A DNA stretch of 64,000 bases from Methanosarcina barkeri 3 (GTDB lineage: Archaea > Halobacteriota > Methanosarcinia > Methanosarcinales > Methanosarcinaceae), in assembly GCF_000970305.1 (NCBI RefSeq), contig NZ_CP009517.1, forward strand, positions 3,906,001 to 3,970,000, written 5' to 3'. Shown piece by piece: positions 1 through 64,000 of the stretch. A program made the translations under genes and the position numbers. The notes below the pieces were generated by a model that was not told the DNA's origin, did not search any database, and was given only the letters and a program-made list of their open reading frames with translations. Within the stretch, counting starts at the first letter, position 1. Each line of letters begins with the position of its first letter.

Positions 1-3
1 CAT
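1..3 (-). CDS. start codon of the next cdh gene (probably cdhC), cut by window edge
   Basis: The first three bases read ATG on the minus strand. A strong ribosome-binding site (AGGAGG) lies about 10 bases upstream, in the gap after cdhB. In methanosarcinal Cdh operons the order is cdhA-cdhB-cdhC-cdhD-cdhE, so the gene that starts here is probably cdhC, the acetyl-CoA synthase beta subunit. Only the start codon is inside the window; the identity is inferred from gene order. Confidence 0.5.
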
Positions 4-27
4 TATATTTCGCCTCCTAAATCCAAA

Positions 28-540
28 TTATAATGCATTAATAAGTTCATCCAGGGCAGCATAGTGGTCTGCCTTACTAAGGTTTCCGAAAGACATCGTT
101 GCGTTCTGGATATAGTTTCTGTCAATTGCAATTGATTTCATATCGCTGAAGTTTTTAGTTCCGGACAGTACCTGGTTGATGTAGTATTTTATGTGTCCCA
201 AGACAATGAGGGTATCATAGGTCCCATTGCCATCAAGTCCAGGCCAGTTCTTGTCTATTACATAAAAGCCCAGCTGGTGCAGGTTAATGTACTTTGCATC
301 TACATCCTTGTCAACAAAACCAGGCATAGAGCTACCGGTGGCTGCAATTGGGATATTTTTTGCTTTTGCAATCTTCACTGCCCTATCAAGAAGTTCCGGG
401 TCAAGCGCTTTGGTCCCAACCACAAGAAGTGGCCTCTTTGCTTTTCCAATCAGTTTAGCTGCGATCTCGGGAGTTGTTGCTTTTGCAGTTGTTACTCCGT
501 AGCTGGTGAAGAGCTTGGTGTTTTTGGTAGTGTCTACCAT
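28..540 (-). CDS. cdhB: acetyl-CoA decarbonylase/synthase complex, epsilon subunit
   Basis: This 170-aa protein is the small epsilon subunit that binds the CODH alpha subunit in the ACDS complex, which cleaves or makes acetyl-CoA in aceticlastic methanogenesis and carbon fixation. The sequence has the family's Rossmann-like core with RPLLVVG near the N-terminus and the segment [12 protein letters not shown] near residue 120. I chose the ATG at 540, giving MVDTTKN, rather than an in-frame start six codons upstream that would overlap the end of cdhA; a GGGGG purine run lies just before it. It follows cdhA by 2 bases, so the two are translationally linked. Length and position fit the family closely. 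Confidence 0.95.
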
Positions 541-542
541 TT

Positions 543-2966
543 TCAGGCCCCCTTGCAAAGTCTCTTAAGGTTAGTTGGCTGTGCTGAGACATCGAACTTG
601 ATCTTCGGACCGGAGATAATCTTCCTTCGCTTCCAGTCAATTTCCCAGCCGTGCTCTGATTCCAGTCTCTTGAGGAGCTCTTCACGCTTGGCAAGCGGGA
701 GGTCAGCCTCGCTTCTGACGAACTTCCACCAGTCATCGGGTTCCACACCGAGGTACTTCTTGGAAAGCTCCATCCAGTGGGTGAGCTTGATGGATCTACC
801 CATGTTGTTATCTGACGGGCGGATGCAAGCCTTTGCCATCATCGGGAGTGCTTCTTGCCAGGTTTCTGCAGTTGTCAGCAGGAATTCCGGTGCTGGTGGG
901 ATGTTCATCTCTGAGCCGTCTCTTGCATCATAGACTTTCCACTTGGACTCGTCATAGTTTTTGGCAATCAGAGCTCTCCTATACTTGGAACCGTGGGGGC
1001 CGAGCACTGCAGGGATACCATAGATATTACATCCGGTACCTATTGAAGCAGCCTTCTGTGAGTATCCACCCCAGGCAAGTCCGCATGCACCTACACGGTT
1101 GAGAGTATAGTCCGCAATTTCAGCAAGGTTTCCTGCCAGGTTTCTCTGAGCAAAGATTCCGGCAACTTTCTCGGCAGCCCCACTGATGTGTGCGTTGGAC
1201 ACACAGGAACCAGTGTTAAGCAGTCCGCCGCCTGCGAATGTACCTGGGTACCTTTCGTAAAGTGTTTTGCCTTCTTCGTCCTTGTACATACCGATGTCCA
1301 TTGCAGAACAACCGCTTACAGCCAGGAGGTAGTTTCTCTTCAGGAACTCTTCGGCAATCAGGTAGACATCTTTAGTACCGCTCGGGTAATTCGGGCATCC
1401 GATAATAGCGATGATACCAGGAGTAGTTCCCATAACAAGGTTCAGGCCTTCTTTCCTGATTTCTGCGTCACTTGCCTGTCCTCTGCCCGCTCTAACCAAT
1501 CCTTTCTCTTCGCTGATAGCTTTCTGTGCAGCTTTCTCAATTACATTTAAGATTGGGATATCCTTCTTACAGACCTGTTCGCAGCGGCGGCACCCGATAC
1601 AGACATCGTGGATAGCTTCAAGGTACTCGTAGCTTCCTTTTGCTGCATATTCCATGGCTTCTGGAATATCCTGCTCTTCTGGGCATGCAAGCAAGCATTC
1701 TCCACACTTGGCACATTTGTCGATATATGCTTTGAATTCCTCATCAGTCGGAATTGCTGTTATGCCTTCTGCATCGCGGATTGGAGCCATTACTTCGGCA
1801 ATCTTCGGGACAAGTTCTCCAAGCTTGTCATAGTCCAGCATTACACAACCAGGAATTGCCCCTGACTTGATTTCCTCAACTATTGAATCTACATCTGCGT
1901 CTGTACGGTCTGGCAAGCCCATCAGAATTTTTTCGTTAGAAGCGATCACAGGGATCTTGAGTTTCTGGGACTCGGATAAAACATCACCACGGACGCACTG
2001 TTCGTCGACAACAATAACATCAGGCATTCCGGAGCGGATAACCTTCAGTTCTTTTGCTAGCGACCCAACGATCTTGGCGTATGGGACTCTCTTGTCAGCC
2101 TCTTTGTACCTGGTCATATCGAATGCGGTACAGCAAAGGCCGGCAATTTCCATCTTGTCGACCAGATTGTTGTCTTCCATGTAGTCCATAATATAGGTTA
2201 CACCGGCAACGTTGTGTCCGATTGCAACAATAAGTGGCTTGGACTTGTCTATGGTTCCCATACCGATTTCAATAAGTGGAGCTTCAGGATCAGCTTTCGG
2301 GAAGTCATATGCTGAGATCTGAGCAATATCGGAAATCTCCATACCGACGTGGTCAAGACTGCCGCTGAAAAGGGCTTTTGAATCGTAGTCAATTTCTGCG
2401 CTTTCCTGTCCTGCGTGAATGGTTGCAAGAAGTTGAGTGAGCTGTTCCTCAACGTACTCCATTGGGGCTCTGCATTCTCCAAGGGTCTTCGGGCTGTATC
2501 CTGTACAGATTGTGACGTTTGGAGTCAGGACATTAGATTCTCCGAGGTTGATAGGATAGTCTTCACCAAAGACTTCTATTACATGATCAAGCAGGTGGCG
2601 ACCGTGAGCAGCGTGGCATGCAGTACCTGTAATTACACGGAGGAAAAATTCCCTTCCTGTTTGGCCTGCCATGTCAATACCACAGGCACCTCTCTTGTTT
2701 CCAGATAGGTCACATGGTCCATAAGTACAGTAGCAGCACTGGTCACACATGGGGGTCAAGACAGGCTCATAGCGTTTGAGCAGGAGTAAGTTCCAGTCAT
2801 TTCTATAAGCTGCCATGCTTGCAAGAGGAGTCGGGCCCATTGGTCCTAGCTCTTTTTCTTCTGCTTCTTTGGCAACCTCCTTTGCTGCTCCTACAATATT
2901 ATTGATAGTGATCTGAACGGATTCTAGATCTTCTATAGAAAAACTCCCGGTAGTTAATTTACTCAT
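543..2966 (-). CDS. cdhA: acetyl-CoA decarbonylase/synthase complex, alpha subunit (CO dehydrogenase)
   Basis: This 807-aa nickel-iron CO dehydrogenase subunit interconverts CO and CO2 for acetyl-CoA cleavage or synthesis in the cytoplasm. Near residues 74-94 it has the Cys-rich block [12 protein letters not shown]...GACG that holds the B and D clusters. In the middle it has two ferredoxin-type 4Fe-4S motifs, [12 protein letters not shown] and [12 protein letters not shown], typical of archaeal CdhA. C-terminal cysteines for the Ni-Fe C-cluster appear in [25 protein letters not shown] and GACGLAWGG. The start has a textbook Shine-Dalgarno (TAGGAGGT) ten bases upstream. cdhB follows at a 2-base gap. 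Upstream lie about 200 bases of untranslated sequence and then a triplicated structured element (3164-4100). A regulatory long 5' leader for methanosarcinal cdhA is reported in the literature, to my recollection. Confidence 0.97.
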
Positions 2967-3163
2967 TTTAGCTTTACCTCCTAAATACGTTTAAAGTCGC
3001 TTTGCAGACGATTGCGTTTACAATATTTAGCATACAGATAATGATTATCCAATTATTGGTGTCTGCTTGAAAGTTCCAGCTATTTAAATGACATTTTTAG
3101 TAGGTCGTTTTTAACTTTTTATAGAATTTACACACTCACAAAACAAAATCAAGTACAGTAAAT

Positions 3164-3460
3164 TAAGCAGTTAAAACTTGAATTTTTAGAGAGTTGGAAG
3201 TTCACTGCTTTTATTTTAGACATCAAGTGAGTAAGTTCTATAATGGGAAGCGTTGTGATCTCAGAATAAAAGAGATCCTGGAGACTATCCGAAAAGTTCT
3301 ATGCATGTTGTAAATTTACAATTAGACAATTAGTGTTCATTATCCGGAATCCGTTCACTTATGATCTGCCGATTGTAGAAGTTACAGTAGGTCACAGCAC
3401 TTTTCAGATAAACTCTTAAATTACACATAAGCGACGTGTTATAAATAGCTTCCATTTTTG
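3164..3460 (-). promoter_or_regulatory. cdhA leader/promoter element, repeat copy 1
   Basis: This is the cdhA-proximal member of three tandem copies with a 322-base period. Read on the minus strand it begins with a purine-rich element followed by TATTTATA (3440-3447), a plausible BRE/TATA pair. A long-range helix then pairs TATCTGAAAAGT (3398-3409) with ACTTTTCGGATA (3286-3297). Within and after it are a GATCTC/GAGATC hairpin (about 3257-3276) and a 3' hairpin AGCAGT/ACTGCT (3166-3210). After that hairpin the U-run is weak in this copy, so transcription could continue into cdhA about 200 bases downstream. The strand is inferred from promoter shape and the neighbouring gene. Confidence 0.6.
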
Positions 3461-3485
3461 TTCGGTATAAATATAAAAATAAAAA

Positions 3486-3781
3486 TAAGCGTTAAAATAT
3501 GAACTTGTAGAGAGTTGGAAGTTCACTGCTTTTATTTTAGACATCAAGTGAGTAAGTTCTATAATGGGAAGCGTTGTGATCTCAGATAATAAAAGAGATC
3601 CTGGAGACTATCCAAAAAGTCCTACGCATGCTGTATAATTTACAACTGGGCAATTGGCGGTTATTATCCGGGATCATTCATTTGGGATCGGCCGATTGTA
3701 AAAGGTATAGTAGTCACAGCACTTTTCAGATAAACGTATAAATTACACATACGCGCGCAGTATAAATAGTTTCCATTTTTG
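3486..3781 (-). ncRNA. structured repeat copy 2, candidate stand-alone leader-like RNA
   Basis: This second copy of the cdhA leader element is roughly 85 percent identical to copy 1 by eye. The helices GATCTC/GAGATC and AAAAGT/ACTTTT are kept while the loops vary. On the minus strand its 3' hairpin is followed by a long U-rich tract (3462-3485), which looks like an archaeal transcription terminator and is much stronger than in copy 1. A TATTTATA box precedes it on the minus strand (about 3760-3768). It could make a small RNA that ends before copy 1. No protein-coding frame is conserved between the copies. Confidence 0.45.
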
Positions 3782-3807
3782 ATCGATTAAAATATAAAAT
3801 AAAAAAG

Positions 3808-4100
3808 TAAGCAGTTAACTCTTTGATTATTAAGGAGTTGAGAGTCCACTGCCTTATAAAGATTTCAAGTGGGCAAGTTATTAAATGGTAAATATTGTGA
3901 TCTCAGAATAAAAGAGATCTTAGAGATTACCCGAAAAGTCCACGCATGTTGTATAATTACAACTGGACAATTAGTGTTTATTATCCGGAATCCGTTCATT
4001 GTGATCGCTGATTGTAGAAATTACAGTAGGTCACAGCACTTTTCAGATAACCTCTAAATTACACATAAGCGACGTGGTATATATAGTTTTCATTTCTGTT
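3808..4100 (-). ncRNA. structured repeat copy 3, candidate stand-alone leader-like RNA
   Basis: This third copy of the element is the most diverged. The 3' hairpin arms change from AACTT/AAGTT in copy 1 to ACTC/GAGT here, consistent with compensatory change in a folded RNA. The GATCTC/GAGATC hairpin and the long closing helix are kept. On the minus strand the 3' hairpin is followed by a T-rich run (3782-3807), a probable terminator. A TATATATA box (about 4078-4085) lies at its upstream end. Confidence 0.45.
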
Positions 4101-4104
4101 TAGA

Positions 4105-4843
4105 TTAAATATAAAAACAAAAGTCCATAGTATAATAAATTCTATATAAACTCATAAGAACCGTCAATCTATGGTAGATCGTAAAAAACAGCATTATGCA
4201 CTTATTTTTCATAAGGGTAGTACATTAAATAACTGAATAAGATGTAAAAAGAAAGTACATTAAATAACTGAATAAGATGTAAAAAGAAAGTACATTAATT
4301 AGCAGGATTTTTACGTTAAATCAGATGTAAGAGGTAGAAAACAACCTCAGGATTAAAAAACATATGATATAAAGATATTAAGTAAACGTCGCAGTTGTAA
4401 TCGAGTTTATACAATTAGGAACTTACAGCTATTGTATTTGTACTTAAAACGCAGAGTTGTAAAAATGAATTTAGAGTTTATTAATTTATCAAGAGTTAAA
4501 GGTTGTAGCGTTAGTTATATATAATACTACACATTTGCGTATTTTGACGATCAACTAAATAAAGTGAAGTGTCAAAAGTCACGAAAACTGTCCAAGTTAT
4601 GGTTTCGGTCTAATTAAATCTAAGAATTAATTTTGGAAGTATGTTGCCATTGATTGACGATAGTTTGTATTTTAAGAGTAATTTGTGTTTAAGAGTAATC
4701 TGTGTTTAAGGGTAGTCTATGTTTTAAGAGTAGTTGATATTCACTCTAGTCCTTTAATGACGATGTTATGGTCAATACTTAAAACGATTTAATGAAATAT
4801 ATCGATCGATAGATATTTATTACGTGTCACATAGTGTAGTCTG
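4105..4843. other. non-coding AT-rich stretch with two tandem repeats
   Basis: No gene is supported here. It contains a 35-base direct repeat (tacattaaataactgaataa...) present about two and a half times at 4216-4300. A decaying repeat of about 18 bases, based on TTTAAGAGTAATTTGTG, occurs four times at 4665-4742. The DUF134 gene starts at 4844. Confidence 0.6.
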
Positions 4844-5344
4844 ATGGTCAATAGAGTTAAGCGCAGGATATCTTGTTTTCCAAAGGCCACCTATTATAAA
4901 CCCAGAGAGATCCCTCTTTGCTGTCTGGAGATCACCAACCTATCCATAGAAGAGATTGAGGCTATTCGTCTTTGCGACCTTCTTAAGATAGAGCAGAATG
5001 AGGCTGCTGACAGGATGGGAGTATCACGGAAAACTTTCTGGAGTGACCTCCAAAAGGCACGACAGAAGGTGGCTGATGCTCTTGTCAACGGAAAAGCGAT
5101 CGAGATTTCCGGAGGAGAATATGTTAGTACTGGTGAATGCAAGGTCGATTATATCTGTAAAGAGTGTGATCATATATGGGAACCAGAAGACAAACAGAAT
5201 CGGCCCACAAGCTGTCCGAACTGTGGTTCCAATCTAATTTTCCGACTCGGTGGCGATGGAAGAGGAATGAGGTTTATTGAGAATAATTATTGTTGCCCTA
5301 AAAAAAAGGAAAGCAGTAGAGACACCGGTGAAGTAAGCAAATAA
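4844..5344 (+). CDS. DUF134-family predicted DNA-binding protein with C-terminal zinc ribbon
   Basis: This 166-aa protein has the DUF134 (UPF0251) N-terminal region. It opens with a basic segment (RVKRRISCFP), continues with SIEEIEAIRLCDLLKIEQNEAA, and has a sigma-like helix-turn-helix at about residues 50-75 (AADRMGVSRKTFWSDLQ). The C-terminal half has a rubredoxin-like zinc ribbon with CKEC and CPNC (about residues 104-127). DUF134 proteins are predicted transcription regulators in archaea and bacteria; no target is known from the sequence. It stands alone, with more than 700 bases of non-coding DNA on its upstream side. The ATG at 4844 is the first in-frame start. Confidence 0.85.
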   Translation: MVNRVKRRISCFPKATYYKPREIPLCCLEITNLSIEEIEAIRLCDLLKIEQNEAADRMGVSRKTFWSDLQKARQKVADALVNGKAIEISGGEYVSTGECKVDYICKECDHIWEPEDKQNRPTSCPNCGSNLIFRLGGDGRGMRFIENNYCCPKKKESSRDTGEVSK

Positions 5345-5568
5345 AATGACAGTAAAATTGGACTTTGAAATCAACACTGATCAATGAGTTATCCATAAAA
5401 TACTAAGTGGACATAGATAAAAACAAATTGAAGCTGCCTACATTCGTCTGCATTGCTGTGGTGGAATAAGGGAATGGAGAAAACAATCTCCCTTTTATGG
5501 AGGGAGAACTAAAGAAATACTTTTTAGTAAGGGACTTCTACCCCGCCTAAGTGTTGAATTACAGAAAA

Positions 5569-5703
5569 TCAACCACGCTGCCTTAGGTTAACAGTGAATC
5601 TCTTTGCAACAGTTATTTTTATCCCGAGTACTACTAGCGCAATTAAAAGCAAAAGACCGAGAAAGATGGTAACCACAGCGTAGAATGTGTACAAAATCAA
5701 CAT
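5569..5703 (-). CDS. small single-pass membrane protein (44 aa)
   Basis: A 44-codon reading frame begins with MLILYTFYAVV. It is almost entirely one transmembrane helix (about residues 3-29) followed by a basic tail ending NLRQRG. An AAAGG lies immediately before the ATG. It starts 13 bases after the stop of the upstream minus-strand gene (5717-5974), so the two look like one transcript. I do not recognise a family. The charge pattern suggests the C-terminus faces the cytoplasm. A short hydrophobic frame can arise by chance in AT-rich DNA, but the spacing and charge asymmetry favour a real gene. Confidence 0.45.
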   Translation of the reverse strand: MLILYTFYAVVTIFLGLLLLIALVVLGIKITVAKRFTVNLRQRG

Positions 5704-5716
5704 CCTTTATAATAAC

Positions 5717-5974
5717 TTAATATTCACTGGTTTCTTCGGGGTGTGCAGTGAAAGGGAATGCTTCAGCCCATCCAAACCCACCAGGAATAAAGATATGGAA
5801 CGTTTCCCTTCTTTCCCCTTTCTCGATTTCCAGCTTTTCATTATGACCCAGATTTGTTTCAAAACCCTCTTTAGGTTCCTCGAAATCCTTGATATCTTCA
5901 AGGTCAAGTACTCCACTGGTGCAGTACAACATTTGAACGTTATCTAAAATCCATCTCTTACTCACTGATACCAT
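5717..5974 (-). CDS. small acidic hypothetical protein
   Basis: This 85-aa protein is unrecognised. The sequence has a basic N-terminus (VSKRWILDN), an acidic and lysine-rich middle, and a C-terminal segment HIFIPGGFGWAEAFPF with many aromatic residues. A GGTGG ribosome-binding site sits 5 bases before the ATG. The next gene on the same strand, a 44-aa membrane protein, follows after 13 bases. An overlapping plus-strand frame covers the same bases but lacks a good ribosome-binding site. Confidence 0.45.
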   Translation of the reverse strand: MVSVSKRWILDNVQMLYCTSGVLDLEDIKDFEEPKEGFETNLGHNEKLEIEKGERRETFHIFIPGGFGWAEAFPFTAHPEETSEY

Positions 5975-6236
5975 AATCCCACCACTCTACTGTTTAACTT
6001 TTAAACCGTTAAAATGTCCCTTGATTTTCCAGATACCGAGAATGCATGGAGCACTTCGGTAATAATAAATCGTTTCTATTCTCTATTTAACGTTTAAGGA
6101 TCCAAAAATATAATGAAATTCAACTCCTGCATATACACATAGTTATCAGACTCTTCAGATAAAACTCAGACATTTAATATGGTTTGTTGCAAAAAATAAT
6201 CCTGCAGTTTCGCTCAATTACAAAAGAAAATGTGTT

Positions 6237-6345
6237 AGCATCTTATCTATGTGTCACATGTCCTGTAGAGGAAAATCTACTAAAAAGAGACAGACCTGCC
6301 TGATAAACTATTACCTTTGAATACAGAATAATTTTACAAAAATCA
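6237..6345. repeat. conserved ~100-base intergenic element, copy A
   Basis: This stretch closely resembles 9128-9235. Shared blocks are AGCATCT(T/A)ATCT, the hairpin GTAGA...TCTAC, and CCTGATAAACTATTAC. The palindrome before the hairpin differs between copies (ATGTGTCACAT here, GGCACGTGCC in copy B) but stays self-complementary, as expected for a folded RNA or a protein-binding site. No coding frame is shared. Function unknown. Confidence 0.5.
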
Positions 6346-6776
6346 GGCAAGAGCTACCAGAGAGCAGGTAAGAAAATGCGGTGATCCAGGTTACTGCCGA
6401 TAACCAAACTATTGGATGAGAAATTGTCAGTAAGATAGTTACTGAATAATAATTATCAATAGTTTTTTATACTTATAGTTCTATGTAAATCCAGCGGGTC
6501 GACCAGTCTACTTGTTAGAAGAAAAAATTTCCTCCTTTAAATTCCCTAACTAGTAATAATAAACACCACCAATAATATCCCTAATTTGTCGGCCTGTCAA
6601 TCCTCCTTTTTTGAAATTAAAGTTAAAAATGTTTTCATTTGGAAAATGGCTTCGTTTTTATCTGAACATCTTGCTATGTCTCTAGTTTCAAAAGGTTGCT
6701 TATATTATACTGTAATCTTCTACCTGATTTGTTGGAAAATGCGATAATTTCAAAACAGTAGGATAATTTCAAAGCA

Positions 6777-6872
6777 TTATCTACCTAGAAGTAAAACACT
6801 AATAATAAAAATTATGAAACCGAGAGCTATAAAATATATAATCACTTTAACTAACTTTTCCGTAATTAACAC
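6777..6872 (-). CDS. possible 31-aa membrane microprotein
   Basis: A GTG-initiated frame encodes a basic N-terminus (TEKLVKV) and one hydrophobic helix ending VLLLGR. The ribosome-binding site is weak. It may be real or a chance AT-rich frame. It is listed because it resembles the other single-helix microproteins of this window (5569-5703, 20557-20673) in size and layout. Confidence 0.22.
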   Translation of the reverse strand: MLITEKLVKVIIYFIALGFIIFIISVLLLGR

Positions 6873-7219
6873 TTCTTTAGAGTTTATTATAGTTCAATTT
6901 ACAAACACGAAAGCGTTTCTTTGATGATTCGATTTGTTGCTTTCCTAGAATTTACTTTAATTTATTATTTACTTGAATAAGTTTATGCCATTGACCAATA
7001 TACTGGTATATATAACAACACAAAATATTATAAACATTTAGTATAACTAATTAATCGAATGGTACTATCAATCTACAAGGGCTGGGTATTTTATAAGTTC
7101 AATAGTAGTTGGAGAATTTTATAATCCTGAAAAATAATCATTCTTTATATCATAAAAGCTTGAACAAATAAAGTTGCGCTAGCGTTCTGGTTTTAATGGC
7201 TACTATAGTTCGATTATTT

Positions 7220-7345
7220 TCACTTGGTGGTATGCTTCTTTTTCTTCCTGATTTCCCTCATTTCAACATAGCTTTTGATTACATCGGAAGTTGTTCCAGA
7301 ATCAAACTCAAAACAGTACCTTTCACCAATCTCAAAGCATAAGGT
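7220..7345 (-). pseudogene. remnant of IS200/IS605-type TnpA transposase
   Basis: A short minus-strand frame reads CFEIGERYCFEFDSGTTSDV followed by IKSYVEMREI and a lysine tail. FEIGERY-FEFD resembles the middle of TnpA (Y1) transposases and GTTSDVIKSYV resembles their C-terminus. The catalytic HUH part that should lie between them is missing. This looks like an internally deleted fragment. Assigned by eye from family resemblance only. Confidence 0.35.
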
Positions 7346-7432
7346 TTTCAAAAAGCTAATGATTCAAATTTCAACGACGAAAACTGGTACAGACAATATT
7401 TCTTATATTCATAGAATGCTGATTAATAGTGA

Positions 7433-7495
7433 AATATGAATATAAATATGAATATGAATATAAATATGAATATGAATATAAATATGAATATAATA
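7433..7495. repeat. AT-rich microsatellite
   Basis: Short units ATGAATATAAAT and ATGAAT alternate across about 60 bases directly before the methyltransferase gene. It lies where the promoter and ribosome-binding site should be, so length changes could affect expression. That effect is inference. Confidence 0.8.
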
Positions 7496-7509
7496 ATTGA
7501 GTTGAAAAA

Positions 7510-8316
7510 GTGGGATACGATTCAACATTGTTTTATGGCACTTATGAATATTATGCAAAATATAGGCCAAATGTTCCAGAAGAAGCAGTCCAAATAATTG
7601 TTGAACAGTTTGATATTAAACCGGTAGATAGAATTTTGGATATCGGATGTGGTACTTGCCAAATGGCAATTGCTATGGATGGTAAATGCAATGAAATGGT
7701 TTGTTTGGATTCAGACCTGGAGATGTTAAAGCAAGCCAAAAAAGAAATGGAAAGAATGAATTTAAAGCAAAAGATTATTTTAGTAAATTGTTATGCTGAA
7801 GATTTAATGAAGAGAAAAAATGGATTAGGAATTTTCAAACTTGCAACTATTTGTAGAGCTTTTCATTGGATGGATCAAAATAAAGTGCTAACAGATCTTG
7901 ATAGCCTTATTAGCGAGGATGGCGGAATAGCTATTATTAGTGATGGAAGTTTTTGGACTGGCGAAGAAGAATGGCAACATGCAGTTAAAAAGGTTGTTCA
8001 AAAATATTTGGGCGAGGAACGCCGTGCTGGAAAAGGAATCTTCAAAGAATCGCCTGAGCCGTGGGAGAATATAATTAGTCGTTCAGCTTTTAGTGTTGTT
8101 GAATCAAAGGAAATCGAAATTGTTCGAACCTGGACTGTTGAGAGTATCATAGGGTGGTTATTTTCCAGTTCCTTTGCCTCACCTAAATATTTTGGTAATC
8201 GAATTAAAACATTTAAAAAAGATATTAATGAAACCCTTTTGTCTATTAATCCTGGCGGAATTTTTAATGAACATGATTATTTTAACCTTATTTTAGCATC
8301 AAGACCGAGGAAATAA
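7510..8316 (+). CDS. class I SAM-dependent methyltransferase
   Basis: This 268-aa protein has the SAM-binding glycine loop ILDIGCGTC at about residues 42-50, the acidic loop VCLDSD (about 65-70), and a post-motif block AFHWMDQNKVL near residue 118. The AFHWMD block is typical of type-11 methyltransferases that act on small molecules. The frame opens after a stop at 7498, and GTG at 7510 is the only close start; no good ribosome-binding site is visible because a microsatellite precedes it. It stands alone and the substrate cannot be told from the sequence. It does not share the R-x-[VL]-x-W-T signature of the four methyltransferases at 39-56 kb. Confidence 0.8.
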   Translation: MGYDSTLFYGTYEYYAKYRPNVPEEAVQIIVEQFDIKPVDRILDIGCGTCQMAIAMDGKCNEMVCLDSDLEMLKQAKKEMERMNLKQKIILVNCYAEDLMKRKNGLGIFKLATICRAFHWMDQNKVLTDLDSLISEDGGIAIISDGSFWTGEEEWQHAVKKVVQKYLGEERRAGKGIFKESPEPWENIISRSAFSVVESKEIEIVRTWTVESIIGWLFSSSFASPKYFGNRIKTFKKDINETLLSINPGGIFNEHDYFNLILASRPRK

Positions 8317-8573
8317 TATGGAAAATTTATATTATCCATAAATTAGTTTCCAATGAAAAAAATTATGAAAGGCGTTTACTGAAATAATAGAGATTTACTA
8401 AACTCTCATTCGACTGATAAGTTTCTACACTTTCCATAATCTGTCTCACCCATCAGTCACTCCTCTGTAGAGCTCAAGATCGACAGTTGGAAAAAATTAT
8501 ATACGTTTGTGCTGTAGGACTCTTGCAGAAATTTACCATAGTGATTAATGAATTTCTGAAGGAGAAAATAACA

Positions 8574-9041
8574 ATGACTATGAACGCAACTGTGACAAGT
8601 TCCGTAGTGGGTTCTCAAACCCGAGAAAGACAACTTCTGATGGATGTTCTCGTGCATTTGCAAGATATAGGAGATTTAGCCTTCCATGAAGATGAATTTG
8701 CAGGCACACGTGGCCAGAGTAGACGTTTAGAAGGATTTCAACTTTCATTCAATCCCCGACTGGATGGCCTGAGCATGCAATACATGGCACACCTGGAAGA
8801 CATTGGAGATGTCCCGTGGGTATCAGAAGGACAGTTTATAGGCACACGCGGACAGAGTAGGCGACTTGAAGGGTTTGCAATTAAATTAACCGGAAAGCAT
8901 GCTTCTGAATTCACTGTAAAATATATGGCTCACCTTCAGGGCACCGGAGATACAAGCTGGTTTAGTGATGGGGAGTTTTGTGGTACACGCGGTCAGAGTA
9001 GACGTGTTGAAGGGATTTGCGTAAAAGTAGTTAAAAAATAA
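8574..9041 (+). CDS. ChW-repeat protein (three clostridial hydrophobic-W-type repeats)
   Basis: This 155-aa protein consists of a short Thr/Ser-rich start and three repeats of about 45 residues. Each repeat has the pattern (H)L(Q/E)(D/G)(I/T)GD followed by GTRGQSRR(L/V)EG. This GTrGQSrRlEg block is the hallmark of ChW repeats, best known from secreted Clostridium proteins. There is no obvious signal peptide, so it may be cytoplasmic here. I chose the ATG at 8574 because AAGGAG lies 8 bases upstream; an in-frame ATG at 8487 lacks a site. A strong terminator follows at 9081. The repeats keep clear identity, which suggests recent duplication or structural constraint. Gene transfer from bacteria is likely, by inference. 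Confidence 0.75.
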   Translation: MTMNATVTSSVVGSQTRERQLLMDVLVHLQDIGDLAFHEDEFAGTRGQSRRLEGFQLSFNPRLDGLSMQYMAHLEDIGDVPWVSEGQFIGTRGQSRRLEGFAIKLTGKHASEFTVKYMAHLQGTGDTSWFSDGEFCGTRGQSRRVEGICVKVVKK

Positions 9042-9080
9042 TTAAATTAGTGTGAAGTGAGATTAACTCTTTCTTTTTCC

Positions 9081-9116
9081 ATGTATAGGTTTTTTAATAA
9101 AGCCTATACATTTTTC
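9081..9116 (+). terminator. stem-loop terminator after ChW gene
   Basis: ATGTATAGG (9081-9089) pairs perfectly with CCTATACAT (9103-9111) across a 13-base AT loop and is followed by a T run. It sits 40 bases after the ChW stop codon. Confidence 0.75.
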
Positions 9117-9127
9117 CCAAGTAGGTG

Positions 9128-9235
9128 AGCATCTAATCTGTGTGGCACGTGCCCGGGTAGAGTGAAATCTACTAAGGTCAGGCCAGATCAGCCTGATAAA
9201 CTATTACTTCTATACGCAGAGAATAATCGTGTAAT
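9128..9235. repeat. conserved ~100-base intergenic element, copy B
   Basis: This is the second copy of the element at 6237-6345. It has the palindrome GGCACGTGCC, the hairpin GTAGA-gtgaaa-TCTAC, and a further possible helix TCAGGC...GCCTGA next to the shared CCTGATAAACTATTAC. It lies just beyond the terminator of the ChW gene, so it is probably not part of that transcript. Confidence 0.5.
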
Positions 9236-9482
9236 CGAGAGAGTTAGATCCTGCAAATATACTAAAAAACTTAATTCAATTTCTTTTATTTTTTCATGGT
9301 TACAGTGTCCGATATTCCCCTCTTTTTAGCTGGAATATCCTTTGTATCAGTAAAAAAAAGAGAAAGATCTGTTTCTTCAATTCGTAACCTTTGTTTAAAA
9401 GTTCATTGAAAATCTTCTGATAGATACAATGTTCACACAGATATAGATGGAATTTATGCACTGTTGACTTAGATCCATATTT

Positions 9483-9698
9483 TCAATGAATGTCTTTCCA
9501 CATACAACCTGTCATAACAACGTACAAAATACCGTTAATTAACTTCCTCGTATTTTCACGTGGCCCTCCTTTATATGGTTTCTGTGAAGGAAGAGAAGGT
9601 TCCATGGATTCCCATAGAATATCATCGATTTCACGTGAATGACATGAAGATAAATTTATAATTTCAACCAATATTGCTTTTGGAATAGGCTCATTCAT
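9483..9698 (-). pseudogene. N-terminal fragment of an IS5-family transposase
   Basis: The 71-aa frame has the DUF4096-type N-terminus of IS5-group transposases: WESMEPSLPSQKPYKGGPRE followed by NGILYVVMTGCMWKD. It stops directly after the MWKDI block, so the DDE catalytic domain is absent and no downstream continuation is seen. The frame start lies inside a 29-base tandem repeat, and no inverted terminal repeats were found. It is a dead fragment. Confidence 0.7.
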
Positions 9699-9797
9699 AA
9701 TTTTATAGATGGAACAGGTTCATTCATAATTTTATAGATGGAACAGGTTCATTCATAATTTTACAGATGAAATAAGCTCATTCACAATTCTACAGAA
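9686..9797. repeat. 29-base tandem repeat, four copies
   Basis: Units start with CATTCATAATTTTATAGATG at about 9692, 9721, 9750 and 9779, a constant 29-base period. There is no unique spacer between copies, so it is not a CRISPR array. It begins at the start of the IS5-family fragment and probably arose by slippage there. Confidence 0.85.
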
Positions 9798-10139
9798 GTT
9801 TTTAGAAACTAAATAAACTTCATTTGGACCAACATACTTATAATAAAAATCAGATTTGGTAAAGTTGTAATTGTGCGTAGGTCCTTTTATACTGAAAGTT
9901 GGGAAATTTTAAATAACTTAACGTTGGAAAAAGTAAACTGACCTTGATATAACCGAATACAATGAAGGCAGTGTAGCCAATTTGCTGTAGATTTGAAGTC
10001 CAGTATTTATATACAATAGATAAAATTGATCTCATGATATTGAATTTTTAACTCTAAGACTGCTAGAAATTTCGTAATTTTGCAGCAAATTTGCTATACT
10101 ACCAGTGGAATAATAACCAACTATTGGCTGAGATAAAAA

Positions 10140-11606
10140 ATGAAATTCACATTAAACACAAGAAAAGTATTGGAATTTAATAGAATTTTAAATCCATTAC
10201 AAAATTGCCTCAGAATGCTTGTAAGCAAGCATGAATTAATTTCTTTGTTCACATTATTTTTTTTAGTTTATAACCTGAATATGAGATCAATCATTAGTGG
10301 GGATACCCTTCCTACATCTCTATTGCCATTTTGTATTTTGGAGCACCGTTGTGTGAACTTAGACAGCTTCGGAGCATATATCGAGACAATTAATAATCCA
10401 TATATGTTTAGACAAATTGATGGCCATTACTTATCTCAATATCCAATAGTTACCCCTTTAATAATCACTCCTTTGTATTTAGTTACATATATCTTGCTGA
10501 AAATTTCCTCTTGTCCAATAGATATGTTTAATCCGAGTTTTCAATCTATTGTGCTTTTAATGGAAAAGTTAAGCGCGTCTTCAATTGCTTCACTTTCTTG
10601 CATTTTCGTTTACTTATCTATAAAAAATTTAACAAATAAAAAAATCGGAATCATTTCAGCATTAATCTATGGTTTTGGGACCGACACATGGACAATAAGT
10701 AGTCAGGCTCTTTGGCAGCACGGCACGGTAGAACTACTCCTTGCCGCTATGATCTATATTACAATTAAAAATGAATTGCTTGAAAACAAATTAAATTATG
10801 TTTTCTTAGGATTTCTTTCGGGGCTATATATATTAAATAGACCTTCTGATTCGATCCTTGCTTTACCTGTAATATTATATATTTTTCTTAAGATGAATAA
10901 AGAAAATATAAAGTGGTTTTTTGCCTTAGTAATCATATCAGGCAGCTTTCTTTTAATTTATAATATTTATTATTTTGGTAATTTTTTGGGTGGCTATTCC
11001 AGTTTAAGTGATGGGATGGAGTTAAATATGGAAGTTCTTTCTCGTCTAGTTGGGTTACTGTTTAGTCCAAGTCGTGGATTATTCATATATACTCCAGTAT
11101 TTTTATTTTCAGTTTTTGGGTATTTAACAATAAAGGACCTTCCAAATGAAAAACTTAGATTTCTCCTTTATGCTCTTGGTTTAGCATGCATACTCGAAAT
11201 AATGGTATATAGCATTTTTTTCTGGTGGTGGGGAGGACATTGTTATGGTCCCCGTTATTTAACTGGAATTTTGCCTGTTCTTGCCATATATTTAGGGCTA
11301 TATATGAATAAAGTATCCAAAGAACCAAATAGATATTTTAAGTTTTTAATATTTGGGCTTATTGGAGTATTTATTATATGGTCACTGTTTGTGCAATTCG
11401 TTGGAGCATTTTACTATCCAATGGGTAATTGGGATAGCAAACCAAATGTTGATGAAAACCCTCAAAGACTATGGGATTGGAATGATACTCAGATCATGAG
11501 AAGCTTTCATGCAGGCCCCTATGCTTATGACTCACGATGGATTTTGTTATTTCATCACGGTTTTGGAAATATATACAATAAAATCACAAAAATATCTAAC
11601 TATTAA
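10140..11606 (+). CDS. multi-pass membrane protein, GT-C-type glycosyltransferase-like
   Basis: This 488-aa protein has about ten hydrophobic segments. An early loop holds SGDTLPTSLLPF (about residues 53-64), and a later loop holds LFSPSRGLFIYTPVF and FFWWWGGHCYGPRYLTG (about residues 310-380). These blocks recur in uncharacterised membrane proteins related to the PMT/ArnT (GT-C) glycosyltransferases, where loops after the first helix carry the acidic catalytic residue. A role in transferring sugars from a lipid carrier to S-layer or archaellum glycoproteins is inferred. The ATG at 10140 has no clear ribosome-binding site, common for leaderless archaeal mRNAs. No glycan genes are adjacent. 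The low-GC base use matches the surrounding accessory DNA. Confidence 0.6.
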   Translation: MKFTLNTRKVLEFNRILNPLQNCLRMLVSKHELISLFTLFFLVYNLNMRSIISGDTLPTSLLPFCILEHRCVNLDSFGAYIETINNPYMFRQIDGHYLSQYPIVTPLIITPLYLVTYILLKISSCPIDMFNPSFQSIVLLMEKLSASSIASLSCIFVYLSIKNLTNKKIGIISALIYGFGTDTWTISSQALWQHGTVELLLAAMIYITIKNELLENKLNYVFLGFLSGLYILNRPSDSILALPVILYIFLKMNKENIKWFFALVIISGSFLLIYNIYYFGNFLGGYSSLSDGMELNMEVLSRLVGLLFSPSRGLFIYTPVFLFSVFGYLTIKDLPNEKLRFLLYALGLACILEIMVYSIFFWWWGGHCYGPRYLTGILPVLAIYLGLYMNKVSKEPNRYFKFLIFGLIGVFIIWSLFVQFVGAFYYPMGNWDSKPNVDENPQRLWDWNDTQIMRSFHAGPYAYDSRWILLFHHGFGNIYNKITKISNY

Positions 11607-12029
11607 ATTTATAACACTAATTATGTGTTTTATTTCTTCCTTTCTTCATCGTAATTCATACACTGTTAAGATAAGTTATTGCATAAATACACCAGGGATT
11701 CAATAAAATGAAAGTGCTCCAAAGGTTCTGTAAATTCTAATTGAACTTTTAATTCCAATTCATTTGTATTCGGTTAAGGAACCCGTTAACTTTAAAGTGA
11801 CTACTGTAATTATCGAACCATCTTGGTTTGCGTTTATAGGTTTACAGACAATAACAACGAAAATAACACATTTCTTATAGATCTATCTTAACCGAACACA
11901 AATGAAACGAAATTGTATATGGTAAGGTACTTAAGTCTTCGGGAAGCGGCTATAATTGCATGTTCGCCTGTAGCTGGAAAAATTTTTATCCCCCTAAGAC
12001 TTAACAGTACCAAAGAAGGAAAAGATAAA
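11607..12029. other. intergenic stretch upstream of serC
   Basis: No supported gene. It holds the 3' flank of the membrane protein and the serC promoter region. A frame continuous with serC extends upstream to 11913, but it has no ribosome-binding site and is treated as untranslated leader. Confidence 0.5.
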
Positions 12030-13142
12030 ATGAAACCAACGCAAGTTCCTAAAAATCCTTGTTTTTCTTCAGGGCCCTGTGCCAAACATCCAGGGTATTC
12101 TGTTGAAGAGCTTAAGGATACACCTTTTGGCCGGTCACACCGGAGCAAACCTGGCAAGGAAAAATTAGCTGAAGCAATTAAAAGAACAAGAGATATGCTT
12201 GGCCTTCCTGATGATTATCTGGTAGGTATTGTACCGGCTTCCGATACAGGCGCTTTTGAAATGTGCATGTGGTCTATGCTGGGGTGCCGTGGAGTTGATG
12301 TTCTGGTTTGGGAATCATTCAGTAAAGAATGGGCAACCGACATCACTAAACAGTTAAAATTAAAAGATACCCGAGTTTTAGAGGCAGAATACGGAAAATT
12401 ACCGGATTTAAAGAAGGTCGACTTCAAGAATGATGTCGTCTTTGTCTGGAATGGTACTACTAGCGGAGTCAAAGTACCCAACGGCGACTGGATTCCTGAC
12501 AACCGGGAAGGGCTTACGCTTTGCGATGCCACCTCTGCTATATTTGCTATGGATATACCCTACCATAAATTGGATGTCATTACCTTCTCATGGCAGAAGG
12601 TTTTAGGTGGGGAAGGTGGGCACGGAATGCTGATTTTATCTCCGCGGGCTGTTCAGCGCTTAGAAAGCTATACTCCTGCCTGGCCATTGCCCAAAATTTT
12701 CCGACTGACCAAAGGCGGTAAACTGAATAAGGATATTTTTGAAGGCTCTACTATTAACACCCCATCCATGCTGGCTAATGAAGACTGGCTGGCAACACTA
12801 AAATGGGCAGAGTCTGTCGGAGGGCTTAAACAACTTATCCAGCGGACAAATGAAAATCTGGAGGTCTTAGAGGCATTTGTTGCTAAAAACGACTGGATTC
12901 ATTTTTTAGCGGAAACAAAAGAGACAAGGTCCAGTACCAGTGTCTGCTTTAAAGTTGATTTATCCGACGAAAAGCTTAAAGAACTGATTAAAACACTTGA
13001 AAAAGAAAAAGTTGCTTATGATATCGGTTCTTACCGTGATGCTCCTTCGGGTTTGCGTATCTGGTGCGGTGCTACCGTCGAGAAAGAGGATTTACAATGC
13101 CTCTGTGAATGGATCGAATGGGCTTACAATTTGGTGAAGTAA
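12030..13142 (+). CDS. serC: phosphoserine aminotransferase
   Basis: This 370-aa PLP enzyme converts 3-phosphohydroxypyruvate and glutamate to phosphoserine in serine biosynthesis. The PLP-binding lysine is K190 in [11 protein letters not shown], and the phosphate/substrate residues are in [12 protein letters not shown] at the N-terminus and in GRSHRSK (about residues 34-40). Length and motifs match the SerC group found in Methanosarcina and alphaproteobacteria rather than the E. coli type. I chose ATG 12030 because GAAGGA lies about 10 bases upstream; a longer in-frame start at 11913 has none. A perfect 15-bp stem-loop follows. It is monocistronic. Confidence 0.9.
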
Positions 13143-13157
13143 TATAATCTTCTTGTT

Positions 13158-13205
13158 ATCAGCAAAAAAGGTTCGTGAGAGACCGTTAATACCTTTTTTG
13201 CTGAT
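13158..13205 (+). terminator. long stem-loop after serC
   Basis: ATCAGCAAAAAAGGT (13158-13172) pairs perfectly with ACCTTTTTTGCTGAT (13191-13205) across an 18-base loop. It lies 15 bases after the serC stop. Confidence 0.7.
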
Positions 13206-13314
13206 GGCAAAGGGATCTTTTATCCCAAAATAATTTCACTTTTTAAATATATAAAACGTTATTTGCAATAATATTCAGGTTCTCTTGTGAAACTTATACT
13301 TTCGCAACTTTAAA

Positions 13315-13345
13315 ATACGAACGTTGTATCTCAAAACGTTCGTAT
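13315..13345. promoter_or_regulatory. inverted repeat ATACGAACGTT, possible operator
   Basis: ATACGAACGTT (13315-13325) and its exact reverse complement (13335-13345) are separated by 9 bases. Related words GTTCGTATAC occur at 13419 and 13435, and ATACGAACGTT occurs again at 14533, abutting the TATA-like box of the RiPP precursor gene. A shared regulator-binding site is possible. Confidence 0.35.
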
Positions 13346-13564
13346 CTTAAGCAAAAAACCACTTACTTTTCTGTCAATTTTCATGAAATTATTCATAATA
13401 CAAGCTTTCCAATATTTTGTTCGTATACTATTTTGTTCGTATACTTCTTTCATGAATATGGACTTGTTATCTTTGGCTAAAAAAGGTTCTCACAGTTGCA
13501 GAAATGACCGATTTGTTAATTTCATCCCTATAAGTTCAGGCCTATTTTTGAAATCCATTATTTC

Positions 13565-13861
13565 TCATGCAGAGATCACTTTTGCTTCTTTTTTAATTCC
13601 TTCAATAAGGTATGGGCTTATCGATCCTTCGGTTAGTAAATCTACTTTTACTCCAAGAAACTCCGATAACTCTCTCTCAATTCTAACCATAGTGAGCAGA
13701 CCTTTCGTTTCGGAAAACCTTACAAGAACGTCGATATCACATTCCGGTCTTTCTTCTTCTCTTGCATAAAAGCCAAAAATAGCTACCTTTATTGCTCCTT
13801 CTTTCTTGAGGAATGAAGATATTTTTTCGAATAACTCTTTACTCTGGGAAGCACTCTCCAT
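13565..13861 (-). CDS. orphan MntA-like nucleotidyltransferase with altered active site
   Basis: This 98-aa protein has the minimal nucleotidyltransferase fold (MNT). In HepT/MntA toxin-antitoxin modules this protein is the antitoxin and AMPylates the HEPN toxin. The canonical GSYARGE motif is here G30-FYAREE, with the key serine replaced by Phe and the Gly by Glu, while the metal-binding Asp pair in CDIDVLV (D42, D44) is kept. Activity is therefore doubtful. No HEPN partner lies next to it. A close paralog at about 18364-18660 keeps GSYARGE but has an interrupted N-terminus. This is probably a remnant whose reading frame survived. Confidence 0.65.
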   Translation of the reverse strand: MESASQSKELFEKISSFLKKEGAIKVAIFGFYAREEERPECDIDVLVRFSETKGLLTMVRIERELSEFLGVKVDLLTEGSISPYLIEGIKKEAKVISA

Positions 13862-14148
13862 ATCAGCATAATTTCGTTTGTTACAATTTAAACAGACCCT
13901 GATGAAAGAGAGCCACTTTTTTATCTTAGAATAATTTTGTTTTATTAATTATAACTTCAAAAACTTGTATACTACTCGAGAATTTTACATAAAGTGTAAC
14001 TTTTTTGACAATTTTTTAATCTTCTCTGATTTTTTAAAACATTTTTAAAGTAAAGTAACACTTAAAGGCTATTGTGACTTTTTACTGTATGGGATATAAT
14101 AAAAAAGACGGATTGAGCACAAATTCTCTGCATGAAAGTTAAGCAAAC

Positions 14149-14277
14149 TCACATATCTACTATCATAAACGGATTTTTATCAAGAAGAGCTGCTTCTATT
14201 TTTGTTTTAAGCCATTTATTCAAATCGAATTCAGCCTCAAGCAGTCTGAATATTTCTTCAAGCTTTGCCGATATCAC
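14149..14277 (-). CDS. 42-aa helical hypothetical protein
   Basis: A GTG-initiated frame with AGGAG 7 bases upstream encodes an amphipathic helical peptide containing KLEEIFRLLEAEFDLNKWL. I do not recognise a family. The good ribosome-binding site and the balanced composition support a real small protein, but it could be the C-terminal scrap of a larger decayed gene. Confidence 0.35.
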   Translation of the reverse strand: MISAKLEEIFRLLEAEFDLNKWLKTKIEAALLDKNPFMIVDM

Positions 14278-14593
14278 ATAATCACTCCTATTAGAACACT
14301 GTTGACTGGATCTTATGCTTAATATTACAAACCTAAAGTGACTTTATGTACTTTACATTTGAATCGACTCTTTGCACGAAGGTAGAATCATGTTCTTTCT
14401 CAAAATATTATATGGGAAAGCTTGAGGAATATTGATTAAACTAATATAATCGTAGTTTTATAATATAACCATGATACAACCTAACGAGATATTGCAGCTA
14501 TAAATGCTGAAATTTCTAAGAACTTATTGTAAATACGAACGTTTATAGTTGTGTTTCTTTAAGGTAAAAGAAAATTCTAAAGAGGGGGGTATA

Positions 14594-14893
14594 ATGAATA
14601 AGCAAGAACAAGGCAAAAAGATAGGTCAGGTTATTACTAAAGCTTGGAATGACGAGTCCTTCAAACAGCGCCTACTCGCAGACACGATGGCTGTGCTTAA
14701 GGAAGAAGGAGTTGACGTGCCGGAGGGTTTGGAGGTGCGGGCGGTAGAGAACACCGAAAAATTGGTCCATATGATCATACCACTGAAGCCGGCTTCAGAA
14801 GAATTCAAGAATGCAAAGCTTCTATTAATTGCGCAAGACAGTGGATTCCATGTCATAGGTTGTAGTTGTTGGCAAGGCGAGGGAATTACCTAA
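14594..14893 (+). CDS. NHLP-type (nitrile hydratase leader peptide) RiPP precursor
   Basis: This 99-aa protein has the nitrile-hydratase-alpha-like leader: ITKAWNDESFKQRLLADTMA, then LKEEGVDVPEGLEVRAVENT, then KLVHMIIPL. In bacteria this leader type carries ribosomal peptides to modifying enzymes. The putative core is the C-terminal tail after about residue 82, FHVIGCSCWQGEGIT, with C90 and C92 and a Trp. No Gly-Gly cleavage site is obvious. The ATG at 14594 has a very strong ribosome-binding site (AGAGGGGGG). A TATA-like box about 45 bases upstream abuts an ATACGAACGTT word. A radical SAM/SPASM enzyme follows 324 bases downstream, so the two likely form a peptide-modification pair. Base composition is richer in GC than the flanking DNA, suggesting transfer. 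Confidence 0.75.
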   Translation: MNKQEQGKKIGQVITKAWNDESFKQRLLADTMAVLKEEGVDVPEGLEVRAVENTEKLVHMIIPLKPASEEFKNAKLLLIAQDSGFHVIGCSCWQGEGIT

Positions 14894-15216
14894 TTTATCG
14901 GAGGCTTGGGATAGAAGATGCTCTAACCCAGCTTGAAACTACATTGCGGAAATGATAATTGTGATCAGAACCCTTGATGTTTGCCGTTACCCTCAAGCCG
15001 TAAGCATCCTCACGTCCGCGAAGGGCAATTCCGCTGATCCGTAGTTTTCTTAAAGATGGAAACCACTTGGCGCGGAAACTTCCTTTCCTGGATGCAGTTC
15101 CTGCATATTGCCCGGACCTTTTAGTCCGTCACAGAAATGGGTGTCAAAAGTGCCTTGCATCGCATCATATAGGAGGAGATTTGATAGATTGATTATTTTG
15201 GAGCGAAAGGAGGAAG
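14894..15216. other. spacer between RiPP precursor and its radical SAM gene
   Basis: No convincing gene is seen. Base composition is GC-richer than the surroundings and like the two flanking genes, so it belongs to the same imported segment. A 22-codon frame at about 15056 lacks a ribosome-binding site. A strong site (AAAGGAGG) at its end serves the radical SAM gene. Confidence 0.5.
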
Positions 15217-16698
15217 ATGTTAGGCTCTTACGAAATAGAGTATGAAGGGCGGAGATACTTCGGCAACGTCGTGTTGCGAGAACACCATATTTTCGAACAT
15301 GATAATGCACATTATCTGGTCGACGTGGGCAATAAGGCGGTCTCCCCAATCTCCGCCCGGTTGGCATCTATGATCAAGAAGGTGGATTCAGCTTTCGGCT
15401 GTCTGATCCCGGAATCCGCCATGGAGGAGTTGCGCAAATTAAAGCTGGTTGCCGGAGAGGAGGATGAGACGTCCGAGGCTGTGGAGGATGGCGAGTCGAT
15501 AGGATCATACGAGGAATTCGAGTATCCGGTGGTTAACATCTCCCTTTTCCTTGCGCAAGAGTGCAATATGCGCTGTGTCTATTGCTATGGTGGCGGGGGG
15601 CATTATGCTGGAAAAGGAATGATGACGGAAGAAACAGCGTTCCGAGCGGTTGACTGGCTGATGGAAAATTCCAAAAAAGCCGAAAGCGTAAGTATCAGTT
15701 TTTTCGGGGGAGAACCCTTGATGAACTTTTCCTTGATGAGAAAAATCGTGCCTTTCGCCAAAAGACAGGGAATGAAAAAAGGGAAGCGGGTCTTCTTCAG
15801 CATCACAACTAACGGTTCGTTGTTGAATGAGGAGATCATCACATTTCTCAAGGAAGAAAAGATAAGAACCTTTATCAGCTTTGACGGTCCGTCCGAATAC
15901 CAAAACAGTCAGCGTCCCTTCAAGAACGGTAAGGGATCGTATGATAAGGTCTCCGCAAATATCCAAAAGTTGCGGGCGGTTATCCCCCACCTGACGGGTC
16001 GAGCAACACTTTGTGGTGAGGCCAACCCTTTTCGGGTCAAAGATGGGATGGAGCGAGCTGGATTCACAACCTATTTTATTACCAAGGCTTCCCCCGTGCT
16101 TCTGAACACGCAGCTCGCAGATATTCCCTCAGCCAGAGAAGAAGCCTTGCAACGGATGCTGGCGTTTAACCGCAAGGAAATGGAGCAATTGCTCGTCGCT
16201 ATAAGGGCAAGAGCGATCGATAAAAATTATCTGCCGGGTCTCTTGTACGTCATGGCAGAAATGGATTTCGGGCAGAAACGCTACTATGGATGCGGAATTG
16301 GTAAAGGTATGGTCGCCATCTCCACAAACGGAGATATCTATCCCTGCCACAGGTTTGTGGGGATAGAGGAATTGCGTTTTGGGAATATCGCAGACTACCA
16401 TATTGAAGGGTTAAACGACTATTGGCGGGCGGTCGTGGATCATTTGCCAGAATGCTGGAGTTGCTGGGCGCGCTATTTCTGCGGAGGCGGCTGCTTCTAC
16501 AACAACAAGGCGCATACTGGGGATATGCACAGACCTGATTCCCTGTATTGTCGCGAAACGAAGGCAATGATCGAAGGCCTGATCCATCTCTTTTGTGACT
16601 TGAGCAAGGATGACAAGGAGTTTCTGAAAGGCATCATTAAGTATGTGACCGAGAAGCGAATCTTTAAAATGCCCATCAATTCAACAATTAATAAGTGA
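15217..16698 (+). CDS. radical SAM/SPASM peptide-modifying enzyme
   Basis: This 493-aa enzyme probably makes a thioether or other crosslink in the adjacent NHLP precursor. Residues 1-85 form a small domain resembling the precursor-recognition region of RiPP radical SAM maturases. The radical SAM cluster motif is C116-NMRC-VYC (C116, C120, C123), followed by SFFGGEP (SAM-binding GGE) and ITTNGSLL. The C-terminal third is a SPASM domain with many cysteines, including YGCGIGKG, IYPCHRF, CWSCWARYFCGGGC and LYCRET, binding auxiliary 4Fe-4S clusters. It resembles QhpD-like and ranthipeptide/sactipeptide maturases. ATG 15217 follows AAAGGAGG by 4 bases. No protease or exporter gene is adjacent. A MITE-like element begins 6 bases after the stop. 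Confidence 0.85.
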   Translation: MLGSYEIEYEGRRYFGNVVLREHHIFEHDNAHYLVDVGNKAVSPISARLASMIKKVDSAFGCLIPESAMEELRKLKLVAGEEDETSEAVEDGESIGSYEEFEYPVVNISLFLAQECNMRCVYCYGGGGHYAGKGMMTEETAFRAVDWLMENSKKAESVSISFFGGEPLMNFSLMRKIVPFAKRQGMKKGKRVFFSITTNGSLLNEEIITFLKEEKIRTFISFDGPSEYQNSQRPFKNGKGSYDKVSANIQKLRAVIPHLTGRATLCGEANPFRVKDGMERAGFTTYFITKASPVLLNTQLADIPSAREEALQRMLAFNRKEMEQLLVAIRARAIDKNYLPGLLYVMAEMDFGQKRYYGCGIGKGMVAISTNGDIYPCHRFVGIEELRFGNIADYHIEGLNDYWRAVVDHLPECWSCWARYFCGGGCFYNNKAHTGDMHRPDSLYCRETKAMIEGLIHLFCDLSKDDKEFLKGIIKYVTEKRIFKMPINSTINK

Positions 16699-16703
16699 TA
16701 ATA

Positions 16704-16987
16704 GGGGTCCAGTCAACATTTTAACGAAAAATATACTTTAAGCCTTTTACAGCGATCTGATGACGTTTTTCTCCTATAGTTCATGTTTTCACAGTTATCC
16801 ATATTTTCGAGAAATATTACTTTGGCAAATGCGTTCATGAAACCTGCACGATTACCTGATAATTGTTTCTGTTAGATTCCCATGGTACAAAGTGATCAAT
16901 AGGCTTTAAGAGATGAGTAGCAGAAGCATCCATATTATATACTAAAAAGCTTAGCGTATATTTTCGTTAAAATGTTGGCGATACCCC
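16704..16987. mobile_element. MITE-like element with ~40-bp terminal inverted repeats
   Basis: The left end reads GGGGTCCAGTCAACATTTTA then ACGAAAAATATACTTTAAGC. The right end is its near-perfect inverse (16942-16986). About 190 bases lie between, with no transposase. Short frames inside (e.g. WESNRNNYQV on the minus strand) may be leftovers of a parent IS. It is a non-autonomous element or a deletion derivative, inserted directly behind the radical SAM gene. Confidence 0.65.
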
Positions 16988-17340
16988 ATGATCAAAGTCT
17001 TTTAAAAATTGAATTATAGCAGTATCTGTAAAATTCTGCAGACTTTGAAAACTCCATTATCAATGAGGGTTTGAGTTCGTTCTCGTGCTTCACCTGGGAT
17101 TGAAACTATCTCCTGTGAGTCCTTTTGTATCATTGTTATCATCTATTCTAATTTGATCTTTTTTAATGCTTTATTCTAAGCTATTTTTCTTGAACCGGTA
17201 CTACTCTTAATTTTCAGCATTATTTATAATCCTCAAGCTTTCTTGAGGATTGGAAATTGGGGAATTTTAATCCGGCTAAAATGGGGAATTATTCACCAGC
17301 CTTGACATTAGTATAATCTCTGTATTTTGTTCACATATTT
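16988..17340. other. intergenic stretch with a hairpin and possible gene fragment
   Basis: A minus-strand frame of 42 codons at 17014-17142 (starting MITMIQKDSQEIVSIP) has no family assignment and may be a gene fragment next to the MITE. A perfect stem AATCCTCAAG/CTTGAGGATT lies at 17228-17251. Nothing else is supported. Confidence 0.4.
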
Positions 17341-17616
17341 GTGAATATCATAACTAAAAATTGGATTCAAAAACCACATTTGTTTCAGAGGAATATTTCA
17401 ACTGATAACATAAAAGAGGTTATAGTTTATGGGCAAATAATTGAGGATTATCCAGAAGACGAACCATGTCCATCAGCTTTGTTTTTTGCATATTCTGAAG
17501 GTAGACCCTGTCATGTTGTGGTAGCAGAATGTGAGGACCATGCAAGAGTTATTACAGTATATATTCCGGAAAATAATAAATGGATAGACTACATATTTAG
17601 GAGAGATCAAAGATGA
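17341..17616 (+). CDS. DUF4258 family protein, likely toxin of a type II TA pair
   Basis: This 91-aa protein matches DUF4258 by its order of blocks: a His-X-X-X-Arg region (HLFQRNISTDNI), EVIVYGQIIEDYPEDEPCPS, FFAYSEGRPCHVVV, and the C-terminal ITVYIPENNKWIDY-FRR. DUF4258 proteins are predicted RNase-like toxins related in fold to MqsR/RelE. It starts with GTG at 17341 without a visible ribosome-binding site. Its stop overlaps the start of the zinc-finger partner by four bases (ATGA), which supports co-translation. Toxicity is inference from the pairing. Confidence 0.75.
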   Translation: MNIITKNWIQKPHLFQRNISTDNIKEVIVYGQIIEDYPEDEPCPSALFFAYSEGRPCHVVVAECEDHARVITVYIPENNKWIDYIFRRDQR

Positions 17617-17867
17617 AACCTGACAGATGCAGTTTTTGTAAAGGTAGACTTATTGAAGGTAAGACAGAATTTGTGGCAAAAATCGGAGAGCAGATTATTG
17701 CCATTAAAGATGTTTCTGCCTATATATGTGAAAACTGCGGAGAAGCATATTATACTCCAGAAGTTTCAAGGAAAATAGATATAGTTATGAAGAAATTTCA
17801 TGAGTCCAAATTACTCTTGCATCCAGTGGCTGCCGGAGAACTAAGTTTTGATGAGATTTTAGCGTGA
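17613..17867 (+). CDS. YgiT/MqsA-type zinc-finger protein, likely antitoxin
   Basis: This 84-aa protein has the YgiT-type zinc finger with C6-SFC-K (C6, C9) and C39-ENC-G (C39, C42), and a C-terminal helix-rich tail. Full-length MqsA carries an additional helix-turn-helix DNA-binding domain; here only the zinc-binding half is present, as in many DUF4258 partners. It overlaps the upstream DUF4258 gene by ATGA. Together they look like a type II toxin-antitoxin module. Confidence 0.75.
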   Translation: MKPDRCSFCKGRLIEGKTEFVAKIGEQIIAIKDVSAYICENCGEAYYTPEVSRKIDIVMKKFHESKLLLHPVAAGELSFDEILA

Positions 17868-18018
17868 TTTTGTATGTTTACACGCTATCAGCTCATGAAA
17901 TTTAATTATTTATCCTGGCTCTTCGTTTTTTTATGTGGACATTCTCATAATATTCTCATAAAAACCGATGCGGTCTTGAATTGAAAATTATCTTATCCAT
18001 AAGGAATGGCGAAGAACC

Positions 18019-18367
18019 TTATTTTTTAGTCTCCAGAATCTCGAGCATCACAAGAATCTCATCTTTTAAAGCAGGAATATCGACTTTAACAGTATGCCGA
18101 ATCTTCCAAATTAATTCCAAAATAATGATGAATCAATCGATCCCTCATCCCAGCAATATCCCTCCAGGGAATTTGAGGATACTTTTCGCGGAGATCTGCG
18201 GATAAGTTTTTAGTGGCTTCACCTATAATCTCAATTTGCCTGATAGTCCCATCTTGAACTAGATTGCTAGACGAAAAATCTTCTTTTTCCATACCTCTAG
18301 TATATTCTTCAATACGTTCAATTGAATCGAGGATGTGGCTAAGGTAAATCGAGTCATTTTTTTTCAT
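18019..18367 (-). pseudogene. HepT-like HEPN toxin gene, frameshifted
   Basis: The frame from ATG 18367 encodes a HEPN/DUF86 protein with MKKNDSIYLSHILDSIERIE at the start and the RNase motif R-X4-H in GMRDRLIHHYFGIN (about residue 75). It runs out at 18086 after LEDSAYC. In the next frame the family's expected ending continues (IRHTVKVDIPALKDEIL...) to a stop at 18019. A one-base change has therefore truncated the protein after the active-site motif. The start codon overlaps the stop of the upstream mntA-like remnant (ATGA), the usual arrangement in HepT/MntA operons. Confidence 0.7.
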
Positions 18368-18660
18368 CCAGAGATCACGTTTGCTTCTTTTTTAATTCCT
18401 TCAATAAGATATGGGCTTATCGACCCTTCTGTTAGTAAATCGACTTTTACTCCAAAAAACTCCGATAACTCTCTCTCAATTCTAACCATAGTGAGCAGAC
18501 CTTTCGTTTCGGAAAACTCTACAAGAATGTCAATGTCACTTTCCGGTCTTTCTTCCCCTCTTGCATAAGAGCCAAAAATAGCTACTTTTATTGCTCCTTC
18601 TTTCTTGAGGAATGAAGATATTTTTTCGAATCACTCTTTATTTTGGGAAGCACTCTACAT
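18364..18660 (-). pseudogene. MntA-like nucleotidyltransferase gene with broken N-terminus
   Basis: This sequence is nearly identical to the gene at 13565-13861. The active site is canonical (FGSYARGEERPESDIDILV), but the second codon is TAG and a TGA follows eight codons later, where the paralog has Glu and Leu. No alternative ATG exists before the conserved region. It lies directly upstream of the frameshifted hepT. The module has decayed in both genes. Confidence 0.7.
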
Positions 18661-18740
18661 ATCAGCATAATTTCGTTTGTTACAATTTGAACATATCATG
18701 ACGAAAGAGAGATACTTGTTATCATAGTTGATAAATTCAA

Positions 18741-18767
18741 ATGAAAAAAAGAACAGCCGAAGCTGTC
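18741..18767 (-). terminator. UUCG-loop intrinsic-type terminator
   Basis: On the minus strand GACAGC-TTCG-GCTGTTC is followed by seven T. It lies just after the stop of the 45-aa gene at 18772-18909, supporting that gene. Confidence 0.7.
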
Positions 18768-18771
18768 AACT

Positions 18772-18909
18772 TTAAAAACGAGTCTTTAAAATCAGTCCGA
18801 TGAGTCCAAATAGTGAACTCATCATTATGGTCATCGTGCGGCGGTCTCCTTTAACTATAAGGGTGAACCCTTCTGATAGTTTTTTATAGTTTATGCTCAG
18901 TATTTCCAT
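18772..18909 (-). CDS. 45-aa basic protein with C-terminal hydrophobic helix
   Basis: The frame starts MEILSINYKKLSEGFTLIVK, continues through GDRRTMT and ends in a hydrophobic helix (MMSSLFGLIGLILKTRF). An open frame continues upstream of this ATG through a Pro/Cys-rich segment (SPPQCPPN) without a stop for about 28 codons but also without a start codon. A UUCG-type terminator follows the stop by a few bases, a strong sign of a real transcription unit. The family is not recognised; it could be membrane-acting. Confidence 0.5.
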   Translation of the reverse strand: MEILSINYKKLSEGFTLIVKGDRRTMTIMMSSLFGLIGLILKTRF

Positions 18910-19707
18910 TGATATCAGTTTTGATATTTCTTTGGTTTTGTTCGGTGGACACTGCGGTGGGGATTGCCGTGTCTTCCGAACTATTCTTGAATCCGTTTTT
19001 CAATTTAACTAATTGATTTTTTTGTATATAAAGTCTACTGATAGCGAATTTTATATATACAAAATTCGAATTTCGTATATAAGAAATTCATCTGATGTTG
19101 AAATTTCTTACATTTGTATTAATGCGATCAATTGTATTTAAATTTTGTTCAAAAATAGGAGTCGTATACCTTCTTTTGTGTTATGCGTCACGCATAGCAA
19201 CTTTTTCTTAAAAACATGTTGTTTTAGAGCTTGAATTTGCGTGCAAAACATATAAGATTTGCACATACCAATTTAGTACCACGCTACCAATGCTGTTTTT
19301 CGAATTATGGACGGTTTTTTATAAATTCGGATATTATGAAAGTCTTGATTTTTCAGAAAACTATTGCATTCTTGCTCAACTTGCGCTGGACCATAGATCC
19401 TATATTCGGCAGGTCGACCTAAGGAATTTTAATCTTTTTCTTGATGTCGTTTTTGAACATTTGACAAATATACATTAGATTTAAAACTTGTTTACGTGTG
19501 GCTCAATTTCCACAACATATAGAAACTATGGATCATTTTTCACTAAAGTTTAGCATGAAAGACTATTTTTGGATCATATGTAAACCTTACAACTGTATTT
19601 TTTAGAAGATTCAAGCTTTCAGCCATTGAAATAATTATATAAATGTAAAAATACAGTAATTTCTGAAAATTGCTGTATTGTAAATTACGGAATTGTAGAA
19701 TTTTAAC
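18910..19707. other. AT-rich intergenic stretch with inverted repeats
   Basis: It contains inverted repeats CGAATTTT/AAAATTCG (19045-19068), GAATTTC/GAAATTC (about 19067-19090) and TATGCG/CGCATA (about 19182-19196), candidate operator or hairpin sites upstream of the 45-aa gene. A 62-codon plus-strand frame at 19290-19478 (FYKFGYYESLDFSENYC...) overlaps another frame, lacks a ribosome-binding site and is not called. Confidence 0.4.
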
Positions 19708-19733
19708 TAAAAAAGAAAACAGTCGAACCTGTA
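19708..19733 (-). terminator. stem-loop/U-run terminator
   Basis: On the minus strand ACAG-GTTCGA-CTGT is followed by TTTTCTTTTTT, five bases after the stop of the 54-aa gene. It has the same layout as the terminator at 18741. Confidence 0.6.
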
Positions 19734-19737
19734 CATT

Positions 19738-19902
19738 TTAATTGACGTTTCCTAGTGTTTGTTCAATGATTCCGGTAGGAATCCTTATCTCAATGCCTGT
19801 TTCAAATGAAATAGTCTTGTTTTCTTCAACAGGCTTTTCAGTTGGCCTTTCTTCAACAGATTTTTTATTGTTGTCGTATTTTAGTTTTATATAAGCAAGC
19901 AT
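19738..19902 (-). CDS. 54-aa charged hypothetical protein
   Basis: The frame starts MLAYIKLKYDNNKKSVEERP, has a repeated EE-P-EKPVEE linker, and ends with an ordered-looking segment (TISFETGIEIRIPTGIIEQT). The composition is protein-like rather than chance AT-rich frame. A terminator follows directly. Three 19-base direct repeats (19947-20003) lie upstream in the promoter region. The family is not recognised. Confidence 0.5.
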   Translation of the reverse strand: MLAYIKLKYDNNKKSVEERPTEKPVEENKTISFETGIEIRIPTGIIEQTLGNVN

Positions 19903-19946
19903 ATAGTGACTTAGTTGATTCTTATCATATTTATAAAAAATCGAAC

Positions 19947-20003
19947 ATACTATTATATCACTAGTATACTATTATATCATTAATATACTATTATATTAAC
20001 AGT
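19947..20003. repeat. three 19-base direct repeats (iteron-like)
   Basis: ATACTATTATATCA units begin at 19947, 19966 and 19985, an exact 19-base period. They sit just upstream of the 54-aa minus-strand gene. Such spaced AT-rich repeats can be regulator sites or plasmid iterons; no replication gene is nearby. Confidence 0.6.
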
Positions 20004-20405
20004 ATAGCCCCCCACTGCTAAAAGGTTTAAATTTTTTGTGAGAGGGGTGGCCTTGGCAAGTTAGCCCAAATTCGTTTAATCTGGAACCCTGATGCTGGAT
20101 ATCTACTTCTTCATTTTCAATTAAACATAAAACAATAACGGTTAATTGAAAACATATATTTACCTATTTCCAGTGCAGAATATTAGGAAAGTAATCGATA
20201 ATGATTTGACCAGAAATAAAATAGTACTTCATGTGTCTTCGGTTAAGTGAGGAATCATGACAAATTGCGTCAATTTCCACAAATTCTGCATGCAGAGATA
20301 ATAGTTTATCATGTGGATATGACCTGTCATTTACATGCTTATTATGAATTTTTTGCAACGAGCCACAAAATATATTTACATCTAATTATCTAATAACAAA
20401 ATGTT

Positions 20406-20552
20406 ATGAGCATAGCCTACTTGGATAACGAAACCCAAGAAAAAATAGGAAACGAGTTATTTGGAGACTATGACAAAGCTTTAGAAAAGATTTTTTCACT
20501 TACTAAATTTTTATTTATAATATTCGGTTTTTACGGTGTATTCAGAAATTAA
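20406..20552 (+). CDS. 48-aa hypothetical protein, C-terminal hydrophobic
   Basis: The frame begins MSIAYLDNETQEKIGNELFG. It has an acidic helical first half and a hydrophobic end (FLFIIFGFYGVFRN). A second small membrane frame starts 4 bases after its stop, suggesting a two-gene unit. No recognised family; no strong ribosome-binding site. Confidence 0.4.
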   Translation: MSIAYLDNETQEKIGNELFGDYDKALEKIFSLTKFLFIIFGFYGVFRN

Positions 20553-20556
20553 AAAG

Positions 20557-20673
20557 ATGAATAGCCGATATAAAATATCAATTATTATAATTGGAATCTC
20601 TCTGGCGTTTTTTGGTGTTATTTTAAGCCTTTTCTTTTTACTTCAGTGGTATTTCCCATATTACCCATATTGA
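20557..20673 (+). CDS. 38-aa single-pass membrane protein
   Basis: The frame begins MNSRYKIS, followed by one transmembrane helix and an aromatic tail ending YFPYYPY. It starts 4 bases after the 48-aa gene. Basic residues precede the helix, so the N-terminus is probably cytoplasmic. Family unknown. Confidence 0.4.
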   Translation: MNSRYKISIIIIGISLAFFGVILSLFFLLQWYFPYYPY

Positions 20674-21116
20674 GAGGATTATTAAAACAACAACTAAACT
20701 AATTTACTACTTTAAACTCAGTATTTCATGAATATAAAGATAAACACATATCGAAATTTGTTATAAACACGGTTAGCATTAAACTCTATTATTTTCTAAA
20801 ATATGCCTAAACTATGATTTTGCGAACTAGTCGTGTAAACAGCAAAATGTCGTACAATATCGATCCTGGATGTGATTTTCAACAACAAACTTTTCTAAAT
20901 TTTATATCTGCTACTCTCACATAAGGAAATGAGTATAAATTACCCACTCGAAACAACAAGAGCCGATTTGACATTAAAGGTATATAATTATGCACCAAAA
21001 ATTAAATTGCTAAGACACTAGTAGCATCAAGATCGCCTATATTTAAAAGAGTAACAACAAGGTTCCATGCTATTAATGAGGTGTTAGGGTGTTCTTCAAC
21101 ACACACTTTCCTTCTT

Positions 21117-21194
21117 ATGGTCAATACCTGCTTGAAGTGTTATGATTGTTACTGGCAGGATAGCATTCAATGTAAGTTGAAAGAAACATTTTAG
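21117..21194 (+). CDS. possible 25-aa Cys-rich microprotein
   Basis: The frame MVNTCLKCYDCYWQDSIQCK ends LKETF. It has C-X2-C-X2-C plus a fourth Cys, a metal-binding-like pattern. It lies 93 bases upstream of the large radical SAM fusion gene. There is no clear ribosome-binding site, so it may be a chance frame or the scrap of a decayed gene. Confidence 0.22.
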   Translation: MVNTCLKCYDCYWQDSIQCKLKETF

Positions 21195-21287
21195 AAGTCC
21201 TGAACAAATAGATAAATTGAAACTCTATAACCGATTAATACTTATTCAAATTATATAACTTATTGTAAATCCTTGGTGGAATAAACG

Positions 21288-24200
21288 ATGTATGAATTAA
21301 ATTCAATAAAAAAGTCTCTTGAAGATTTAAAAGAAAAACATAAATTAGATTATAGCTTGATTAAAGCTTATGCAGGAAGCTTGATCATAAAAAATCCAAG
21401 TTTAGATATATATCAAATAAAAGAATTATTATCATTAAATGAAGTAGTATTAAACGATTTTAAACCATCTGAATTTGAAGATAATTACATTATAATTCAT
21501 AAACAAAATGTTGCGCAAACTAATGAATATGTCGCCTTCAAAAATAAATTAAATAATGAACTTGAAGGTGTAGAACTGGATAAAGTAGAAAAATGGCTTG
21601 ATCAATTTCCATTTTTCGATTGGAAAATATATGGTTTGAAATTGCTATCTGAAACATTGTATATTAATGAGAAGAATAAGGACGATAATTTAAAAACAAT
21701 TTTAAATTTCGTCAGTGATCCTGATAAAACGGTTATTTCGGATATTAAAGGATTGGTAAAAAGTTCTGTTAACCTCTTCTACGGATTAAATAAATTTTCA
21801 AAAATTTCGGTTGAAAATATTATTTTATCAAAAGATCTCGAACCTAATGACGATAGAGATATTGTTTTTATTGATGACTTTATTGGATCTGGAAATCAAG
21901 CAACAAAATATATAAAACAATTAAAAAGGGAAGGCAAAATAGATAAGCAAAAATTATATTTATTCGCTATTGTAGGCCTTAGTGAAGGTATAAAAAGATT
22001 AGAGGAAGAAAAATTATTTTCTGAAGTTAAAGTTGTACATAAAATTGAACACAAAGCTTTTGATAATAGTTATATTTTTTCAACATCTGATGCTGGAAAA
22101 GCAAAGGATGTCATAAGTAATATTGGAAAGCAATTAACTGACGAAAAAATGAGTTTAGGATATGATAATTCTCAAGCTTTAGTTTTTTTCCATAATAGCT
22201 CTCCTAATAATTCTTTACCTATATTTTGGGCGGAAGGAAAATGTAAAATTTTGGAAGGTATAGATAAAGAGTCAAGTGAAATCACATGGAATCCGCTTTT
22301 TCCACGTAAGGAAAAAGGAATGCATATATATTCAGAGAATGTTACGAATATTACTTCCGAGGAAAAATCATATAAAAACCTAAAGAAAATTATAAAAGAT
22401 ATAAACGGAAATAATGAAATAACAGACAATATAACATATATTTTAATGAAAATAATCAAAGAGGGTAACAATACATATATATACGACGAAAAAGAACTTA
22501 GCAAATTTATTTCTGAGGATGATTTAAAGTTAGACAATAGAATTAATAAAGCACTATATTCAAACTCATTAGAATGGTTAGGAAAAACTAAAAATAATTA
22601 TTTCGTAAAATATGGGATTGGCTATATACTTAAATTGAATGAATTCCAGCAAGAGTTAAAACATTATATATTTAGTAAAGAGGAAGATGCAGATTTTACC
22701 TATATTCTGAATAAAATTGATCAGGATAAAAAGGCTGTATCCTATACATCTGATTCTTTTAATTTTTTAAATACAAAAAAACCTGAATATGAACCTTACA
22801 CGCTAGCTGATAAAGTCCAGCCAAATGATACAATTAGAATCATGTCATATCATTATCGGTATGCACTTACTCAAGATAAGATCATGAATATATTTGAAAA
22901 GAAACTAAAACAAAATGTCAAAATTAAAATAATGCTTATGCATCCATATTCACCTCATATAAGATTACCACAAACAAGAAATGAGATAATACAAGCTACC
23001 TCTAACTTAATAGATATAGCTATTAAAGAAAGAAGCAGACACCTAGAAGTTAGGTATTATGGAAAAAAGTTAGTTGATGATCAACAAAATGAAAGTAAGA
23101 ATTTCTTATTTCGTGGACATATTTATGGTAATGAAGCCATAGCTTTTGTTCCGTTTCCTTCAAAAAGATCAAATGGAACGGTCTTAGGGGATCCATATTA
23201 TTTAACTTGGGATAAGCAAAACGTATTTGTCTTTATTAATAAAGACAACGATTCATTATTGAACATTATTGAATTATATCAAAATTATTTCGATGATATC
23301 TGGTATGATTCATCGACGTTAATTAATGAATTTCTTGAAGAAGAAATGATAAATGGAATAGATAATAAGCTAATTAGTCAACTATCTGATAAGTTTAAAT
23401 CATATAATGAATTAAAAAATATTACTAACTGGTACGAAAATAATGAAAACATTGTCTCTGACATTAAAAATAAAGAATTAGTCCAAATCGAAATACATCC
23501 CACTAATAAATGTAATTTAATTTGCTCTTTTTGCTTCTATAAGGATAGAAGAATCTATCAAGAAATGAACACATCAACTCTTGAAAGAATTATTGATGAT
23601 GTTTATAAATATGGAAAAAGGATCATTTTTTCGGGAGGAGGGGAGCCAACATACTATTCTGACATCGAATCAATTATAAAAAAATGTAAAGAATATAAAT
23701 TACCCATTGGTATTATTACGAACGGTTATTTCGATAAATCGTTTATTGATTGTATTTATAGGAATTTTGAAAAAGATGACTTTATTAGATTTTCAATAGA
23801 TGCGGGGAGCTCTAAAAACTTTAATAATATTAAGGGAATTCGTGGAAATGGAGACATCTATAATAAAATATTAAATAATATAAAAACAATTTCAGAATAT
23901 AATAACCGACATTTCGAAGTAAGTATTGGTTATGCTGTTGGAAGTAAAAATTGTGATTTAAGCGAAATATTTTCATTTTTAGACTTTTTACGTCGTAATA
24001 TTAAAAGCGACATTAAAATAATGTTTCGGCCAATTATCGATATACCAGAAGAAGAATTATTCAGTTCTGAGAGTTTAAATAACGAACAAATTGATATGCT
24101 ATTGAATAATATTTTTGAAATCGAACGTAAAATTCCAATTGAAGTAAAACATAATCTTAGTGATTTTGTTTTACGATTAGAAACATTAAAAAATACACGA

Positions 24201-24551
24201 AATTATGGGATTATACGAAATAGTAATACTAATGAAAATAGATGTTATATAGCATATTCCGCGCCGATAATAGAACCGGATGGCAACATTTTCCTATGTC
24301 ATATAAGTAGCAAATTATGGAGAATTAATAAAGATTCACCTGGATCACTAATTGGTTATAGTGTTGAAAATCCTATTGGCCAAATCATCAATAATAGAAA
24401 TTTTTCAGATATATGGGATGATTTTAAAAATAAGCCTAATAATAAATATTATTATTGTAATAATTCAAAATTATGTAATCCAAGAGATCTATTATTAAAT
24501 AAAAAAATGAATAGGAATTACGTACTTCAAATGCAAAATCAACCTCCTTAA
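21288..24551 (+). CDS. PRTase-like / radical SAM fusion protein (1087 aa), candidate conflict-system enzyme
   Basis: Three regions can be seen. Residues about 1-320 look like a phosphoribosyltransferase-type domain: the PRPP-loop-like block is VFIDDFIGSGNQATK (about 193-207), as in PRTase-like domains of prokaryotic conflict systems. Residues about 480-680 contain NDTIRIMSYHYRYAL and KQNVKIKIMLMHPYSP, then RGHIYGNEAIAFVPFP. This resembles inactive PLD-like sensor domains found with defence proteins. Residues about 730-1087 are a radical SAM enzyme with C742-X3-C746-X2-C749 (KCNLICSFC), FSGGGEP, ITNGYF and a C-terminal SPASM-like set of cysteines (C986, C1004, C1057, C1063). The gene is very AT-rich and stands alone among IS fragments and microgenes, suggesting horizontal transfer. 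Substrate and biological role are unknown; antiviral or nucleotide-modifying activity is inference. Confidence 0.75.
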   Translation: MYELNSIKKSLEDLKEKHKLDYSLIKAYAGSLIIKNPSLDIYQIKELLSLNEVVLNDFKPSEFEDNYIIIHKQNVAQTNEYVAFKNKLNNELEGVELDKVEKWLDQFPFFDWKIYGLKLLSETLYINEKNKDDNLKTILNFVSDPDKTVISDIKGLVKSSVNLFYGLNKFSKISVENIILSKDLEPNDDRDIVFIDDFIGSGNQATKYIKQLKREGKIDKQKLYLFAIVGLSEGIKRLEEEKLFSEVKVVHKIEHKAFDNSYIFSTSDAGKAKDVISNIGKQLTDEKMSLGYDNSQALVFFHNSSPNNSLPIFWAEGKCKILEGIDKESSEITWNPLFPRKEKGMHIYSENVTNITSEEKSYKNLKKIIKDINGNNEITDNITYILMKIIKEGNNTYIYDEKELSKFISEDDLKLDNRINKALYSNSLEWLGKTKNNYFVKYGIGYILKLNEFQQELKHYIFSKEEDADFTYILNKIDQDKKAVSYTSDSFNFLNTKKPEYEPYTLADKVQPNDTIRIMSYHYRYALTQDKIMNIFEKKLKQNVKIKIMLMHPYSPHIRLPQTRNEIIQATSNLIDIAIKERSRHLEVRYYGKKLVDDQQNESKNFLFRGHIYGNEAIAFVPFPSKRSNGTVLGDPYYLTWDKQNVFVFINKDNDSLLNIIELYQNYFDDIWYDSSTLINEFLEEEMINGIDNKLISQLSDKFKSYNELKNITNWYENNENIVSDIKNKELVQIEIHPTNKCNLICSFCFYKDRRIYQEMNTSTLERIIDDVYKYGKRIIFSGGGEPTYYSDIESIIKKCKEYKLPIGIITNGYFDKSFIDCIYRNFEKDDFIRFSIDAGSSKNFNNIKGIRGNGDIYNKILNNIKTISEYNNRHFEVSIGYAVGSKNCDLSEIFSFLDFLRRNIKSDIKIMFRPIIDIPEEELFSSESLNNEQIDMLLNNIFEIERKIPIEVKHNLSDFVLRLETLKNTRNYGIIRNSNTNENRCYIAYSAPIIEPDGNIFLCHISSKLWRINKDSPGSLIGYSVENPIGQIINNRNFSDIWDDFKNKPNNKYYYCNNSKLCNPRDLLLNKKMNRNYVLQMQNQPP

Positions 24552-24574
24552 CCATCATATTTAAAATTCGAGTC

Positions 24575-24712
24575 TTAGAAAGTTGTTGGCTTATTGCTAT
24601 TGATTTTGTACCCAAGTGCACAAGTCCTATAGGTCTTCCAGCCTTCTTTTTTTATTTTGTTCCAGAACTCATCAGAAATCTCATAATCGTGACCAATTTC
24701 TTGTCTTGACAT
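24575..24712 (-). pseudogene. N-terminal fragment of an IS5-type transposase, frameshifted
   Basis: The frame MSRQEIGHDYEISDEFWNKI is the typical opening of IS5-group transposases in Methanosarcina. After it the expected KKKAGRP block is found one frame over, followed by unrelated sequence. The catalytic domain is missing. It lies converging on the 3' end of the PRTase/radical SAM gene. Confidence 0.65.
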
Positions 24713-25326
24713 TATAGTAAATTATCCTGAAGCAGAATTATTATACTTTTCGGATAGGCTCTTATGGTAATATATAAAAGGCTTTGTAGAAAACCTTACT
24801 TCGATGTAAATTATACAACATTTTTGTTTATGAGCTGATCCTAAAACTCAAAGTTATACTCAAATTTTCAGAAATACATAGGGTCCTTCCAAATCAGTAC
24901 TAAAACTAAGGGTATACAATGCTTATTTTAGATAATAGATATGCATTTAGGGTTTCTCCATCTAAAATACATCCTAAAAATCAATTCTTTAGGTAAATAA
25001 TATATAATACTCTTTTAAATCAAAAAGAGAGCGAAATAATTACTTTATTCCTTTACAATTTATGTTTATTTATAAATAAGGCATCTAATATCATTTTCAT
25101 CTATATAAAATTCAATGTTAAAAATAAGGAAAAAGCAACGTTTAATTTACCAATTAAAGTATCTAAATCAGTTAAACAACAAATAGATCCTTTAATGAAT
25201 GCATTTTTCAAGGGGTCTAGAAATACAGTATTTTTTAGTGAAATCAAAAATCAGGGATGAGAACCAATCCCATCCCCGTATTCAGTGTATCCAACACAAT
25301 AGTTTTCAATGACGAAAAGAGGAGTT
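24713..25326. other. AT-rich gap downstream of frhB
   Basis: No gene is called. A plus-strand frame without a start codon (ending in VKNKEKATFNLPIKVSKSV... at 25252) has protein-like composition and may be the 3' remnant of a decayed gene. A short palindrome GATGGGATTGG-like hairpin near 25255-25280 could end the frh transcript. Confidence 0.3.
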
Positions 25327-26202
25327 TTAGGCGTAAGGGTTACGTAATCCCTTGTTGACGCCGAAGGTCTTGCGCTCCTCAACTGTCTTCTGGTTTTTGT
25401 CGATCTTCTCTTTCGCAAGCTTCCTGAGGAGATCGAGACCGGGTTTGACTTCCTCAATGGGTTTCGTCTCGAACAGGCCTGCTGCGACTGCTTTGGACCA
25501 GATTTCGTTTCCTACTTTGGTGCGGATGAAAACCGTAGACCAGCCGTCCGGGCTTCCGACCGAACCGGTTGAGATGTCTGCGAGGTTAGAGACATAATCA
25601 AGACAGACATGACAGCCTGGCTGCTCGTATTTGTGGGTTTCCTTGAGAGGAACGGTAGCAACGTTTCCGCGTTCGGTGTAGACCCAGAACTTGCCTTTTG
25701 TGATCTCCATCTTCTTTACGGAGCCGAGGCTCTGAGCTGCGTGGTCCTCGACAATGCTCTGCATGGACTTGTATGGGAAGTTTTCCATACAGAAGAGCCC
25801 TACTGTAAAGGCGACCTTGCCTGGGACGTCCCGCATGTTGATAGGATAGAGCTGAGCCTTCCTCACTGCCTGCATCTGGCAGCAGACGCCTGTGATCCCG
25901 ACTTTATCGAGGCCGAAGGATCTGGTTGCTTCCTTGAGCCAGGAGATCTGGGGGCTGATGCTGTATCTTGTTCCTCTTGCCTTGAGGATATCCTCGCGGG
26001 TCATAGCAACTTCAGGCTTTGGCTGCCAGGGTTTATCGCCTTCGCCTGCCACAATGGTTCCGTCGATGAGTCCCTCTTCAAGGGCATAGACCATGAGAGT
26101 GGTAGCGATTCCGCCGTCCTGAGCTTTCTTGAGGATCTCTTTGTCCGTGCTCCGTGCCGAGACACATGTAATATATTTGCCGAGATATGGGTCCTCAATC
26201 AT
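25327..26202 (-). CDS. frhB: coenzyme F420-reducing hydrogenase, beta subunit
   Basis: This 291-aa FAD and 4Fe-4S protein passes electrons from the hydrogenase core to coenzyme F420. The sequence carries the FrhB family blocks AQDGGIATTLMVYALEEG, ARGTRYSISPQ, GVCCQMQAVRKAQ, FCMENFPYK and the late Cys pair GCHVCLDYVSNLADIS. I chose ATG 26202 (MIEDPYLGKY) because GGAAGGTGA precedes it; the upstream in-frame start lies inside frhG. It overlaps the frhG stop by 8 bases. It is the last gene of frhADGB. Confidence 0.95.
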   Translation of the reverse strand: MIEDPYLGKYITCVSARSTDKEILKKAQDGGIATTLMVYALEEGLIDGTIVAGEGDKPWQPKPEVAMTREDILKARGTRYSISPQISWLKEATRSFGLDKVGITGVCCQMQAVRKAQLYPINMRDVPGKVAFTVGLFCMENFPYKSMQSIVEDHAAQSLGSVKKMEITKGKFWVYTERGNVATVPLKETHKYEQPGCHVCLDYVSNLADISTGSVGSPDGWSTVFIRTKVGNEIWSKAVAAGLFETKPIEEVKPGLDLLRKLAKEKIDKNQKTVEERKTFGVNKGLRNPYA

Positions 26203-27076
26203 TACTCTCACCTTCCTTAAGTGCGTCTGCAATTATCTCGTTGATGTTCTCGAATTCGGGAATCACGTCCAGGTTGAAGAACGACCTCGGACAGGCGCCA
26301 TAGCAGGAGCCGCACTTAATGCAGAGGTCACGTTCACCCTGAGGTTTTCCGAACTCAAGGGTGATTGCCCTTACTGGACAGGATGCAGCGCAGGTGCCAC
26401 AGCCCATGCAAAGTCCCTGGTTGATTACGTCGTACATAAGGTCGCAGAAACATCCTGAAGTGCCACGCTTCGCAAGGTCCATAAGGGGCTTTAAGTACTT
26501 GCCTGCAAGAGCCTTCTGGTCCTCATTCCCTTCAAGGAGCAGGTACGCCATGACAGCGACGTTCCTTATAAGTTCCGGGCTCGGTGGGCATCCTGGAATG
26601 TAAACGTCCACATCGATGAGATCCCCGATCGGGAGGAAAGACTCGTGCTGGGGCTGGTTGTGCTGCCCGCCGCGGCTGAACCGGGTGATGTTCCCATAGC
26701 ACGCGCAGGAACCAAGGGCCACCACGATCTTGGACTTCTTCCGAGTCTCCTTGATGTCCTTCACTGATTCATGGTCCTGGATACAGACCGATCCCTCAAC
26801 AAGCGCCACGTCCATCTCCGGAATATGCCGAACGTCAGCAAGCGTGAGGCAGTAGACGAGGTCGGCGTAGTCGTCCAGGATCTTGATGAGTCCCAAGTTG
26901 TTGTCGGCAATGGACACGAGGCAGCCGGTACAGCCGCTCATGTGTACATGTCCGAGCTTGATCTTATTTGTCACTGGTTTTTTCTCCTTTGTAGCTTCCG
27001 CCTTTTTCTCCATCATAACCTGAGCGGGTTTGGTTTCCACGTCCATGGTTTTCTTGACGGAGTTAAGCAGTCCCAT
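26195..27076 (-). CDS. frhG: coenzyme F420-reducing hydrogenase, gamma (small) subunit
   Basis: This 293-aa small subunit carries the iron-sulfur relay of the NiFe hydrogenase. C49 and C52 in MSGCTGCLVSIADN begin the proximal cluster ligands, continued by GSCACYGN and PGCPPSPE. The C-terminal part has two ferredoxin motifs, CMGCGTCAASCP and CIKCGSCYGACP, specific to the FrhG type. A roughly 35-residue Lys-rich N-terminal extension precedes the core. Its start overlaps the frhD stop by 14 bases, and its end overlaps frhB, so all four genes are translationally coupled. Confidence 0.95.
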   Translation of the reverse strand: MGLLNSVKKTMDVETKPAQVMMEKKAEATKEKKPVTNKIKLGHVHMSGCTGCLVSIADNNLGLIKILDDYADLVYCLTLADVRHIPEMDVALVEGSVCIQDHESVKDIKETRKKSKIVVALGSCACYGNITRFSRGGQHNQPQHESFLPIGDLIDVDVYIPGCPPSPELIRNVAVMAYLLLEGNEDQKALAGKYLKPLMDLAKRGTSGCFCDLMYDVINQGLCMGCGTCAASCPVRAITLEFGKPQGERDLCIKCGSCYGACPRSFFNLDVIPEFENINEIIADALKEGESND

Positions 27077-27542
27077 AGTTTACTCCGATTTCCTTCAGAA
27101 TCTCGGATACAGCATCTGGAATGGCTCTCTGTACCTCATCTGTAATCCCGATGACCATTTCGGGGGCAGGAACGTACTTCTTCTGGCATGCAAGAACCCG
27201 AATCCGGATATCGTCCTTAATATACCGGAGCGGCTCTGTCAGATCCCAGGAGTGGGCGTCCCGGTAGCTTCCCACGGGAAGCTCATCAACAGAGAGCCAC
27301 CTGAGCTCACCGGGTTCTCCTCCAAAGTCCGCTATGTCCACAATGATAAGAGTCTTTGTTGATTCGGGATTAAGAAGAGTAAAGACAAAGTGGGGGCCTC
27401 CGAGCCCCGCATCAACAACAGTGACATTCTCAGGGAGTTTGAGGTCCTTGAGTCTCTCCACTACAGCTGGCCCAAATCCATCATCCGCATAAAGCGGGTT
27501 GCCACAGCCTGCCACCACGATCTCGGAGTACAGCGTTTCCAT
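27063..27542 (-). CDS. frhD: hydrogenase maturation endopeptidase
   Basis: This 159-aa HycI/HyaD-type protease trims the C-terminal extension of FrhA after nickel insertion. It has the metal-binding and fold residues of the family: VVAGCGNPLYADDGFGPAVV at the N-terminus, DAGLGG and DIADFGGEPGE in the middle (Asp and Glu/Asp nickel ligands), and a His in SYRDAHSWDL. The ATG at 27542 (METLYSE) lies 8 bases after the frhA stop on the minus strand; the longer upstream frame would overlap frhA heavily. Confidence 0.93.
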   Translation of the reverse strand: METLYSEIVVAGCGNPLYADDGFGPAVVERLKDLKLPENVTVVDAGLGGPHFVFTLLNPESTKTLIIVDIADFGGEPGELRWLSVDELPVGSYRDAHSWDLTEPLRYIKDDIRIRVLACQKKYVPAPEMVIGITDEVQRAIPDAVSEILKEIGVNYGTA

Positions 27543-27547
27543 TCCCT

Positions 27548-28918
27548 TCACCACTGCATGAGCTTCTGGGCGACTATTTTTTCCTCCTCGTTCACCACGA
27601 TCATGTGGGTTGCACACGAGACACACGGGTCATAGGCCCGAACAACCATCTCAGCAATCTGCCAGGGTGCTCCGGTCAGAGCGCGGCTGCAAGTAGGGAA
27701 GTTCCAGGTAGTGGGCACAAGCATTTCGTACCACAGTACTTTCCCGTCCTTAACTCTTGCCAGGTGAATATTGGTTCCACGAGGGGCCTCGTTCGCAGCC
27801 CAACCCATGGACCCGTCTCCCAGGGGAATGTGGTCAGCAAGGACCTTGCCCGAGGTATCCAGGTTGTCAAGGCACTTGAGTATGGTGTAACAGCAGTCAG
27901 GATACTCCATCTGTCTGGCGATATGCTGAGCGAAGGTACCCTTCTCGTCGAAGTTCTTAAATGCGGCAAGCCTTGCCCTGGGACCGACCTCAACCGGTTG
28001 GCCATCGTAAGTAGGAACACCTGTGCAGGCTTCCATCTGAGGGTTGGCCTTGGTGCCGACTTTTGTAGTGCCTCCGAGTGGGTAGCTAGGATCCTCAAGA
28101 TCGATAGTTACTTCGCCCATGTACCAGTCCCATGGCCGAGTCTCTTTCCATCGGGAAAAATCCCAGGTGGGGTTTTCGTCCAGACTGGATGAGCCGTACA
28201 TCGGAGATGTGGCCATGACTCCCTGATTGTGATATCCTAGTTTCTTGGGAAGTGGGATCTGCTTACCTGCGACCTCGACGAACTCCCTGTTCTGCATGTT
28301 CCTGATGACATCTAGCATAAATTCCATCTGCTCATGAGCAAGGACAAGGCCTTCCTTCGCCAGATCAGCCATCTTCTGCTTTGCACGGGGGCTCACATTG
28401 TGATACATCCCGCCGATTCTCGGGTTGGAGGGGTGGATTGCCTCGCCGCCTGCTATGGCTCCAATGGTCTGTCCGATCTCACGGATGCGGACGATCCTTG
28501 CCATAACGCTCCTGGCAGGCTGTTCGTTAGCGAACAGGTTGAACTTCTTCTCCGTCCCAGGGATGTAAAAATCCGGGAGAATCAGGATGTTGTGCAGGGC
28601 GATGCTGTGAAGGCGGTTCGCTGCATGGAGAATGGTCCTCAGGAGCTTTGCGTCCGTGGGAATCTCACAGCCGATCGAAGCCTCCATGGCCTCAGTGCTT
28701 GCCAGAGTGTGAGCAATAGGACAGATACCGCAGACCCGAGAAGCGATCTTCGGGACCTGCTCCATTGTCTTACCTATGGCGAGCTTCTCAATACCCCTGA
28801 CCGGGGTGATAGAGAGCCAGTCTCCTCGCTCAACAATACCCTGATCATCTACCTTCAGGGTGAGCTTGGAGTGACCTTCAAGTCTTGTGGTTGGAGAGAT
28901 TTCTACAACTTTCGTCAA
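27548..28918 (-). CDS. frhA: coenzyme F420-reducing hydrogenase, alpha (large, NiFe) subunit
   Basis: This 456-aa catalytic subunit oxidises H2 to reduce F420 in the cytoplasm. The two nickel-binding motifs are RVCGICPIAH (about residues 61-70) and DPCVSCATHM near the C-terminus. All four ligands are cysteines with no selenocysteine. After CATHM there are 17 further residues, the peptide expected to be removed by FrhD. It is first in frhADGB, and the promoter must lie in the AT-rich region above 28918. Presence of a full operon implies hydrogen-dependent growth or H2 cycling. Confidence 0.96.
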   Translation of the reverse strand: MTKVVEISPTTRLEGHSKLTLKVDDQGIVERGDWLSITPVRGIEKLAIGKTMEQVPKIASRVCGICPIAHTLASTEAMEASIGCEIPTDAKLLRTILHAANRLHSIALHNILILPDFYIPGTEKKFNLFANEQPARSVMARIVRIREIGQTIGAIAGGEAIHPSNPRIGGMYHNVSPRAKQKMADLAKEGLVLAHEQMEFMLDVIRNMQNREFVEVAGKQIPLPKKLGYHNQGVMATSPMYGSSSLDENPTWDFSRWKETRPWDWYMGEVTIDLEDPSYPLGGTTKVGTKANPQMEACTGVPTYDGQPVEVGPRARLAAFKNFDEKGTFAQHIARQMEYPDCCYTILKCLDNLDTSGKVLADHIPLGDGSMGWAANEAPRGTNIHLARVKDGKVLWYEMLVPTTWNFPTCSRALTGAPWQIAEMVVRAYDPCVSCATHMIVVNEEEKIVAQKLMQW

Positions 28919-29660
28919 TGGTATGCCTCGTTTTCGATTGGTTGTTATTTAGGCTGTACCGTGGTTAAGGCACTTTCTGTGCGATTATTCTAAGATAGTT
29001 ACTCGTACAAAGTACGTTAACCTCTTGAGTTCTCCAGCGCGTAGTACCTTAGTAAAATATTTGATTTATAATGATAAATGGTTGAAAACGCGATGTTACA
29101 TAAATCCTTCTATCAATATAAAGAAGGTCAATAAAATTATAAGTATATTTTTTACAATTTATAAATAAAATTTTATATTAAAGGTAACTATTTTTACAAA
29201 AAAGAAAACATTGAAATTATCAAACGTAATTATGATATATATAATCATTTTTAATTTTTAGAACCCATAAATTATTTTAATAAATAGTAAACATAAATAT
29301 TTAGTTAGAGATTATGACATATTTGGAAAACTTGCCTTTATATATAGCAAATACTTTACCACATTTTAACTTTTATCTTTGTATCGTTTTTCAGTTTGGA
29401 GAGCTATTTTCTTTTAGAGTATGAACCCGGTCTTGTATCTATCGTCATATTTATATAGTTTGTTTTAATGCAGAGTCACTTTAGATATTATTTCACCCAG
29501 TGAGTTAATAGTATAATTTCATGCTTTGGAGAACAGTTATAAACTGGATTCTTGGTTGTTGAAATTGCCCATTCTCCAAAAGTCCCTATTCATGATATAG
29601 AGGTACCTAGAGAAAAAAGGAATGTTGGAAATTTGTAAACGATACGTTTCCTATTAATAG
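28919..29660. other. frh promoter region and AT-rich gap
   Basis: No gene is supported. The region immediately upstream of frhA should contain its promoter and 5' leader. AT content is very high from 29080 to 29350. I could not single out one TATA box with confidence. Confidence 0.4.
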
Positions 29661-29775
29661 TTAAAAACTTACAATAAAGATCTGTAATCCAGTATAAAGA
29701 TCTGTAATCCCAGCATAAAAATCCGTAGTCTCAATATAAGTCTCAATATAAAAACCTATGATCCCAGCATAGATT
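29661..29775. repeat. short tandem repeats (~20 bases)
   Basis: Units like ATAAAGATCTGTAATCC(C)AG and a variant (AATATAAAAACCTATGATCC) recur five or six times. The minus-strand frame over it only translates the repeat and is not a gene. Confidence 0.7.
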
Positions 29776-29783
29776 AATGGCCT

Positions 29784-29932
29784 AAACAAAAGAAGATAAT
29801 CGTAAACGGCAAATCTATTGAATTCGAACTGTTCTTGAAGAAGAAGATGCAAAAAAACTCTTCAGGAATGGCAGAAATCCGGTAGAATCAAGAGAACTAA
29901 TAGAATTGTTTAAACGTGAAAAAAATATATGA
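29784..29932 (+). pseudogene. frameshifted small antitoxin-like gene
   Basis: Frame one reads KKIIVNGKSIEFELF. A second frame, entered after about 15 codons, reads EEDAKKLFRNGRNPVESREL then IELFKREKNI and stops at 29930. The joined sequence looks like one small DNA-binding or antitoxin-type protein with a frameshift and no start codon. It sits just upstream of a truncated GNAT, the usual order of a toxin-antitoxin pair. Confidence 0.4.
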
Positions 29933-30029
29933 GCAAGTTTTAAATTTGCCTTCTATTATTCCAGATTCTTAACTTTCCATAATATCCTATAATGAAAGTC
30001 ATAATTTCTTTTCTATTAACTGCTAAAGT

Positions 30030-30335
30030 TTGGAATTAAGTGATTTTTTGAAAAATAACGCTTTAGCTGGTCTGAATAATATGATCAATAGAACCGTTCT
30101 ATGTTTATGGAATGGAGAGTTAGTAGGATTTGTTGTTCTACTCGCAGACATAATTGAAGCTAAAGCCATAATAGACAGACTTGAGCACTATAAATACCGC
30201 AAACGTCCAGGCGTTAAAATTGCAAGATTAGCAGTAGATTCCAAGTTTGAAAGAAGAGACAATGGAAATGTTAAAAATGAAATTTTGAAAGAAATTGCGT
30301 ATTACACAACCAGTGGAGAAATTTTGTCTATTTAA
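30030..30335 (+). pseudogene. truncated GNAT acetyltransferase (toxin-like) remnant
   Basis: The 101-codon frame opens with TTG. It has the start of a GNAT fold seen in TacT-like archaeal toxins (DFLKNNALAGLNNMINRTVL, NGELVGFVVLLAD, VKIARLAVDSKFERR). The acetyl-CoA loop R-X-X-G-X-G/A that should follow is replaced by RRDNGNVKNEI, and the C-terminal half of the domain is missing. It is therefore probably inactive. Confidence 0.5.
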
Positions 30336-30359
30336 TAGTTAAAAAATAAGTCCGTTTTT

Positions 30360-30413
30360 ACCCCCACTCATTAATCTTTGCCCACTATTAATCTTTACCC
30401 ACTATTAATCTTT
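30360..30413. repeat. short direct repeat CCCACTATTAATCTTT
   Basis: Three near-identical 19-base units lie at the 3' end of the beta-helix gene (CCCACTcATTAATCTTTG, then CCCACTATTAATCTTTA twice). Confidence 0.7.
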
Positions 30414-31077
30414 AAAAGTACTTCATTCCCCAGCCAATGTTTACCTTATTTTTCACATATTTATTATTCGTAAACGTTGTCAATCTCCCTGGATTCTTTT
30501 CATATCCGTATAAATAAACACCATAATTACAATTTTTAAATGTATTTCCTGAAACTATCGGAAGTCCTGCACCTTCTCCAACAAACAAACCACATTTTGA
30601 CTTGGAAATAATATTCCCTGTGATCGTGTTGTCAGATGTGTCTTGTAAGTGTATAGTTCCACCAATGATCTGATTATTCTTAATTAATGTATTACTTGCA
30701 TGCCCGGCAAAATCAATACCACAGTTATAAAAATAATTATTTCTAATTACTGCTCTATAGCCTCCAGCATACCAGGCTTGTACTCCATATTTTTGGATAG
30801 AAAATCCATTAATTGTTCCAGATCCGCCACAATAATAGAAACCGTTAACTTTAGGATATTTTGTTCCGAGGATTGTTAAACTTTTATCGATCTTGACGTT
30901 CTCTTTATATGTTCCATAAGCTACTTGAATAGTGTCCCCGTTGTGTGCTGCATTTACAGCTTTTTGAATAGTTTTGTACGATTCTTTTGGACCTACTTTT
31001 AGAGTGGCTGCACTGGCTGTACTTGCTAGGATAAGCAAGACAACTAGGATGAGGGTTAATTTTGATAGTTTGTTCAT
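30412..31077 (-). CDS. secreted right-handed beta-helix protein
   Basis: This 221-aa protein has a signal peptide (MNKLSKLTLILVVLLILAST with an A-S-A cleavage region). It then has the archaeal beta-helix opening VGPKESYKTIQKAVNAAHNG followed by DTIQVAYGTYKENVKI. Repeated parallel beta-helix turns follow with N-X-(I/F) ladders (NGFSI, RNNYFYN, KNNQII, GNIISKS, SGNTFKN, TNNKY). Related PbH1/NosD-like repeats are abundant in Methanosarcina surface proteins. It is short compared with those and lacks a PKD or S-layer domain. It stands alone. A cell-surface or extracellular role is inferred. Confidence 0.85.
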   Translation of the reverse strand: MNKLSKLTLILVVLLILASTASAATLKVGPKESYKTIQKAVNAAHNGDTIQVAYGTYKENVKIDKSLTILGTKYPKVNGFYYCGGSGTINGFSIQKYGVQAWYAGGYRAVIRNNYFYNCGIDFAGHASNTLIKNNQIIGGTIHLQDTSDNTITGNIISKSKCGLFVGEGAGLPIVSGNTFKNCNYGVYLYGYEKNPGRLTTFTNNKYVKNKVNIGWGMKYF

Positions 31078-31864
31078 ATTTGGTACTCCTTTACTTTAAA
31101 AATGAAGGAAAACAATTTAAAAGTATCTATTTTAATTATTTCATAAAACTGGTATTTATAACCTGACTTCCGCCTTTTTAGGCGCATATATGTTTTTCCG
31201 TAAATCTGTAAGGTCAAATGATTGCAATTTAGAAATTTTAGCTTGCATCTGATGTGCTTAAGTTTAAGCGCATGTATCGATATCATGCGACATTTATGTG
31301 CTTAAAAATACGGAACTAAAGTTATAAAATTAAAATAGTAGATTTTCCATTGAAAGAAATCGATACCAAGAGACGATGCGAAAATGAGATGTGTTTTTCT
31401 TACATTTTTGTAAACTAGAATATACTGATATAAATAAACTGATGCGTCTATTTTCGTTTTAATTTGTAAACTAATATACAAATGATGTTATATTATATCC
31501 GTAGCTTGTATAAGTTGTCGTTCTAAATATTATCTAGTCTAGAAGAATTAGATTATCTGACAAGATTAAGCCGTTCTAGAAATTAATCTACAATTATTGT
31601 TGAAAGTTCCAAAATAGTACTTTTAAGCTATCACGGAAAAAACGAAATCGAGGTATTCAGAGAATTAAAATTAGATTATAAAACTATAAGACTTTGGATA
31701 AAACCATATAAGATTAAATCAATTCCTTATTTATTGGAAAATTCGTGATCTTCGGATCTATTCAAAAACTAAGTTTTGTGAATTTACTTAGAAACCGAAG
31801 TACTAATTAACGGAAAAAGTATTTGAATATTATATGGCATATTGCAACTTAACGCGATTTGTTA
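31078..31864. other. AT-rich non-coding stretch
   Basis: No gene is supported. It contains the promoter region of the beta-helix gene (minus strand, above 31077). The rest is AT-rich without recognisable elements. Confidence 0.5.
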
Positions 31865-32178
31865 TTAGGTTTTCATATTGTCACTAAGTGTTCCTTTATT
31901 TTGATATTCGTATACATTTAAAGTGTTCTGTCTCATCAACAAACCAGGTTTAGCTTCCTGCTTAACTTTCAGAATAAGTTCATCAAGCATTTATCTATAA
32001 GTTCACAAAATGCTTTTATAGCTTGAAAGTAATTACGCTGGATGTTCGTACTTGCGTCAATCGACAAGAGCCAATTCGATACAATTAGATCGTTTTTCAG
32101 TTTGAAGCTTTTCATACTATAAATCAGCTGATCGATTGTATATGAATACCTGAACACAGTAATTGATAAATATATCAA
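31865..32178 (-). pseudogene. N-terminal fragment of a tyrosine recombinase (integrase), frameshifted
   Basis: One frame reads LIVSNWLLSIDASTNIQRNY then FQAIKAFCELIDKC. This is the core-binding (SAM-like) N-terminal domain of archaeal phage-type integrases, where the usual pattern is W-L-X5-T-X3-Y-X6-F. One frame over it continues DELILKVKQEAKPGLLMRQN to a stop at 31865. The catalytic domain (R..HXXR..Y) is absent. It sits just upstream of the ribosomal operon and may mark an old integration event. Confidence 0.55.
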
Positions 32179-32401
32179 CCTCCTTCCAGTTTAAACTAAA
32201 ATCATATTTACCGGCTTATCGGGCCTGAAAGCCCAAACCATAAGAGTCCGCAAATCCAGCTATAAAGATCGGAAAGGACCTCTCGAAAGAGAAAGAGTTA
32301 CCTCGTTTCGGGAAAAGTAGATTTCTGGCAGCCAGGGGAGAAGAATCGGCACTATCTCTCGGGATCTGCAAAGACAACCTAATTTAGAAAAGGTGGCATG
32401 C

Positions 32402-32851
32402 ATGACAACAGTGTTTGATGTCCCTGCAATGGAACTTATCGAGAAGGTTGCAGGCATACTTAAAGAAAATGATAATGTCGTTCCCCCGGAGTGGGCAAAG
32501 AACGTAAAGACCGGAGTTCACAAGGAACTTCCTCCGAACAACGATGACTGGTGGTATATCAGAACCGCAGCGATCCTGAGGAAAATCTATACCGACGGGC
32601 CTATAGGAATTGAAAGGCTCAGATCGGTATACGGCGGAAAGAAGGACAACGGATCACAGCCATACCATAAAGCAAAAGGCAGCGGTTCGATTGCCAGAAA
32701 GGCAGTACAGCAGCTTGAAGCTGCAGGTTACCTGCAAAAAGTAAAGGACGGAAGAACCGTATCTGCAAGTGGACGCTCCATGCTTGACAATGCAGCTAAT
32801 GAGCTCAAGCAAGAACTTGTTGAGAAGATCCCCGGACTTGCAAAATACTGA
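32402..32851 (+). CDS. rps19e: 30S ribosomal protein S19e
   Basis: This 149-aa archaeal/eukaryotic-type small-subunit protein is needed for 30S maturation. It shows [46 protein letters not shown] and [19 protein letters not shown], all hallmark S19e blocks. I chose ATG 32402 because AGGTGG lies 6 bases upstream; an upstream in-frame GTG overlaps that site. First gene of the co-oriented set S19e-PDCD5-PP-loop-L39e-L31e-aIF6-LX-prefoldin-FtsY. Confidence 0.96.
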
Positions 32852-32995
32852 GAATTCCATCCGAAAGGGACCTGAAAAATTCTTAGGATTCCCTTTCAAA
32901 TATCATTAATCTAAATTCAGATTATTAATCTTAATCCAGATATTATTAATCATAACCCAGATTGCTCCGGAAAACCGGTTTTTTAGATGATTGCC

Positions 32996-33355
32996 ATGTC
33001 TACAATGGATGACGAACTCAACGAAATCCGAAAGAGACGGCTTGCAGAAATTCAGAAACAGCAGGCACAGAACCAGCCGTCTGACATCCAGGCAGCTTAC
33101 CAGCAGGAACAGGCAAAAGCTGAAATGGAAGCTCAGAAACAGACTATCCTGAGGCAGATCCTTACTCCTGAAGCAAGAGAACGCCTTACAACTTTAAAGA
33201 TGTCAAGACCGGCTCTTGGGGAACAGCTTGAGATGCAGCTGATCTCGCTTGCTCAGAGTGGAAGGCTTCCGTCTCAAATTAGTGACGAACAGCTTAAAAA
33301 TCTCCTTATGAAGATGCAGCCAAAAAAACGTAAGACATCTATAACCAGAGTTTAA
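32996..33355 (+). CDS. DNA-binding protein of the PDCD5 family
   Basis: This 119-aa helical protein has the PDCD5/TFAR19 pattern: an acidic-basic N-terminal helix ([20 protein letters not shown]), a Gln-rich linker, and the compact core [20 protein letters not shown] followed by [10 protein letters not shown]. Archaeal members bind DNA or associate with ribosome-linked genes; the exact role is unclear. ATG codons at 32987, 32996 and 33005 are all possible starts and none has a strong ribosome-binding site. The gene lies 144 bases after rps19e, as in other archaea. Confidence 0.9.
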
Positions 33356-33360
33356 AAACA

Positions 33361-33972
33361 ATGAGAATTTCGGTCCTGTTTAGCGGAGGCAAAGACAGTT
33401 CGCTCTCTGCCCTTTTAATGGAACCGTTTTTTGAGATAGAACTTGTAACCTGTAGTTTCGGCCTGCTACCCAACGGTGAGCTGGCAGAAAAAATTGCAAA
33501 AAGGTTAGGGTTTCCACACAGAGTTCTGTCTCTGGAATGGGAGGTCCTTGAAAAGGCTTACGAGAAAATAATGAAAGACGGTTTCCCGAAAAGTGCTATT
33601 AATTATATTCACGAAAAAGCCGTAGAGACTCTTGCTTTGGATCCGGAAGTTAAACTCATTGCTGATGGGACCAGAAGGGATGATAGAGTTCCTGTACTTT
33701 CAATCTCACAGGTACGAAGTATCGAAGATCGATTGGGAGTTCAGTACATATGCCCTTTGAAAGGGTATGGCAAAAAAACGGTGAGTATTCTTGTAGAGCG
33801 TTATCTGAAAATTGAAGAAGGACCGAGTGAAAACACTCAAAAAGCTGATTACGAAGCCGAGCTAAGGGAGTTAATCAGGCAGAGAGACGGTGAAGAGAAG
33901 ATAAAAGAACTATTTCCTTCCCATATCCAATCCCATGTGCTTTCCAGAAAAAACTGCCAGAGCAGGCCTTGA
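33361..33972 (+). CDS. PP-loop ATPase-type protein
   Basis: This 203-aa protein has the N-terminal ATP pyrophosphatase P-loop SVLFSGGKDSSLSALL (SGGKDS at about residues 8-13). Later blocks are IADGTRRDDRVP and SIEDRLGVQYICPLKGYGKK. Members of this superfamily adenylate tRNA bases or small substrates before thiolation or amidation. The conserved position between PDCD5 and L39e suggests a translation-related substrate, but none is visible. It starts 5 bases after the PDCD5 stop. Confidence 0.85.
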   Translation: MRISVLFSGGKDSSLSALLMEPFFEIELVTCSFGLLPNGELAEKIAKRLGFPHRVLSLEWEVLEKAYEKIMKDGFPKSAINYIHEKAVETLALDPEVKLIADGTRRDDRVPVLSISQVRSIEDRLGVQYICPLKGYGKKTVSILVERYLKIEEGPSENTQKADYEAELRELIRQRDGEEKIKELFPSHIQSHVLSRKNCQSRP

Positions 33973-34149
33973 AATCATGAAGTCTTCCGGAAGGGGAAAA
34001 TTCTGGAATAAAGATTTATACAATAATCGAGTTATATTCAACCCTTATACTGCTGCAGATTAACCAAGACCCTTATAAAACTTACCGGATATGGTTTCAA
34101 AAACTGCTGCTTGACTGGCAGGAAAAAAACCTCGATATGCAAGGGTTAA

Positions 34150-34671
<522 letters not shown>

Positions 34672-34703
34672 AATATACCAGAAGACGTGAAGCTTCAAAG
34701 AAT

Positions 34704-35363
34704 ATGATTCGAACAGTGGATATATACGACACCCCAATGATCGGGGTCTTTGCAACCTGCACAGAAGATGTTGTTCTTGTTCCAACCGGAACAAAGCCCG
34801 AAACCTGTGCCGTACTTGAGGATTCGCTCGGTGCAAAGGTCATTGAGACTCTTGTAAACGGAAGCGTTGTTGTCGGAGCCCTCTCAAGAGGAAACTCAAA
34901 CGGCTTCCTTTTTTCACACGGGACCGATGTCAGGGAAATAGAGGAACTGACAGGAGTTAAGGCTGATATCCTTCCGGGTAGGCTTAATGCAGTCGGGAAC
35001 ATCGTACTTGCAAACGACTCCGCGGCTCTTGTCCACCCAGAACTATCAGACAGGGCTATTGAAGCAATTGCCAGTATCCTCAAAGTCGAAGTTTACAGGG
35101 GAACAATTGCCGGGATAAAGAACGTAGGGATGGCAGGAGTTGTCACCAACAAAGGGCTTCTGGTGCACCCGAAAGTGACAGCATCGGAAAGAGAAATTCT
35201 GGAAAAGATCTTCGAGCTTCCTGTAAACATAGGAACTACGAACTTTGGGACTCAGATGCTCGGCTCAGGCCTGCTTGCGAACTCAAAGAGTTATCTGGCA
35301 GGTTCAGACACTACAGGCCCCGAACTTGGAAGAATTGAAGAAGCCCTTGGATTCTTAGATTGA
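34704..35363 (+). CDS. eif6: translation initiation factor aIF6
   Basis: This 219-aa protein binds the 50S subunit and prevents joining with 30S. It forms a five-fold pentein repeat; visible blocks include [51 protein letters not shown] and [15 protein letters not shown]. Length matches archaeal aIF6. It follows rpl31e by 32 bases in the conserved L39e-L31e-IF6 order. Confidence 0.96.
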
Positions 35364-35412
35364 TATTAATCCACCTGTTTCATAAAAAGTTACAGCAAGA
35401 GTGGTGACCAAG

Positions 35413-35589
35413 ATGAAGAACTTTATTGTTAAAGGTAAATTTAAAGCAGGAAATTCCTGGGAAAAATTCACAAAGCAAATCGAAAGTCAGAATGAAAAGA
35501 ACGCAACTGATAAGGTCTATTCTGTCTTCGGAAGCAAGCATGGGATTAAGAGAAGCCAGATCCAGATCGAAAGCATTGCTGAGGAGTGA
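35413..35589 (+). CDS. rplX: 50S ribosomal protein L18Ae (LX)
   Basis: This 58-aa protein is the archaeal LX form of eukaryotic L18a/L20a. It begins [20 protein letters not shown] and contains [19 protein letters not shown], both typical. ATG 35413 is preceded by GGTGACC. It sits in its usual place between aIF6 and prefoldin alpha. Confidence 0.94.
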
Positions 35590-35594
35590 AGGAT

Positions 35595-36029
35595 ATGGTA
35601 GAAGTCAGTGAAGAAGATATGAGAAATCTGGCAGCCAGGCACCAGGAGTTCCAGAGGCAGGCCGAAGGCTTAAGACAGCAGATGAACATGGTCCAGGCTT
35701 CCATTACAAGCTGCGACCAGACAATTGTAACCATCAACGAGCTTAAAACCGTTTCAGCTGAAGGTAAGATTACCGAAACGATGGTACCTGTTGGATTTGG
35801 TTCATTCGTTTACGCCGAAATAAAAAATGCAGACAAGGTTATTGTGGACCTTGGAGCAGGCTTTAGCGCAGAAGAGACCGCTGATGAGGCTATTGAAACC
35901 CTGAAACGCCGTAAAGAGCAGCTTACGAAAATTCTCGAACAGATGAATGCTTCACTGACTAAATATATACAGGGCATGCAGGCTCTGGAATCTGAAGCTG
36001 CAAAGCTTCAGCAACCCGACCAGGCCTGA
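35595..36029 (+). CDS. pfdA: prefoldin alpha subunit
   Basis: This 144-aa chaperone subunit assembles with prefoldin beta into a hexamer that hands unfolded proteins to the thermosome. Two long coiled coils (about residues 5-45 and 95-135) flank a beta-hairpin core with ETMVPVGFGSFVYAEIKNAD. ATG 35595 follows GGAGTGAAGG. It starts 5 bases after rplX and precedes ftsY, the classic archaeal arrangement. Confidence 0.95.
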   Translation: MVEVSEEDMRNLAARHQEFQRQAEGLRQQMNMVQASITSCDQTIVTINELKTVSAEGKITETMVPVGFGSFVYAEIKNADKVIVDLGAGFSAEETADEAIETLKRRKEQLTKILEQMNASLTKYIQGMQALESEAAKLQQPDQA

Positions 36030-36138
36030 AAAACCTGTCTTAGAAACAAAAGATGGAACTCAAAGCTGCGTTTGAGAAAGAACTTTTTATTTTGACTTAA
36101 CTACTATTTTTTATTGACTTTTTTTGGAATGGGATCCT

Positions 36139-37380
36139 ATGTTCAACAAATTTAAAGAGAAACTGGGGAATTTTAAAAAGGCGCTCAGCAAAACTATTGA
36201 TGATAAAGCAGTAGATATCGAACCTGTGGTTGAGCCTGTACCTGAGACTGAAGAAGGTTTTGAAGAGGATATTGAGCCCATTCCTGAGGAAGAAGCTCTT
36301 GAAATGCTGACTGAAAAAGAAAGTTACGAAGCCGAGCCTGTAACGGTTGCTCCTGCAACTGTTGAGACAGAAGATAGAAAAAAGGCTGAGTACAGGAAAA
36401 AACTGGAAAATAGAAAAAAGGCGATCGAGAGCAAAACCGAAGAAGAAAACATACCTGAAGAAAAAAAGTCCTTTTTCAAAAAATTTTCAAATATAGGATT
36501 TACAAAGAAAGCAAAAGCCCTGGTCCTTAATAGAGAAGTTTATCTGGATAGTAAAGACCTGGAAGAACCTCTCTGGGAACTTGAAATGGGGCTTCTTGAA
36601 AGTGACCTTGCCCTATCGGTTTCCGAGGCAATTGTGGAATCAGTTAAAAAACAACTCACAGGTACTACAAAGCGCATTGGCAGCAATACCGGAGAGATTG
36701 TAGAGGAAGCCCTGAAAAAAGCCATCCTGGATGTAGTGTCTGCTAATACTTTTGATTTTGATGAGTATGTAAAAGACAAAGAAAAACCTGTCCATATTGT
36801 TTTTGTCGGAATTAACGGGACAGGAAAGACGACATCAATTGCAAAAATGACACACAGACTGCTCAAATCAGATTATTCCGTAGTCCTCGCTGCAGGAGAC
36901 ACTTTCAGAGCAGGTGCAATCGACCAGCTTGGGATCCATGCCGACAGGCTAGGAGTAAAAATGATAAAACATCAGCCTGGTGCTGATCCTGCTGCAGTTA
37001 TTTACGATGCCGTGCAGTATGCCAAAGGTCATAAAATTGATTTTATACTTTCCGACACTGCAGGCCGAATGCATACCAACCTTAACCTTATGTCACAGAT
37101 GGAAAAGATCTGCAGGGTAAGCACTCCTGACCTTATAATTTTCGTAGATGAGGCCGTGGCAGGGAATGATGCCGTTGAAAGAGCTGCACAGTTTAATGAC
37201 GCCGTGCCAATCGACGGGTCCATCCTGACAAAAATCGACGCCGATGCCAAAGGGGGAGCTGCAATATCCATTGCCTATATCACAGGCAAACCCATTCTCT
37301 TTTTCGGAATAGGGCAGGGTTATGAAGATTTAAAAAAGTTCGATCCCGAATGGTTTATAGGCCAACTTTTTAACCAGTAA
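36139..37380 (+). CDS. ftsY: signal recognition particle receptor FtsY
   Basis: This 413-aa SRP receptor GTPase docks ribosome-nascent chain complexes at the membrane. An acidic, Glu-rich A domain (about residues 1-120) precedes the NG domain. GTPase motifs are GINGTGKTT, DTFRAGAIDQL, DTAGRMHTN, TKIDADAKGG and a C-terminal GIGQGYEDL-FDPEWF. I chose ATG 36139 (MFNKFKEKLG), which has GGGATCC upstream, over an in-frame start five codons earlier. Last gene of the translation/secretion operon. Confidence 0.96.
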   Translation: MFNKFKEKLGNFKKALSKTIDDKAVDIEPVVEPVPETEEGFEEDIEPIPEEEALEMLTEKESYEAEPVTVAPATVETEDRKKAEYRKKLENRKKAIESKTEEENIPEEKKSFFKKFSNIGFTKKAKALVLNREVYLDSKDLEEPLWELEMGLLESDLALSVSEAIVESVKKQLTGTTKRIGSNTGEIVEEALKKAILDVVSANTFDFDEYVKDKEKPVHIVFVGINGTGKTTSIAKMTHRLLKSDYSVVLAAGDTFRAGAIDQLGIHADRLGVKMIKHQPGADPAAVIYDAVQYAKGHKIDFILSDTAGRMHTNLNLMSQMEKICRVSTPDLIIFVDEAVAGNDAVERAAQFNDAVPIDGSILTKIDADAKGGAAISIAYITGKPILFFGIGQGYEDLKKFDPEWFIGQLFNQ

Positions 37381-37862
37381 ATCACTTCAATGTGGAGTTA
37401 TTGACTGATAAAGAATTTCCTATATTAAAGATGTGCAGGCGAATACTGCTGCAAGAACGGCGTATGTTCACGCCAGCACAACTTTACTGTTCTGAAATCA
37501 TCATCGGCTAAGGAATTTTCTTGCCTGAAAGCTAGCGATTTTGCTTATACCCATAATGACCATAATACCATAGTTATTACTCTGTGAAAGATTTGCAAAA
37601 TCACTTTTCCGTTTCCATAATTGCTTTTTAGGCAATATACCGAACTTTTTCTGTAAATTCAGAGTCGAATTTTTGTATACTGATCATAATTCAATTCTCT
37701 TGACATTGGATTCTCCAACTGCCAACTTATTAAGATTTATGATTTTCAGAAAAACTGGCACACTGCCCGTTTTTTTGAGTTTAACAGGACGACCTGTGTA
37801 TTATCTTCAATTCCAAGTGTAAAGGGAATTTGCAGGTTATCCAGTTATATATGTTTTCGAGA
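37381..37862. other. intergenic stretch between converging ftsY and the transport island
   Basis: No gene is supported. It separates the converging ftsY and the last minus-strand gene of the metal transport block. A short minus-strand frame near 37440-37530 (RTVKLCWREHTPF) resembles no family I can name. Confidence 0.5.
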
Positions 37863-39011
37863 TTATGACTCTTTTAATTCAAGTATCCAGGTTCCACTAT
37901 AATCAATGGGCATAAACTTCTCATGGTATTCTTTTATTCCGGCTTCCGGGTTTATATCCTTAAAATCTTCTGGATAGAACCATTTGGCGAAAGCCTGCAA
38001 GGCAGCATAATTATAGATTCTGAAGCAACACCCATGGAAGACCCCATATACGTTCTCATTCTGCACGGCCTTCAGTGTGTTCCACCCAGGGCGATTTAGA
38101 TATCCTTTAAGTAACTCTCTGGAATCGTCTTCTTTAGTATAGTACCCCAACCTCAGAGAACTGGGAGCTGCTGGCCAGTTGGCACCGCTAATAATTATAA
38201 TATCTGGATCTTTGTCTAATAAAAATTCGGGATTAATAGTAGGCATCTGCTCAGAAAAATTTCCAGCGATATTACTTCCACCAGATCTATTAATAAGCTC
38301 GCCCCACCCAACGTTGCTATAGCTATTCCCGTAGGTATCTGAACCTTTCCAACCACATTCAACATAGACTGTTGGCTTTTGCCTGGTAATTTTTGCGATT
38401 CGTGAGTAGACTATATTTGTTTGGTCATTATAGAAATCTGCTATTTCATTTGCCCTTTTTTCTTTTCCCAGTAGTTTACCCATCAAAATTACACTTTTTG
38501 GCGGATTATCAAGGGGTTTAGCCCAAAAATCAATTACTATTACCGGTATTCCAGCTTGTTCGAGTCTTTCAATATCGTCTTTAGCTTTTTCATAATCCCA
38601 GAGAGGAATAGTGAATAAGTCAGGATTTAGCGAAACCACTTTTTCCACACTAAAAGTACCTTTAGAGAAAGAGCCAACATCAGGGATATTTTCTATTTCA
38701 GGATATTTTTCCTTAAATTTATCATAGGTATCTTTATCAGTATCTTTTAAATCAGGACCCCACCCAACTATTTTTTTGGAAAAGTTTTCTCCTTCGATAG
38801 CAGCAAATTCGTGAAGGTCTCTTGAACTGCCTAGAACTACTCTTTCAGCTGGCACTTTAAGAGATACAGTTCTTCCCGCTAAATCTGTCACAGTTATCGT
38901 ATTATTTTCTGTCGGTTTCTTGGGAAAATCAGATAATAAAAATAAACCGGCAACTAACATAACAAAAATTATGAAAGTTATAGCGATTACAATTGAATTA
39001 TTTTTATTCAT
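37863..39011 (-). CDS. FecB/BtuF-type ABC substrate-binding protein, membrane-anchored (paralog 1)
   Basis: This 382-aa periplasmic-binding (TroA-like, cluster A) protein probably binds an iron, cobamide or metallophore complex outside the cell. It has an N-terminal membrane anchor (about residues 7-27) but no lipobox cysteine, unlike its two paralogs at 42563 and 43755. The shared core includes ITVTDLAGRTVSLK, VGWGPDLKDTD and PDVGSFSKGTFSVEKVVSLN. The C-terminus is NVYGVFHGCCFRIYNY, then AFAKWFYPEDFKDINPEAG. It is the last gene of the minus-strand block and lies 136 bases downstream of a methyltransferase gene. The absence of a permease next to it suggests it shares the one at 41492. Confidence 0.85.
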   Translation of the reverse strand: MNKNNSIVIAITFIIFVMLVAGLFLLSDFPKKPTENNTITVTDLAGRTVSLKVPAERVVLGSSRDLHEFAAIEGENFSKKIVGWGPDLKDTDKDTYDKFKEKYPEIENIPDVGSFSKGTFSVEKVVSLNPDLFTIPLWDYEKAKDDIERLEQAGIPVIVIDFWAKPLDNPPKSVILMGKLLGKEKRANEIADFYNDQTNIVYSRIAKITRQKPTVYVECGWKGSDTYGNSYSNVGWGELINRSGGSNIAGNFSEQMPTINPEFLLDKDPDIIIISGANWPAAPSSLRLGYYTKEDDSRELLKGYLNRPGWNTLKAVQNENVYGVFHGCCFRIYNYAALQAFAKWFYPEDFKDINPEAGIKEYHEKFMPIDYSGTWILELKES

Positions 39012-39147
39012 ATCTGTACCTCTTGCCTGCTCCAGGTATAAGTTTCAATTGTATCAACATTTAGTTATTATGTAATATACTGTTTGAATTTTTTGGTTTT
39101 TCTCTTTATTTTTATCATAATGCTTATTCGCCAATTTGTTCTGAAAA

Positions 39148-39900
39148 TTATTTCAGGCCATAGACCACGTAATACTCATACTTGTAGGCAATTTTATATC
39201 TGAGCGGCATATGTTTTTTCTGGATTCGCACCAGGTCGTCCAGTCCTATTGACCGCACGTCTTTAAGCCCGGCTTTTTCCATGTATTTCCTTGTCTTATC
39301 CAGGGATACTCCTTTTGCGTTGGGCAGGATAGCGTTTACTTCCGCAGTATAACTGTCTTTGGAAATATCGTTCTTTTCGACTATACGTATCATAACCTCA
39401 CCGATCTTCCTTTTCAGGTGTGTCTCAAGGCGGCCGTCATCCCATAAGCAGTCTATGACGACTACTTTTCCCCCTGGCTTAAGCACCTTTCTCCAGCTTT
39501 TAAGGGCTTTTTCAGGATTCGGCAGCGTCCAGAGTACGTGCCGGGTCACGACTGCATCGAACTTCCCTTCGTTAAACGGAGGATTTTCCGCATCACCTAT
39601 CCTGAATTCTATGCCTCTAAGAGACTTGGATTTCGCTACAGAGAGCATTTTCTCGGATAAGTCTATACCCGTCACCTTATGCCCCATATCCGCCAGTATC
39701 CTGCTCATCTCGCCCGTACCGCAGCCGACATCAAGAACATTTAGATTTTCCCCTGGGATTACCTGTCTGAAAAGAGCTTTCCAGGCTGCTGCCTCTTCGT
39801 CGCTCTTCACCCCGTGGCCATGATATGTATCGTAGCGCTGCGATGAATAATCCCATCGCTTCGTGATCTCTCCCTTGATCTTATTTTCATTAATTGACAT
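39148..39900 (-). CDS. class I SAM methyltransferase (island paralog A)
   Basis: This 250-aa enzyme has SAM motif I NVLDVGCGTGEMS (about residues 54-66), motif II GIDLSEKML, and the post-motif TRHVLWTLPNPEKALKSWRK followed by KPGGKVVVID. The R-H-V-L-W-T-L-X-X-P-E-K-A string is shared in modified form by the three other methyltransferases of this island. It starts 15 bases after the stop of the next methyltransferase, in one transcript with the FecCD importer. The C-terminal region (KYMEKAGLKDVRSIGLDDLV, LRYKIAYKYEYYVVYG) may bind the substrate. The substrate is unknown; a metal chelator or corrinoid/tetrapyrrole-like ligand is inferred from context. Confidence 0.85.
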   Translation of the reverse strand: MSINENKIKGEITKRWDYSSQRYDTYHGHGVKSDEEAAAWKALFRQVIPGENLNVLDVGCGTGEMSRILADMGHKVTGIDLSEKMLSVAKSKSLRGIEFRIGDAENPPFNEGKFDAVVTRHVLWTLPNPEKALKSWRKVLKPGGKVVVIDCLWDDGRLETHLKRKIGEVMIRIVEKNDISKDSYTAEVNAILPNAKGVSLDKTRKYMEKAGLKDVRSIGLDDLVRIQKKHMPLRYKIAYKYEYYVVYGLK

Positions 39901-39915
39901 AAAATACCTCGAAGT

Positions 39916-40695
39916 TTACTTATTTTTGACCGCAGTACCATGAACCATAAAAATGGGGTGATCATTGGCGTACTTTAAGTACCATGGTAATCTTTTCCGC
40001 TGTATATCCCGAATTATTTTCAAATCAGTAACTGAGATATCCACTAAGCCGGCCTTAGACACGTATTCCACGACCTGCTCTTTATCGACCCCATGAGGGT
40101 TGGGAAGGCTAATATTGATATCTTTCTTATAATCATAGGTGAAGGGATTTTTTCCGTATTTTATAAATCTGTAAATGTGGTAATTCGCTGCGGATATACA
40201 GGGAAGTAGACCTTTTGTGACCCACTTGCCGTCAATAATGACAATCCTGCCTCCTGGCTTTACGACTCTGACCCATTCTTTTACCGCTTTTTCCGGGTGA
40301 GGCATAGTCCAGAGTACGTACCTGGCCGTGATGAAATCAAAAGTATCGTCCTCGAAGCTAAGGTTCTCAACATCCATTTCCATAAACCGGATATCCGCTC
40401 CCTTTGCCAGGGCTTTCTTCCGGGCTATGTCCATCATTCCTTCACTAAAGTCTACCGCAGTTACGCTATGACCCAATTCTGCCAGGTACATGGCAATTAT
40501 TCCGGTACCGCTGCCAACATCCAGGATATTTTTAGGGTTTGGGCCGATAGCTCCTGATAATATTTTTCTCCACATCTCGCTTTCCTCGGTCCCTCCACTC
40601 CCTGGAGCCGTATCGTAGAATTTGCTCCCATAATCCCAGTATTTCTTAACTCCTTCCTTGGTCCTGTCGAGTTTCAGTTTTCCCGATTCCGTCAT
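39916..40695 (-). CDS. class I SAM methyltransferase (island paralog B)
   Basis: This 259-aa enzyme has motif I ILDVGSGTGIIAMYLAE, motif II AVDFSEGMMDIA, and ARYVLWTMPHPEKAVKEWVR with VKPGGRIVIIDG. It resembles paralog A over its full length, including the C-terminal VVEYVSKAGLVDISVTDLKI. I chose ATG 40695 because GGGGTGAT precedes it; it begins 2 bases after the ATPase stop, so translation is coupled to the importer. The two enzymes in tandem may methylate successive positions or form a heterodimer, both inferences. Confidence 0.85.
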   Translation of the reverse strand: MTESGKLKLDRTKEGVKKYWDYGSKFYDTAPGSGGTEESEMWRKILSGAIGPNPKNILDVGSGTGIIAMYLAELGHSVTAVDFSEGMMDIARKKALAKGADIRFMEMDVENLSFEDDTFDFITARYVLWTMPHPEKAVKEWVRVVKPGGRIVIIDGKWVTKGLLPCISAANYHIYRFIKYGKNPFTYDYKKDINISLPNPHGVDKEQVVEYVSKAGLVDISVTDLKIIRDIQRKRLPWYLKYANDHPIFMVHGTAVKNK

Positions 40696-40697
40696 AA

Positions 40698-41495
40698 TCA
40701 CCCCATTATGGCTTTTTTTATCCTGAATTTTCGCGTCGAATTGATTGGTATGACTTGCGGTATGCCCTCGCCGTCGAGCGTTACCCTCGCGTTGACCCCA
40801 TACACTTTTCGAATCATCGCTTCGGTTATCACGGAAGCCGGGCTTCCCGATGCAACGACCTTACCTCCGTTCATCAATACGACATTGCCCGCATACCGGG
40901 CTGCCAGGTTGAGGTCGTGTAACGCCACTACAGTTGTCATTCCGTTATCTTCCGTGATGGTCTGAATCACGTCAAAAAGCTCGAGCTGTCTCTGGAGGTC
41001 AAGCGAGTTCGTTGGCTCGTCCATGAGGAGCACTTTGGGCTTTCGGATAATCGATTGGGCAATGGACACCATTTGCTTCTGCCCACCGCTGAGCTCGTTC
41101 ATTGGACGCATCGCCAGTTCTTCAATCCCGAGCTTTTCAAGCGTGTCCATAGATGCAGACAGGTCCTCGTCATTTATCCTCCAGCCAAGCGAATTTATCC
41201 TTCCCAGCATTGTTGCCTCCAGCACAGTCATAACCGCACTTGTAGAGGATTCCTGAGGGAGGTAGCTAATGGTTTTTATGACCTCGTCCTTTCGATATTC
41301 CTTCAGGTCTTTTCCGTTGAAGATTATCGATCCTTCAGCTTTGAGTATCCCGCATATGCATTTTAGCAAAGTGGATTTTCCGACCGCATTCGGGCCTATG
41401 ATCGCAGTGATCATTGGCTCGGCGACCATGTTTACGCTTTTTAATACCGGAGTGGAATTATATCCGAACTTGAGGTTTTTGATTTCCAGTTTCAC
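40698..41495 (-). CDS. FecE/BtuD-type ABC transporter ATPase
   Basis: This 265-aa ATPase powers uptake through the adjacent FecCD permease. Walker A is GPNAVGKSTLL (about residues 34-44), the signature is ELSGGQKQMVSIAQ, Walker B is VLLMDEPTNSLD, and the switch His is in VVALHDLNLAAR. The family is the metal-chelate importer group (iron-siderophore, cobalamin, haem). Its start overlaps the permease stop by 4 bases. Confidence 0.92.
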   Translation of the reverse strand: MKLEIKNLKFGYNSTPVLKSVNMVAEPMITAIIGPNAVGKSTLLKCICGILKAEGSIIFNGKDLKEYRKDEVIKTISYLPQESSTSAVMTVLEATMLGRINSLGWRINDEDLSASMDTLEKLGIEELAMRPMNELSGGQKQMVSIAQSIIRKPKVLLMDEPTNSLDLQRQLELFDVIQTITEDNGMTTVVALHDLNLAARYAGNVVLMNGGKVVASGSPASVITEAMIRKVYGVNARVTLDGEGIPQVIPINSTRKFRIKKAIMG

Positions 41496-42535
41496 CAGTA
41501 TCCCCTCTTTTTATATAGAAGGAGCCAGACGAAAAACGGTATGCCGATAAGTGATGTGAGTATCCCTATTGGGAATATGATTCCGGGGACTACTACTTTG
41601 CTGAGGACCGATGCGGTGGAAAGTATAAACGCACCTGACAGAGCTGAAAAAGGTAAAAAATATCGATGATCCTCACCCACGAGCATACGTGCTATATGTG
41701 GTGCTACGAGACCGATGAACCCTATGGTGCCCACGAATGCCACTGCCGTGGACGTAAGAACCGAGACCAGGATCAACCCCTTTAGTCTCATCCTTTCGAC
41801 GTTCACTCCAAGGCTTTTTGCCTTATCGTCGCCCAGCCTGAGAGCGGTGAGCTTCCAGACGTCTATGGCTAGCAGTGGTATGACCAGCAAAACGATTCCC
41901 ACCGTGATGCCCAGAGTAGTCCATGTGGTCTTGGTCAGGCTGCCGAAGAGCCAGAAAACTATGGCCTGGACTTGCTCCGGATTTGCCGTATATTCAAGGA
42001 GCGCCAGCAGAGAGTCGAACAGGAACAACACAGCGATGCCGGTAAGCACTATGGTTTCGGAGGTGGCTCGCTTGAACCTGGCAATGCCATATATTGCCAT
42101 GCAGCTGATTAACGAGAACACGAATGCATTGACCGGCACGAATAAAGTATCTGCAAAAGGCAGCACTCCCACACCGAACACAATAGCCATAGCGGCACCA
42201 AACCCGGCGGCTGCGGATATTCCAAGCGTATAAGGGCTGGCCAGGGGATTATCAAGGATAGTTTGCATGTTTGCGCCGGCAAGGCCTAAAGTTATTCCGG
42301 TCACAACCGCCATGAGGGCGACTGGTAAGCGGAAGGTCCAAACAATGACCTGAACCGATCTCTCACTGTAGGCAGGGAAGAATATCGTCGAAATGACCTC
42401 TTTTGCCGATAAAGAAGCCGGTCCTGTCATAATATCGAGGATAAAAGTGAGGAAGATCGCTACCAAAATAGAGAGGAGAAATAGATATTTCCTCCCAGTC
42501 ATTTTTCTGTATGCCTCTTTTGATTTAACGTCCAT
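41492..42535 (-). CDS. FecCD-type ABC transporter permease
   Basis: This 347-aa permease has about ten membrane helices and the FecCD motifs GLAGANMQTILDNPLASPYTLG, GRY-like RLGDDKAKSLGVNVERM, and GTIGFIGLVAPHIARMLVGE. It forms a homodimer with the ATPase at 40698. Two binding protein genes lie directly upstream (27 bases between the 42563 gene and this one). It is the only FecCD permease for three binding proteins in this island. Confidence 0.93.
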   Translation of the reverse strand: MDVKSKEAYRKMTGRKYLFLLSILVAIFLTFILDIMTGPASLSAKEVISTIFFPAYSERSVQVIVWTFRLPVALMAVVTGITLGLAGANMQTILDNPLASPYTLGISAAAGFGAAMAIVFGVGVLPFADTLFVPVNAFVFSLISCMAIYGIARFKRATSETIVLTGIAVLFLFDSLLALLEYTANPEQVQAIVFWLFGSLTKTTWTTLGITVGIVLLVIPLLAIDVWKLTALRLGDDKAKSLGVNVERMRLKGLILVSVLTSTAVAFVGTIGFIGLVAPHIARMLVGEDHRYFLPFSALSGAFILSTASVLSKVVVPGIIFPIGILTSLIGIPFFVWLLLYKKRGYW

Positions 42536-42562
42536 CCTGAGCCCTACTTTTCAAGTCCGCTG

Positions 42563-43717
42563 TTAATAATAGCTGTACATGAACGTCCCGTCGTATTCAA
42601 TAGGCATGAATTTTTCATGGTACTCCCGAATAGTAGCATTGGGGTCGATATCCTTGAATTGCTCAGGATAGAACCATTTCGCAAAAGCTTCCAGTGCCAC
42701 GAAATTATAGATGCTGAAGCAGTATCCGTGATAAATGCCGTACACATTGCGGTTCTTGACAGCGTTGATCGTGTTCCATCCCGGACGTGCGACATATGCA
42801 TCCACAGTACTCTTCGTATCTGCAGCAGTTGAGGTATACCCCATCCTGATCGATCCCGGTGTTGACCAGTTCCGGCCGGTCAATATGACGATATCCGGAC
42901 TCTGGTTGACAAGGAATTCAGGGCTAATCGCTTTGCTGGTATTTCCTAATAAAGTCTCAGCAATGTTGTCTCCACCCGCTTTCTTTACAATAGATCCCCA
43001 TCCGACATCTCCCTCGGTTATCCCGTATGTCTCCGGGCCATTGTATCCTGTCTCTATATATACACCGGGCTTCGGTCCGACATTTTTCGCCAGGCGTGAA
43101 TAAACCGTGTTTACATGCTGGTCATAAAAGTCGACGATTTCCTTCGACCTCTGTTCTTTCCCAAGTATCTGACCAAGCAGCAGCATACTTTTTGTGGAGT
43201 TGACCATAGGATCCATGTAGAAATCCACGAAAACAACCGGGATGCCTGCCTGTTCCAGCCTGGCCAGGGCTTCTTTCGTAGCGTCTCCGCTCCACATAAA
43301 TTCCCAGTTATGCATAATGACAACATCAGGGTTTAACGCAATCACCTTTTCAACACTGAATGTATTGTCATCGAGGGAACCTACATTTGGGATATCGGCC
43401 AGCTCTGGATATTTCTCCACAAATTTTACGTATCCGTCACCGGCATTGTCCTTGAAGTCATTATCCCATCCTACGATCTTGTCAACAATTCCGGCTCCAT
43501 CTATAGCAGCCAGTTCATGTGTTTTCGAGGATTCCATCAGGACAATTCGTTCAACAGGCGCTTTTACAGTAACCGATCTTCCCTCCATATCCGTAACGGT
43601 AATTGTCTTCGCCTGATCCCCTGTGACGCCTTTTGTGACACAGCCCGGAACGGTAAAAGCCATAAAGATAACTAATACGCTTGCCAGGATTGCCAATATA
43701 GTAAATCTTTCACGCAC
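42563..43717 (-). CDS. FecB/BtuF-type ABC substrate-binding lipoprotein (paralog 2)
   Basis: This 384-aa lipoprotein has the lipobox FTVPGC-V near residue 26. The mature protein starts with ITVTDMEGRSVTVKAPVERI and contains GWDNDFKDNAGD, PNVGSLDDNTFSVEKVIALN and NVYGIYHGYCFSIYNFVALE, with the C-terminus ending FDGT-like MPIEYDGTFMYSYY. It is about two-thirds identical to paralog 3 by eye. It immediately precedes the permease, so it is likely the primary binding protein of the importer. The conserved HG-(C/Y)-C motif could bind the metal ligand, by inference. Confidence 0.9.
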   Translation of the reverse strand: MRERFTILAILASVLVIFMAFTVPGCVTKGVTGDQAKTITVTDMEGRSVTVKAPVERIVLMESSKTHELAAIDGAGIVDKIVGWDNDFKDNAGDGYVKFVEKYPELADIPNVGSLDDNTFSVEKVIALNPDVVIMHNWEFMWSGDATKEALARLEQAGIPVVFVDFYMDPMVNSTKSMLLLGQILGKEQRSKEIVDFYDQHVNTVYSRLAKNVGPKPGVYIETGYNGPETYGITEGDVGWGSIVKKAGGDNIAETLLGNTSKAISPEFLVNQSPDIVILTGRNWSTPGSIRMGYTSTAADTKSTVDAYVARPGWNTINAVKNRNVYGIYHGYCFSIYNFVALEAFAKWFYPEQFKDIDPNATIREYHEKFMPIEYDGTFMYSYY

Positions 43718-43754
43718 CCAATTCCTCCAGTATTTTTTATCTCAGCTCCCGACA

Positions 43755-44909
43755 TCAATAATAGTTGTACACCAGCGTACCGCTATAATCTATAGGCATG
43801 AACTTCCTGTGATATTCCTTGAGCGTCTCAGCAGGGTCCACGTCCTTGAACTCTTCGGGGTAGAACCATTTGGCGAATGCTTCCAGTGCAACGAAGTTAA
43901 ATATGTCCGTGCAATAGCCGTGGTATATGCCGTATACATTCTGATTCTCTACTGCATTTATCGTATCCCACCCCGGACGGTTGACGAATGGCGTCATCGT
44001 GCTTTTCGTTACATCAAGTGTAGAAGTATAGCCCATCCTGAGTGACCCTGGAGTAGACCAGTTCCTACCGGTCAATATGATAATATCCGGACTCTGGTTG
44101 ACCAGATATTCCGAGCTAAGAACCTTACTTTTGTTGAGTAAAATCGGCTCTGCGATGTTGTCTCCACCCGCTTTCTTTACAATGGCTCCCCATGCCACGT
44201 CCCCGTAAGATATACCGTAAGTATCCGGGCCTTTATATGCGCATTCGATGTAAACGGTAGGTTTCTTTCCCTGTACTTTTTCCAGGCGAGAATATATGCT
44301 GTTGACCTTCTCATCATAATAATCAACTATCTCCTGTGCTCTCTGTTCTTTGCCCGTGATCTTTCCAAGCAACTGCATACTCTTTGTTGAGTTCGTCAGG
44401 GGATCCATGTAGAAGTCTAAAAATACTACGGGAATACCGGCCTGATCCAGCCTGGCCAGTGCCTCCTTTGTCGCTTCCCCGTCCCACATGAACTCCCAGT
44501 CGTGCATGATGACGACGTCAGGATTCAACGCGACTACTTTTTCAACATTAAAAGTATTATCATCCAGAGAACCTACATCAGGTATTTCGGCCATTGCCGG
44601 ATATTTTTCCACATATTTTTCATATATGTCGCCGGAATTATCCCTGAGGTTATTATCCCAGCCAATAATCTTGCTATCAAAACCCTCACCATAGACCGAT
44701 GAAAATTCGGCTGTGCACGTCGAGTCCATCAGTACAAGGCTCTCAACAGGATATTTTAATGTCACCGATCTTCCAGCCATGTCCGTAACGGTAATTGTTT
44801 TTGCCTGGTCTCCTGTGCCACCTTTCGTGACACAACCCGAAACTGAAAAAATCAAAAAAACGATCAATATGATCGTAAGTATAGGGATTGTTGTTAAATT
44901 ATTGCGCAT
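43755..44909 (-). CDS. FecB/BtuF-type ABC substrate-binding lipoprotein (paralog 3)
   Basis: This 384-aa lipoprotein has the lipobox FSVSGC-V near residue 26. It closely resembles paralog 2, with GWDNNLRDNSGD, PDVGSLDDNTFNVEKVVALN and NVYGIYHGYCTDIFNFVALE. It is the first gene of the importer transcript; its promoter must lie between 44910 and 45130. Two near-identical binding proteins ahead of one permease suggest ligand variants, for example different metal complexes. Confidence 0.9.
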   Translation of the reverse strand: MRNNLTTIPILTIILIVFLIFSVSGCVTKGGTGDQAKTITVTDMAGRSVTLKYPVESLVLMDSTCTAEFSSVYGEGFDSKIIGWDNNLRDNSGDIYEKYVEKYPAMAEIPDVGSLDDNTFNVEKVVALNPDVVIMHDWEFMWDGEATKEALARLDQAGIPVVFLDFYMDPLTNSTKSMQLLGKITGKEQRAQEIVDYYDEKVNSIYSRLEKVQGKKPTVYIECAYKGPDTYGISYGDVAWGAIVKKAGGDNIAEPILLNKSKVLSSEYLVNQSPDIIILTGRNWSTPGSLRMGYTSTLDVTKSTMTPFVNRPGWDTINAVENQNVYGIYHGYCTDIFNFVALEAFAKWFYPEEFKDVDPAETLKEYHRKFMPIDYSGTLVYNYY

Positions 44910-45134
44910 GTTGACCTCTACTATTCAAATTATATCGGGGCTGGACCACTATCAGATAAACCAAAAACGGGTTTATAATCAGGGTCCATCATCAGTTTTA
45001 CAGTCATCGGTAATTTAGAGTTATATATTATCCAGTAGATTATTTAGTGTGCTAATAATTTTATAAATTGTGTTACGTGATATTCAGCATCAAATATTTC
45101 ATATTAAAACGCGCTGAAATTTCAAAATAATATA

Positions 45135-45166
45135 TTCTTCGTTCGCAATACTTTACGAACGAAGAA
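45135..45166 (-). terminator. perfect 11-bp stem-loop after the ABC exporter pair
   Basis: TTCTTCGTTCG (45135-45145) pairs with CGAACGAAGAA (45156-45166) across 10 bases. On the minus strand it is followed by TATATTATTTT. It lies 39 bases beyond the stop of the gene at 45205, so it probably ends that transcript and separates it from the importer operon. Confidence 0.65.
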
Positions 45167-45204
45167 CTGAAAGAAGGTCCGCTGCAGTCCAGAGAAATCC
45201 ATGC

Positions 45205-47055
45205 CTATCTTAAGATGTGGCTCTCTGCACGGTCATCTTTGTGGTCGTCTGTGTGGTCCATCTGTGTGGTCTTGTGATCCATCTGTGTGATTATCTGTGC
45301 AGCCATTAGTCGGCCGAAAGCGCCATTAGCAGCGATCAGCTCGTCGAATGTGCCGTTTTCCTCGACTTTCCCATTTGCTAGCATTATCACTCTGTCTGCC
45401 GACCGAATCGTTGAAGGCCTATGTGCTACGATCAGCGTTGTGCGTCCTGCCGATATTTCCTTGATCGCTTTTCGGACATTGACCTCAGATTCGGTATCCA
45501 GGCTGGAGACCGCTTCATCCATGATCAGGATAGGGGCGTTTTTCAGAAATGCTCTGGCTATTGCAATTCTCTGGCGCTGGCCACCGGAAAGCGTCGTACC
45601 TCGCTCCCCCAGTACAGTGTCCCACTTATCAGGCAAAGCCTCTATGAAATCGAGAGCGAAGGCCCGACGAGCCGCTTCTCTTATTTCGGTTTCCGTAGCG
45701 TCGCTTCTACCAATGTGGATATTTTCCTTCACTGACATATTGAACAGGTAAACATCCTGAGGTACATAGGCAATCATATCCCTGAGGTACTCCTGGGGAA
45801 ACTCGAGCAGGTCATGTCCGTCGATCCTCACCGAGCCTTCAGCAGGGTCCCATAGCCTGAGTAACAGATAAGTACAGGTTGACTTTCCCGCACCCGACGG
45901 TCCGACCAGCGCAACCGTCTCACCCGGTGATACCTTCAGGTTCACACCTTTCAGTACCTCGGGTAATTCTGGGCCATACCTGAACCGCACGTCTTCGAAG
46001 CAGACCTCTGGAATGATAGGCCCTTCTGGAGGAGCAGAAACCCGATCGACGACTGAAGGCTGAGTGTTCATGATGCCAAATACCCGGTCGGTTGCTGCCG
46101 CAGTCTGGCTGAGCTGTCTAGCGATGTTCAGCAAGTGCATAACTGGCGAGAATGCCATTGCGGTAAGAACTGCTGCCACAGGGTACAGTGCAACGTCCAT
46201 GTAGCCCATGATAGAGAGCCAACCTCCCAGTGCTACGGTGACGACCATCCCTCCTGCCAGCAGCGCGTCGCCTGCCCCGCGTTCCATGCCGCTACGGCTC
46301 TCATAGGCTACATAAGTGTCAGAGTACTTTTGCTGACTGGCATCGAGACGGTTCATCGACATTTTTACGGCTCCGAAAGCCACAACTTCCCGCATTCCCT
46401 GGATGTAGTCTATAACATCCGCACTCATTGTCCCTGCTGATTCCCTATGGGCTTTACCCTGAGCTTCAGCCCGGCGAGCGAACCAGTCGGGAACCGTTAT
46501 CGCGGCGATCAGAAACGGGGCAAGTGCTACCATCAGGCTCCAATGGATAAGCCCGAGGAAGATTAATGCCAGAGGCGTCACTACGATCGCCTGTAAAAAC
46601 TCGGGCAGTGTGTGAGCAATGTATAGTTCCAGAAGGTTGACGTCAGAGAGGGCAGACCTGGCAAGGTCGCCGGAGCGTTGCTTGATCACGTATGCAGGAG
46701 CAAGCTCGTCCAGTTTTTGATATAATGCCTTGCGAATCTCAGCTAGAGACCGAAATGCGATAACATGAGACCAGTAAGTATTGAGGTTGGATAAACCGAA
46801 TTGAGTAACAGTAAACAGGAGCAATAGCCCGATTGTTGGCCACAGGTCGATAACGGAGACTCCGGTGATTACAGACCCTACAAGATAAGCTCCTGTGATT
46901 GCCGACAGGATACCAAGCACCTGAATCACAATGCTGGCAATTTTCACTTTCCAGAGGGCCAGATGATAGCTGGTCAACAGCCGGTCAATAACCCTGACTT
47001 TTCGAAACACTTGCCCTACAGGCAGATCGAAGTGCGTGCTGTGTTCGTGGCTCAT
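45205..47055 (-). CDS. half-size ABC transporter (permease-ATPase fusion) with His-rich ends
   Basis: This 616-aa protein has a six-helix transmembrane domain (about residues 30-320) and an ATPase domain with GPSGAGKST, LSGGQRQRIAIARAFL, ILIMDEAVSSLD and VAHRPSTI. The N-terminus is MSHEHSTHFD and the C-terminus QMDHKTTQMDHTDDHKDDRA, both rich in His and Asp, a likely metal-binding feature. With the overlapping upstream gene it forms a heterodimer of the IrtAB/YbtPQ-like class. These look like exporters but many import siderophore-metal complexes. I prefer the second ATG (47055), which is correctly spaced from AGGAGG. The repeated tail comes from short DNA repeats at 45228-45300. Confidence 0.88.
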   Translation of the reverse strand: MSHEHSTHFDLPVGQVFRKVRVIDRLLTSYHLALWKVKIASIVIQVLGILSAITGAYLVGSVITGVSVIDLWPTIGLLLLFTVTQFGLSNLNTYWSHVIAFRSLAEIRKALYQKLDELAPAYVIKQRSGDLARSALSDVNLLELYIAHTLPEFLQAIVVTPLALIFLGLIHWSLMVALAPFLIAAITVPDWFARRAEAQGKAHRESAGTMSADVIDYIQGMREVVAFGAVKMSMNRLDASQQKYSDTYVAYESRSGMERGAGDALLAGGMVVTVALGGWLSIMGYMDVALYPVAAVLTAMAFSPVMHLLNIARQLSQTAAATDRVFGIMNTQPSVVDRVSAPPEGPIIPEVCFEDVRFRYGPELPEVLKGVNLKVSPGETVALVGPSGAGKSTCTYLLLRLWDPAEGSVRIDGHDLLEFPQEYLRDMIAYVPQDVYLFNMSVKENIHIGRSDATETEIREAARRAFALDFIEALPDKWDTVLGERGTTLSGGQRQRIAIARAFLKNAPILIMDEAVSSLDTESEVNVRKAIKEISAGRTTLIVAHRPSTIRSADRVIMLANGKVEENGTFDELIAANGAFGRLMAAQIITQMDHKTTQMDHTDDHKDDRAESHILR

Positions 47056-48863
47056 ATGCATGCCTCCTCAGCCCTGACCAGAGCACTGTAATTTCCTTTA
47101 TAGCCGACCAGTTCCGAATGCGTACCCGCTTCAGCCAGACAGCCTTTTTCCAGCACATAGATTCGGTCGGCATCTCTAGCTGCCAGAAGACGGTGCGAGA
47201 TGATCAGGGTAGTCCTGTCACGGGCTAACCCGGCTATTGTTTCGCGAATCAATGCTTCATTAGCAACGTCTACACTGGATGTTGCCTCATCCAGAATGAG
47301 GATGGGAGCATCCTTCAGGAAAGCTCGGGCTATAGCAATGCGCTGTCGTTCTCCTCCGGATAACCGTACTCCTCTCTCGCCTATCAGGGTATCGTAGCCT
47401 TGCGGAAGAGCTGTTATGAACTTGTGCGCTGCAGCGGCCCGGGAAGCCTGCTCGAGTTCCTCCTGTGAGGCGGTTGGCTTTGCCATCAACAGATTCTCAC
47501 GTACAGTGCCGTGGAACAGGAACGTGTCCTGGGACACAATCGAGTACATAGCATGTAATTCATCTGCCGGGATAAACCGGACATCTTCGCCACCTAATCG
47601 GACAAAACCAGCCTGAGGGTCGAAAAATCTCATTAGGAGGGCAGTTACGGTCGTTTTACCGCTTCCGGAACGGCCTACCAGCGCTACCTTCTCTCCAGGT
47701 CCGACCGAAAAAGAAAGATTGTCGATTGCAGGAGCGTCAGTTTTTCGGTATCTGAAAGTGACACCTTCAAAGGCAAAGGAGGGAGGAAAGGAGGTTATAG
47801 GAGTCCTGGTTGACGCTACTGCAAGCGGAACTGCTTCCAGTATATCCAGCACACCTTCGGCTGCTCCCATTCCGGTAAAGGAGAAATGTATAATCTGACC
47901 TAGGTCAGTAACCGGACGGAGTGCTTCTCTCACAAGCAGCAGCACGAAGAGCAGACCTTCTGCGGATATGGCACCTGCATCCATGCGGATAGCGCCAATA
48001 ATGATAGCTACTGTACTGCAGACTGCAGCAACCAGCCCAGGAGGGATGCTCCACAGGATCTCATCCCGCAGAATACTGATCTCCGCATCATACAGGTCAT
48101 TTGTCCGCTGGTAGAGGATCTCACCCTGCTTCTGGCTGGCATTGAAAGACTTCAACGTAACAATACCCTGGATATTATCCACGTACTCAGCGAACAGGCG
48201 AGGCATGGCGACAAACCAGATCCTTATTCCCTTTCCTACTCCCTTGTAGATGGCAATCGGCTGGATTAGCGCAGCAATCATCATAGCACCGATAACCAAT
48301 CCGATAATTATGTCGACATGGAGCAGTATTGCCACAATCGAGACGCCGGCGACAATAGACACAATAACCTGGGGTAGGAAACGCCCGTAGTAATTCTGAA
48401 GAGCTTCGGCTCCATCGACAAGCGTAGCCTGTATAACGCCACTTTTCTGGGTAGAGACCCACCCAGGGCCAAGCTCGTACAACTTACGATACATTCGCCG
48501 TCGAAGAGACATGGCGATGCTGCTGGCAGTTTTGGCTGCGATACGATCGTTTTCCCGGATCATAGCCCATCGCAGGACTATGAGGAATGCCACGGCTGCA
48601 AAGTACAGTTCGGACTTACGGAGCGATGCTCCAGCGAACACCCCATTGAGTATGATGGCAATAAGCAGCCCCTGAACTATATAACTGAATGAAATGAGAA
48701 GGCCAAGAATGATAACGCTCCGTAGCTTGCCATACTCTCCGCGGCCGAGCTCAAGCACTCTGCGGTCGAACAGTTTCATTCTGTTCGCCCCTGTTGTGAT
48801 CGAGAGCCCACGCTTTGACTCAACTCGGGTATACTCGTTGACGACATCTGTTTTTTTTGACAT
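47052..48863 (-). CDS. half-size ABC transporter (permease-ATPase fusion), partner subunit
   Basis: This 603-aa protein has a transmembrane domain (six helices, about residues 45-330) followed by an ATPase domain with GRSGSGKTTVT, RLSGGERQRIAIARAFLKDA, ILILDEATSSVD and ISHRLLAARDAD. Its stop overlaps the next gene by 4 bases, so the two subunits are co-translated as a heterodimer. A possible later start (MKLFDRRVLELGRGEYGKL) exists, but ATG 48863 has GAGAGATCAT upstream. A 14-bp palindrome lies 30 bases upstream and may be an operator. It is transcribed away from the methyltransferase/Nik block at 49364. Confidence 0.88.
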   Translation of the reverse strand: MSKKTDVVNEYTRVESKRGLSITTGANRMKLFDRRVLELGRGEYGKLRSVIILGLLISFSYIVQGLLIAIILNGVFAGASLRKSELYFAAVAFLIVLRWAMIRENDRIAAKTASSIAMSLRRRMYRKLYELGPGWVSTQKSGVIQATLVDGAEALQNYYGRFLPQVIVSIVAGVSIVAILLHVDIIIGLVIGAMMIAALIQPIAIYKGVGKGIRIWFVAMPRLFAEYVDNIQGIVTLKSFNASQKQGEILYQRTNDLYDAEISILRDEILWSIPPGLVAAVCSTVAIIIGAIRMDAGAISAEGLLFVLLLVREALRPVTDLGQIIHFSFTGMGAAEGVLDILEAVPLAVASTRTPITSFPPSFAFEGVTFRYRKTDAPAIDNLSFSVGPGEKVALVGRSGSGKTTVTALLMRFFDPQAGFVRLGGEDVRFIPADELHAMYSIVSQDTFLFHGTVRENLLMAKPTASQEELEQASRAAAAHKFITALPQGYDTLIGERGVRLSGGERQRIAIARAFLKDAPILILDEATSSVDVANEALIRETIAGLARDRTTLIISHRLLAARDADRIYVLEKGCLAEAGTHSELVGYKGNYSALVRAEEACI

Positions 48864-49363
48864 ATGATCTCTCTGTTAATAATTGTAATTTATTATCAAT
48901 TGATAAAATTTTATTCAATTTCCGGGTTGTTGCTTGCTTGAGAAAAGCCAATTCAACGAATTTTTTAATACATTTGCTATAAAGAATATATAAATAACTT
49001 ATTAATTAACATTAATAACAATATTTATAACATATTAATTTACTTTAAATGAGATTAGTAATTAAAAATAATATAAATATCATTGTTGTTAAGAAAGATA
49101 ATATTCATTAGTCAAATAAGAATGTATAAATATCAGGTCAAATAATATTAAAAAGATATAATAATAAAAATCAATTAAAAATGTGGTATATTTAATAAAT
49201 ATACTACAAAAAAGGTTAAAACGCCGACGACTGTTTTAAAAATAGAAATATGCTAATTGGAAAAATACGGAATTTTTCTAATGATGATGTCTGAAAAATA
49301 GCAATCCTATAAAGATTATCATGAATTTAGCCAAAAAATGTTGTACATTAGAGGGACAGTAAA
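48864..49363. promoter_or_regulatory. divergent promoter region of the transport island
   Basis: This 500-base AT-rich gap lies between divergent operons. TTATCAATTGATAA (48893-48906) is a perfect 14-bp palindrome close to the ABC pair, a candidate regulator site. Several TATA-like strings (TATTTATAA near 49020, ATATAAATA near 49072) fit promoters in either direction. No gene is seen. Confidence 0.45.
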
Positions 49364-50113
49364 ATGAGTTTAAACATCCGCATTAAAAATTATTGGGAAG
49401 GCGAGGCGCAAGGTTACAGTGAATTTATTGACAATGAACTAAACGGCTTTGAGAGAAAAGCATGGTCCGATCTGGTACTGGAATACGCTCCCTTAAAAGA
49501 TTCTCTTGACATACTGGATATTGGTACCGGACCGGGATTTTTTCCAATTGTCCTGTCACAGGGCGGACATAATGTTACCGGTATAGACTTAACAGAAAAC
49601 ATGATCGAGTTTGCACGTCTTAACCTTGCACGTGAAGGTGCCAGTGCAAAGTTGATGACTATGGACTGTCAGGACTTGAAATTCCCAGATAATAGTTTTG
49701 ATCTGTTAGTTTGCCGTAATCTCACGTGGACACTTGACGACCCTGCCAGAGCATATCAAGAATGGCACCGCGTCCTAAGACCCGGTGGGAGGATTCTTGT
49801 CTTCGATGCTTGCTGGTATCTGCACCTGTTTGATGAAAATATGAAAATAGCCTATGAGAAAAAGGAAAAAGAGACCCTTATGAAATACGGGTACCCGGTG
49901 CACCGTCACAAGGACGAGGCCGAAGGCGAAGCACTTAGCAGGAAGCTTTTTATGAGTGATAAAGTCAGGCCGCAGTGGGATCTGGATATAATGCTTAAAA
50001 TCGGATTTTCAAAAGTATTTGCGGATACTTCGGTGGGTGAGCGGATACTCAATGAACAGCAGCAGGATATAAACAGTATGCATCCTCCGTTTTTAGTAGG
50101 AGGGGAAAAATAG
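49364..50113 (+). CDS. class I SAM methyltransferase (island paralog C)
   Basis: This 249-aa enzyme has motif I ILDIGTGPGFFPIVLSQGG, motif II GIDLTENMIEFA and CRNLTWTLDDPARAYQEWHR with LRPGGRILVFDA. It shares the island signature R-X-[VL]-X-W-T-[LM]-X-X-P-X-[KR]-A with paralogs A, B and D. It lies 279 bases upstream of the nikB-like gene and is probably in the same regulon. The closest resemblance is to methyltransferases that accompany nickel/peptide importers in methanogens and clostridia. Substrate unknown. Confidence 0.85.
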   Translation: MSLNIRIKNYWEGEAQGYSEFIDNELNGFERKAWSDLVLEYAPLKDSLDILDIGTGPGFFPIVLSQGGHNVTGIDLTENMIEFARLNLAREGASAKLMTMDCQDLKFPDNSFDLLVCRNLTWTLDDPARAYQEWHRVLRPGGRILVFDACWYLHLFDENMKIAYEKKEKETLMKYGYPVHRHKDEAEGEALSRKLFMSDKVRPQWDLDIMLKIGFSKVFADTSVGERILNEQQQDINSMHPPFLVGGEK

Positions 50114-50391
50114 AAAGGACACATTAAGTGTTGCGATTTGTGGCAAAATATTTACGGCTTTTACGGTTCCTTCACGGATCCTAAAAAAGATATAGAAGAC
50201 GGAAACAATTGGTCTTTTGCCACAGCGTGCTGTTTTTAAAAAATGTTTGGTTATATAAGTTGCCACCTTTGACGAACTAATAAAGCAGCCAAAGCAGCCC
50301 GGTTTTTACAGGATCTTTAGTGAGTAACGACCACAAAAATAGACGCCAGTTTAAACGATGAGTAACATCACAGGCTACAGGAAGTGAAGTA

Positions 50392-51321
50392 ATGCTTAAA
50401 GACATAGGTGAACGGCTATTCACACTGATTCCTGTACTGCTGGCTGTTTCATTAATAACTTTCGTCCTTGGCAGTATGTCTTCCGGCGATACGGCACGTA
50501 CGCTAGCTGAAAAGAAATATGATAGGCCAACGTATGAGCAGATTGAGAAAATACGAACCGAAATGGGATTTGACCGGCCGGTGCTGGTCCAGTACGTAAG
50601 CTGGCTTGAAGATGCTCTGAGGGGTAATCTGGGCTTTTCTTATTCAAATGACAAACCGGTAGTTGACGAGATCGTTCAGTATTTTCCTAAAACATTACAG
50701 TTATCACTTCTAGCACTATTGTTTTTAATTATAATTTCATTTACTCTCGGAATATCATCGGCTGTGTTTTCCGGCTCTTGGATTGACAAGATTTCCAGAG
50801 TATACTGTTTTTGGAGTGTGTCAATGCCCGAGTTCTGGTTTGGACTCATCCTGCTGTATATTTTCGGCGCTCGCCTTGGACTGATATCAGTGCTTGGTGG
50901 AAACTCAATGAAATTTCCAATAATACCTGCTCTTACAATGTCTTTATGCAGTGGCGGGATTTATGTCAGACTTATTAGAACAAATATGGAGGAAGTGCTG
51001 AACAAAGGATATATCCGTGCAGCCAGAGCAAAAGGCGTTAGTGAATATAAAATTATAACAAAGCATGCTCTAAAAAACGCAATGCTTCCTGTAATCAACA
51101 AGCTTGGAATCGGATTTGGTTCTTTGTTAGCCGGATCTGCTATTATCGAATCAATATTTTCATGGAACGGGCTTGGAAATCTGGCGCTTGAATCTGTTAA
51201 ACTCAAAGACTATCCTGTAGTCCAGGGGTATGTACTGTTTATGGCTGTTTTGATGGTGTTAATTAACCTGACTGTAGATATCATATGCGGTATCATTGAT
51301 CCGCGTCTTAAAAACGTATAA
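50392..51321 (+). CDS. NikB/DppB-type ABC transporter permease
   Basis: This 309-aa permease has six helices. It shows the family blocks EIEKIRTEMGFDRPVLVQYV, GNLGFSYSNDKPV, and the EAA loop RAARAKGVSEYKIITKHALK-NAMLPV. The late motif SIFSWNGLGNLALESVKLKDYP-VVQG is typical of NikB/DppB. It is the first of five genes of a complete importer for nickel, cobalt, an opine-type metallophore or a peptide. Start ATG 50392 has AGGAAGTGAAG upstream. Confidence 0.92.
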   Translation: MLKDIGERLFTLIPVLLAVSLITFVLGSMSSGDTARTLAEKKYDRPTYEQIEKIRTEMGFDRPVLVQYVSWLEDALRGNLGFSYSNDKPVVDEIVQYFPKTLQLSLLALLFLIIISFTLGISSAVFSGSWIDKISRVYCFWSVSMPEFWFGLILLYIFGARLGLISVLGGNSMKFPIIPALTMSLCSGGIYVRLIRTNMEEVLNKGYIRAARAKGVSEYKIITKHALKNAMLPVINKLGIGFGSLLAGSAIIESIFSWNGLGNLALESVKLKDYPVVQGYVLFMAVLMVLINLTVDIICGIIDPRLKNV

Positions 51322-51332
51322 GAGGGAGTACG

Positions 51333-52202
51333 ATGCAGGTCAAAACTCAAGCAGTAAAAAGATCGAATGCACGGTTTTGTTCATCCAATGGCATTATAAA
51401 TCGTATATTTACGCAAAAAGCAGCGGTTTTCGGTTTATTAATAGTAGCTTTGATTATCCTCATTGCCATAGCTGCGTCTGTAATCGCTCCAAACGACCCG
51501 CTTAAGGTAAATATGTCAATGCGTCTAAAGGGCCCAAGTTCGTTATACTGGCTTGGAACCGACAATCTGGGTCGATGCATTGTATCTCGCCTGATTTGGG
51601 GAGCTCGGATGTCACTAATATACAGCATGTGCGTGCTGGGCCTTATGATGGCAATTGGCATTCCGATAGGGCTCCTTTCCGGGTATGCAGGCGGTCGCAT
51701 AGATACATTTATTATGCGGACTATTGACATATTTTTATCACTTCCTACTTTTCTGATGGCATTAGCTATCGCAGGTATGCTGGAACCCAGTGTGAAAAAT
51801 ATGATTATAGCCATGGCCAGCGTGTGGTGGGCACCTTATGCAAGAATAATACGCGGTATGGCAATGCAAACAAAACAGCAGGATTTTATGCTTGCAGCAA
51901 AAGCAGCCGCCTGTACTCATACCCAAATTGTTTTTCGTCACATCCTTCGCAATATCGCACCGCCAATTATTGTAATGGCTACACTCGAAATCGGTTCGAT
52001 TATACTGGCTATCGCGTCGTTTTCTTTTATAGGGCTAGGTGCGCAGCCGCCTACGCCCGAGTGGGGCATTATGCTTAGTGACAGTAAAGAATTTATGCAG
52101 ACACAGCCGCAGCTTATGGTTTATCCGGGAATTGCAATTATTGTTACAGTCATGGCATTTAATCTTCTGGGAGAAGGACTGAAAAATGCAATACAAAACT
52201 AA
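51333..52202 (+). CDS. NikC/DppC-type ABC transporter permease
   Basis: This 289-aa partner permease has an N-terminal helix, the DppC block WLGTDNLGRCIVSRLIWGAR, and the EAA loop AAKAAACTHTQIVFRHILR-NIAPP. It ends with FSFIGLGAQPPTPEWGIMLSDSK, a family hallmark. It begins 11 bases after nikB-like and overlaps the next ATPase gene by 17 bases. Confidence 0.92.
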   Translation: MQVKTQAVKRSNARFCSSNGIINRIFTQKAAVFGLLIVALIILIAIAASVIAPNDPLKVNMSMRLKGPSSLYWLGTDNLGRCIVSRLIWGARMSLIYSMCVLGLMMAIGIPIGLLSGYAGGRIDTFIMRTIDIFLSLPTFLMALAIAGMLEPSVKNMIIAMASVWWAPYARIIRGMAMQTKQQDFMLAAKAAACTHTQIVFRHILRNIAPPIIVMATLEIGSIILAIASFSFIGLGAQPPTPEWGIMLSDSKEFMQTQPQLMVYPGIAIIVTVMAFNLLGEGLKNAIQN

Positions 52203-52998
52203 CCAGGAAGTTCAGAGTGAAAACAAGGCACTAGAAATCCGAGGCCTTTCTCTTGACTACATTATGCCGGATCAAAGTATCCATGCTGTGGTAGATTTGA
52301 ACCTTGTTGCAAGAACAGGAAAAATCACCGCACTTGTTGGGGAAAGCGGTAGTGGAAAATCCACTGTCGCACTCGCAGTAATGGGCATTCAGGATAAAAA
52401 TGCTGTAATATCAAACGGTGAGATTTACCTGGCAGGGACGGATATACTCTCGATGCCCAAAAAAGGTCTGCGGTCTTATATATCGAACCACGCCGGCATT
52501 ATTTTTCAGGACTCGATTGATTCGCTGAACCCGTTATTAACTGTTGGAGAACAGTTGGTGGAGGCAGTCCTGATACATGAAAAAATAACAAAAAAACAAG
52601 CTTTCACCATTGCACTCAATCAACTTCTGGCTGTCAGCCTTCCACAGCCTGAGGAATTGATGAAAAAATACCCTTTTATGTTGAGTGGAGGAATGTGTCA
52701 GCGCGTTATGATTGCCATTGCCAGCGTTTTCCGTCCAGCGCTTCTCATTGCAGATGAACCAACGACTGCTCTTGATGTAACTGTTCAGGCTCAAATCCTG
52801 CATCAATTGGATTCTATGCGGAAGAGGGAAGGAACTGCAATTCTGCTTATTACGCATGATTTGGGAGTAGTCGCAGAAATAGCAGACGATGTATGTGTCA
52901 TGAAGGACGGATATATCGTAGAAAGCGGTACGGTAGACGACATATTTTCGAACCCGCAACATACGTATACACGCCAATTAGTGGCGGCTGCGCTTTAA
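52186..52998 (+). CDS. NikD/DppD-type ABC transporter ATPase
   Basis: This 270-aa ATPase has Walker A GESGSGKSTVALAVMGI, the Q-loop IIFQDSIDSLNPLLTVG, signature MLSGGMCQRVMIAIA, Walker B LLIADEPTTALDVTVQAQ, and the switch His in LLITHDLGVVAEIADDV. It pairs with the next ATPase as a heterodimer under the two permeases. The signature M-C-Q-R (instead of Q-R-Q-R) resembles NikD-type members. The ATG overlaps the end of the permease gene. Confidence 0.92.
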   Translation: MQYKTNQEVQSENKALEIRGLSLDYIMPDQSIHAVVDLNLVARTGKITALVGESGSGKSTVALAVMGIQDKNAVISNGEIYLAGTDILSMPKKGLRSYISNHAGIIFQDSIDSLNPLLTVGEQLVEAVLIHEKITKKQAFTIALNQLLAVSLPQPEELMKKYPFMLSGGMCQRVMIAIASVFRPALLIADEPTTALDVTVQAQILHQLDSMRKREGTAILLITHDLGVVAEIADDVCVMKDGYIVESGTVDDIFSNPQHTYTRQLVAAAL

Positions 52999-53009
52999 GA
53001 GGTTTGGCC

Positions 53010-53978
53010 ATGGAAGTAGTGTTGGCGGAAACCCTGAACATACGAAAAACCTACGAAAAACAAAACTTGTTTACAAAAGGGAGAGAGCAAGTTTCTGCCG
53101 TAAACGGCGTATCTCTTAAAATTCGGAAGGGACGTTCAGTAGGGCTTATAGGGGAGAGCGGAAGCGGAAAAAGCACGCTTGGCAGAATGATGGTCGGACT
53201 GGAAACTCCTACAGAAGGACAGGCACTGTTCCAGGGACAGTCAATATCAAATATTTCCCTTAGAAAAATGCGCCCACTGAGACGTAATATCCAGATGATC
53301 TTTCAAAATAGCAGCAGTGTTTTCGATACGTCCTATACCGTAGGCGAAAGTATTGCTGAGGTCATTAAAAACAGCGAGAAAGTATCAAAAAAAGAGTGTT
53401 TAGAAAAAGTTGAGACAATATTGGAACAGGTCGGTCTGGATGCCTTATACGCTCAACGGTATCCAAAGGAGTTGAGCGGAGGACAACGCCAGCGTGCCAA
53501 TATTGCACGTGCGCTTGTTCTTCACCCGGAGTTTGTTGTTTGCGACGAGCCCGTTTCCAGCCTTGATTATTCATTGCGCAAACAAATTCTGACTTTACTT
53601 AATGATTTACGAAATAAATTCGGTTTAACCTATTTATTCATCACCCACGACCTCAACTGTGTGCCTTATGTCTGCGATATTATGGCCATTATGTATGCGG
53701 GTAAGATAGTGGAGCAAATCGATTTAAAGAAGAACTCGATGCAGAACGCACTTCACCCGTACACCAACCTGCTGTTTTCATGTATACCGGCAAGGGTGCC
53801 TGCAGAACGGAAAAAATGCACAATGGAGAGCATAATTGATACGACAGTTATACCTGATTCAAAATACTGCTGTCGGTTCTTTCCACGCTGTCCTTGCTGT
53901 ACGGAACGTTGCACCAGTGAAGAGCCGTTGCTAAAAGAGGTTGCAAGCGGTCATTTTGTAGCATGTCATATCGTATAA
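53010..53978 (+). CDS. NikE/DppF-type ABC transporter ATPase
   Basis: This 322-aa ATPase has GESGSGKSTLGRMMVGLE, IQMIFQNSSSVFDTSYTVGE, ELSGGQRQRANIARALVLHP and FVVCDEPVSSLDYSLRKQ. A C-terminal oligopeptide-type domain has clustered cysteines (YCCRFFPRCPCCTERC near residues 288-303), which is typical of DppF/OppF and may hold a 4Fe-4S cluster. I chose ATG 53010, which has AAGAGG upstream, over a long in-frame extension that overlaps the previous gene. Confidence 0.92.
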   Translation: MEVVLAETLNIRKTYEKQNLFTKGREQVSAVNGVSLKIRKGRSVGLIGESGSGKSTLGRMMVGLETPTEGQALFQGQSISNISLRKMRPLRRNIQMIFQNSSSVFDTSYTVGESIAEVIKNSEKVSKKECLEKVETILEQVGLDALYAQRYPKELSGGQRQRANIARALVLHPEFVVCDEPVSSLDYSLRKQILTLLNDLRNKFGLTYLFITHDLNCVPYVCDIMAIMYAGKIVEQIDLKKNSMQNALHPYTNLLFSCIPARVPAERKKCTMESIIDTTVIPDSKYCCRFFPRCPCCTERCTSEEPLLKEVASGHFVACHIV

Positions 53979-54004
53979 GCCATTGTAGAAAGGGAGAATG
54001 AAAA

Positions 54005-55621
54005 ATGAAGAAAAAGTATATCTTGGCAGTTATTGCGTCAGCACTATCACTGGTGCTGTTGATGAGTGGATGCATTTCAAGTCAAGTATCAAACGATACG
54101 CAGAACGGAACTTCCGGTTCTTCAGCTACCACAGCCATTGACGATAGCAATCGGTCCGATTCCGTTACAATTATGGTCTCCGGCAAACTGAATCCGGAAG
54201 ATGCAAGCCCGATAGAATCCAGCACGGAAATGTGCCTTTATGAAATGGTGTACGAGCCGCTGGTCAAGTACGGAAAAGACGGCGTGATTGAGCCTGGACT
54301 TGCTGAGAAATGGGAAATCAGCGATAACGGAACGCAATATACTTTCCATTTACGTAAAGATGTCAAATTTTCAGATGGTACCAACTTTAACGCAGACAGC
54401 GTGGTAAGCAGTGCAAAACACTGGGACCCAACGAAATTTTCCACGCCGCTTACAAATGTGGAGAAAGTAGATGACTATACAGTCAGGCTGACATTTAAAG
54501 AAAACTGCTATTCCGTATTAACCGAACTGACCTACCCACGGCCTTTCCGCATTGCTTCTGAGAATTCATTTGATACTAAAGGCAAGTTTGTAAAAATGAT
54601 TGGCACAGGTGAGTGGATGGTGAAGAGCTATGTCCCTGAGGAAGAGGTAGTCATGGTGCCTAATCCGTATTACTACGGAACAAAACCGAATATTGAAAAG
54701 ATAACCATCAGAAAAGTTACTGACGGCGAATCAAGAATTATGGCGCTTCAGAGCGGAGAGGCTGACCTTTCTCTTGCCGATCTGCCTTCCGAAAGCAAGT
54801 CAATCGTTGAATCATCAAAAAATCTTGACGTTAAAAATGCTAAAGGTACAATGGGATTTTTCCTTATGCTAAATCAGGAAAATACAGTACTGCAGGATGA
54901 AAATGTCCGTCTTGCGTTAAATTATGCAATAGACAAAGACAGCATTGTGAAAAATATATTCGGAGGCGACGCTGTTGCTGCAAAGGGCATTTTACCTGAC
55001 ACGGTACCGTATGTCACTGATGAAAACAGTAAAGGATACTCCTACAATCAGGAAAAAGCAAAAGAACTGCTAGCCAAATCGGGATATACGGATAGTGATG
55101 GGGATGGTATAGTTGATAAGAACGGTGTGCCTCTGTCCTTCAAGCTTGTTTTCCAGTCTGAGGAATATGCAAGCTGGAAATCCATGTGTGAGTACCTGCA
55201 GGCGGCTGCCAAAGAGGTCGGAATTGATATCCAGCTTGAACAACTGGACACTTCGGCTTACTATGACGCGATCTGGAAAAACCGTGATTTCGACATGATT
55301 ATTTACCGCACATATGAAGATTCATGGAATCCTCACGGATTTTTGCGCTCCATGTTTTATCAGGCCGAAGGTAGCACGTCCGTGTGCTGGTATGACCCGC
55401 AGTTAAATACATATCTTGACGAGGTTATTAAAACGCAGGACGAGGCAACGCGCCAGGCAAAATATAACCAGATATTTGAGCTGATCAATGACAAAGCGCT
55501 TGTTGTTCCTCTGTGCTATCCCGATAAACAATATGCGTATAATGCCCGCTTGCAAAACGTGACAGTTGCACCGACAACCTATGAAGGTATAGAATGGCAG
55601 TTGATCACTATAGCAAAGTAA
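54005..55621 (+). CDS. NikA/OppA-type ABC substrate-binding lipoprotein
   Basis: This 538-aa lipoprotein has a signal peptide and the lipobox LLMSGC-I (about residue 23). The SBP family 5 fold shows YEPLVKYGKDGVIEPGLAEK, WEISDNGTQYTFHLRKDVKF SDG-type N-lobe blocks, and GFFLMLNQENTVLQDENVRL ALNYAI in the C-lobe. It captures the ligand for the importer encoded by the four preceding genes. NikA and CntA relatives bind nickel with chelators such as histidine or staphylopine. The last gene of the operon, a methyltransferase, follows after 11 bases. Confidence 0.92.
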   Translation: MKKKYILAVIASALSLVLLMSGCISSQVSNDTQNGTSGSSATTAIDDSNRSDSVTIMVSGKLNPEDASPIESSTEMCLYEMVYEPLVKYGKDGVIEPGLAEKWEISDNGTQYTFHLRKDVKFSDGTNFNADSVVSSAKHWDPTKFSTPLTNVEKVDDYTVRLTFKENCYSVLTELTYPRPFRIASENSFDTKGKFVKMIGTGEWMVKSYVPEEEVVMVPNPYYYGTKPNIEKITIRKVTDGESRIMALQSGEADLSLADLPSESKSIVESSKNLDVKNAKGTMGFFLMLNQENTVLQDENVRLALNYAIDKDSIVKNIFGGDAVAAKGILPDTVPYVTDENSKGYSYNQEKAKELLAKSGYTDSDGDGIVDKNGVPLSFKLVFQSEEYASWKSMCEYLQAAAKEVGIDIQLEQLDTSAYYDAIWKNRDFDMIIYRTYEDSWNPHGFLRSMFYQAEGSTSVCWYDPQLNTYLDEVIKTQDEATRQAKYNQIFELINDKALVVPLCYPDKQYAYNARLQNVTVAPTTYEGIEWQLITIAK

Positions 55622-55632
55622 GAGGCAAAAGC

Positions 55633-56391
55633 ATGTCGGGAACTCTATTTGAACATATTGAAAAAGCATGGTCTGCCGATGCAGGGGGATATGACCGGGC
55701 AATTCAAAAACAGCTAAGCAATAAAAAAGATGTGAAGCATTGGCAGGATGAACTTCAGCTGGTACTTGGTGAAAAACCATTACATGTACTTGATGTCGGG
55801 TGCGGACCGGGATTTTTTACAATCATGCTTGCCAGGCTAAAACATAATGTGACATCTGTTGATGGTGCTGAGGGAATGGTAAAGCGTGCCAGAATCAATA
55901 TCAAAAAAGAGGCGGCAAATACAAAAATATATAAAAGTGACGCCGTGCTTTTGGATAAGGAGAAGGAAGGCAGCCTTGATGCCATAGTATCACGTGATGT
56001 TGTCTGGACACTCTATGACCCTGAGAAAGCTTTCATCAGGTGGAAAAATCTGCTGAAAACAGATGGTAAAATCGTCATTTATGACGGCGATTACAGGCGG
56101 GATCGGTCGTCTTTGCGTTATCATGTGTTGAAATTGAGCTCAGGTCTGATTACTCTCTTAATGGAGGGGAAACCTCGAAAAAAACAACAGCATAGTTCCG
56201 TAGGTAACGGATTTGAGCAACTGCCGATGATTCGGCACAAGCGACCGCAATATGATCAAGAACTGTTGCTGAAAGCAGGTTTTTCAAAAGTAGAGGTGAC
56301 AAAGGACTGTTTCCGCAACAGTCCGTTACGTCTTGAGTTCTGGAGATATGGGTATCAAGGAAAAAAGTTCCGTGTAATTGCTTACAAGTAA
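55633..56391 (+). CDS. class I SAM methyltransferase (island paralog D)
   Basis: This 252-aa enzyme has motif I VLDVGCGPGFFTIMLARL, motif II SVDGAEGMVKRA, and SRDVVWTLYDPEKAFIRWKN with LKTDGKIVIYDG, the same signature as paralogs A-C. It follows the binding protein by 11 bases, so it is co-transcribed with the importer. I chose ATG 55633 (MSGTLFEH) because AAGAGG precedes it; the longer in-frame start overlaps the binding protein gene. It is the most diverged member and has a basic C-terminal region (PRKKQQHSS). Confidence 0.85.
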   Translation: MSGTLFEHIEKAWSADAGGYDRAIQKQLSNKKDVKHWQDELQLVLGEKPLHVLDVGCGPGFFTIMLARLKHNVTSVDGAEGMVKRARINIKKEAANTKIYKSDAVLLDKEKEGSLDAIVSRDVVWTLYDPEKAFIRWKNLLKTDGKIVIYDGDYRRDRSSLRYHVLKLSSGLITLLMEGKPRKKQQHSSVGNGFEQLPMIRHKRPQYDQELLLKAGFSKVEVTKDCFRNSPLRLEFWRYGYQGKKFRVIAYK

Positions 56392-56419
56392 GTAAGATGA
56401 TAAATACGGGAGTACAAGG

Positions 56420-56545
56420 CTCTAATTATGAGAATAAAGATATAATTACGGGAAAAAATGTTATAATTACAGGAATAAAGACATAATTACGGGAAGACAT
56501 GTTATAATTACGGGAATAAAGACATAATTACAAGAATAAAAGCTC
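56420..56545. repeat. short tandem repeats (ATAATTACGGGAATAAAGAC)
   Basis: Two interleaved units, ATAATTACGGGAATAAAGAC and ATAATTACGGGAAGACATGT, recur six or seven times with an average period of about 18 bases directly after the island's last gene. They contain short palindromes but no clear terminator. Confidence 0.75.
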
Positions 56546-57004
56546 AGATCATATAACTTTAGATAAAAAACTAAGTGTAAGTTTCATAATCCATAGAAAT
56601 TACGCGCTTGAGAACCAAAATCAATTACAGTAAAGAATACGGATTAAAGTTATGTTTTATAAGGTTAATGATCTGATGCTATTGATTTTTCAGTTTAACT
56701 GTGTTAATCCGGTGATTTCACTATTTTTCTTTTCACCGAATTTTACATTTCGATCTCCATCTTTAGTTTTTTTCATTAAATTTCGTTGACTCAGGAATTA
56801 TTGCCCTTTGAGTGATCATTCTTTTTACAAATACCCAAAAAACTCTCGTTTTTTGTTATTATTTCAATCACAACAAGATGTAGTCTGAAGCAGATTCCAA
56901 TTAATGCAAAACTCAGACTGGAATGAGATTTTTTAGACTATATAAAAAAGATATTTGTAAAAAAATTTGAAATTTGTATTATTTAAAAATAAAACCGAAA
57001 GCCT
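56546..57004. other. intergenic stretch
   Basis: No gene is supported. It is AT-rich, with no recognisable structured element, between the transport island and the converging PspC gene. Confidence 0.5.
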
Positions 57005-57190
57005 TCAGGGCTCTTCAGGAATTATAATCCATGCAATTATGTACGCAACTAAACCGCTTCCCGCACCCACTATAGAAATGAGCAACCATAAAAGTCGTAC
57101 AAGCGTAGGATCAACTTTAAAATATTCACCTATCCCACCACATACTCCTGCAATAATCCTGTTCTTCTTTGACCTATATAATTTATTCAT
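57005..57190 (-). CDS. PspC-domain protein
   Basis: This 61-aa protein is a stand-alone PspC domain. It has a basic N-terminus, KKNRIIAGVCGGIGEYFKVD with PTLVRLLWLL, and one or two helices ending AYIIAWIIIPEEP. PspC proteins act in membrane-stress responses in bacteria; in archaea the role is unknown. It is monocistronic. The very short length is normal for this family. Confidence 0.9.
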   Translation of the reverse strand: MNKLYRSKKNRIIAGVCGGIGEYFKVDPTLVRLLWLLISIVGAGSGLVAYIIAWIIIPEEP

Positions 57191-57451
57191 TTGACCACCC
57201 CTAACTTCAAAATGCTTAACATACTACTATACTTATATTCGATTTATAAGTACAGCTTTTCGGTCAATCCTTTTAAAAGGATTGCAATTAATAAACTGCT
57301 GATATCCGATTTATAAGTAACTCGTAGTTAATAGATAACAGTGGATTAATAGTTAGTTGATTATAATTTTGTCCGAAATTTCCGCATGTTAATTTTATGT
57401 GGGATTTCCTTGTGTTTGAGGATAGAGTTAACTCTTAAAGTTAGTTTTTTA
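57191..57451. other. PspC promoter region
   Basis: AT-rich; upstream of the PspC gene on the minus strand there is a direct repeat of GATTTATAAGTA (57240-57251 and about 57309-57320). The Cdh-type or other structured elements are not seen. Confidence 0.35.
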
Positions 57452-57480
57452 TGGCAGGCCTTTTTCTTACAGGCCTGCCA
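57452..57480 (-). terminator. 10-bp perfect hairpin after transglutaminase-like gene
   Basis: TGGCAGGCCT (57452-57461) pairs with AGGCCTGCCA (57471-57480). It lies 14 bases beyond the stop of the gene at 57494 on the minus strand, so it probably protects or ends that mRNA. Confidence 0.6.
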
Positions 57481-57493
57481 AAAGTAAAGGTTC

Positions 57494-58585
57494 TCAGACC
57501 ATGGCCCACTGACTGGTTATGTTTTCAGGCTCTATGTTCTCTCCAGATGCCTGCACGTATACCCTGAATTTTTCTCCTGAAGGAGCAGTAAGACCCTTTG
57601 CAGTGTAATTAAAAACTTCTTCAGGCTCAATCGTAATCGAAGAACTCTCAATTTCATCCCATAAAGAAAGTTTATCTTCAGCCTGAAGGGCAACGTAAAC
57701 GGTTGTATTTTCAGCTCTCCTCGAACCCAGGTTTCTTACTGTTACATTAACATCGACAACTCCTTCTTTTTTTGAGCATGCACACTGGGCTTTGAAATCA
57801 AGCTTAATCATGGGCCTTCTGTAGACCGGGACAACATGTACAGGCTGGTTTGCATACACCTCCGGGATTTCGCCTATCTGCCAATCACTCCCTGTAGTCT
57901 CCAAATAATAGTAATTACTGCCTTCGTACTCGAAACTCCTTCCCTGCTGCCCTATATCAGATTTTATCCCGAGAGCCATATGTTCAGGGAGCTCTAAAAG
58001 TACAGCAGCGTAACCCATCTCCTGAAGAATTGCCACGGAGAGAATTGAGGTATCTTCACAATCTCCACCGTTCTCATAAAGAGTTTCATAAGGAAAACGA
58101 GGGTATTGGTCGTAACCCGAACTTTCAAGATCCGAGGTATACTTCAGCGATTGGACAAAAGAAATGCAGAGTCCTGGAATTTCACAGTTCTCAAGTCCGT
58201 GAGCTTTTGAGAGAGAAAATAAAGCCTCTGCAATGTCCTTAATTAACCGATCATCATATGGGTCTGAAGCAAACAGGTCGTAGTCCCTGTTTCGAGACCT
58301 TGATTTATATTTTTCATACAGTTCATTGTCAAGAGGCAGAGTAAGCTGCCAGTTGTAGCCTTCGTAATCCCAGGAGTAAGTTTGGGAAAACGTTCCGGGA
58401 GTTACTGACTCCTCAGTTATTGAGGCACTGTAAGGCTCGGAATTTACAATATCTACTCCTATCAGATTCTCCCCGGCATCGCCTATATAGGAATCTATGG
58501 AAGTTTCAGAGTCGGGCCAGGTTGAGATAAACTCGGCCAGATAAATGAGTAAGCAGAAACAAAACAAAGCGGTTAAGCTTTTCAT
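57494..58585 (-). CDS. secreted/membrane-anchored transglutaminase-like protein
   Basis: This 363-aa protein has an N-terminal hydrophobic anchor (about residues 5-20). A transglutaminase-like cysteine-protease fold follows: catalytic Cys C176 in YENGGDCEDTSILS, His H202 in LLELPEHMALGI, and an acidic or Thr residue in YYYLETTG. The C-terminal 110 residues form a CARDB-like beta domain (VDVNVTVRNLGSRRAENTTV). It is therefore likely an extracellular peptidase or cross-linking domain protein, as is common in Methanosarcina. The gene is monocistronic and ends with a hairpin. Confidence 0.8.
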   Translation of the reverse strand: MKSLTALFCFCLLIYLAEFISTWPDSETSIDSYIGDAGENLIGVDIVNSEPYSASITEESVTPGTFSQTYSWDYEGYNWQLTLPLDNELYEKYKSRSRNRDYDLFASDPYDDRLIKDIAEALFSLSKAHGLENCEIPGLCISFVQSLKYTSDLESSGYDQYPRFPYETLYENGGDCEDTSILSVAILQEMGYAAVLLELPEHMALGIKSDIGQQGRSFEYEGSNYYYLETTGSDWQIGEIPEVYANQPVHVVPVYRRPMIKLDFKAQCACSKKEGVVDVNVTVRNLGSRRAENTTVYVALQAEDKLSLWDEIESSSITIEPEEVFNYTAKGLTAPSGEKFRVYVQASGENIEPENITSQWAMV

Positions 58586-58620
58586 AAATTATTCCCACCT
58601 AGAATTTCATAGATTACAGT

Positions 58621-59604
58621 TCATTTCCAGAGGTCTTCCCTCAGGTGGGATTCTGTAGAGTCTACTTCCATCAGTCCTTCTGGATAGGGCTCAAAAAAGG
58701 TCTGGTTCATAAGGTACTGGTCCTCAAAGCGTATAGCCCATGACCTGATGATATTAATTGCAGGGCAAAGAGAGGCTTTTCCGTTCCTGTACTTCTGGAT
58801 CCAGTCAAAAAATAATGTTTTTTCCTGGCTTGAGAGCTTCTCTGAAAAATGTCCGAAGGCATGCATGAGTACATTAATAATTGAAGTGTACCTTGGAGGC
58901 CTGGAGAGGATACTGTAAAGATGCTTCTCGTACTCAGAAATCAGTTCTTTAAAATTTTTTCTTTCTTTATTTGCAACAATAGCTCCCAGTTTCTTGAGTT
59001 CCTCCTGGCCATATACCATGAGCAGATACTTATTTTCGGAATGGAAAGCGACAAGGTCTTTCATGCTGCCTTCTGATTTTACTTTTCGGAAAGCGGCAAG
59101 CATAAAGATTCTGGTCATGAAATGTTCTCTTATACGAGCGTTCCTTAGCCTTCCTTCATCCTCAACAGGAAGATAGGAAAACTCTTTCAGGACTGCCCTC
59201 CCGAAATACCCTGAAGTTTTCCCAACTACCGCTGATTTGAGCGAGGTGGTCGGATAAACTTTTACGTCCTTAATGCCGCAGGAAGGAGACCTGTATTTAA
59301 GAATAAACCCATCAATCTCTCCTGTGGAACCGAGAAAATCAGTGCAAAATGCCTTCATAGCCTCAGTTATATTCCTGCCACTTGCAGGCTGAATAAGCCG
59401 CTCTTCCCCGTTCTCGAGAACAATTCTTACCGGATCTCTTGGAACACCTAGCCCTATCTCCACTTCCGGGCAGACAGGCAGGAAATCAACATACTCCATG
59501 AGGTTCGCCACTATCGAACTGTTTATAATATTCCCATTGTATCGACAGTGATCAAACCCAAGGCACCTACTAACCACAACCTTTGGCCGAACAAACTCCC
59601 TCAT
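58621..59604 (-). CDS. DUF523-DUF1722 (YbgA-type) protein
   Basis: This 327-aa protein fuses DUF523 (residues about 8-155: VVVSRCLGFDHCRYNG, PVCPEVEIGLGVPRDPVRIV, YRSPSCGIKDVKVY) to DUF1722 (about 175-310: ENKYLLMVYGQEELKKLGAI, MHAFGHFSEKLS). The conserved cysteines (SRCL, PVCPE, PSCG) suggest a metal or sulfur function. The fused form is known in bacteria as YbgA-like, sometimes beside photolyase genes, and the DUF523 part relates to thiouracil desulfidase-like proteins. No such neighbour is here. Its function is unproven. Confidence 0.88.
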   Translation of the reverse strand: MREFVRPKVVVSRCLGFDHCRYNGNIINSSIVANLMEYVDFLPVCPEVEIGLGVPRDPVRIVLENGEERLIQPASGRNITEAMKAFCTDFLGSTGEIDGFILKYRSPSCGIKDVKVYPTTSLKSAVVGKTSGYFGRAVLKEFSYLPVEDEGRLRNARIREHFMTRIFMLAAFRKVKSEGSMKDLVAFHSENKYLLMVYGQEELKKLGAIVANKERKNFKELISEYEKHLYSILSRPPRYTSIINVLMHAFGHFSEKLSSQEKTLFFDWIQKYRNGKASLCPAINIIRSWAIRFEDQYLMNQTFFEPYPEGLMEVDSTESHLREDLWK

Positions 59605-60044
59605 TTTACCCCCTATGTAACAAAGGATTTTCCAGCATAAATTATTTTCTAAAAGAGAGTATTAAAACACTTATTTTTTAATATTAAGATGTGAGAATGT
59701 GTGAATCTTTCTAAAAAGACCTAAAAACACATACATTAAATAAATAAAGAGTTTCGGCAGAAAAGTGATTCTAAAATAAACGCTGTGCCTTATTTCAGAA
59801 AAAATAACATCCAGAAGATAATAAATTTTAAAGAAAATCTCCCTAACAAAATAAACTTCTTTTCCTTCCTCGTAACAGATATATAACAATGAAAATAACT
59901 ATAAGATAATTTTGGGGACGGTTGAGGGAAGAAAAGGCTTTTAAGGGGAAAGCCTTCGAACTCGTATAAGGGGAAAGCCTTCTAAATTGAACTCAATTTT
60001 CGATCCCGAAAGGAAACTGTATGAGCTCAAAAATAGGTGAAAAT
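59605..60044. promoter_or_regulatory. peroxiredoxin 1 upstream region with hairpin and direct repeat
   Basis: AAGGCTTT (59934-59941) pairs with AAAGCCTT (59949-59956). The unit TAAGGGGAAAGCCTTC occurs twice (59942 and about 59967). A minus-strand frame at 59671-59889 starts with TTG, is very hydrophobic and is not called. An in-frame ATG at 60021 has GAAAGGA upstream and could add eight residues to the peroxiredoxin. Confidence 0.4.
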
Positions 60045-60734
60045 ATGGTAGAAGTTGAATATGAACAGATACGTATGCCTCTTATCGGAGATGATGCACC
60101 ATCATTTACAGCAGTGACAACACAGGGACAAATCAATTTCCCCGAGGATTACAAAGGTAAGTGGGTTATTCTTTTCAGTCATCCTGCAGATTTCACACCA
60201 GTATGTACTACCGAATTCATGACTTTTGCCAGTATGCAGGAGGAATTCAGAGAGATGAACACTGAGCTTATAGGGCTTTCTATAGACAGTGTGTTCTCTC
60301 ACATTGCCTGGCTTAAGAGAATAGAAGAGAAAATTGAATATAAAGGAATGAAAAACCTCGAGATCAAATTTCCGGTGATAGAAGACCTGAAGATGGATGT
60401 CGCAAAAAAATATGGTATGATCCAGCCAAAAGCCTCAACGACACAGGCTGTAAGAGCCGTATTTATTATTGATCCCGAGGCAAAAATCAGAACAATACTT
60501 TACTATCCGCAGTCAACAGGAAGGAATATGCAGGAGATCAAAAGGATTGTGACCGCCCTGCAGAAAAATACGGCGGAAAAAGTTGCAACTCCGGCTAACT
60601 GGCAGCCTGGAGACGATGTTATTATTCCAGCTCCCAATTCCATGGAAGCAGTAAAAGAAAGAATTGGTAAACCAGAAGAGAACATGTACTGTCTTGACTG
60701 GTTTTTGTGCTTTAAAAAAGATAGTAAAAAGTAA
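60045..60734 (+). CDS. Prx6-type peroxiredoxin (copy 1)
   Basis: This 229-aa thiol peroxidase reduces H2O2 and organic peroxides. The peroxidatic cysteine is C54 in HPADFTPVCTTEF, followed by the Arg-bearing region DLKMDVAKKYGMIQ and RAVFIIDPEAKIRTILYYP. The C-terminal extension has two more cysteines in YCLDWFLCF, as in archaeal Prx6 proteins that form decamers. I chose ATG 60045 because AGGTGA lies 6 bases upstream and the tandem paralog at 61379 has the same arrangement. It probably protects this strict anaerobe from oxygen. Confidence 0.93.
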   Translation: MVEVEYEQIRMPLIGDDAPSFTAVTTQGQINFPEDYKGKWVILFSHPADFTPVCTTEFMTFASMQEEFREMNTELIGLSIDSVFSHIAWLKRIEEKIEYKGMKNLEIKFPVIEDLKMDVAKKYGMIQPKASTTQAVRAVFIIDPEAKIRTILYYPQSTGRNMQEIKRIVTALQKNTAEKVATPANWQPGDDVIIPAPNSMEAVKERIGKPEENMYCLDWFLCFKKDSKK

Positions 60735-61378
60735 CCAGTAAAATGTAACTAGTAAAATGTAACTAGTAAAATGTAACTAGTAAAATGTAACCTGAAGCAT
60801 AAAAATCCACTTTACACTTTCTAATTTTTAATTTGAGGAGCCTCCAGAAAACCCAATCAAAGAGTCTTATTTTTAGAGAGGCCTCCATTTATCTTTTTCA
60901 AAAAGAATTAGGTAGTGGATTTGAATCATTGAAAACCGAAATTGAGAGAATCTCTGATTAGATTCATCAAATGCATGGTATGCACTCGGTTTTTCAGAAT
61001 TGATCTATAATTCAGGGACACGACCAAGAATTAAAGCCGATTTTAAAAAGAAATTTTAAAAGAACGAATTTCTAGCAAGAGAAGCTCTTTTTCAGTATTT
61101 GATGATAAATAGAATAATAATGATAATATAATAATAATTGGGATATATAAAGTGCTTTTAGGTAAGATTGCTTTTAGTAAAATTGCTTAGGTAAGATTGC
61201 TTTTAGTAAGATTGCTTTTAGTAAGATGCTTTTAGTAAGATTGCTTTCAGGGGGAAAAGCAATGCTTTTAGTGTTCACTCCCAAAACTAGAAGCAAGAAT
61301 CAAAGCCAGTCTCAAAGCCAGTCTCAAAGCCATTCTTAATACAAAGGAAGGCAAGAAGGCAAAAGTACAGGTGAGAAT
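60735..61378. other. spacer between tandem peroxiredoxins with several short repeats
   Basis: Three repeat sets occur: TAACTAGTAAAATG about four times (60733-60792), TAGTAAGATTGCTTT about five times (61158-61252) and TCAAAGCCAGTC three times (61299-61338). No gene is seen. The spacer is not homologous to the region upstream of copy 1. Confidence 0.6.
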
Positions 61379-62068
61379 ATGGTAGAAACCGAGTATGAAC
61401 ATATACGTATACCGATAATTGGAGAAGATGCACCCTCATTTACAGCAGTGACAACTCAGGGACAAATCAATTTCCCTGAGGATTATAAAGGTAAATGGGT
61501 TGTTCTTTTCAGCCATCCTGCAGATTTCACACCAGTATGTACTACCGAATTCATGACCTTTGCCAGTATGCAAGAGGAGTTCCAAAAAATTAACACTGAA
61601 CTTATAGGACTTTCGATAGATAGTATTTTTTCTCATATTGCCTGGATTAAGAGAATAGAAGAGAAAATTGAGTACAAAGGAATGAAAAATATTGAGATTA
61701 AGTTTCCTGTAATTGCAGACCTGAGAAAGGAAGTCGCGAAGAAATACGGCATGATCCAGCGAAAAGGATCAAGAATCCAGACTGCAAGAGCAACATTTGT
61801 TATAGACCCTGAGTCAAAAATAAGAGCATTAATTTATTATCCTGTACCGAACGGAAGGAATATACAGGAAATCAAAAGGCTTATCAGTGCCATGCAAAAG
61901 AGTGATGCTGAAGATGTATCGACTCCGGTAAACTGGCAGCCAGGCGATGACGTTATAGTTCACCCTCCACGTTCAATGCAAGAGGTAAAGGAAACGCTTG
62001 AAAAAGCTGGAGATGAAACTTATTGCCTTGATTGGTTTCTCTGCCTGAAGAAGGAAAGCAGAAAGTAG
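61379..62068 (+). CDS. Prx6-type peroxiredoxin (copy 2)
   Basis: This 229-aa protein is about 80 percent identical to copy 1 by eye. It keeps C54 in PADFTPVCTTEF and the C-terminal YCLDWFLC. Differences cluster in surface positions and in the KGSRIQTARATFVIDPES region. The ATG is preceded by AGGTGAGAAT. It is a tandem duplication with its own upstream region, so the two may respond to different conditions. Confidence 0.93.
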   Translation: MVETEYEHIRIPIIGEDAPSFTAVTTQGQINFPEDYKGKWVVLFSHPADFTPVCTTEFMTFASMQEEFQKINTELIGLSIDSIFSHIAWIKRIEEKIEYKGMKNIEIKFPVIADLRKEVAKKYGMIQRKGSRIQTARATFVIDPESKIRALIYYPVPNGRNIQEIKRLISAMQKSDAEDVSTPVNWQPGDDVIVHPPRSMQEVKETLEKAGDETYCLDWFLCLKKESRK

Positions 62069-62324
62069 TTCCGAAAGGAACGGCAAAGGAAAGAAAATGT
62101 TAAATAAGCAAACTCTAAAACTCAAAACTTGCTTCTTTGTGTTTCACATCTTAAGTGACTAATCAAGATTCGGATCATGAAAGCAATCCTAAAAAGTCCT
62201 GTTATAAAAAGTCCTGTTAATTAGATTCCACGAAGCTAAAGAATTCGGGGTTTTACCCTTCGACCTATAAAAAGCAGATAAAATTAAGTAAAAAATAAAA
62301 AATAGAAAAATGAAGAAAATAAAT

Positions 62325-63143
62325 TTATTTCTTCCCAAGCTCTTTTGAGCGTTCGGTTGCCCTTATAACTGCGTTCATAAATGCAGCTCTGACTCCGGCT
62401 TCTTCAAGGGCATGAACACCCTGAATTGTAGTTCCGGCAGGAGAAGTAACCATATCCTTGAGTTCTCCGGGGTGCATGCCTGTCTCAAGCATCATTTTTG
62501 CAGCCCCAAGTACAGTTTGGGCTGAGAGAGTGAGGGCACTTTTTCTATCCATTCCTTCAAGGACAGCCCCATCGGCCATTGCCTCAATCACTGGAAAGAT
62601 AAATGCCGGCCCGCTGCCTGAAAGACCTGTAACGACATCCATCAGGGATTCAGGCTCCTGAACTGCGGTACCTACTGCAGAAAAGATTTCAAGAGCAGTT
62701 TTCATGTCTTCGGAAGTAGCATATTTACCTGGAGCAATGCCTGAAGCAGCTTCGGAAACTGTGGCTGCAATGTTTGGCATTACACGTATGACTCTTGTGC
62801 CAGCAGGAAGTGCATTTTCGTAAGTAGCAAGAGGTACACCGGCTGCAATTGAGATTATAAGTTTATCGGAAGTTATGTAAGCTTTAAGATTTTCAAGTAC
62901 CGAACCCAGAGTCTGGGGCTTCACCGCCAGGATAAGAATATCGGATGCCTTGGCGATAACAGAATTGTCAGTGGATACATTAATGCCAAGCTTTGCTTTC
63001 AGATCGTTCAAGAAAGGTTCGTACACATCGCTTGCACCAAGATTTTCAGGTTTTACAATTCCGGCCTTTATAATTCCCTGCATGAGAGCAGAGCCCATTT
63101 TTCCTGCTCCGATAAATCCTATCTTTCGGTTATGATCTACCAT
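62325..63143 (-). CDS. proC: pyrroline-5-carboxylate reductase
   Basis: This 272-aa NADPH-dependent enzyme makes the last step of proline synthesis. The Rossmann motif is KIGFIGAGKMGSALMQG (about residues 7-23). Later blocks include ILAVKPQTLGSVL, RVMPNIAATVSEAASG, GLSGSGPAFIFPVIEAMADG and the C-terminal signature VTSPAGTTIQGVHALEEAGV. It lies 219 bases downstream of proB and on the same strand. Confidence 0.95.
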   Translation of the reverse strand: MVDHNRKIGFIGAGKMGSALMQGIIKAGIVKPENLGASDVYEPFLNDLKAKLGINVSTDNSVIAKASDILILAVKPQTLGSVLENLKAYITSDKLIISIAAGVPLATYENALPAGTRVIRVMPNIAATVSEAASGIAPGKYATSEDMKTALEIFSAVGTAVQEPESLMDVVTGLSGSGPAFIFPVIEAMADGAVLEGMDRKSALTLSAQTVLGAAKMMLETGMHPGELKDMVTSPAGTTIQGVHALEEAGVRAAFMNAVIRATERSKELGKK

Positions 63144-63362
63144 ATAATTTCTCCTATTTCCAAAATAAATGCAAATATAGAGGCAACTGCCTCAAAACGT
63201 ATTTTTAACTAATATTGAGTAATTAAAAAGGACTTTAGAGTCCAAATAAATTTTTAAGAAATTAGTAGATTGATAAAGTTTCCAAACTACAAGAAATTAA
63301 TTGGATTCTTCAGAAATCCCGAAAAATCCGGTTTAGTTCTTCGAACATGCTGGAGATTTAAC

Positions 63363-64000
63363 TCATTTTTCCAGTATACCAACATTTTCTTTTTTTATTA
63401 CATTATTGTAATTGTTATAGCCCAAAATACTCTCAATTTCGTCGGTGTGGGCTCCTTTTATCTTTATAAGTTCTTCAGAGGTATAGTCTGTGATTCCTTT
63501 CGCAAAGACCCTGCCTTCACACTCTAATCTAACCACATCTCCCCTATCAAAACTTCCCTCAACTTCTACAACTCCTGCCGGAAGAAGGCTGTTTTTTCCG
63601 AGGACTGCAGCTTTTGCCCCTGCGTCTACACGGATAGTGCCCGAAGCCCTTGCAAGAAGGATCCAGCGAGCACGGTTTTTCTGGATATGCCTTTCAGCCA
63701 GGAATAGGGTACCAATTTCATCTCCAGACAAAACTTTTAGGAGTACGTTTTCAATCTCGCTATTTGCAATCAAAACGTAACAACCTGCCATACTACAGAT
63801 TTTTGCAGCTTTTATTTTGGTCCTCATTCCCCCTACGCCCTTAAAGCTTGTTGGGTCACCCCCATAACTTTCAATTTCAGGTGTGATTTTTTCCACAAGA
63901 GAGATGAGTCTGGCATCGTTGTGCATCTTTGGGTTTTTGTCAAAGAGACCGTCGATATCCGAAAGAATAACCAGGAGATCAGCATCGATTTTGCTTGCAA
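63363..64000 (-). CDS. proB: glutamate 5-kinase, C-terminal part (window-truncated)
   Basis: The frame is open to the window edge. It contains the kinase C-lobe blocks DADLLVILSDIDGLFDKNPK, GGDPTSFKGVGGMRTKIKAA-KIC and a C-terminal PUA domain (LPAGVVEVEGSFDRGDVVRL). ProB makes gamma-glutamyl phosphate, the first step of proline synthesis. The 5' end lies beyond position 64000. Downstream on the same strand is proC. Confidence 0.93.
   Translation of the reverse strand, partial: ASKIDADLLVILSDIDGLFDKNPKMHNDARLISLVEKITPEIESYGGDPTSFKGVGGMRTKIKAAKICSMAGCYVLIANSEIENVLLKVLSGDEIGTLFLAERHIQKNRARWILLARASGTIRVDAGAKAAVLGKNSLLPAGVVEVEGSFDRGDVVRLECEGRVFAKGITDYTSEELIKIKGAHTDEIESILGYNNYNNVIKKENVGILEK

Follow-up and report, generated by a model that had tools for sequence, protein, structure and literature searches.

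Tandem MITE-derived units upstream of Methanosarcina cdhA1 as likely antisense RNA genes against the paralogous cdhA2

The cdhA1 locus and its tandem array

When methane is made from acetate, CODH/ACS (ACDS) is the central enzyme. The window, meaning the whole 64,000-nucleotide stretch that was analysed (C1:3906001-3970000 of a 4.56-Mb Methanosarcina genome, G000), carries the gene for its alpha subunit, cdhA1, followed upstream by a tandem array of promoter-hairpin units and a divergent DUF134 gene. Below, seeds A and B are the first and second halves of the apical loop of the unit hairpin.

543-2966, minus strand: cdhA1, CO dehydrogenase/ACS alpha subunit (PF03063)
2914-2929, minus strand: seed A target inside cdhA1, codons 13-18 (14/16)
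3160-3481, minus strand: copy 1 (proximal, P), with promoter, ex-MITE hairpin and cdhA1-leader tail (TRF and alignment; orthologous P copies form one clade)
3416-3447, minus strand: P promoter, TATA box (3440-3447) and post-TATA motif ACACGTCGCTTATGTGTAATTTAA, conserved in all units
3281-3415, minus strand: ex-MITE hairpin of copy 1, its terminal inverted repeats being the "closing helix"; matches 40 dispersed elements of about 130 bp
3342-3357, minus strand: seed A of copy 1, TGAACGGATTCCGGAT, antisense to cdhA codons 13-18
3328-3345, minus strand: seed B of copy 1, GGATAATGAACACTAATT, antisense to the cdhA2 mRNA 5' end (17 Watson-Crick pairs, 1 G-U)
3257-3278 (copy 1), about 3578-3601 and 3899-3920, minus strand: GATCTC/GAGATC hairpin following the ex-MITE, with a U-rich loop
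3482-3802, minus strand: copy 2 (D1), recent duplicate of copy 1 with decaying loop (2 mismatches to the cdhA2 target)
3604-3737, minus strand: ex-MITE hairpin of copy 2 (alignment with dispersed copies)
3803-4122, minus strand: copy 3 (D2, distal), an old copy found in 6 related species (D2 clade); candidate sRNA gene
4054-4085, minus strand: D2 promoter, TATATATA box (4078-4085) plus the post-TATA motif also found in P, conserved in all units
3923-4054, minus strand: ex-MITE hairpin of copy 3, probable sRNA body
3983-3998, minus strand: seed A of copy 3, TGAACGGATTCCGGAT
3966-3986, minus strand: seed B of copy 3 with 3 flanking bases, GGATAATAAACACTAATTGTC (18/18 to the cdhA2 mRNA 5' end)
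4814-4843, plus strand: DUF134 gene promoter; the distance from TATA to start codon equals that from TATA to TSS in the units, and the post-TATA motif is degenerate here
4844-5344, plus strand: divergent DUF134/Zn-ribbon HTH gene with a sigma-70-region-4-like HTH, candidate regulator
Genome position 3595 kb, outside the window: cdhA2 paralogue

The three head-to-tail copies that the initial annotation had described upstream of cdhA1 were recovered on the minus strand at 3160-4122 (TRF score 1264, 3.0 copies, 81% matches), with pairwise identities of 75-86% in the alignment. The exact 322-base period ascribed to them has to be replaced by one of about 321 with indels (TRF, alignment). On the cdhA strand each copy begins with AT-rich sequence, continues through a TATA box and 24 conserved nt, and then forms a long hairpin. 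The box said to open every copy is present in each; the genome has just 3 matches to CGCTTATGTGTAATTTA at up to 2 mismatches, one in each copy. The TATC.GAAAAGT/ACTTTTC.GATA arms and the GATCTC/GAGATC hairpin were likewise found in 3/3 copies, and comparison between genomes supports copy 1 as the cdhA1 promoter-leader.

The element folds more strongly than its shuffles (z -3.5 for copy 1, z -6.5 for copy 3). Co-changing arms of the terminal hairpin, another feature claimed earlier, are seen between copy 1 and copy 3 (GAACTT/AAGTTT vs GGACTCT/AGAGTT); in copy 2 this helix is partly lost. Covariation between homologous loci had been proposed as a check of the structured leader, and in 33 units from 14 genomes the closing-helix arms do not co-change: two-sided changes number 3 vs 2.1 in shuffles, and most changes are one-sided, G-C/G-U. 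Within the element no helix covariation of the kind expected of a riboswitch-like structured leader was found above shuffle level. The U-runs noted after copies 2 and 3 belong to the AT-rich sequence with which the promoter of the next copy begins, and since every unit, the most distal included, begins with such an AT-rich/U-run stretch, they give no evidence of a dedicated terminator. The GATCTC/GAGATC hairpin is a possible 3' end of a short RNA.

Rfam scans of the element returned no family at gathering and one chance hit, and no match to it was found in plasmid and phage collections. A short leader ORF (MNGFRIINTNC...) was rejected because its start codon and frame are not kept although all codon positions are conserved.

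Origin of the hairpin and conservation of the distal units

Searches of related genomes returned the tandem units together with many dispersed matches limited to about 135 nt. Dispersed copies of about 130 bp with GAGCCTATCCGAAAAGT ends and without an internal ORF occur in several genomes, and G014 has about 25 exact ends of this type. In an alignment of 40 such copies the ends read GAGCCTATCCGAAAAGTG...GACTTTTCGGATAGGCTC and are flanked in nearly all cases by identical 3-bp TAA/TTA sequences (TWA target duplication). These inverted ends and 3-bp duplications identify the closing helix as the terminal inverted repeats of a MITE; judged by these relatives, the cdhA1 leader carries an old, diverged MITE insertion. 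The target duplication has decayed in the leader units (TAA vs CAG in copy 1). No transposase, as would mark an autonomous parent transposon, lies between paired ends at the loci that were read.

Several other repeats were noted on the way. The minus strand of the window has a solo GAGCCTATCCGAAAAGT end of the leader MITE family at 24745-24761, with no partner end nearby, and in G000 many solo GAGCCTATCCCAAAAGC sequences lack a partner end (e.g. 181444, 751018, 948588), possibly belonging to another short repeat family. The unit tail (around ATAGAACTTACTCACTTGA...AGCAGT) has relatives elsewhere, at L019:1501-1573 (G001) and also in G023, G003 and G016; that of G001 stands before a small ORF. 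The tail may be a second shared module.

Genus-wide, a class A leader or one related to it precedes cdhA at 27 loci and a class B leader with units at 13, and the two classes are alike only in the last ~150-190 nt before the ATG. Every class B locus holds 2-4 units: the group of this window has three in tandem, G003 has four, and a second group that includes G014 has two, 0.6-1.3 kb apart. Two further class B loci, G020 (where cdhA lies beyond the contig) and STD2_68 (G046), make 15 unit-bearing genomes, which are species representatives with common ancestry and not independent samples; the "no unit" status of G018, where the DUF134 neighbour is present and the contig ends before any unit, is uncertain. 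In the second group a decaying piece of cdhA follows the distal unit and DUF134 fragments lie between the copies, which points to relics of a larger tandem duplication. The array would have arisen by tandem duplication of a segment running from DUF134 through unit and leader to the start of cdhA, the coding parts having decayed, and in the group of this window it would later have been trimmed to units of about 320 bp. The cdhA 5' fragments behind distal units were considered as genes for small proteins and rejected, as they are decaying (start ATA in G014; stops).

Across species, D2 copies cluster in one clade and P copies in another, and fixed P vs D2 differences at sites flanking the loop argue against wholesale gene conversion. 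P copies are conserved along their whole length. Drift in the distal copies affects the linker, the tail and the upstream stretch, with a mean pairwise difference of 0.18-0.50; that of the apical loop is 0.000 in the D2 group and 0.047 in the other group. Variable sites among the six D2 copies amount to 0/40 in the loop vs 81/224 elsewhere (p 1e-7), and among 12 distal copies to 5/40 in the 40-nt loop vs 116/190 elsewhere (p 1e-8), with 10/38 in the promoter. The cdhA and DUF134 fragments adjacent to distal copies decay while loop and promoter are conserved. By this pattern of substitution the old distal copies are under selection.

It is quite improbable that the distal copies are unselected leftovers of duplication and that only copy 1 matters. 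Such leftovers would fit the several-fold faster overall evolution of the distal copies, the cdhA and DUF134 fragments between them and the partial deletion or decay of some, as with the relatives of copy 2 (D1) in G013 and G040; what they would not fit is an old distal loop and promoter conserved amid that drift, or the full loop-target match described below. This explanation is strongly disfavoured for the oldest distal copies and plausible for copy 2 of this window, which has lost much of its match to cdhA2 and is probably a recent redundant duplicate. The conserved TATA box and post-TATA motif of every distal unit could also mean that these units merely add starts reading into cdhA1. Such a role would leave the invariant transcribed loop and its cdhA2 match unexplained, and we regard it as highly improbable.

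Loop complementarity and co-variation with cdhA2

The invariant apical loop, 5'-UGAACGGAUUCCGGAUAAUAAACACUAAUU-3', is complementary to cdhA in both its halves. The first, TGAACGGATTCCGGAT, is antisense to cdhA codons 13-18 and pairs at 16/16, with one G-U, in most class A genes and at 14-15/16 in most cdhA1 genes; searched in 8 genomes at up to 1 mismatch, this 16-nt half matched, apart from two exceptions, nothing but unit loops and cdhA genes. The second, GGATAATAAACACTAATT, is fully complementary to AATTAGTGTTTATTATCC, which lies near -370 in class A cdhA2, and a 21-mer with 3 mismatches allowed matched units and cdhA2 only (G000, G014, G007). The seed B target lies 25-30 nt downstream of a TTATATA box, and in G015 it begins at -371, which is also the length of the M. 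thermophila cdhA leader. From the TTATATA spacing and the -371 start, this site is most likely nt 1-18 of the cdhA2 mRNA.

By duplex energy, cdhA ranks first among the 42 genes of the window. Seed A is predicted to be unpaired more than the element average (0.60 vs 0.41), and the target codons are predicted to have no particular accessibility in the mRNA (0.33-0.38 unpaired). Predicted hetero-dimers of unit RNA and cdhA2 mRNA used both sites in the majority of the pairs tested. Those of G000 P and D2, G014 P, G040 D2, G007 P and the distal copies of G003 combined 17-18 pairs at nt 1-19 with 11-13 at codons 13-18; those of G014_D1, G007_D1 and G045_D1 used the sites partly or not at all. A third cdhA in G014 (C1:5432856-5433299, L072) keeps the codon 13-18 target under another leader, without the 5'-end target.

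The match between distal loops and cdhA2 co-varies in trans. All 14 old distal copies of the 12 genomes first examined are complementary at 18/18 to the cdhA2 start of their own genome, and the cdhA2 leaders of G016, G008 and G046, fetched later, contained the predicted 18-mer, which makes 15/15 genomes. In G003 the target has changed from TT to CC and three distal loops from AA to GG; in G045 the target has changed from T to G and the distal loop from A to C, the proximal loop being unchanged. Distal-loop mismatches to the own cdhA2 number 0 vs 3.7 expected (permutation p 0.0075), and proximal copies do not track the cdhA2 target (p 0.26). The common target is present in 13/15 unit-bearing genomes, the other 2/15 having changed target and changed loop, and in 6/15 genomes without units.

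Synonymous changes in class A codons 15-18 were 0/52 with units and 11/56 without, the latter spanning at least 4 lineages, and in other class A codons 64/490 and 85/479, a comparison that is not taken as proof by itself, as phylogeny is not corrected for and wobble pairing would survive some of the drifts in unit-less genomes (TCT, GAG). In STD2_68 a cdhA1 codon-15 change (CAA) has no matching loop change.

A motif in double-stranded DNA would be identical at all these places, so matches and co-changes would be equally expected if the loop were a protein-binding site that also occurs at the cdhA2 start and inside cdhA, with the copies forming an operator array or decoy and perhaps looping the DNA. 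A candidate protein is at hand, as in 14/14 loci examined the predicted DNA-binding DUF134 gene is the neighbour of the units. The promoter of this gene bears, in several species, the unit promoter motif TATTTATAATACRTCGCATATGTGTAATTTGATG, with the start codon falling where the unit transcript should begin, a layout that would place the unit start at the MITE edge. This suggests that the DUF134 gene regulates itself and the units, and it probably has a co-regulatory role. The DUF134 promoter, however, has the post-TATA motif and not the loop motif, and DUF134 homologues occur in unit-less genomes with drifted cdhA2 targets, so DUF134 does not explain the loop-target match. Nor would a shared operator account for adjoining loop halves whose counterparts lie ~410 nt apart in cdhA2, one of them exactly at the predicted mRNA 5' end, or for the proximal copies of G045 and G003, which did not follow the change. 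We therefore consider a shared DNA operator unlikely.

In G023, G022 and G019 (L226, L230, L231), which have no units, a DUF134 homologue that is apparently leaderless stands under the unit promoter motif. Between the units and the DUF134 gene the window also has a perfect 35-bp tandem repeat of 2.3 copies (4219-4298) and a 17-bp tandem repeat (4671-4732).

Proposed mode of action and relation to known systems

Like trans-encoded sRNA genes, the distal units have a separate promoter of their own, their target cdhA2 lies elsewhere, and the complementarity is conserved and co-varying. The initial annotation had suggested that copies 2 and 3 could be free RNAs that titrate a regulator shared with the cdhA1 leader. 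The first half of that proposal gains from the promoter and functional core kept by distal copies. Titration of a protein or RNA regulator would agree with the promoter and hairpin that distal units have in common with the cdhA1 leader, yet the helices do not covary, the terminal hairpin drifts in distal copies, and the part that is conserved matches the cdhA2 mRNA. Antisense action is likelier than titration, since the loop matches this mRNA and co-varies with it in two lineages, and we hold titration to be extremely improbable.

Taken together, comparative sequence evidence makes it likely that the distal units are genes for trans-acting antisense sRNAs against cdhA2, built from an exapted MITE and a promoter, through which one isozyme operon would control the other. 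Each unit would combine a promoter with the exapted hairpin, the proximal one starting the cdhA1 leader. A distal unit would give rise to a short RNA of perhaps ~150 nt, beginning at the MITE edge and displaying the invariant loop, the 3' half of which would pair with nt 1-18 of the cdhA2 mRNA and the 5' half with codons 13-18, better in cdhA2 than in cdhA1. The order of the two seeds would allow a single RNA to hold both ends of the ~370-nt cdhA2 leader and so to clamp it. Most likely, activity of the cdh1 array would lower cdhA2 output; alternatively cdhA2 would be stabilised through a protected 5' end, and in our judgement repression of cdh2 is somewhat the likelier of the two. More tentative, and rather doubtful in its full form, is a transposon-born clamp RNA that binds the 5' end and the early coding region at once, loops out the ~370-nt leader, and is supplied by a species-variable tandem array, built by duplicating the promoter-leader of one of the two paralogous operons for control over the other.

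Two near-identical cdh operons are frequent in Methanosarcina, and control after transcription has been suggested for the isoforms, with no known mechanism (PMC4652020, PMC5112694); expression of both operons is higher on acetate (PMC12918732). A long 5' leader controlling CODH/ACS genes has been described (Anderson et al. 2009, J Bacteriol 191:7123), as cited in PMC3600222. As the class A leader of G015 starts at -371, that leader would be of class A, i.e. the target here. To the extent that this citation describes it, it is akin to the class B leader of the window only in the last ~150-190 nt, the MITE hairpin and tandem copies belonging to class B. In M. mazei the intergenic sRNA41 likewise acts on both ACDS (cdh) operons (Buddeweg et al. 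2018; PMC5867862). By the description given there, to which our comparison is limited, it masks ribosome binding sites within the polycistronic mRNAs, whereas the unit loop has its matches at the mRNA 5' end and at codons 13-18 and not at AGGAGG sites. sRNA154 of M. mazei, also conserved in Methanosarcina, likewise uses its loops to pair with mRNAs, and differs in its nitrogen regulon, single gene and unrelated origin (PMC5867862). The Coxiella sRNAs Cbsr3, Cbsr13 and Cbsr16 likewise derive from miniature inverted-repeat elements and have no known targets (review, PMC10969869); here a target, conservation and co-variation are seen, in an archaeal host. No description of the array as an RNA regulator was found in the literature searched, which lay outside the primary cdh and M. 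mazei transcriptome papers.

The analysis adds to the initial annotation a MITE origin, the second operon as target and a DUF134 gene with the unit promoter motif. If the proposed antisense action is true, a MITE insertion became an RNA regulator through which one cdh operon controls its twin. Its target would be specified to the single base and open to test in M. acetivorans, which is genetically tractable, and archaea would have an sRNA that derives from a MITE and whose target is supported by evolution.

Follow-up and report, generated by a model that had tools for sequence, protein, structure and literature searches.

A PRTase-CE domain and a radical SAM module in one chain of Methanosarcina barkeri 3: very probably a single-gene defence protein

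In type III retrons, the effector is a phosphoribosyltransferase (PRTase); introduction of the type III retron Ppe1 into E. coli failed, presumably owing to toxicity, and the III-A retron Bpu1 did not protect against phage in the reported test (PMC12548924). A DprA-PRTase pair protects against T7 and lambda by a mode of action that is not known (PMC9122126), and radical SAM proteins have been predicted to function in other conflict systems as effectors that act on a peptide (PMC7159879). The literature that we searched, mostly without subscription papers, gives no substrate for any PRTase-CE domain and describes no system that joins this domain to a radical SAM enzyme; within the same scope, we can endorse the statement of an earlier sequence-only reading of the locus analyzed here, namely that no described system has this domain order.

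A PRTase motif scan of approximately 85,000 species genomes, which would miss relatives with a changed motif, yielded 174 confirmed relatives, and the best 80 of these 174 were analyzed (L051-L130). Within this set, 41 loci are operons that combine a methyltransferase, a PRTase and an ORC-CDC6-like ATPase, and 18 adjoin a retron-type reverse transcriptase (RT), with both locus types confirmed on representatives; many of the other 21 encode fusions, and those sampled contain NACHT and pentapeptide repeats, NB-ARC and TPR, AAA, or DisA-N domains. The methyltransferase/PRTase-CE/PF24389 operon (e.g., L088:6165-10484) is present in many bacterial phyla and some archaea and looks like a defence system; no PADLOC model matched the PF24389 ATPase that was tested. 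Among the fusions, two NLR-like proteins consist of an N-terminal PRTase-CE domain followed either by NACHT and pentapeptide repeats (L053:7572-10760, from Treponema) or by NB-ARC and TPR (L058:1386-3928), and an archaeal protein from Bathycorpusculum (L076:7956-9800) fuses PRTase-CE to a DisA-N domain resembling diadenylate cyclases (PF02457, E 1e-14) and so pairs an effector with a possible second-messenger synthase. Other variations on the theme include a 570-aa protein with two tandem PRTase-CE-like stretches encoded on a viral contig (L045:826-2538), and a SIR2-like gene of the ThsA/STALD type (L119:938-2299) located directly upstream of a PRTase-CE gene, with a retron-type RT nearby.

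The protein described here belongs to Methanosarcina barkeri 3 and is encoded in a window (the whole stretch of 64,000 nucleotides that was analyzed) that is part of a 4.56 Mb single-contig chromosome with CODH and Frh hydrogenase genes. The features of the locus are as follows.

18720..25233, no strand: variable chromosomal segment that holds the gene, from comparison with relatives
21288..24551, plus strand: gene for the single-gene fusion protein, 1087 aa, ATG start, GC 26.4%
21585..22307, plus strand: PRTase-CE domain, residues 100-340, effector-type and phosphoribosyltransferase-like (PF24390, PADLOC PRTase_III-A, AF2/UPRTase fold match)
21864..21899, plus strand: PRPP-loop motif VFIDDFIGSGNQ, residues 193-204, conserved in the PRTase-CE alignment
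22200..22229, plus strand: family signature SPNNSLPIFW, residues 305-314, from the PRTase-CE alignment
22308..23492, plus strand: middle region, residues 341-735, without sequence relatives
23496..23939, plus strand: radical SAM core, residues 737-884 (PF04055, CX3CX2C, GGGEP)
24243..24476, plus strand: late-cysteine region, residues 986-1063, candidate auxiliary Fe-S cluster, SPASM/twitch-like

The gene is real and intact. It is a single uninterrupted open reading frame, preceded by a candidate ribosome-binding site in the form of a GGTGG stretch some 10 bases 5' of the ATG, and the computed chance that a frame of 1087 codons would stay open at this base composition is about 10^-42. The GC content of 0.264, compared with 0.398 for the whole window and 0.525 for frhB, together with the lack of an operon partner, bears out the earlier description of an isolated, AT-rich gene; the residue numbers given in that description are likewise correct. 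The third-position GC content differs little among the three parts of the gene (0.17, 0.22, and 0.19), as expected of one established gene.

Residues 100-340 comprise a complete PRTase-CE domain, for which a type I phosphoribosyltransferase fold is predicted. The PF24390 (PRTase-CE) profile is matched over its entire length (1-253 of 253) with an E-value of 7.8e-38 and 131.2 bits vs a gathering threshold of 27, and the best PADLOC family for the whole protein is PRTase_III-A, the retron III-A effector (E 1.7e-39, residues 95-389). Both hallmarks of the family, the DD...G of the PRPP loop and the PNNxLPxxW motif, are present. In an alignment of 36 PRTase-CE sequences, D196, D197, and G202 of the PRPP loop are invariant, P306, N308, L310, P311, and W314 are at least 97% conserved, and W334 and R340 vary little or not at all; the fusion protein retains all of these residues. 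The PRPP-loop block that had been picked out from the letters alone, VFIDDFIGSGNQ, thus lies inside a full-length family match. The protein departs from the family in the same alignment at positions 112 (W for E), 154 (K for G), 160 (S for G), and 168 (N for R), and accordingly its PRTase activity could be altered. In the AF2 model, pLDDT is mostly above 90 at residues ~100-320 vs 57 overall, such that the PRTase part alone is confident; it matches type I PRTases (uracil and purine phosphoribosyltransferases), with UPRTase first (Z 11.7, rmsd 2.5 A over 128 residues of the predicted model). The confident model and the UPRTase match support the claim of a PRTase fold, and the N-terminal part, which had been proposed to adopt such a fold, is modelled with one of type I rather than lacking it. 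In the family tree, the PRTase of the fusion protein forms a long branch of unsure placement.

At the other end of the chain, the PF04055 (Radical_SAM) profile matches residues 737-884 (E 1.3e-19, 71.4 bits vs a cutoff of 29.5), and the radical SAM motifs are intact, with C742, C746, and C749 (CX3CX2C) followed by GGGEP. The complete radical SAM domain with late cysteines that the first reading had recognized is therefore present in all its elements. Many NCBIfam maturase models detect the fusion protein, all far under their cutoffs; since these scores and that of the viperin model all fall short, this part is a radical SAM protein with a canonical core that belongs to no named subfamily. By sequence, its PDB relatives are SuiB, viperins, PqqE, and SkfB, and its moderate-confidence structural model matches the folds of the PFL-activating enzyme (PFL-AE), SuiB, EpeE, and viperin.

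Four late cysteines, C986, C1004, C1057, and C1063, follow the core with the spacing C-x12-G-x4-C ... C-x5-C and are candidate ligands of a probable auxiliary Fe-S cluster. Most SPASM/twitch-type radical SAM enzymes act on peptides. The four late cysteines, with the first pair in the C-x12-G-x4-C arrangement, point to a SPASM/twitch-type enzyme rather than a viperin. The SPASM profile PF13186 stays below its cutoff of 21.5 (15.3 bits with the entire chain and 17.7 bits with the fragment); given the spacing of the late cysteines, a short twitch-like version is possible. Compared with the SPASM/twitch maturases (SuiB, SkfB, PqqE, W_rSAM_matur), which are among the best sequence and fold neighbors of this part, the fusion protein reaches only 15.3 bits with the SPASM profile (cutoff 21.5), contains four late cysteines instead of seven, and has no recognized precursor peptide gene at its locus. 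A separate 493-aa radical SAM/SPASM protein is encoded 4.6 kb upstream (15217-16698), also with no recognized adjacent gene for a peptide substrate.

These features bear on a viperin-like scenario, in which the radical SAM module would make a ddhNTP-like nucleotide and the PRTase would supply or consume a nucleotide, resulting in an antiviral small molecule. By both sequence and fold, viperins rank with the closest radical SAM proteins of solved structure, PADLOC reports a pVip match (E 1.5e-16), and prokaryotic viperin shares with the fusion protein the radical SAM core and a proposed antiviral context. However, the pVip match covers only the generic radical SAM core, and the NCBIfam viperin model NF038283 gives 51.5 bits vs a cutoff of 180 and is outscored by a maturase model, which rules out membership in that family; the protein further differs from pVip in its extra late cysteines (986, 1004, 1057, and 1063), which fit SPASM/twitch enzymes and not viperin, and in being joined to a PRTase, and no nucleotide kinase gene was seen beside it. 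We regard the viperin-like scenario as very improbable, and the echo of viperin-type antiviral enzymes suggested by the sequence-only reading is not upheld.

The middle region (residues 341-735) has no Pfam family above cutoff and no sequence relatives in any collection searched; two weak matches proved, on inspection, to be unrelated open reading frames. Residues 486-695 were compared with a profile of seven sequences of DUF5919, which we take to be a PLD-like family, and scored 20.8, vs up to 24.0 for shuffled sequences and up to 21.9 for real-protein controls. The single-sequence AF2 model of the middle is of low confidence (pLDDT 41) and shows a beta-alpha-beta-alpha-beta order; with this model, Foldseek retrieved several phospholipases D as weak matches (best E 0.015, none below 0.01), and VIA ranked aminotransferases first (Z 5.7), with PLDs not at the top. 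A GHIYG at residue 610 occurs without the lysine of an HxK motif. The second half of the middle region is possibly an inactive PLD-like fold, to judge from this low-confidence model, and the PLD-like sensor proposed in the sequence-only reading likewise stands only as a possibility. No similarity was detected between the middle and the C-terminal parts of other PRTase-CE fusions.

The fusion protein shares its PRTase-CE domain (residues 95-389) with the effector of type III-A retrons, in which the PRTase is the defence effector, but its C-terminal partner is a radical SAM module instead of a small domain, and the window shows no RT gene among the open reading frames on either side. An Rfam scan of the window gave zero matches, msr-msd included, although many retron RNAs lie outside Rfam. 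With neither an RT nor a known RNA seen nearby, we do not assign the gene to a retron. The methyltransferase/PRTase-CE/ORC-CDC6-like operons have the same PRTase-CE family in common with it, whereas the fusion is a single isolated gene with neither a methyltransferase nor an ORC ATPase gene beside it. The closest parallel in layout is with the PRTase-CE proteins that contain STAND NTPase or DisA-N modules (L053, L058, L076), which likewise consist of an N-terminal PRTase-CE domain and a long C-terminal signalling module; the C-terminal module here is, in contrast, a radical SAM domain, and the middle shows no detectable similarity to theirs.

The gene resides in a segment (18720-25233) that is bordered on one side by a HepT-type toxin-antitoxin locus and on the other by the frh operon at its 3' end; the neighboring open reading frames, assessed by eye and partly scanned, include toxin-antitoxin genes, an rSAM-SPASM gene, a SerC-like gene, and frh genes. 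The segment of ~18720-25233 is not conserved in the six relatives compared. Four of the six have other defence-type genes at the site downstream of frh (L158:11884-14355, L161:8550-13415, L163:2418-3353, L159:12881-13729), namely a fusion of a KAP NTPase and FGE, a protein combining trypsin and NB-ARC domains, an Mrr-type nuclease, and a DUF2971 protein; the fifth encodes a TPR protein there, and the sixth has nothing recognizable. The trypsin and NB-ARC protein is 1621 aa long. In Methanosarcina, defence-type genes of varied kinds thus form a hotspot beside the frh operon, and nothing else at the locus speaks as strongly for a role of the fusion gene in defence. With the defence contexts seen across the PRTase-CE family, it sustains the association with defence that had been read from the sequence, as opposed to neighbors that are all housekeeping genes. 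The 3' flank (24869-25196) consists of a decayed repeat that recurs, at 73-85% identity, in several other places on the same chromosome; the IS debris noted earlier is real to the extent of this repeat, but no recognizable transposase domain is left in the flank, and no convincing transposon ends surround the gene.

The same genomic evidence weighs on the idea of a metabolic enzyme that would perform a two-step synthesis of a modified base, cofactor, or peptide from PRPP with radical chemistry, outside defence. Both kinds of domain occur widely in biosynthesis, and both ends of the chain appear catalytic by motif; however, the PRTase belongs to PRTase-CE, a family of defence-like loci, and not to a biosynthetic PRTase family, and the gene is an accessory one of atypical composition without an operon partner. 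Such a metabolic role is unlikely in our estimation.

PRTase-CE is present in 3 of the 31 genomes of the genus and the radical SAM fusion in one; the other two genomes encode related proteins (L032:1-2211, L164:683-2941) that are different fusions of ~750-780 aa, in which a C-terminal PRTase-CE follows an N-terminal part with no assigned domain. Full-length relatives were not found with the query alone in genome contigs, in viral contigs, plasmids, and phages, or in 393 genomes of the phylum, and the PRTase family of 186 genomes of the order contains no second fusion. Among the best 80 of 174 PRTase-CE relatives, no match extends past residue 397, and none of the 80 loci (flanks of up to 8 kb, less on small contigs) contains a gene detectably related to the radical SAM domain of the fusion protein. 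The middle and radical SAM part found no match in 296 genomes from the phylum to which a Bacteroidales MAG belongs, a search that had no positive control, and relatives of the radical SAM part, sought in viral contigs for a deeper alignment, amounted to two weak loci. The pairing of PRTase-CE with radical SAM thus has no second example among the genomes searched: as far as seen, both domains were known before and only their combination, which rests on one genome, is new.

Because the fusion is a singleton, co-conservation does not show that its three parts work together. A PRTase-CE gene could have recently joined an unrelated radical SAM gene by chance, or be decaying, with no joint function; the single example among the genomes searched and the decayed repeat that adjoins the gene are in line with this. 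Conversely, all 1087 codons remain open despite the very high AT content, both sets of motifs are retained, the composition is similar across the three parts, and a long middle region is specific to this protein, so that a chance or decaying fusion seems unlikely.

The fusion protein is very probably a single-gene defence protein. To judge from the position of the modules in other PRTase-CE proteins, the N-terminal PRTase may act as effector, with the C-terminal part as its trigger or signalling module, and we consider it reasonably probable that the gene is a horizontally acquired single-gene defence determinant in which a PRTase-CE effector is licensed or triggered by the radical SAM module. 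Once released, the effector would have PRPP or a related nucleotide metabolite as its substrate and would stop the growth of the infected cell. The radical SAM domain, with its one candidate auxiliary Fe-S cluster, would constitute a second catalytic module in the place that the sensing or signalling module (STAND NTPase, DisA-N) occupies in other PRTase-CE proteins, and would be expected to license or trigger the PRTase, most likely through radical modification of a polypeptide, either its own chain or a bound partner; the middle region would probably serve in recognition or coupling. Of this model, the domains with their intact motifs, the accessory distribution, the hotspot, and the defence contexts of the family are observed, whereas we infer what triggers the effector, which substrates the two enzymes use, in which order the steps follow, and that the outcome is abortive.

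The shared position also fits a defence protein whose radical SAM domain solely senses the SAM level, the redox state, or oxygen, without modifying a target as a catalyst, and an Fe-S/SAM site would be suited to sensing SAM depletion or oxidation. Given that all core catalytic motifs and the late cysteines are kept, we consider a pure sensor quite unlikely. With respect to the preferred reading of an effector triggered by radical chemistry, we put forward only tentatively, and as a doubtful proposition, its strongest form: that this is the first defence protein with a PRTase effector and a radical SAM enzyme in one chain, in which a radical reaction either switches the effector on when the cell is infected or yields a modified nucleotide or peptide for the effector to use. 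Methanogenic archaea would then possess a new immune chemistry.

As an effector, PRTase-CE is widespread in retrons and further defence systems, and its fusion to a chemically well-understood enzyme class offers a handle on its function: SAM cleavage provides an assay for the radical SAM partner, and the product or target of that partner would hint at the role of the PRTase. To our knowledge, few archaeal defence proteins have been studied. If the proposed function is true, radical SAM enzymes in immunity would extend beyond viperin and into archaea; furthermore, the locus draws attention to the hotspot of defence-type genes that adjoins the Methanosarcina frh operon.
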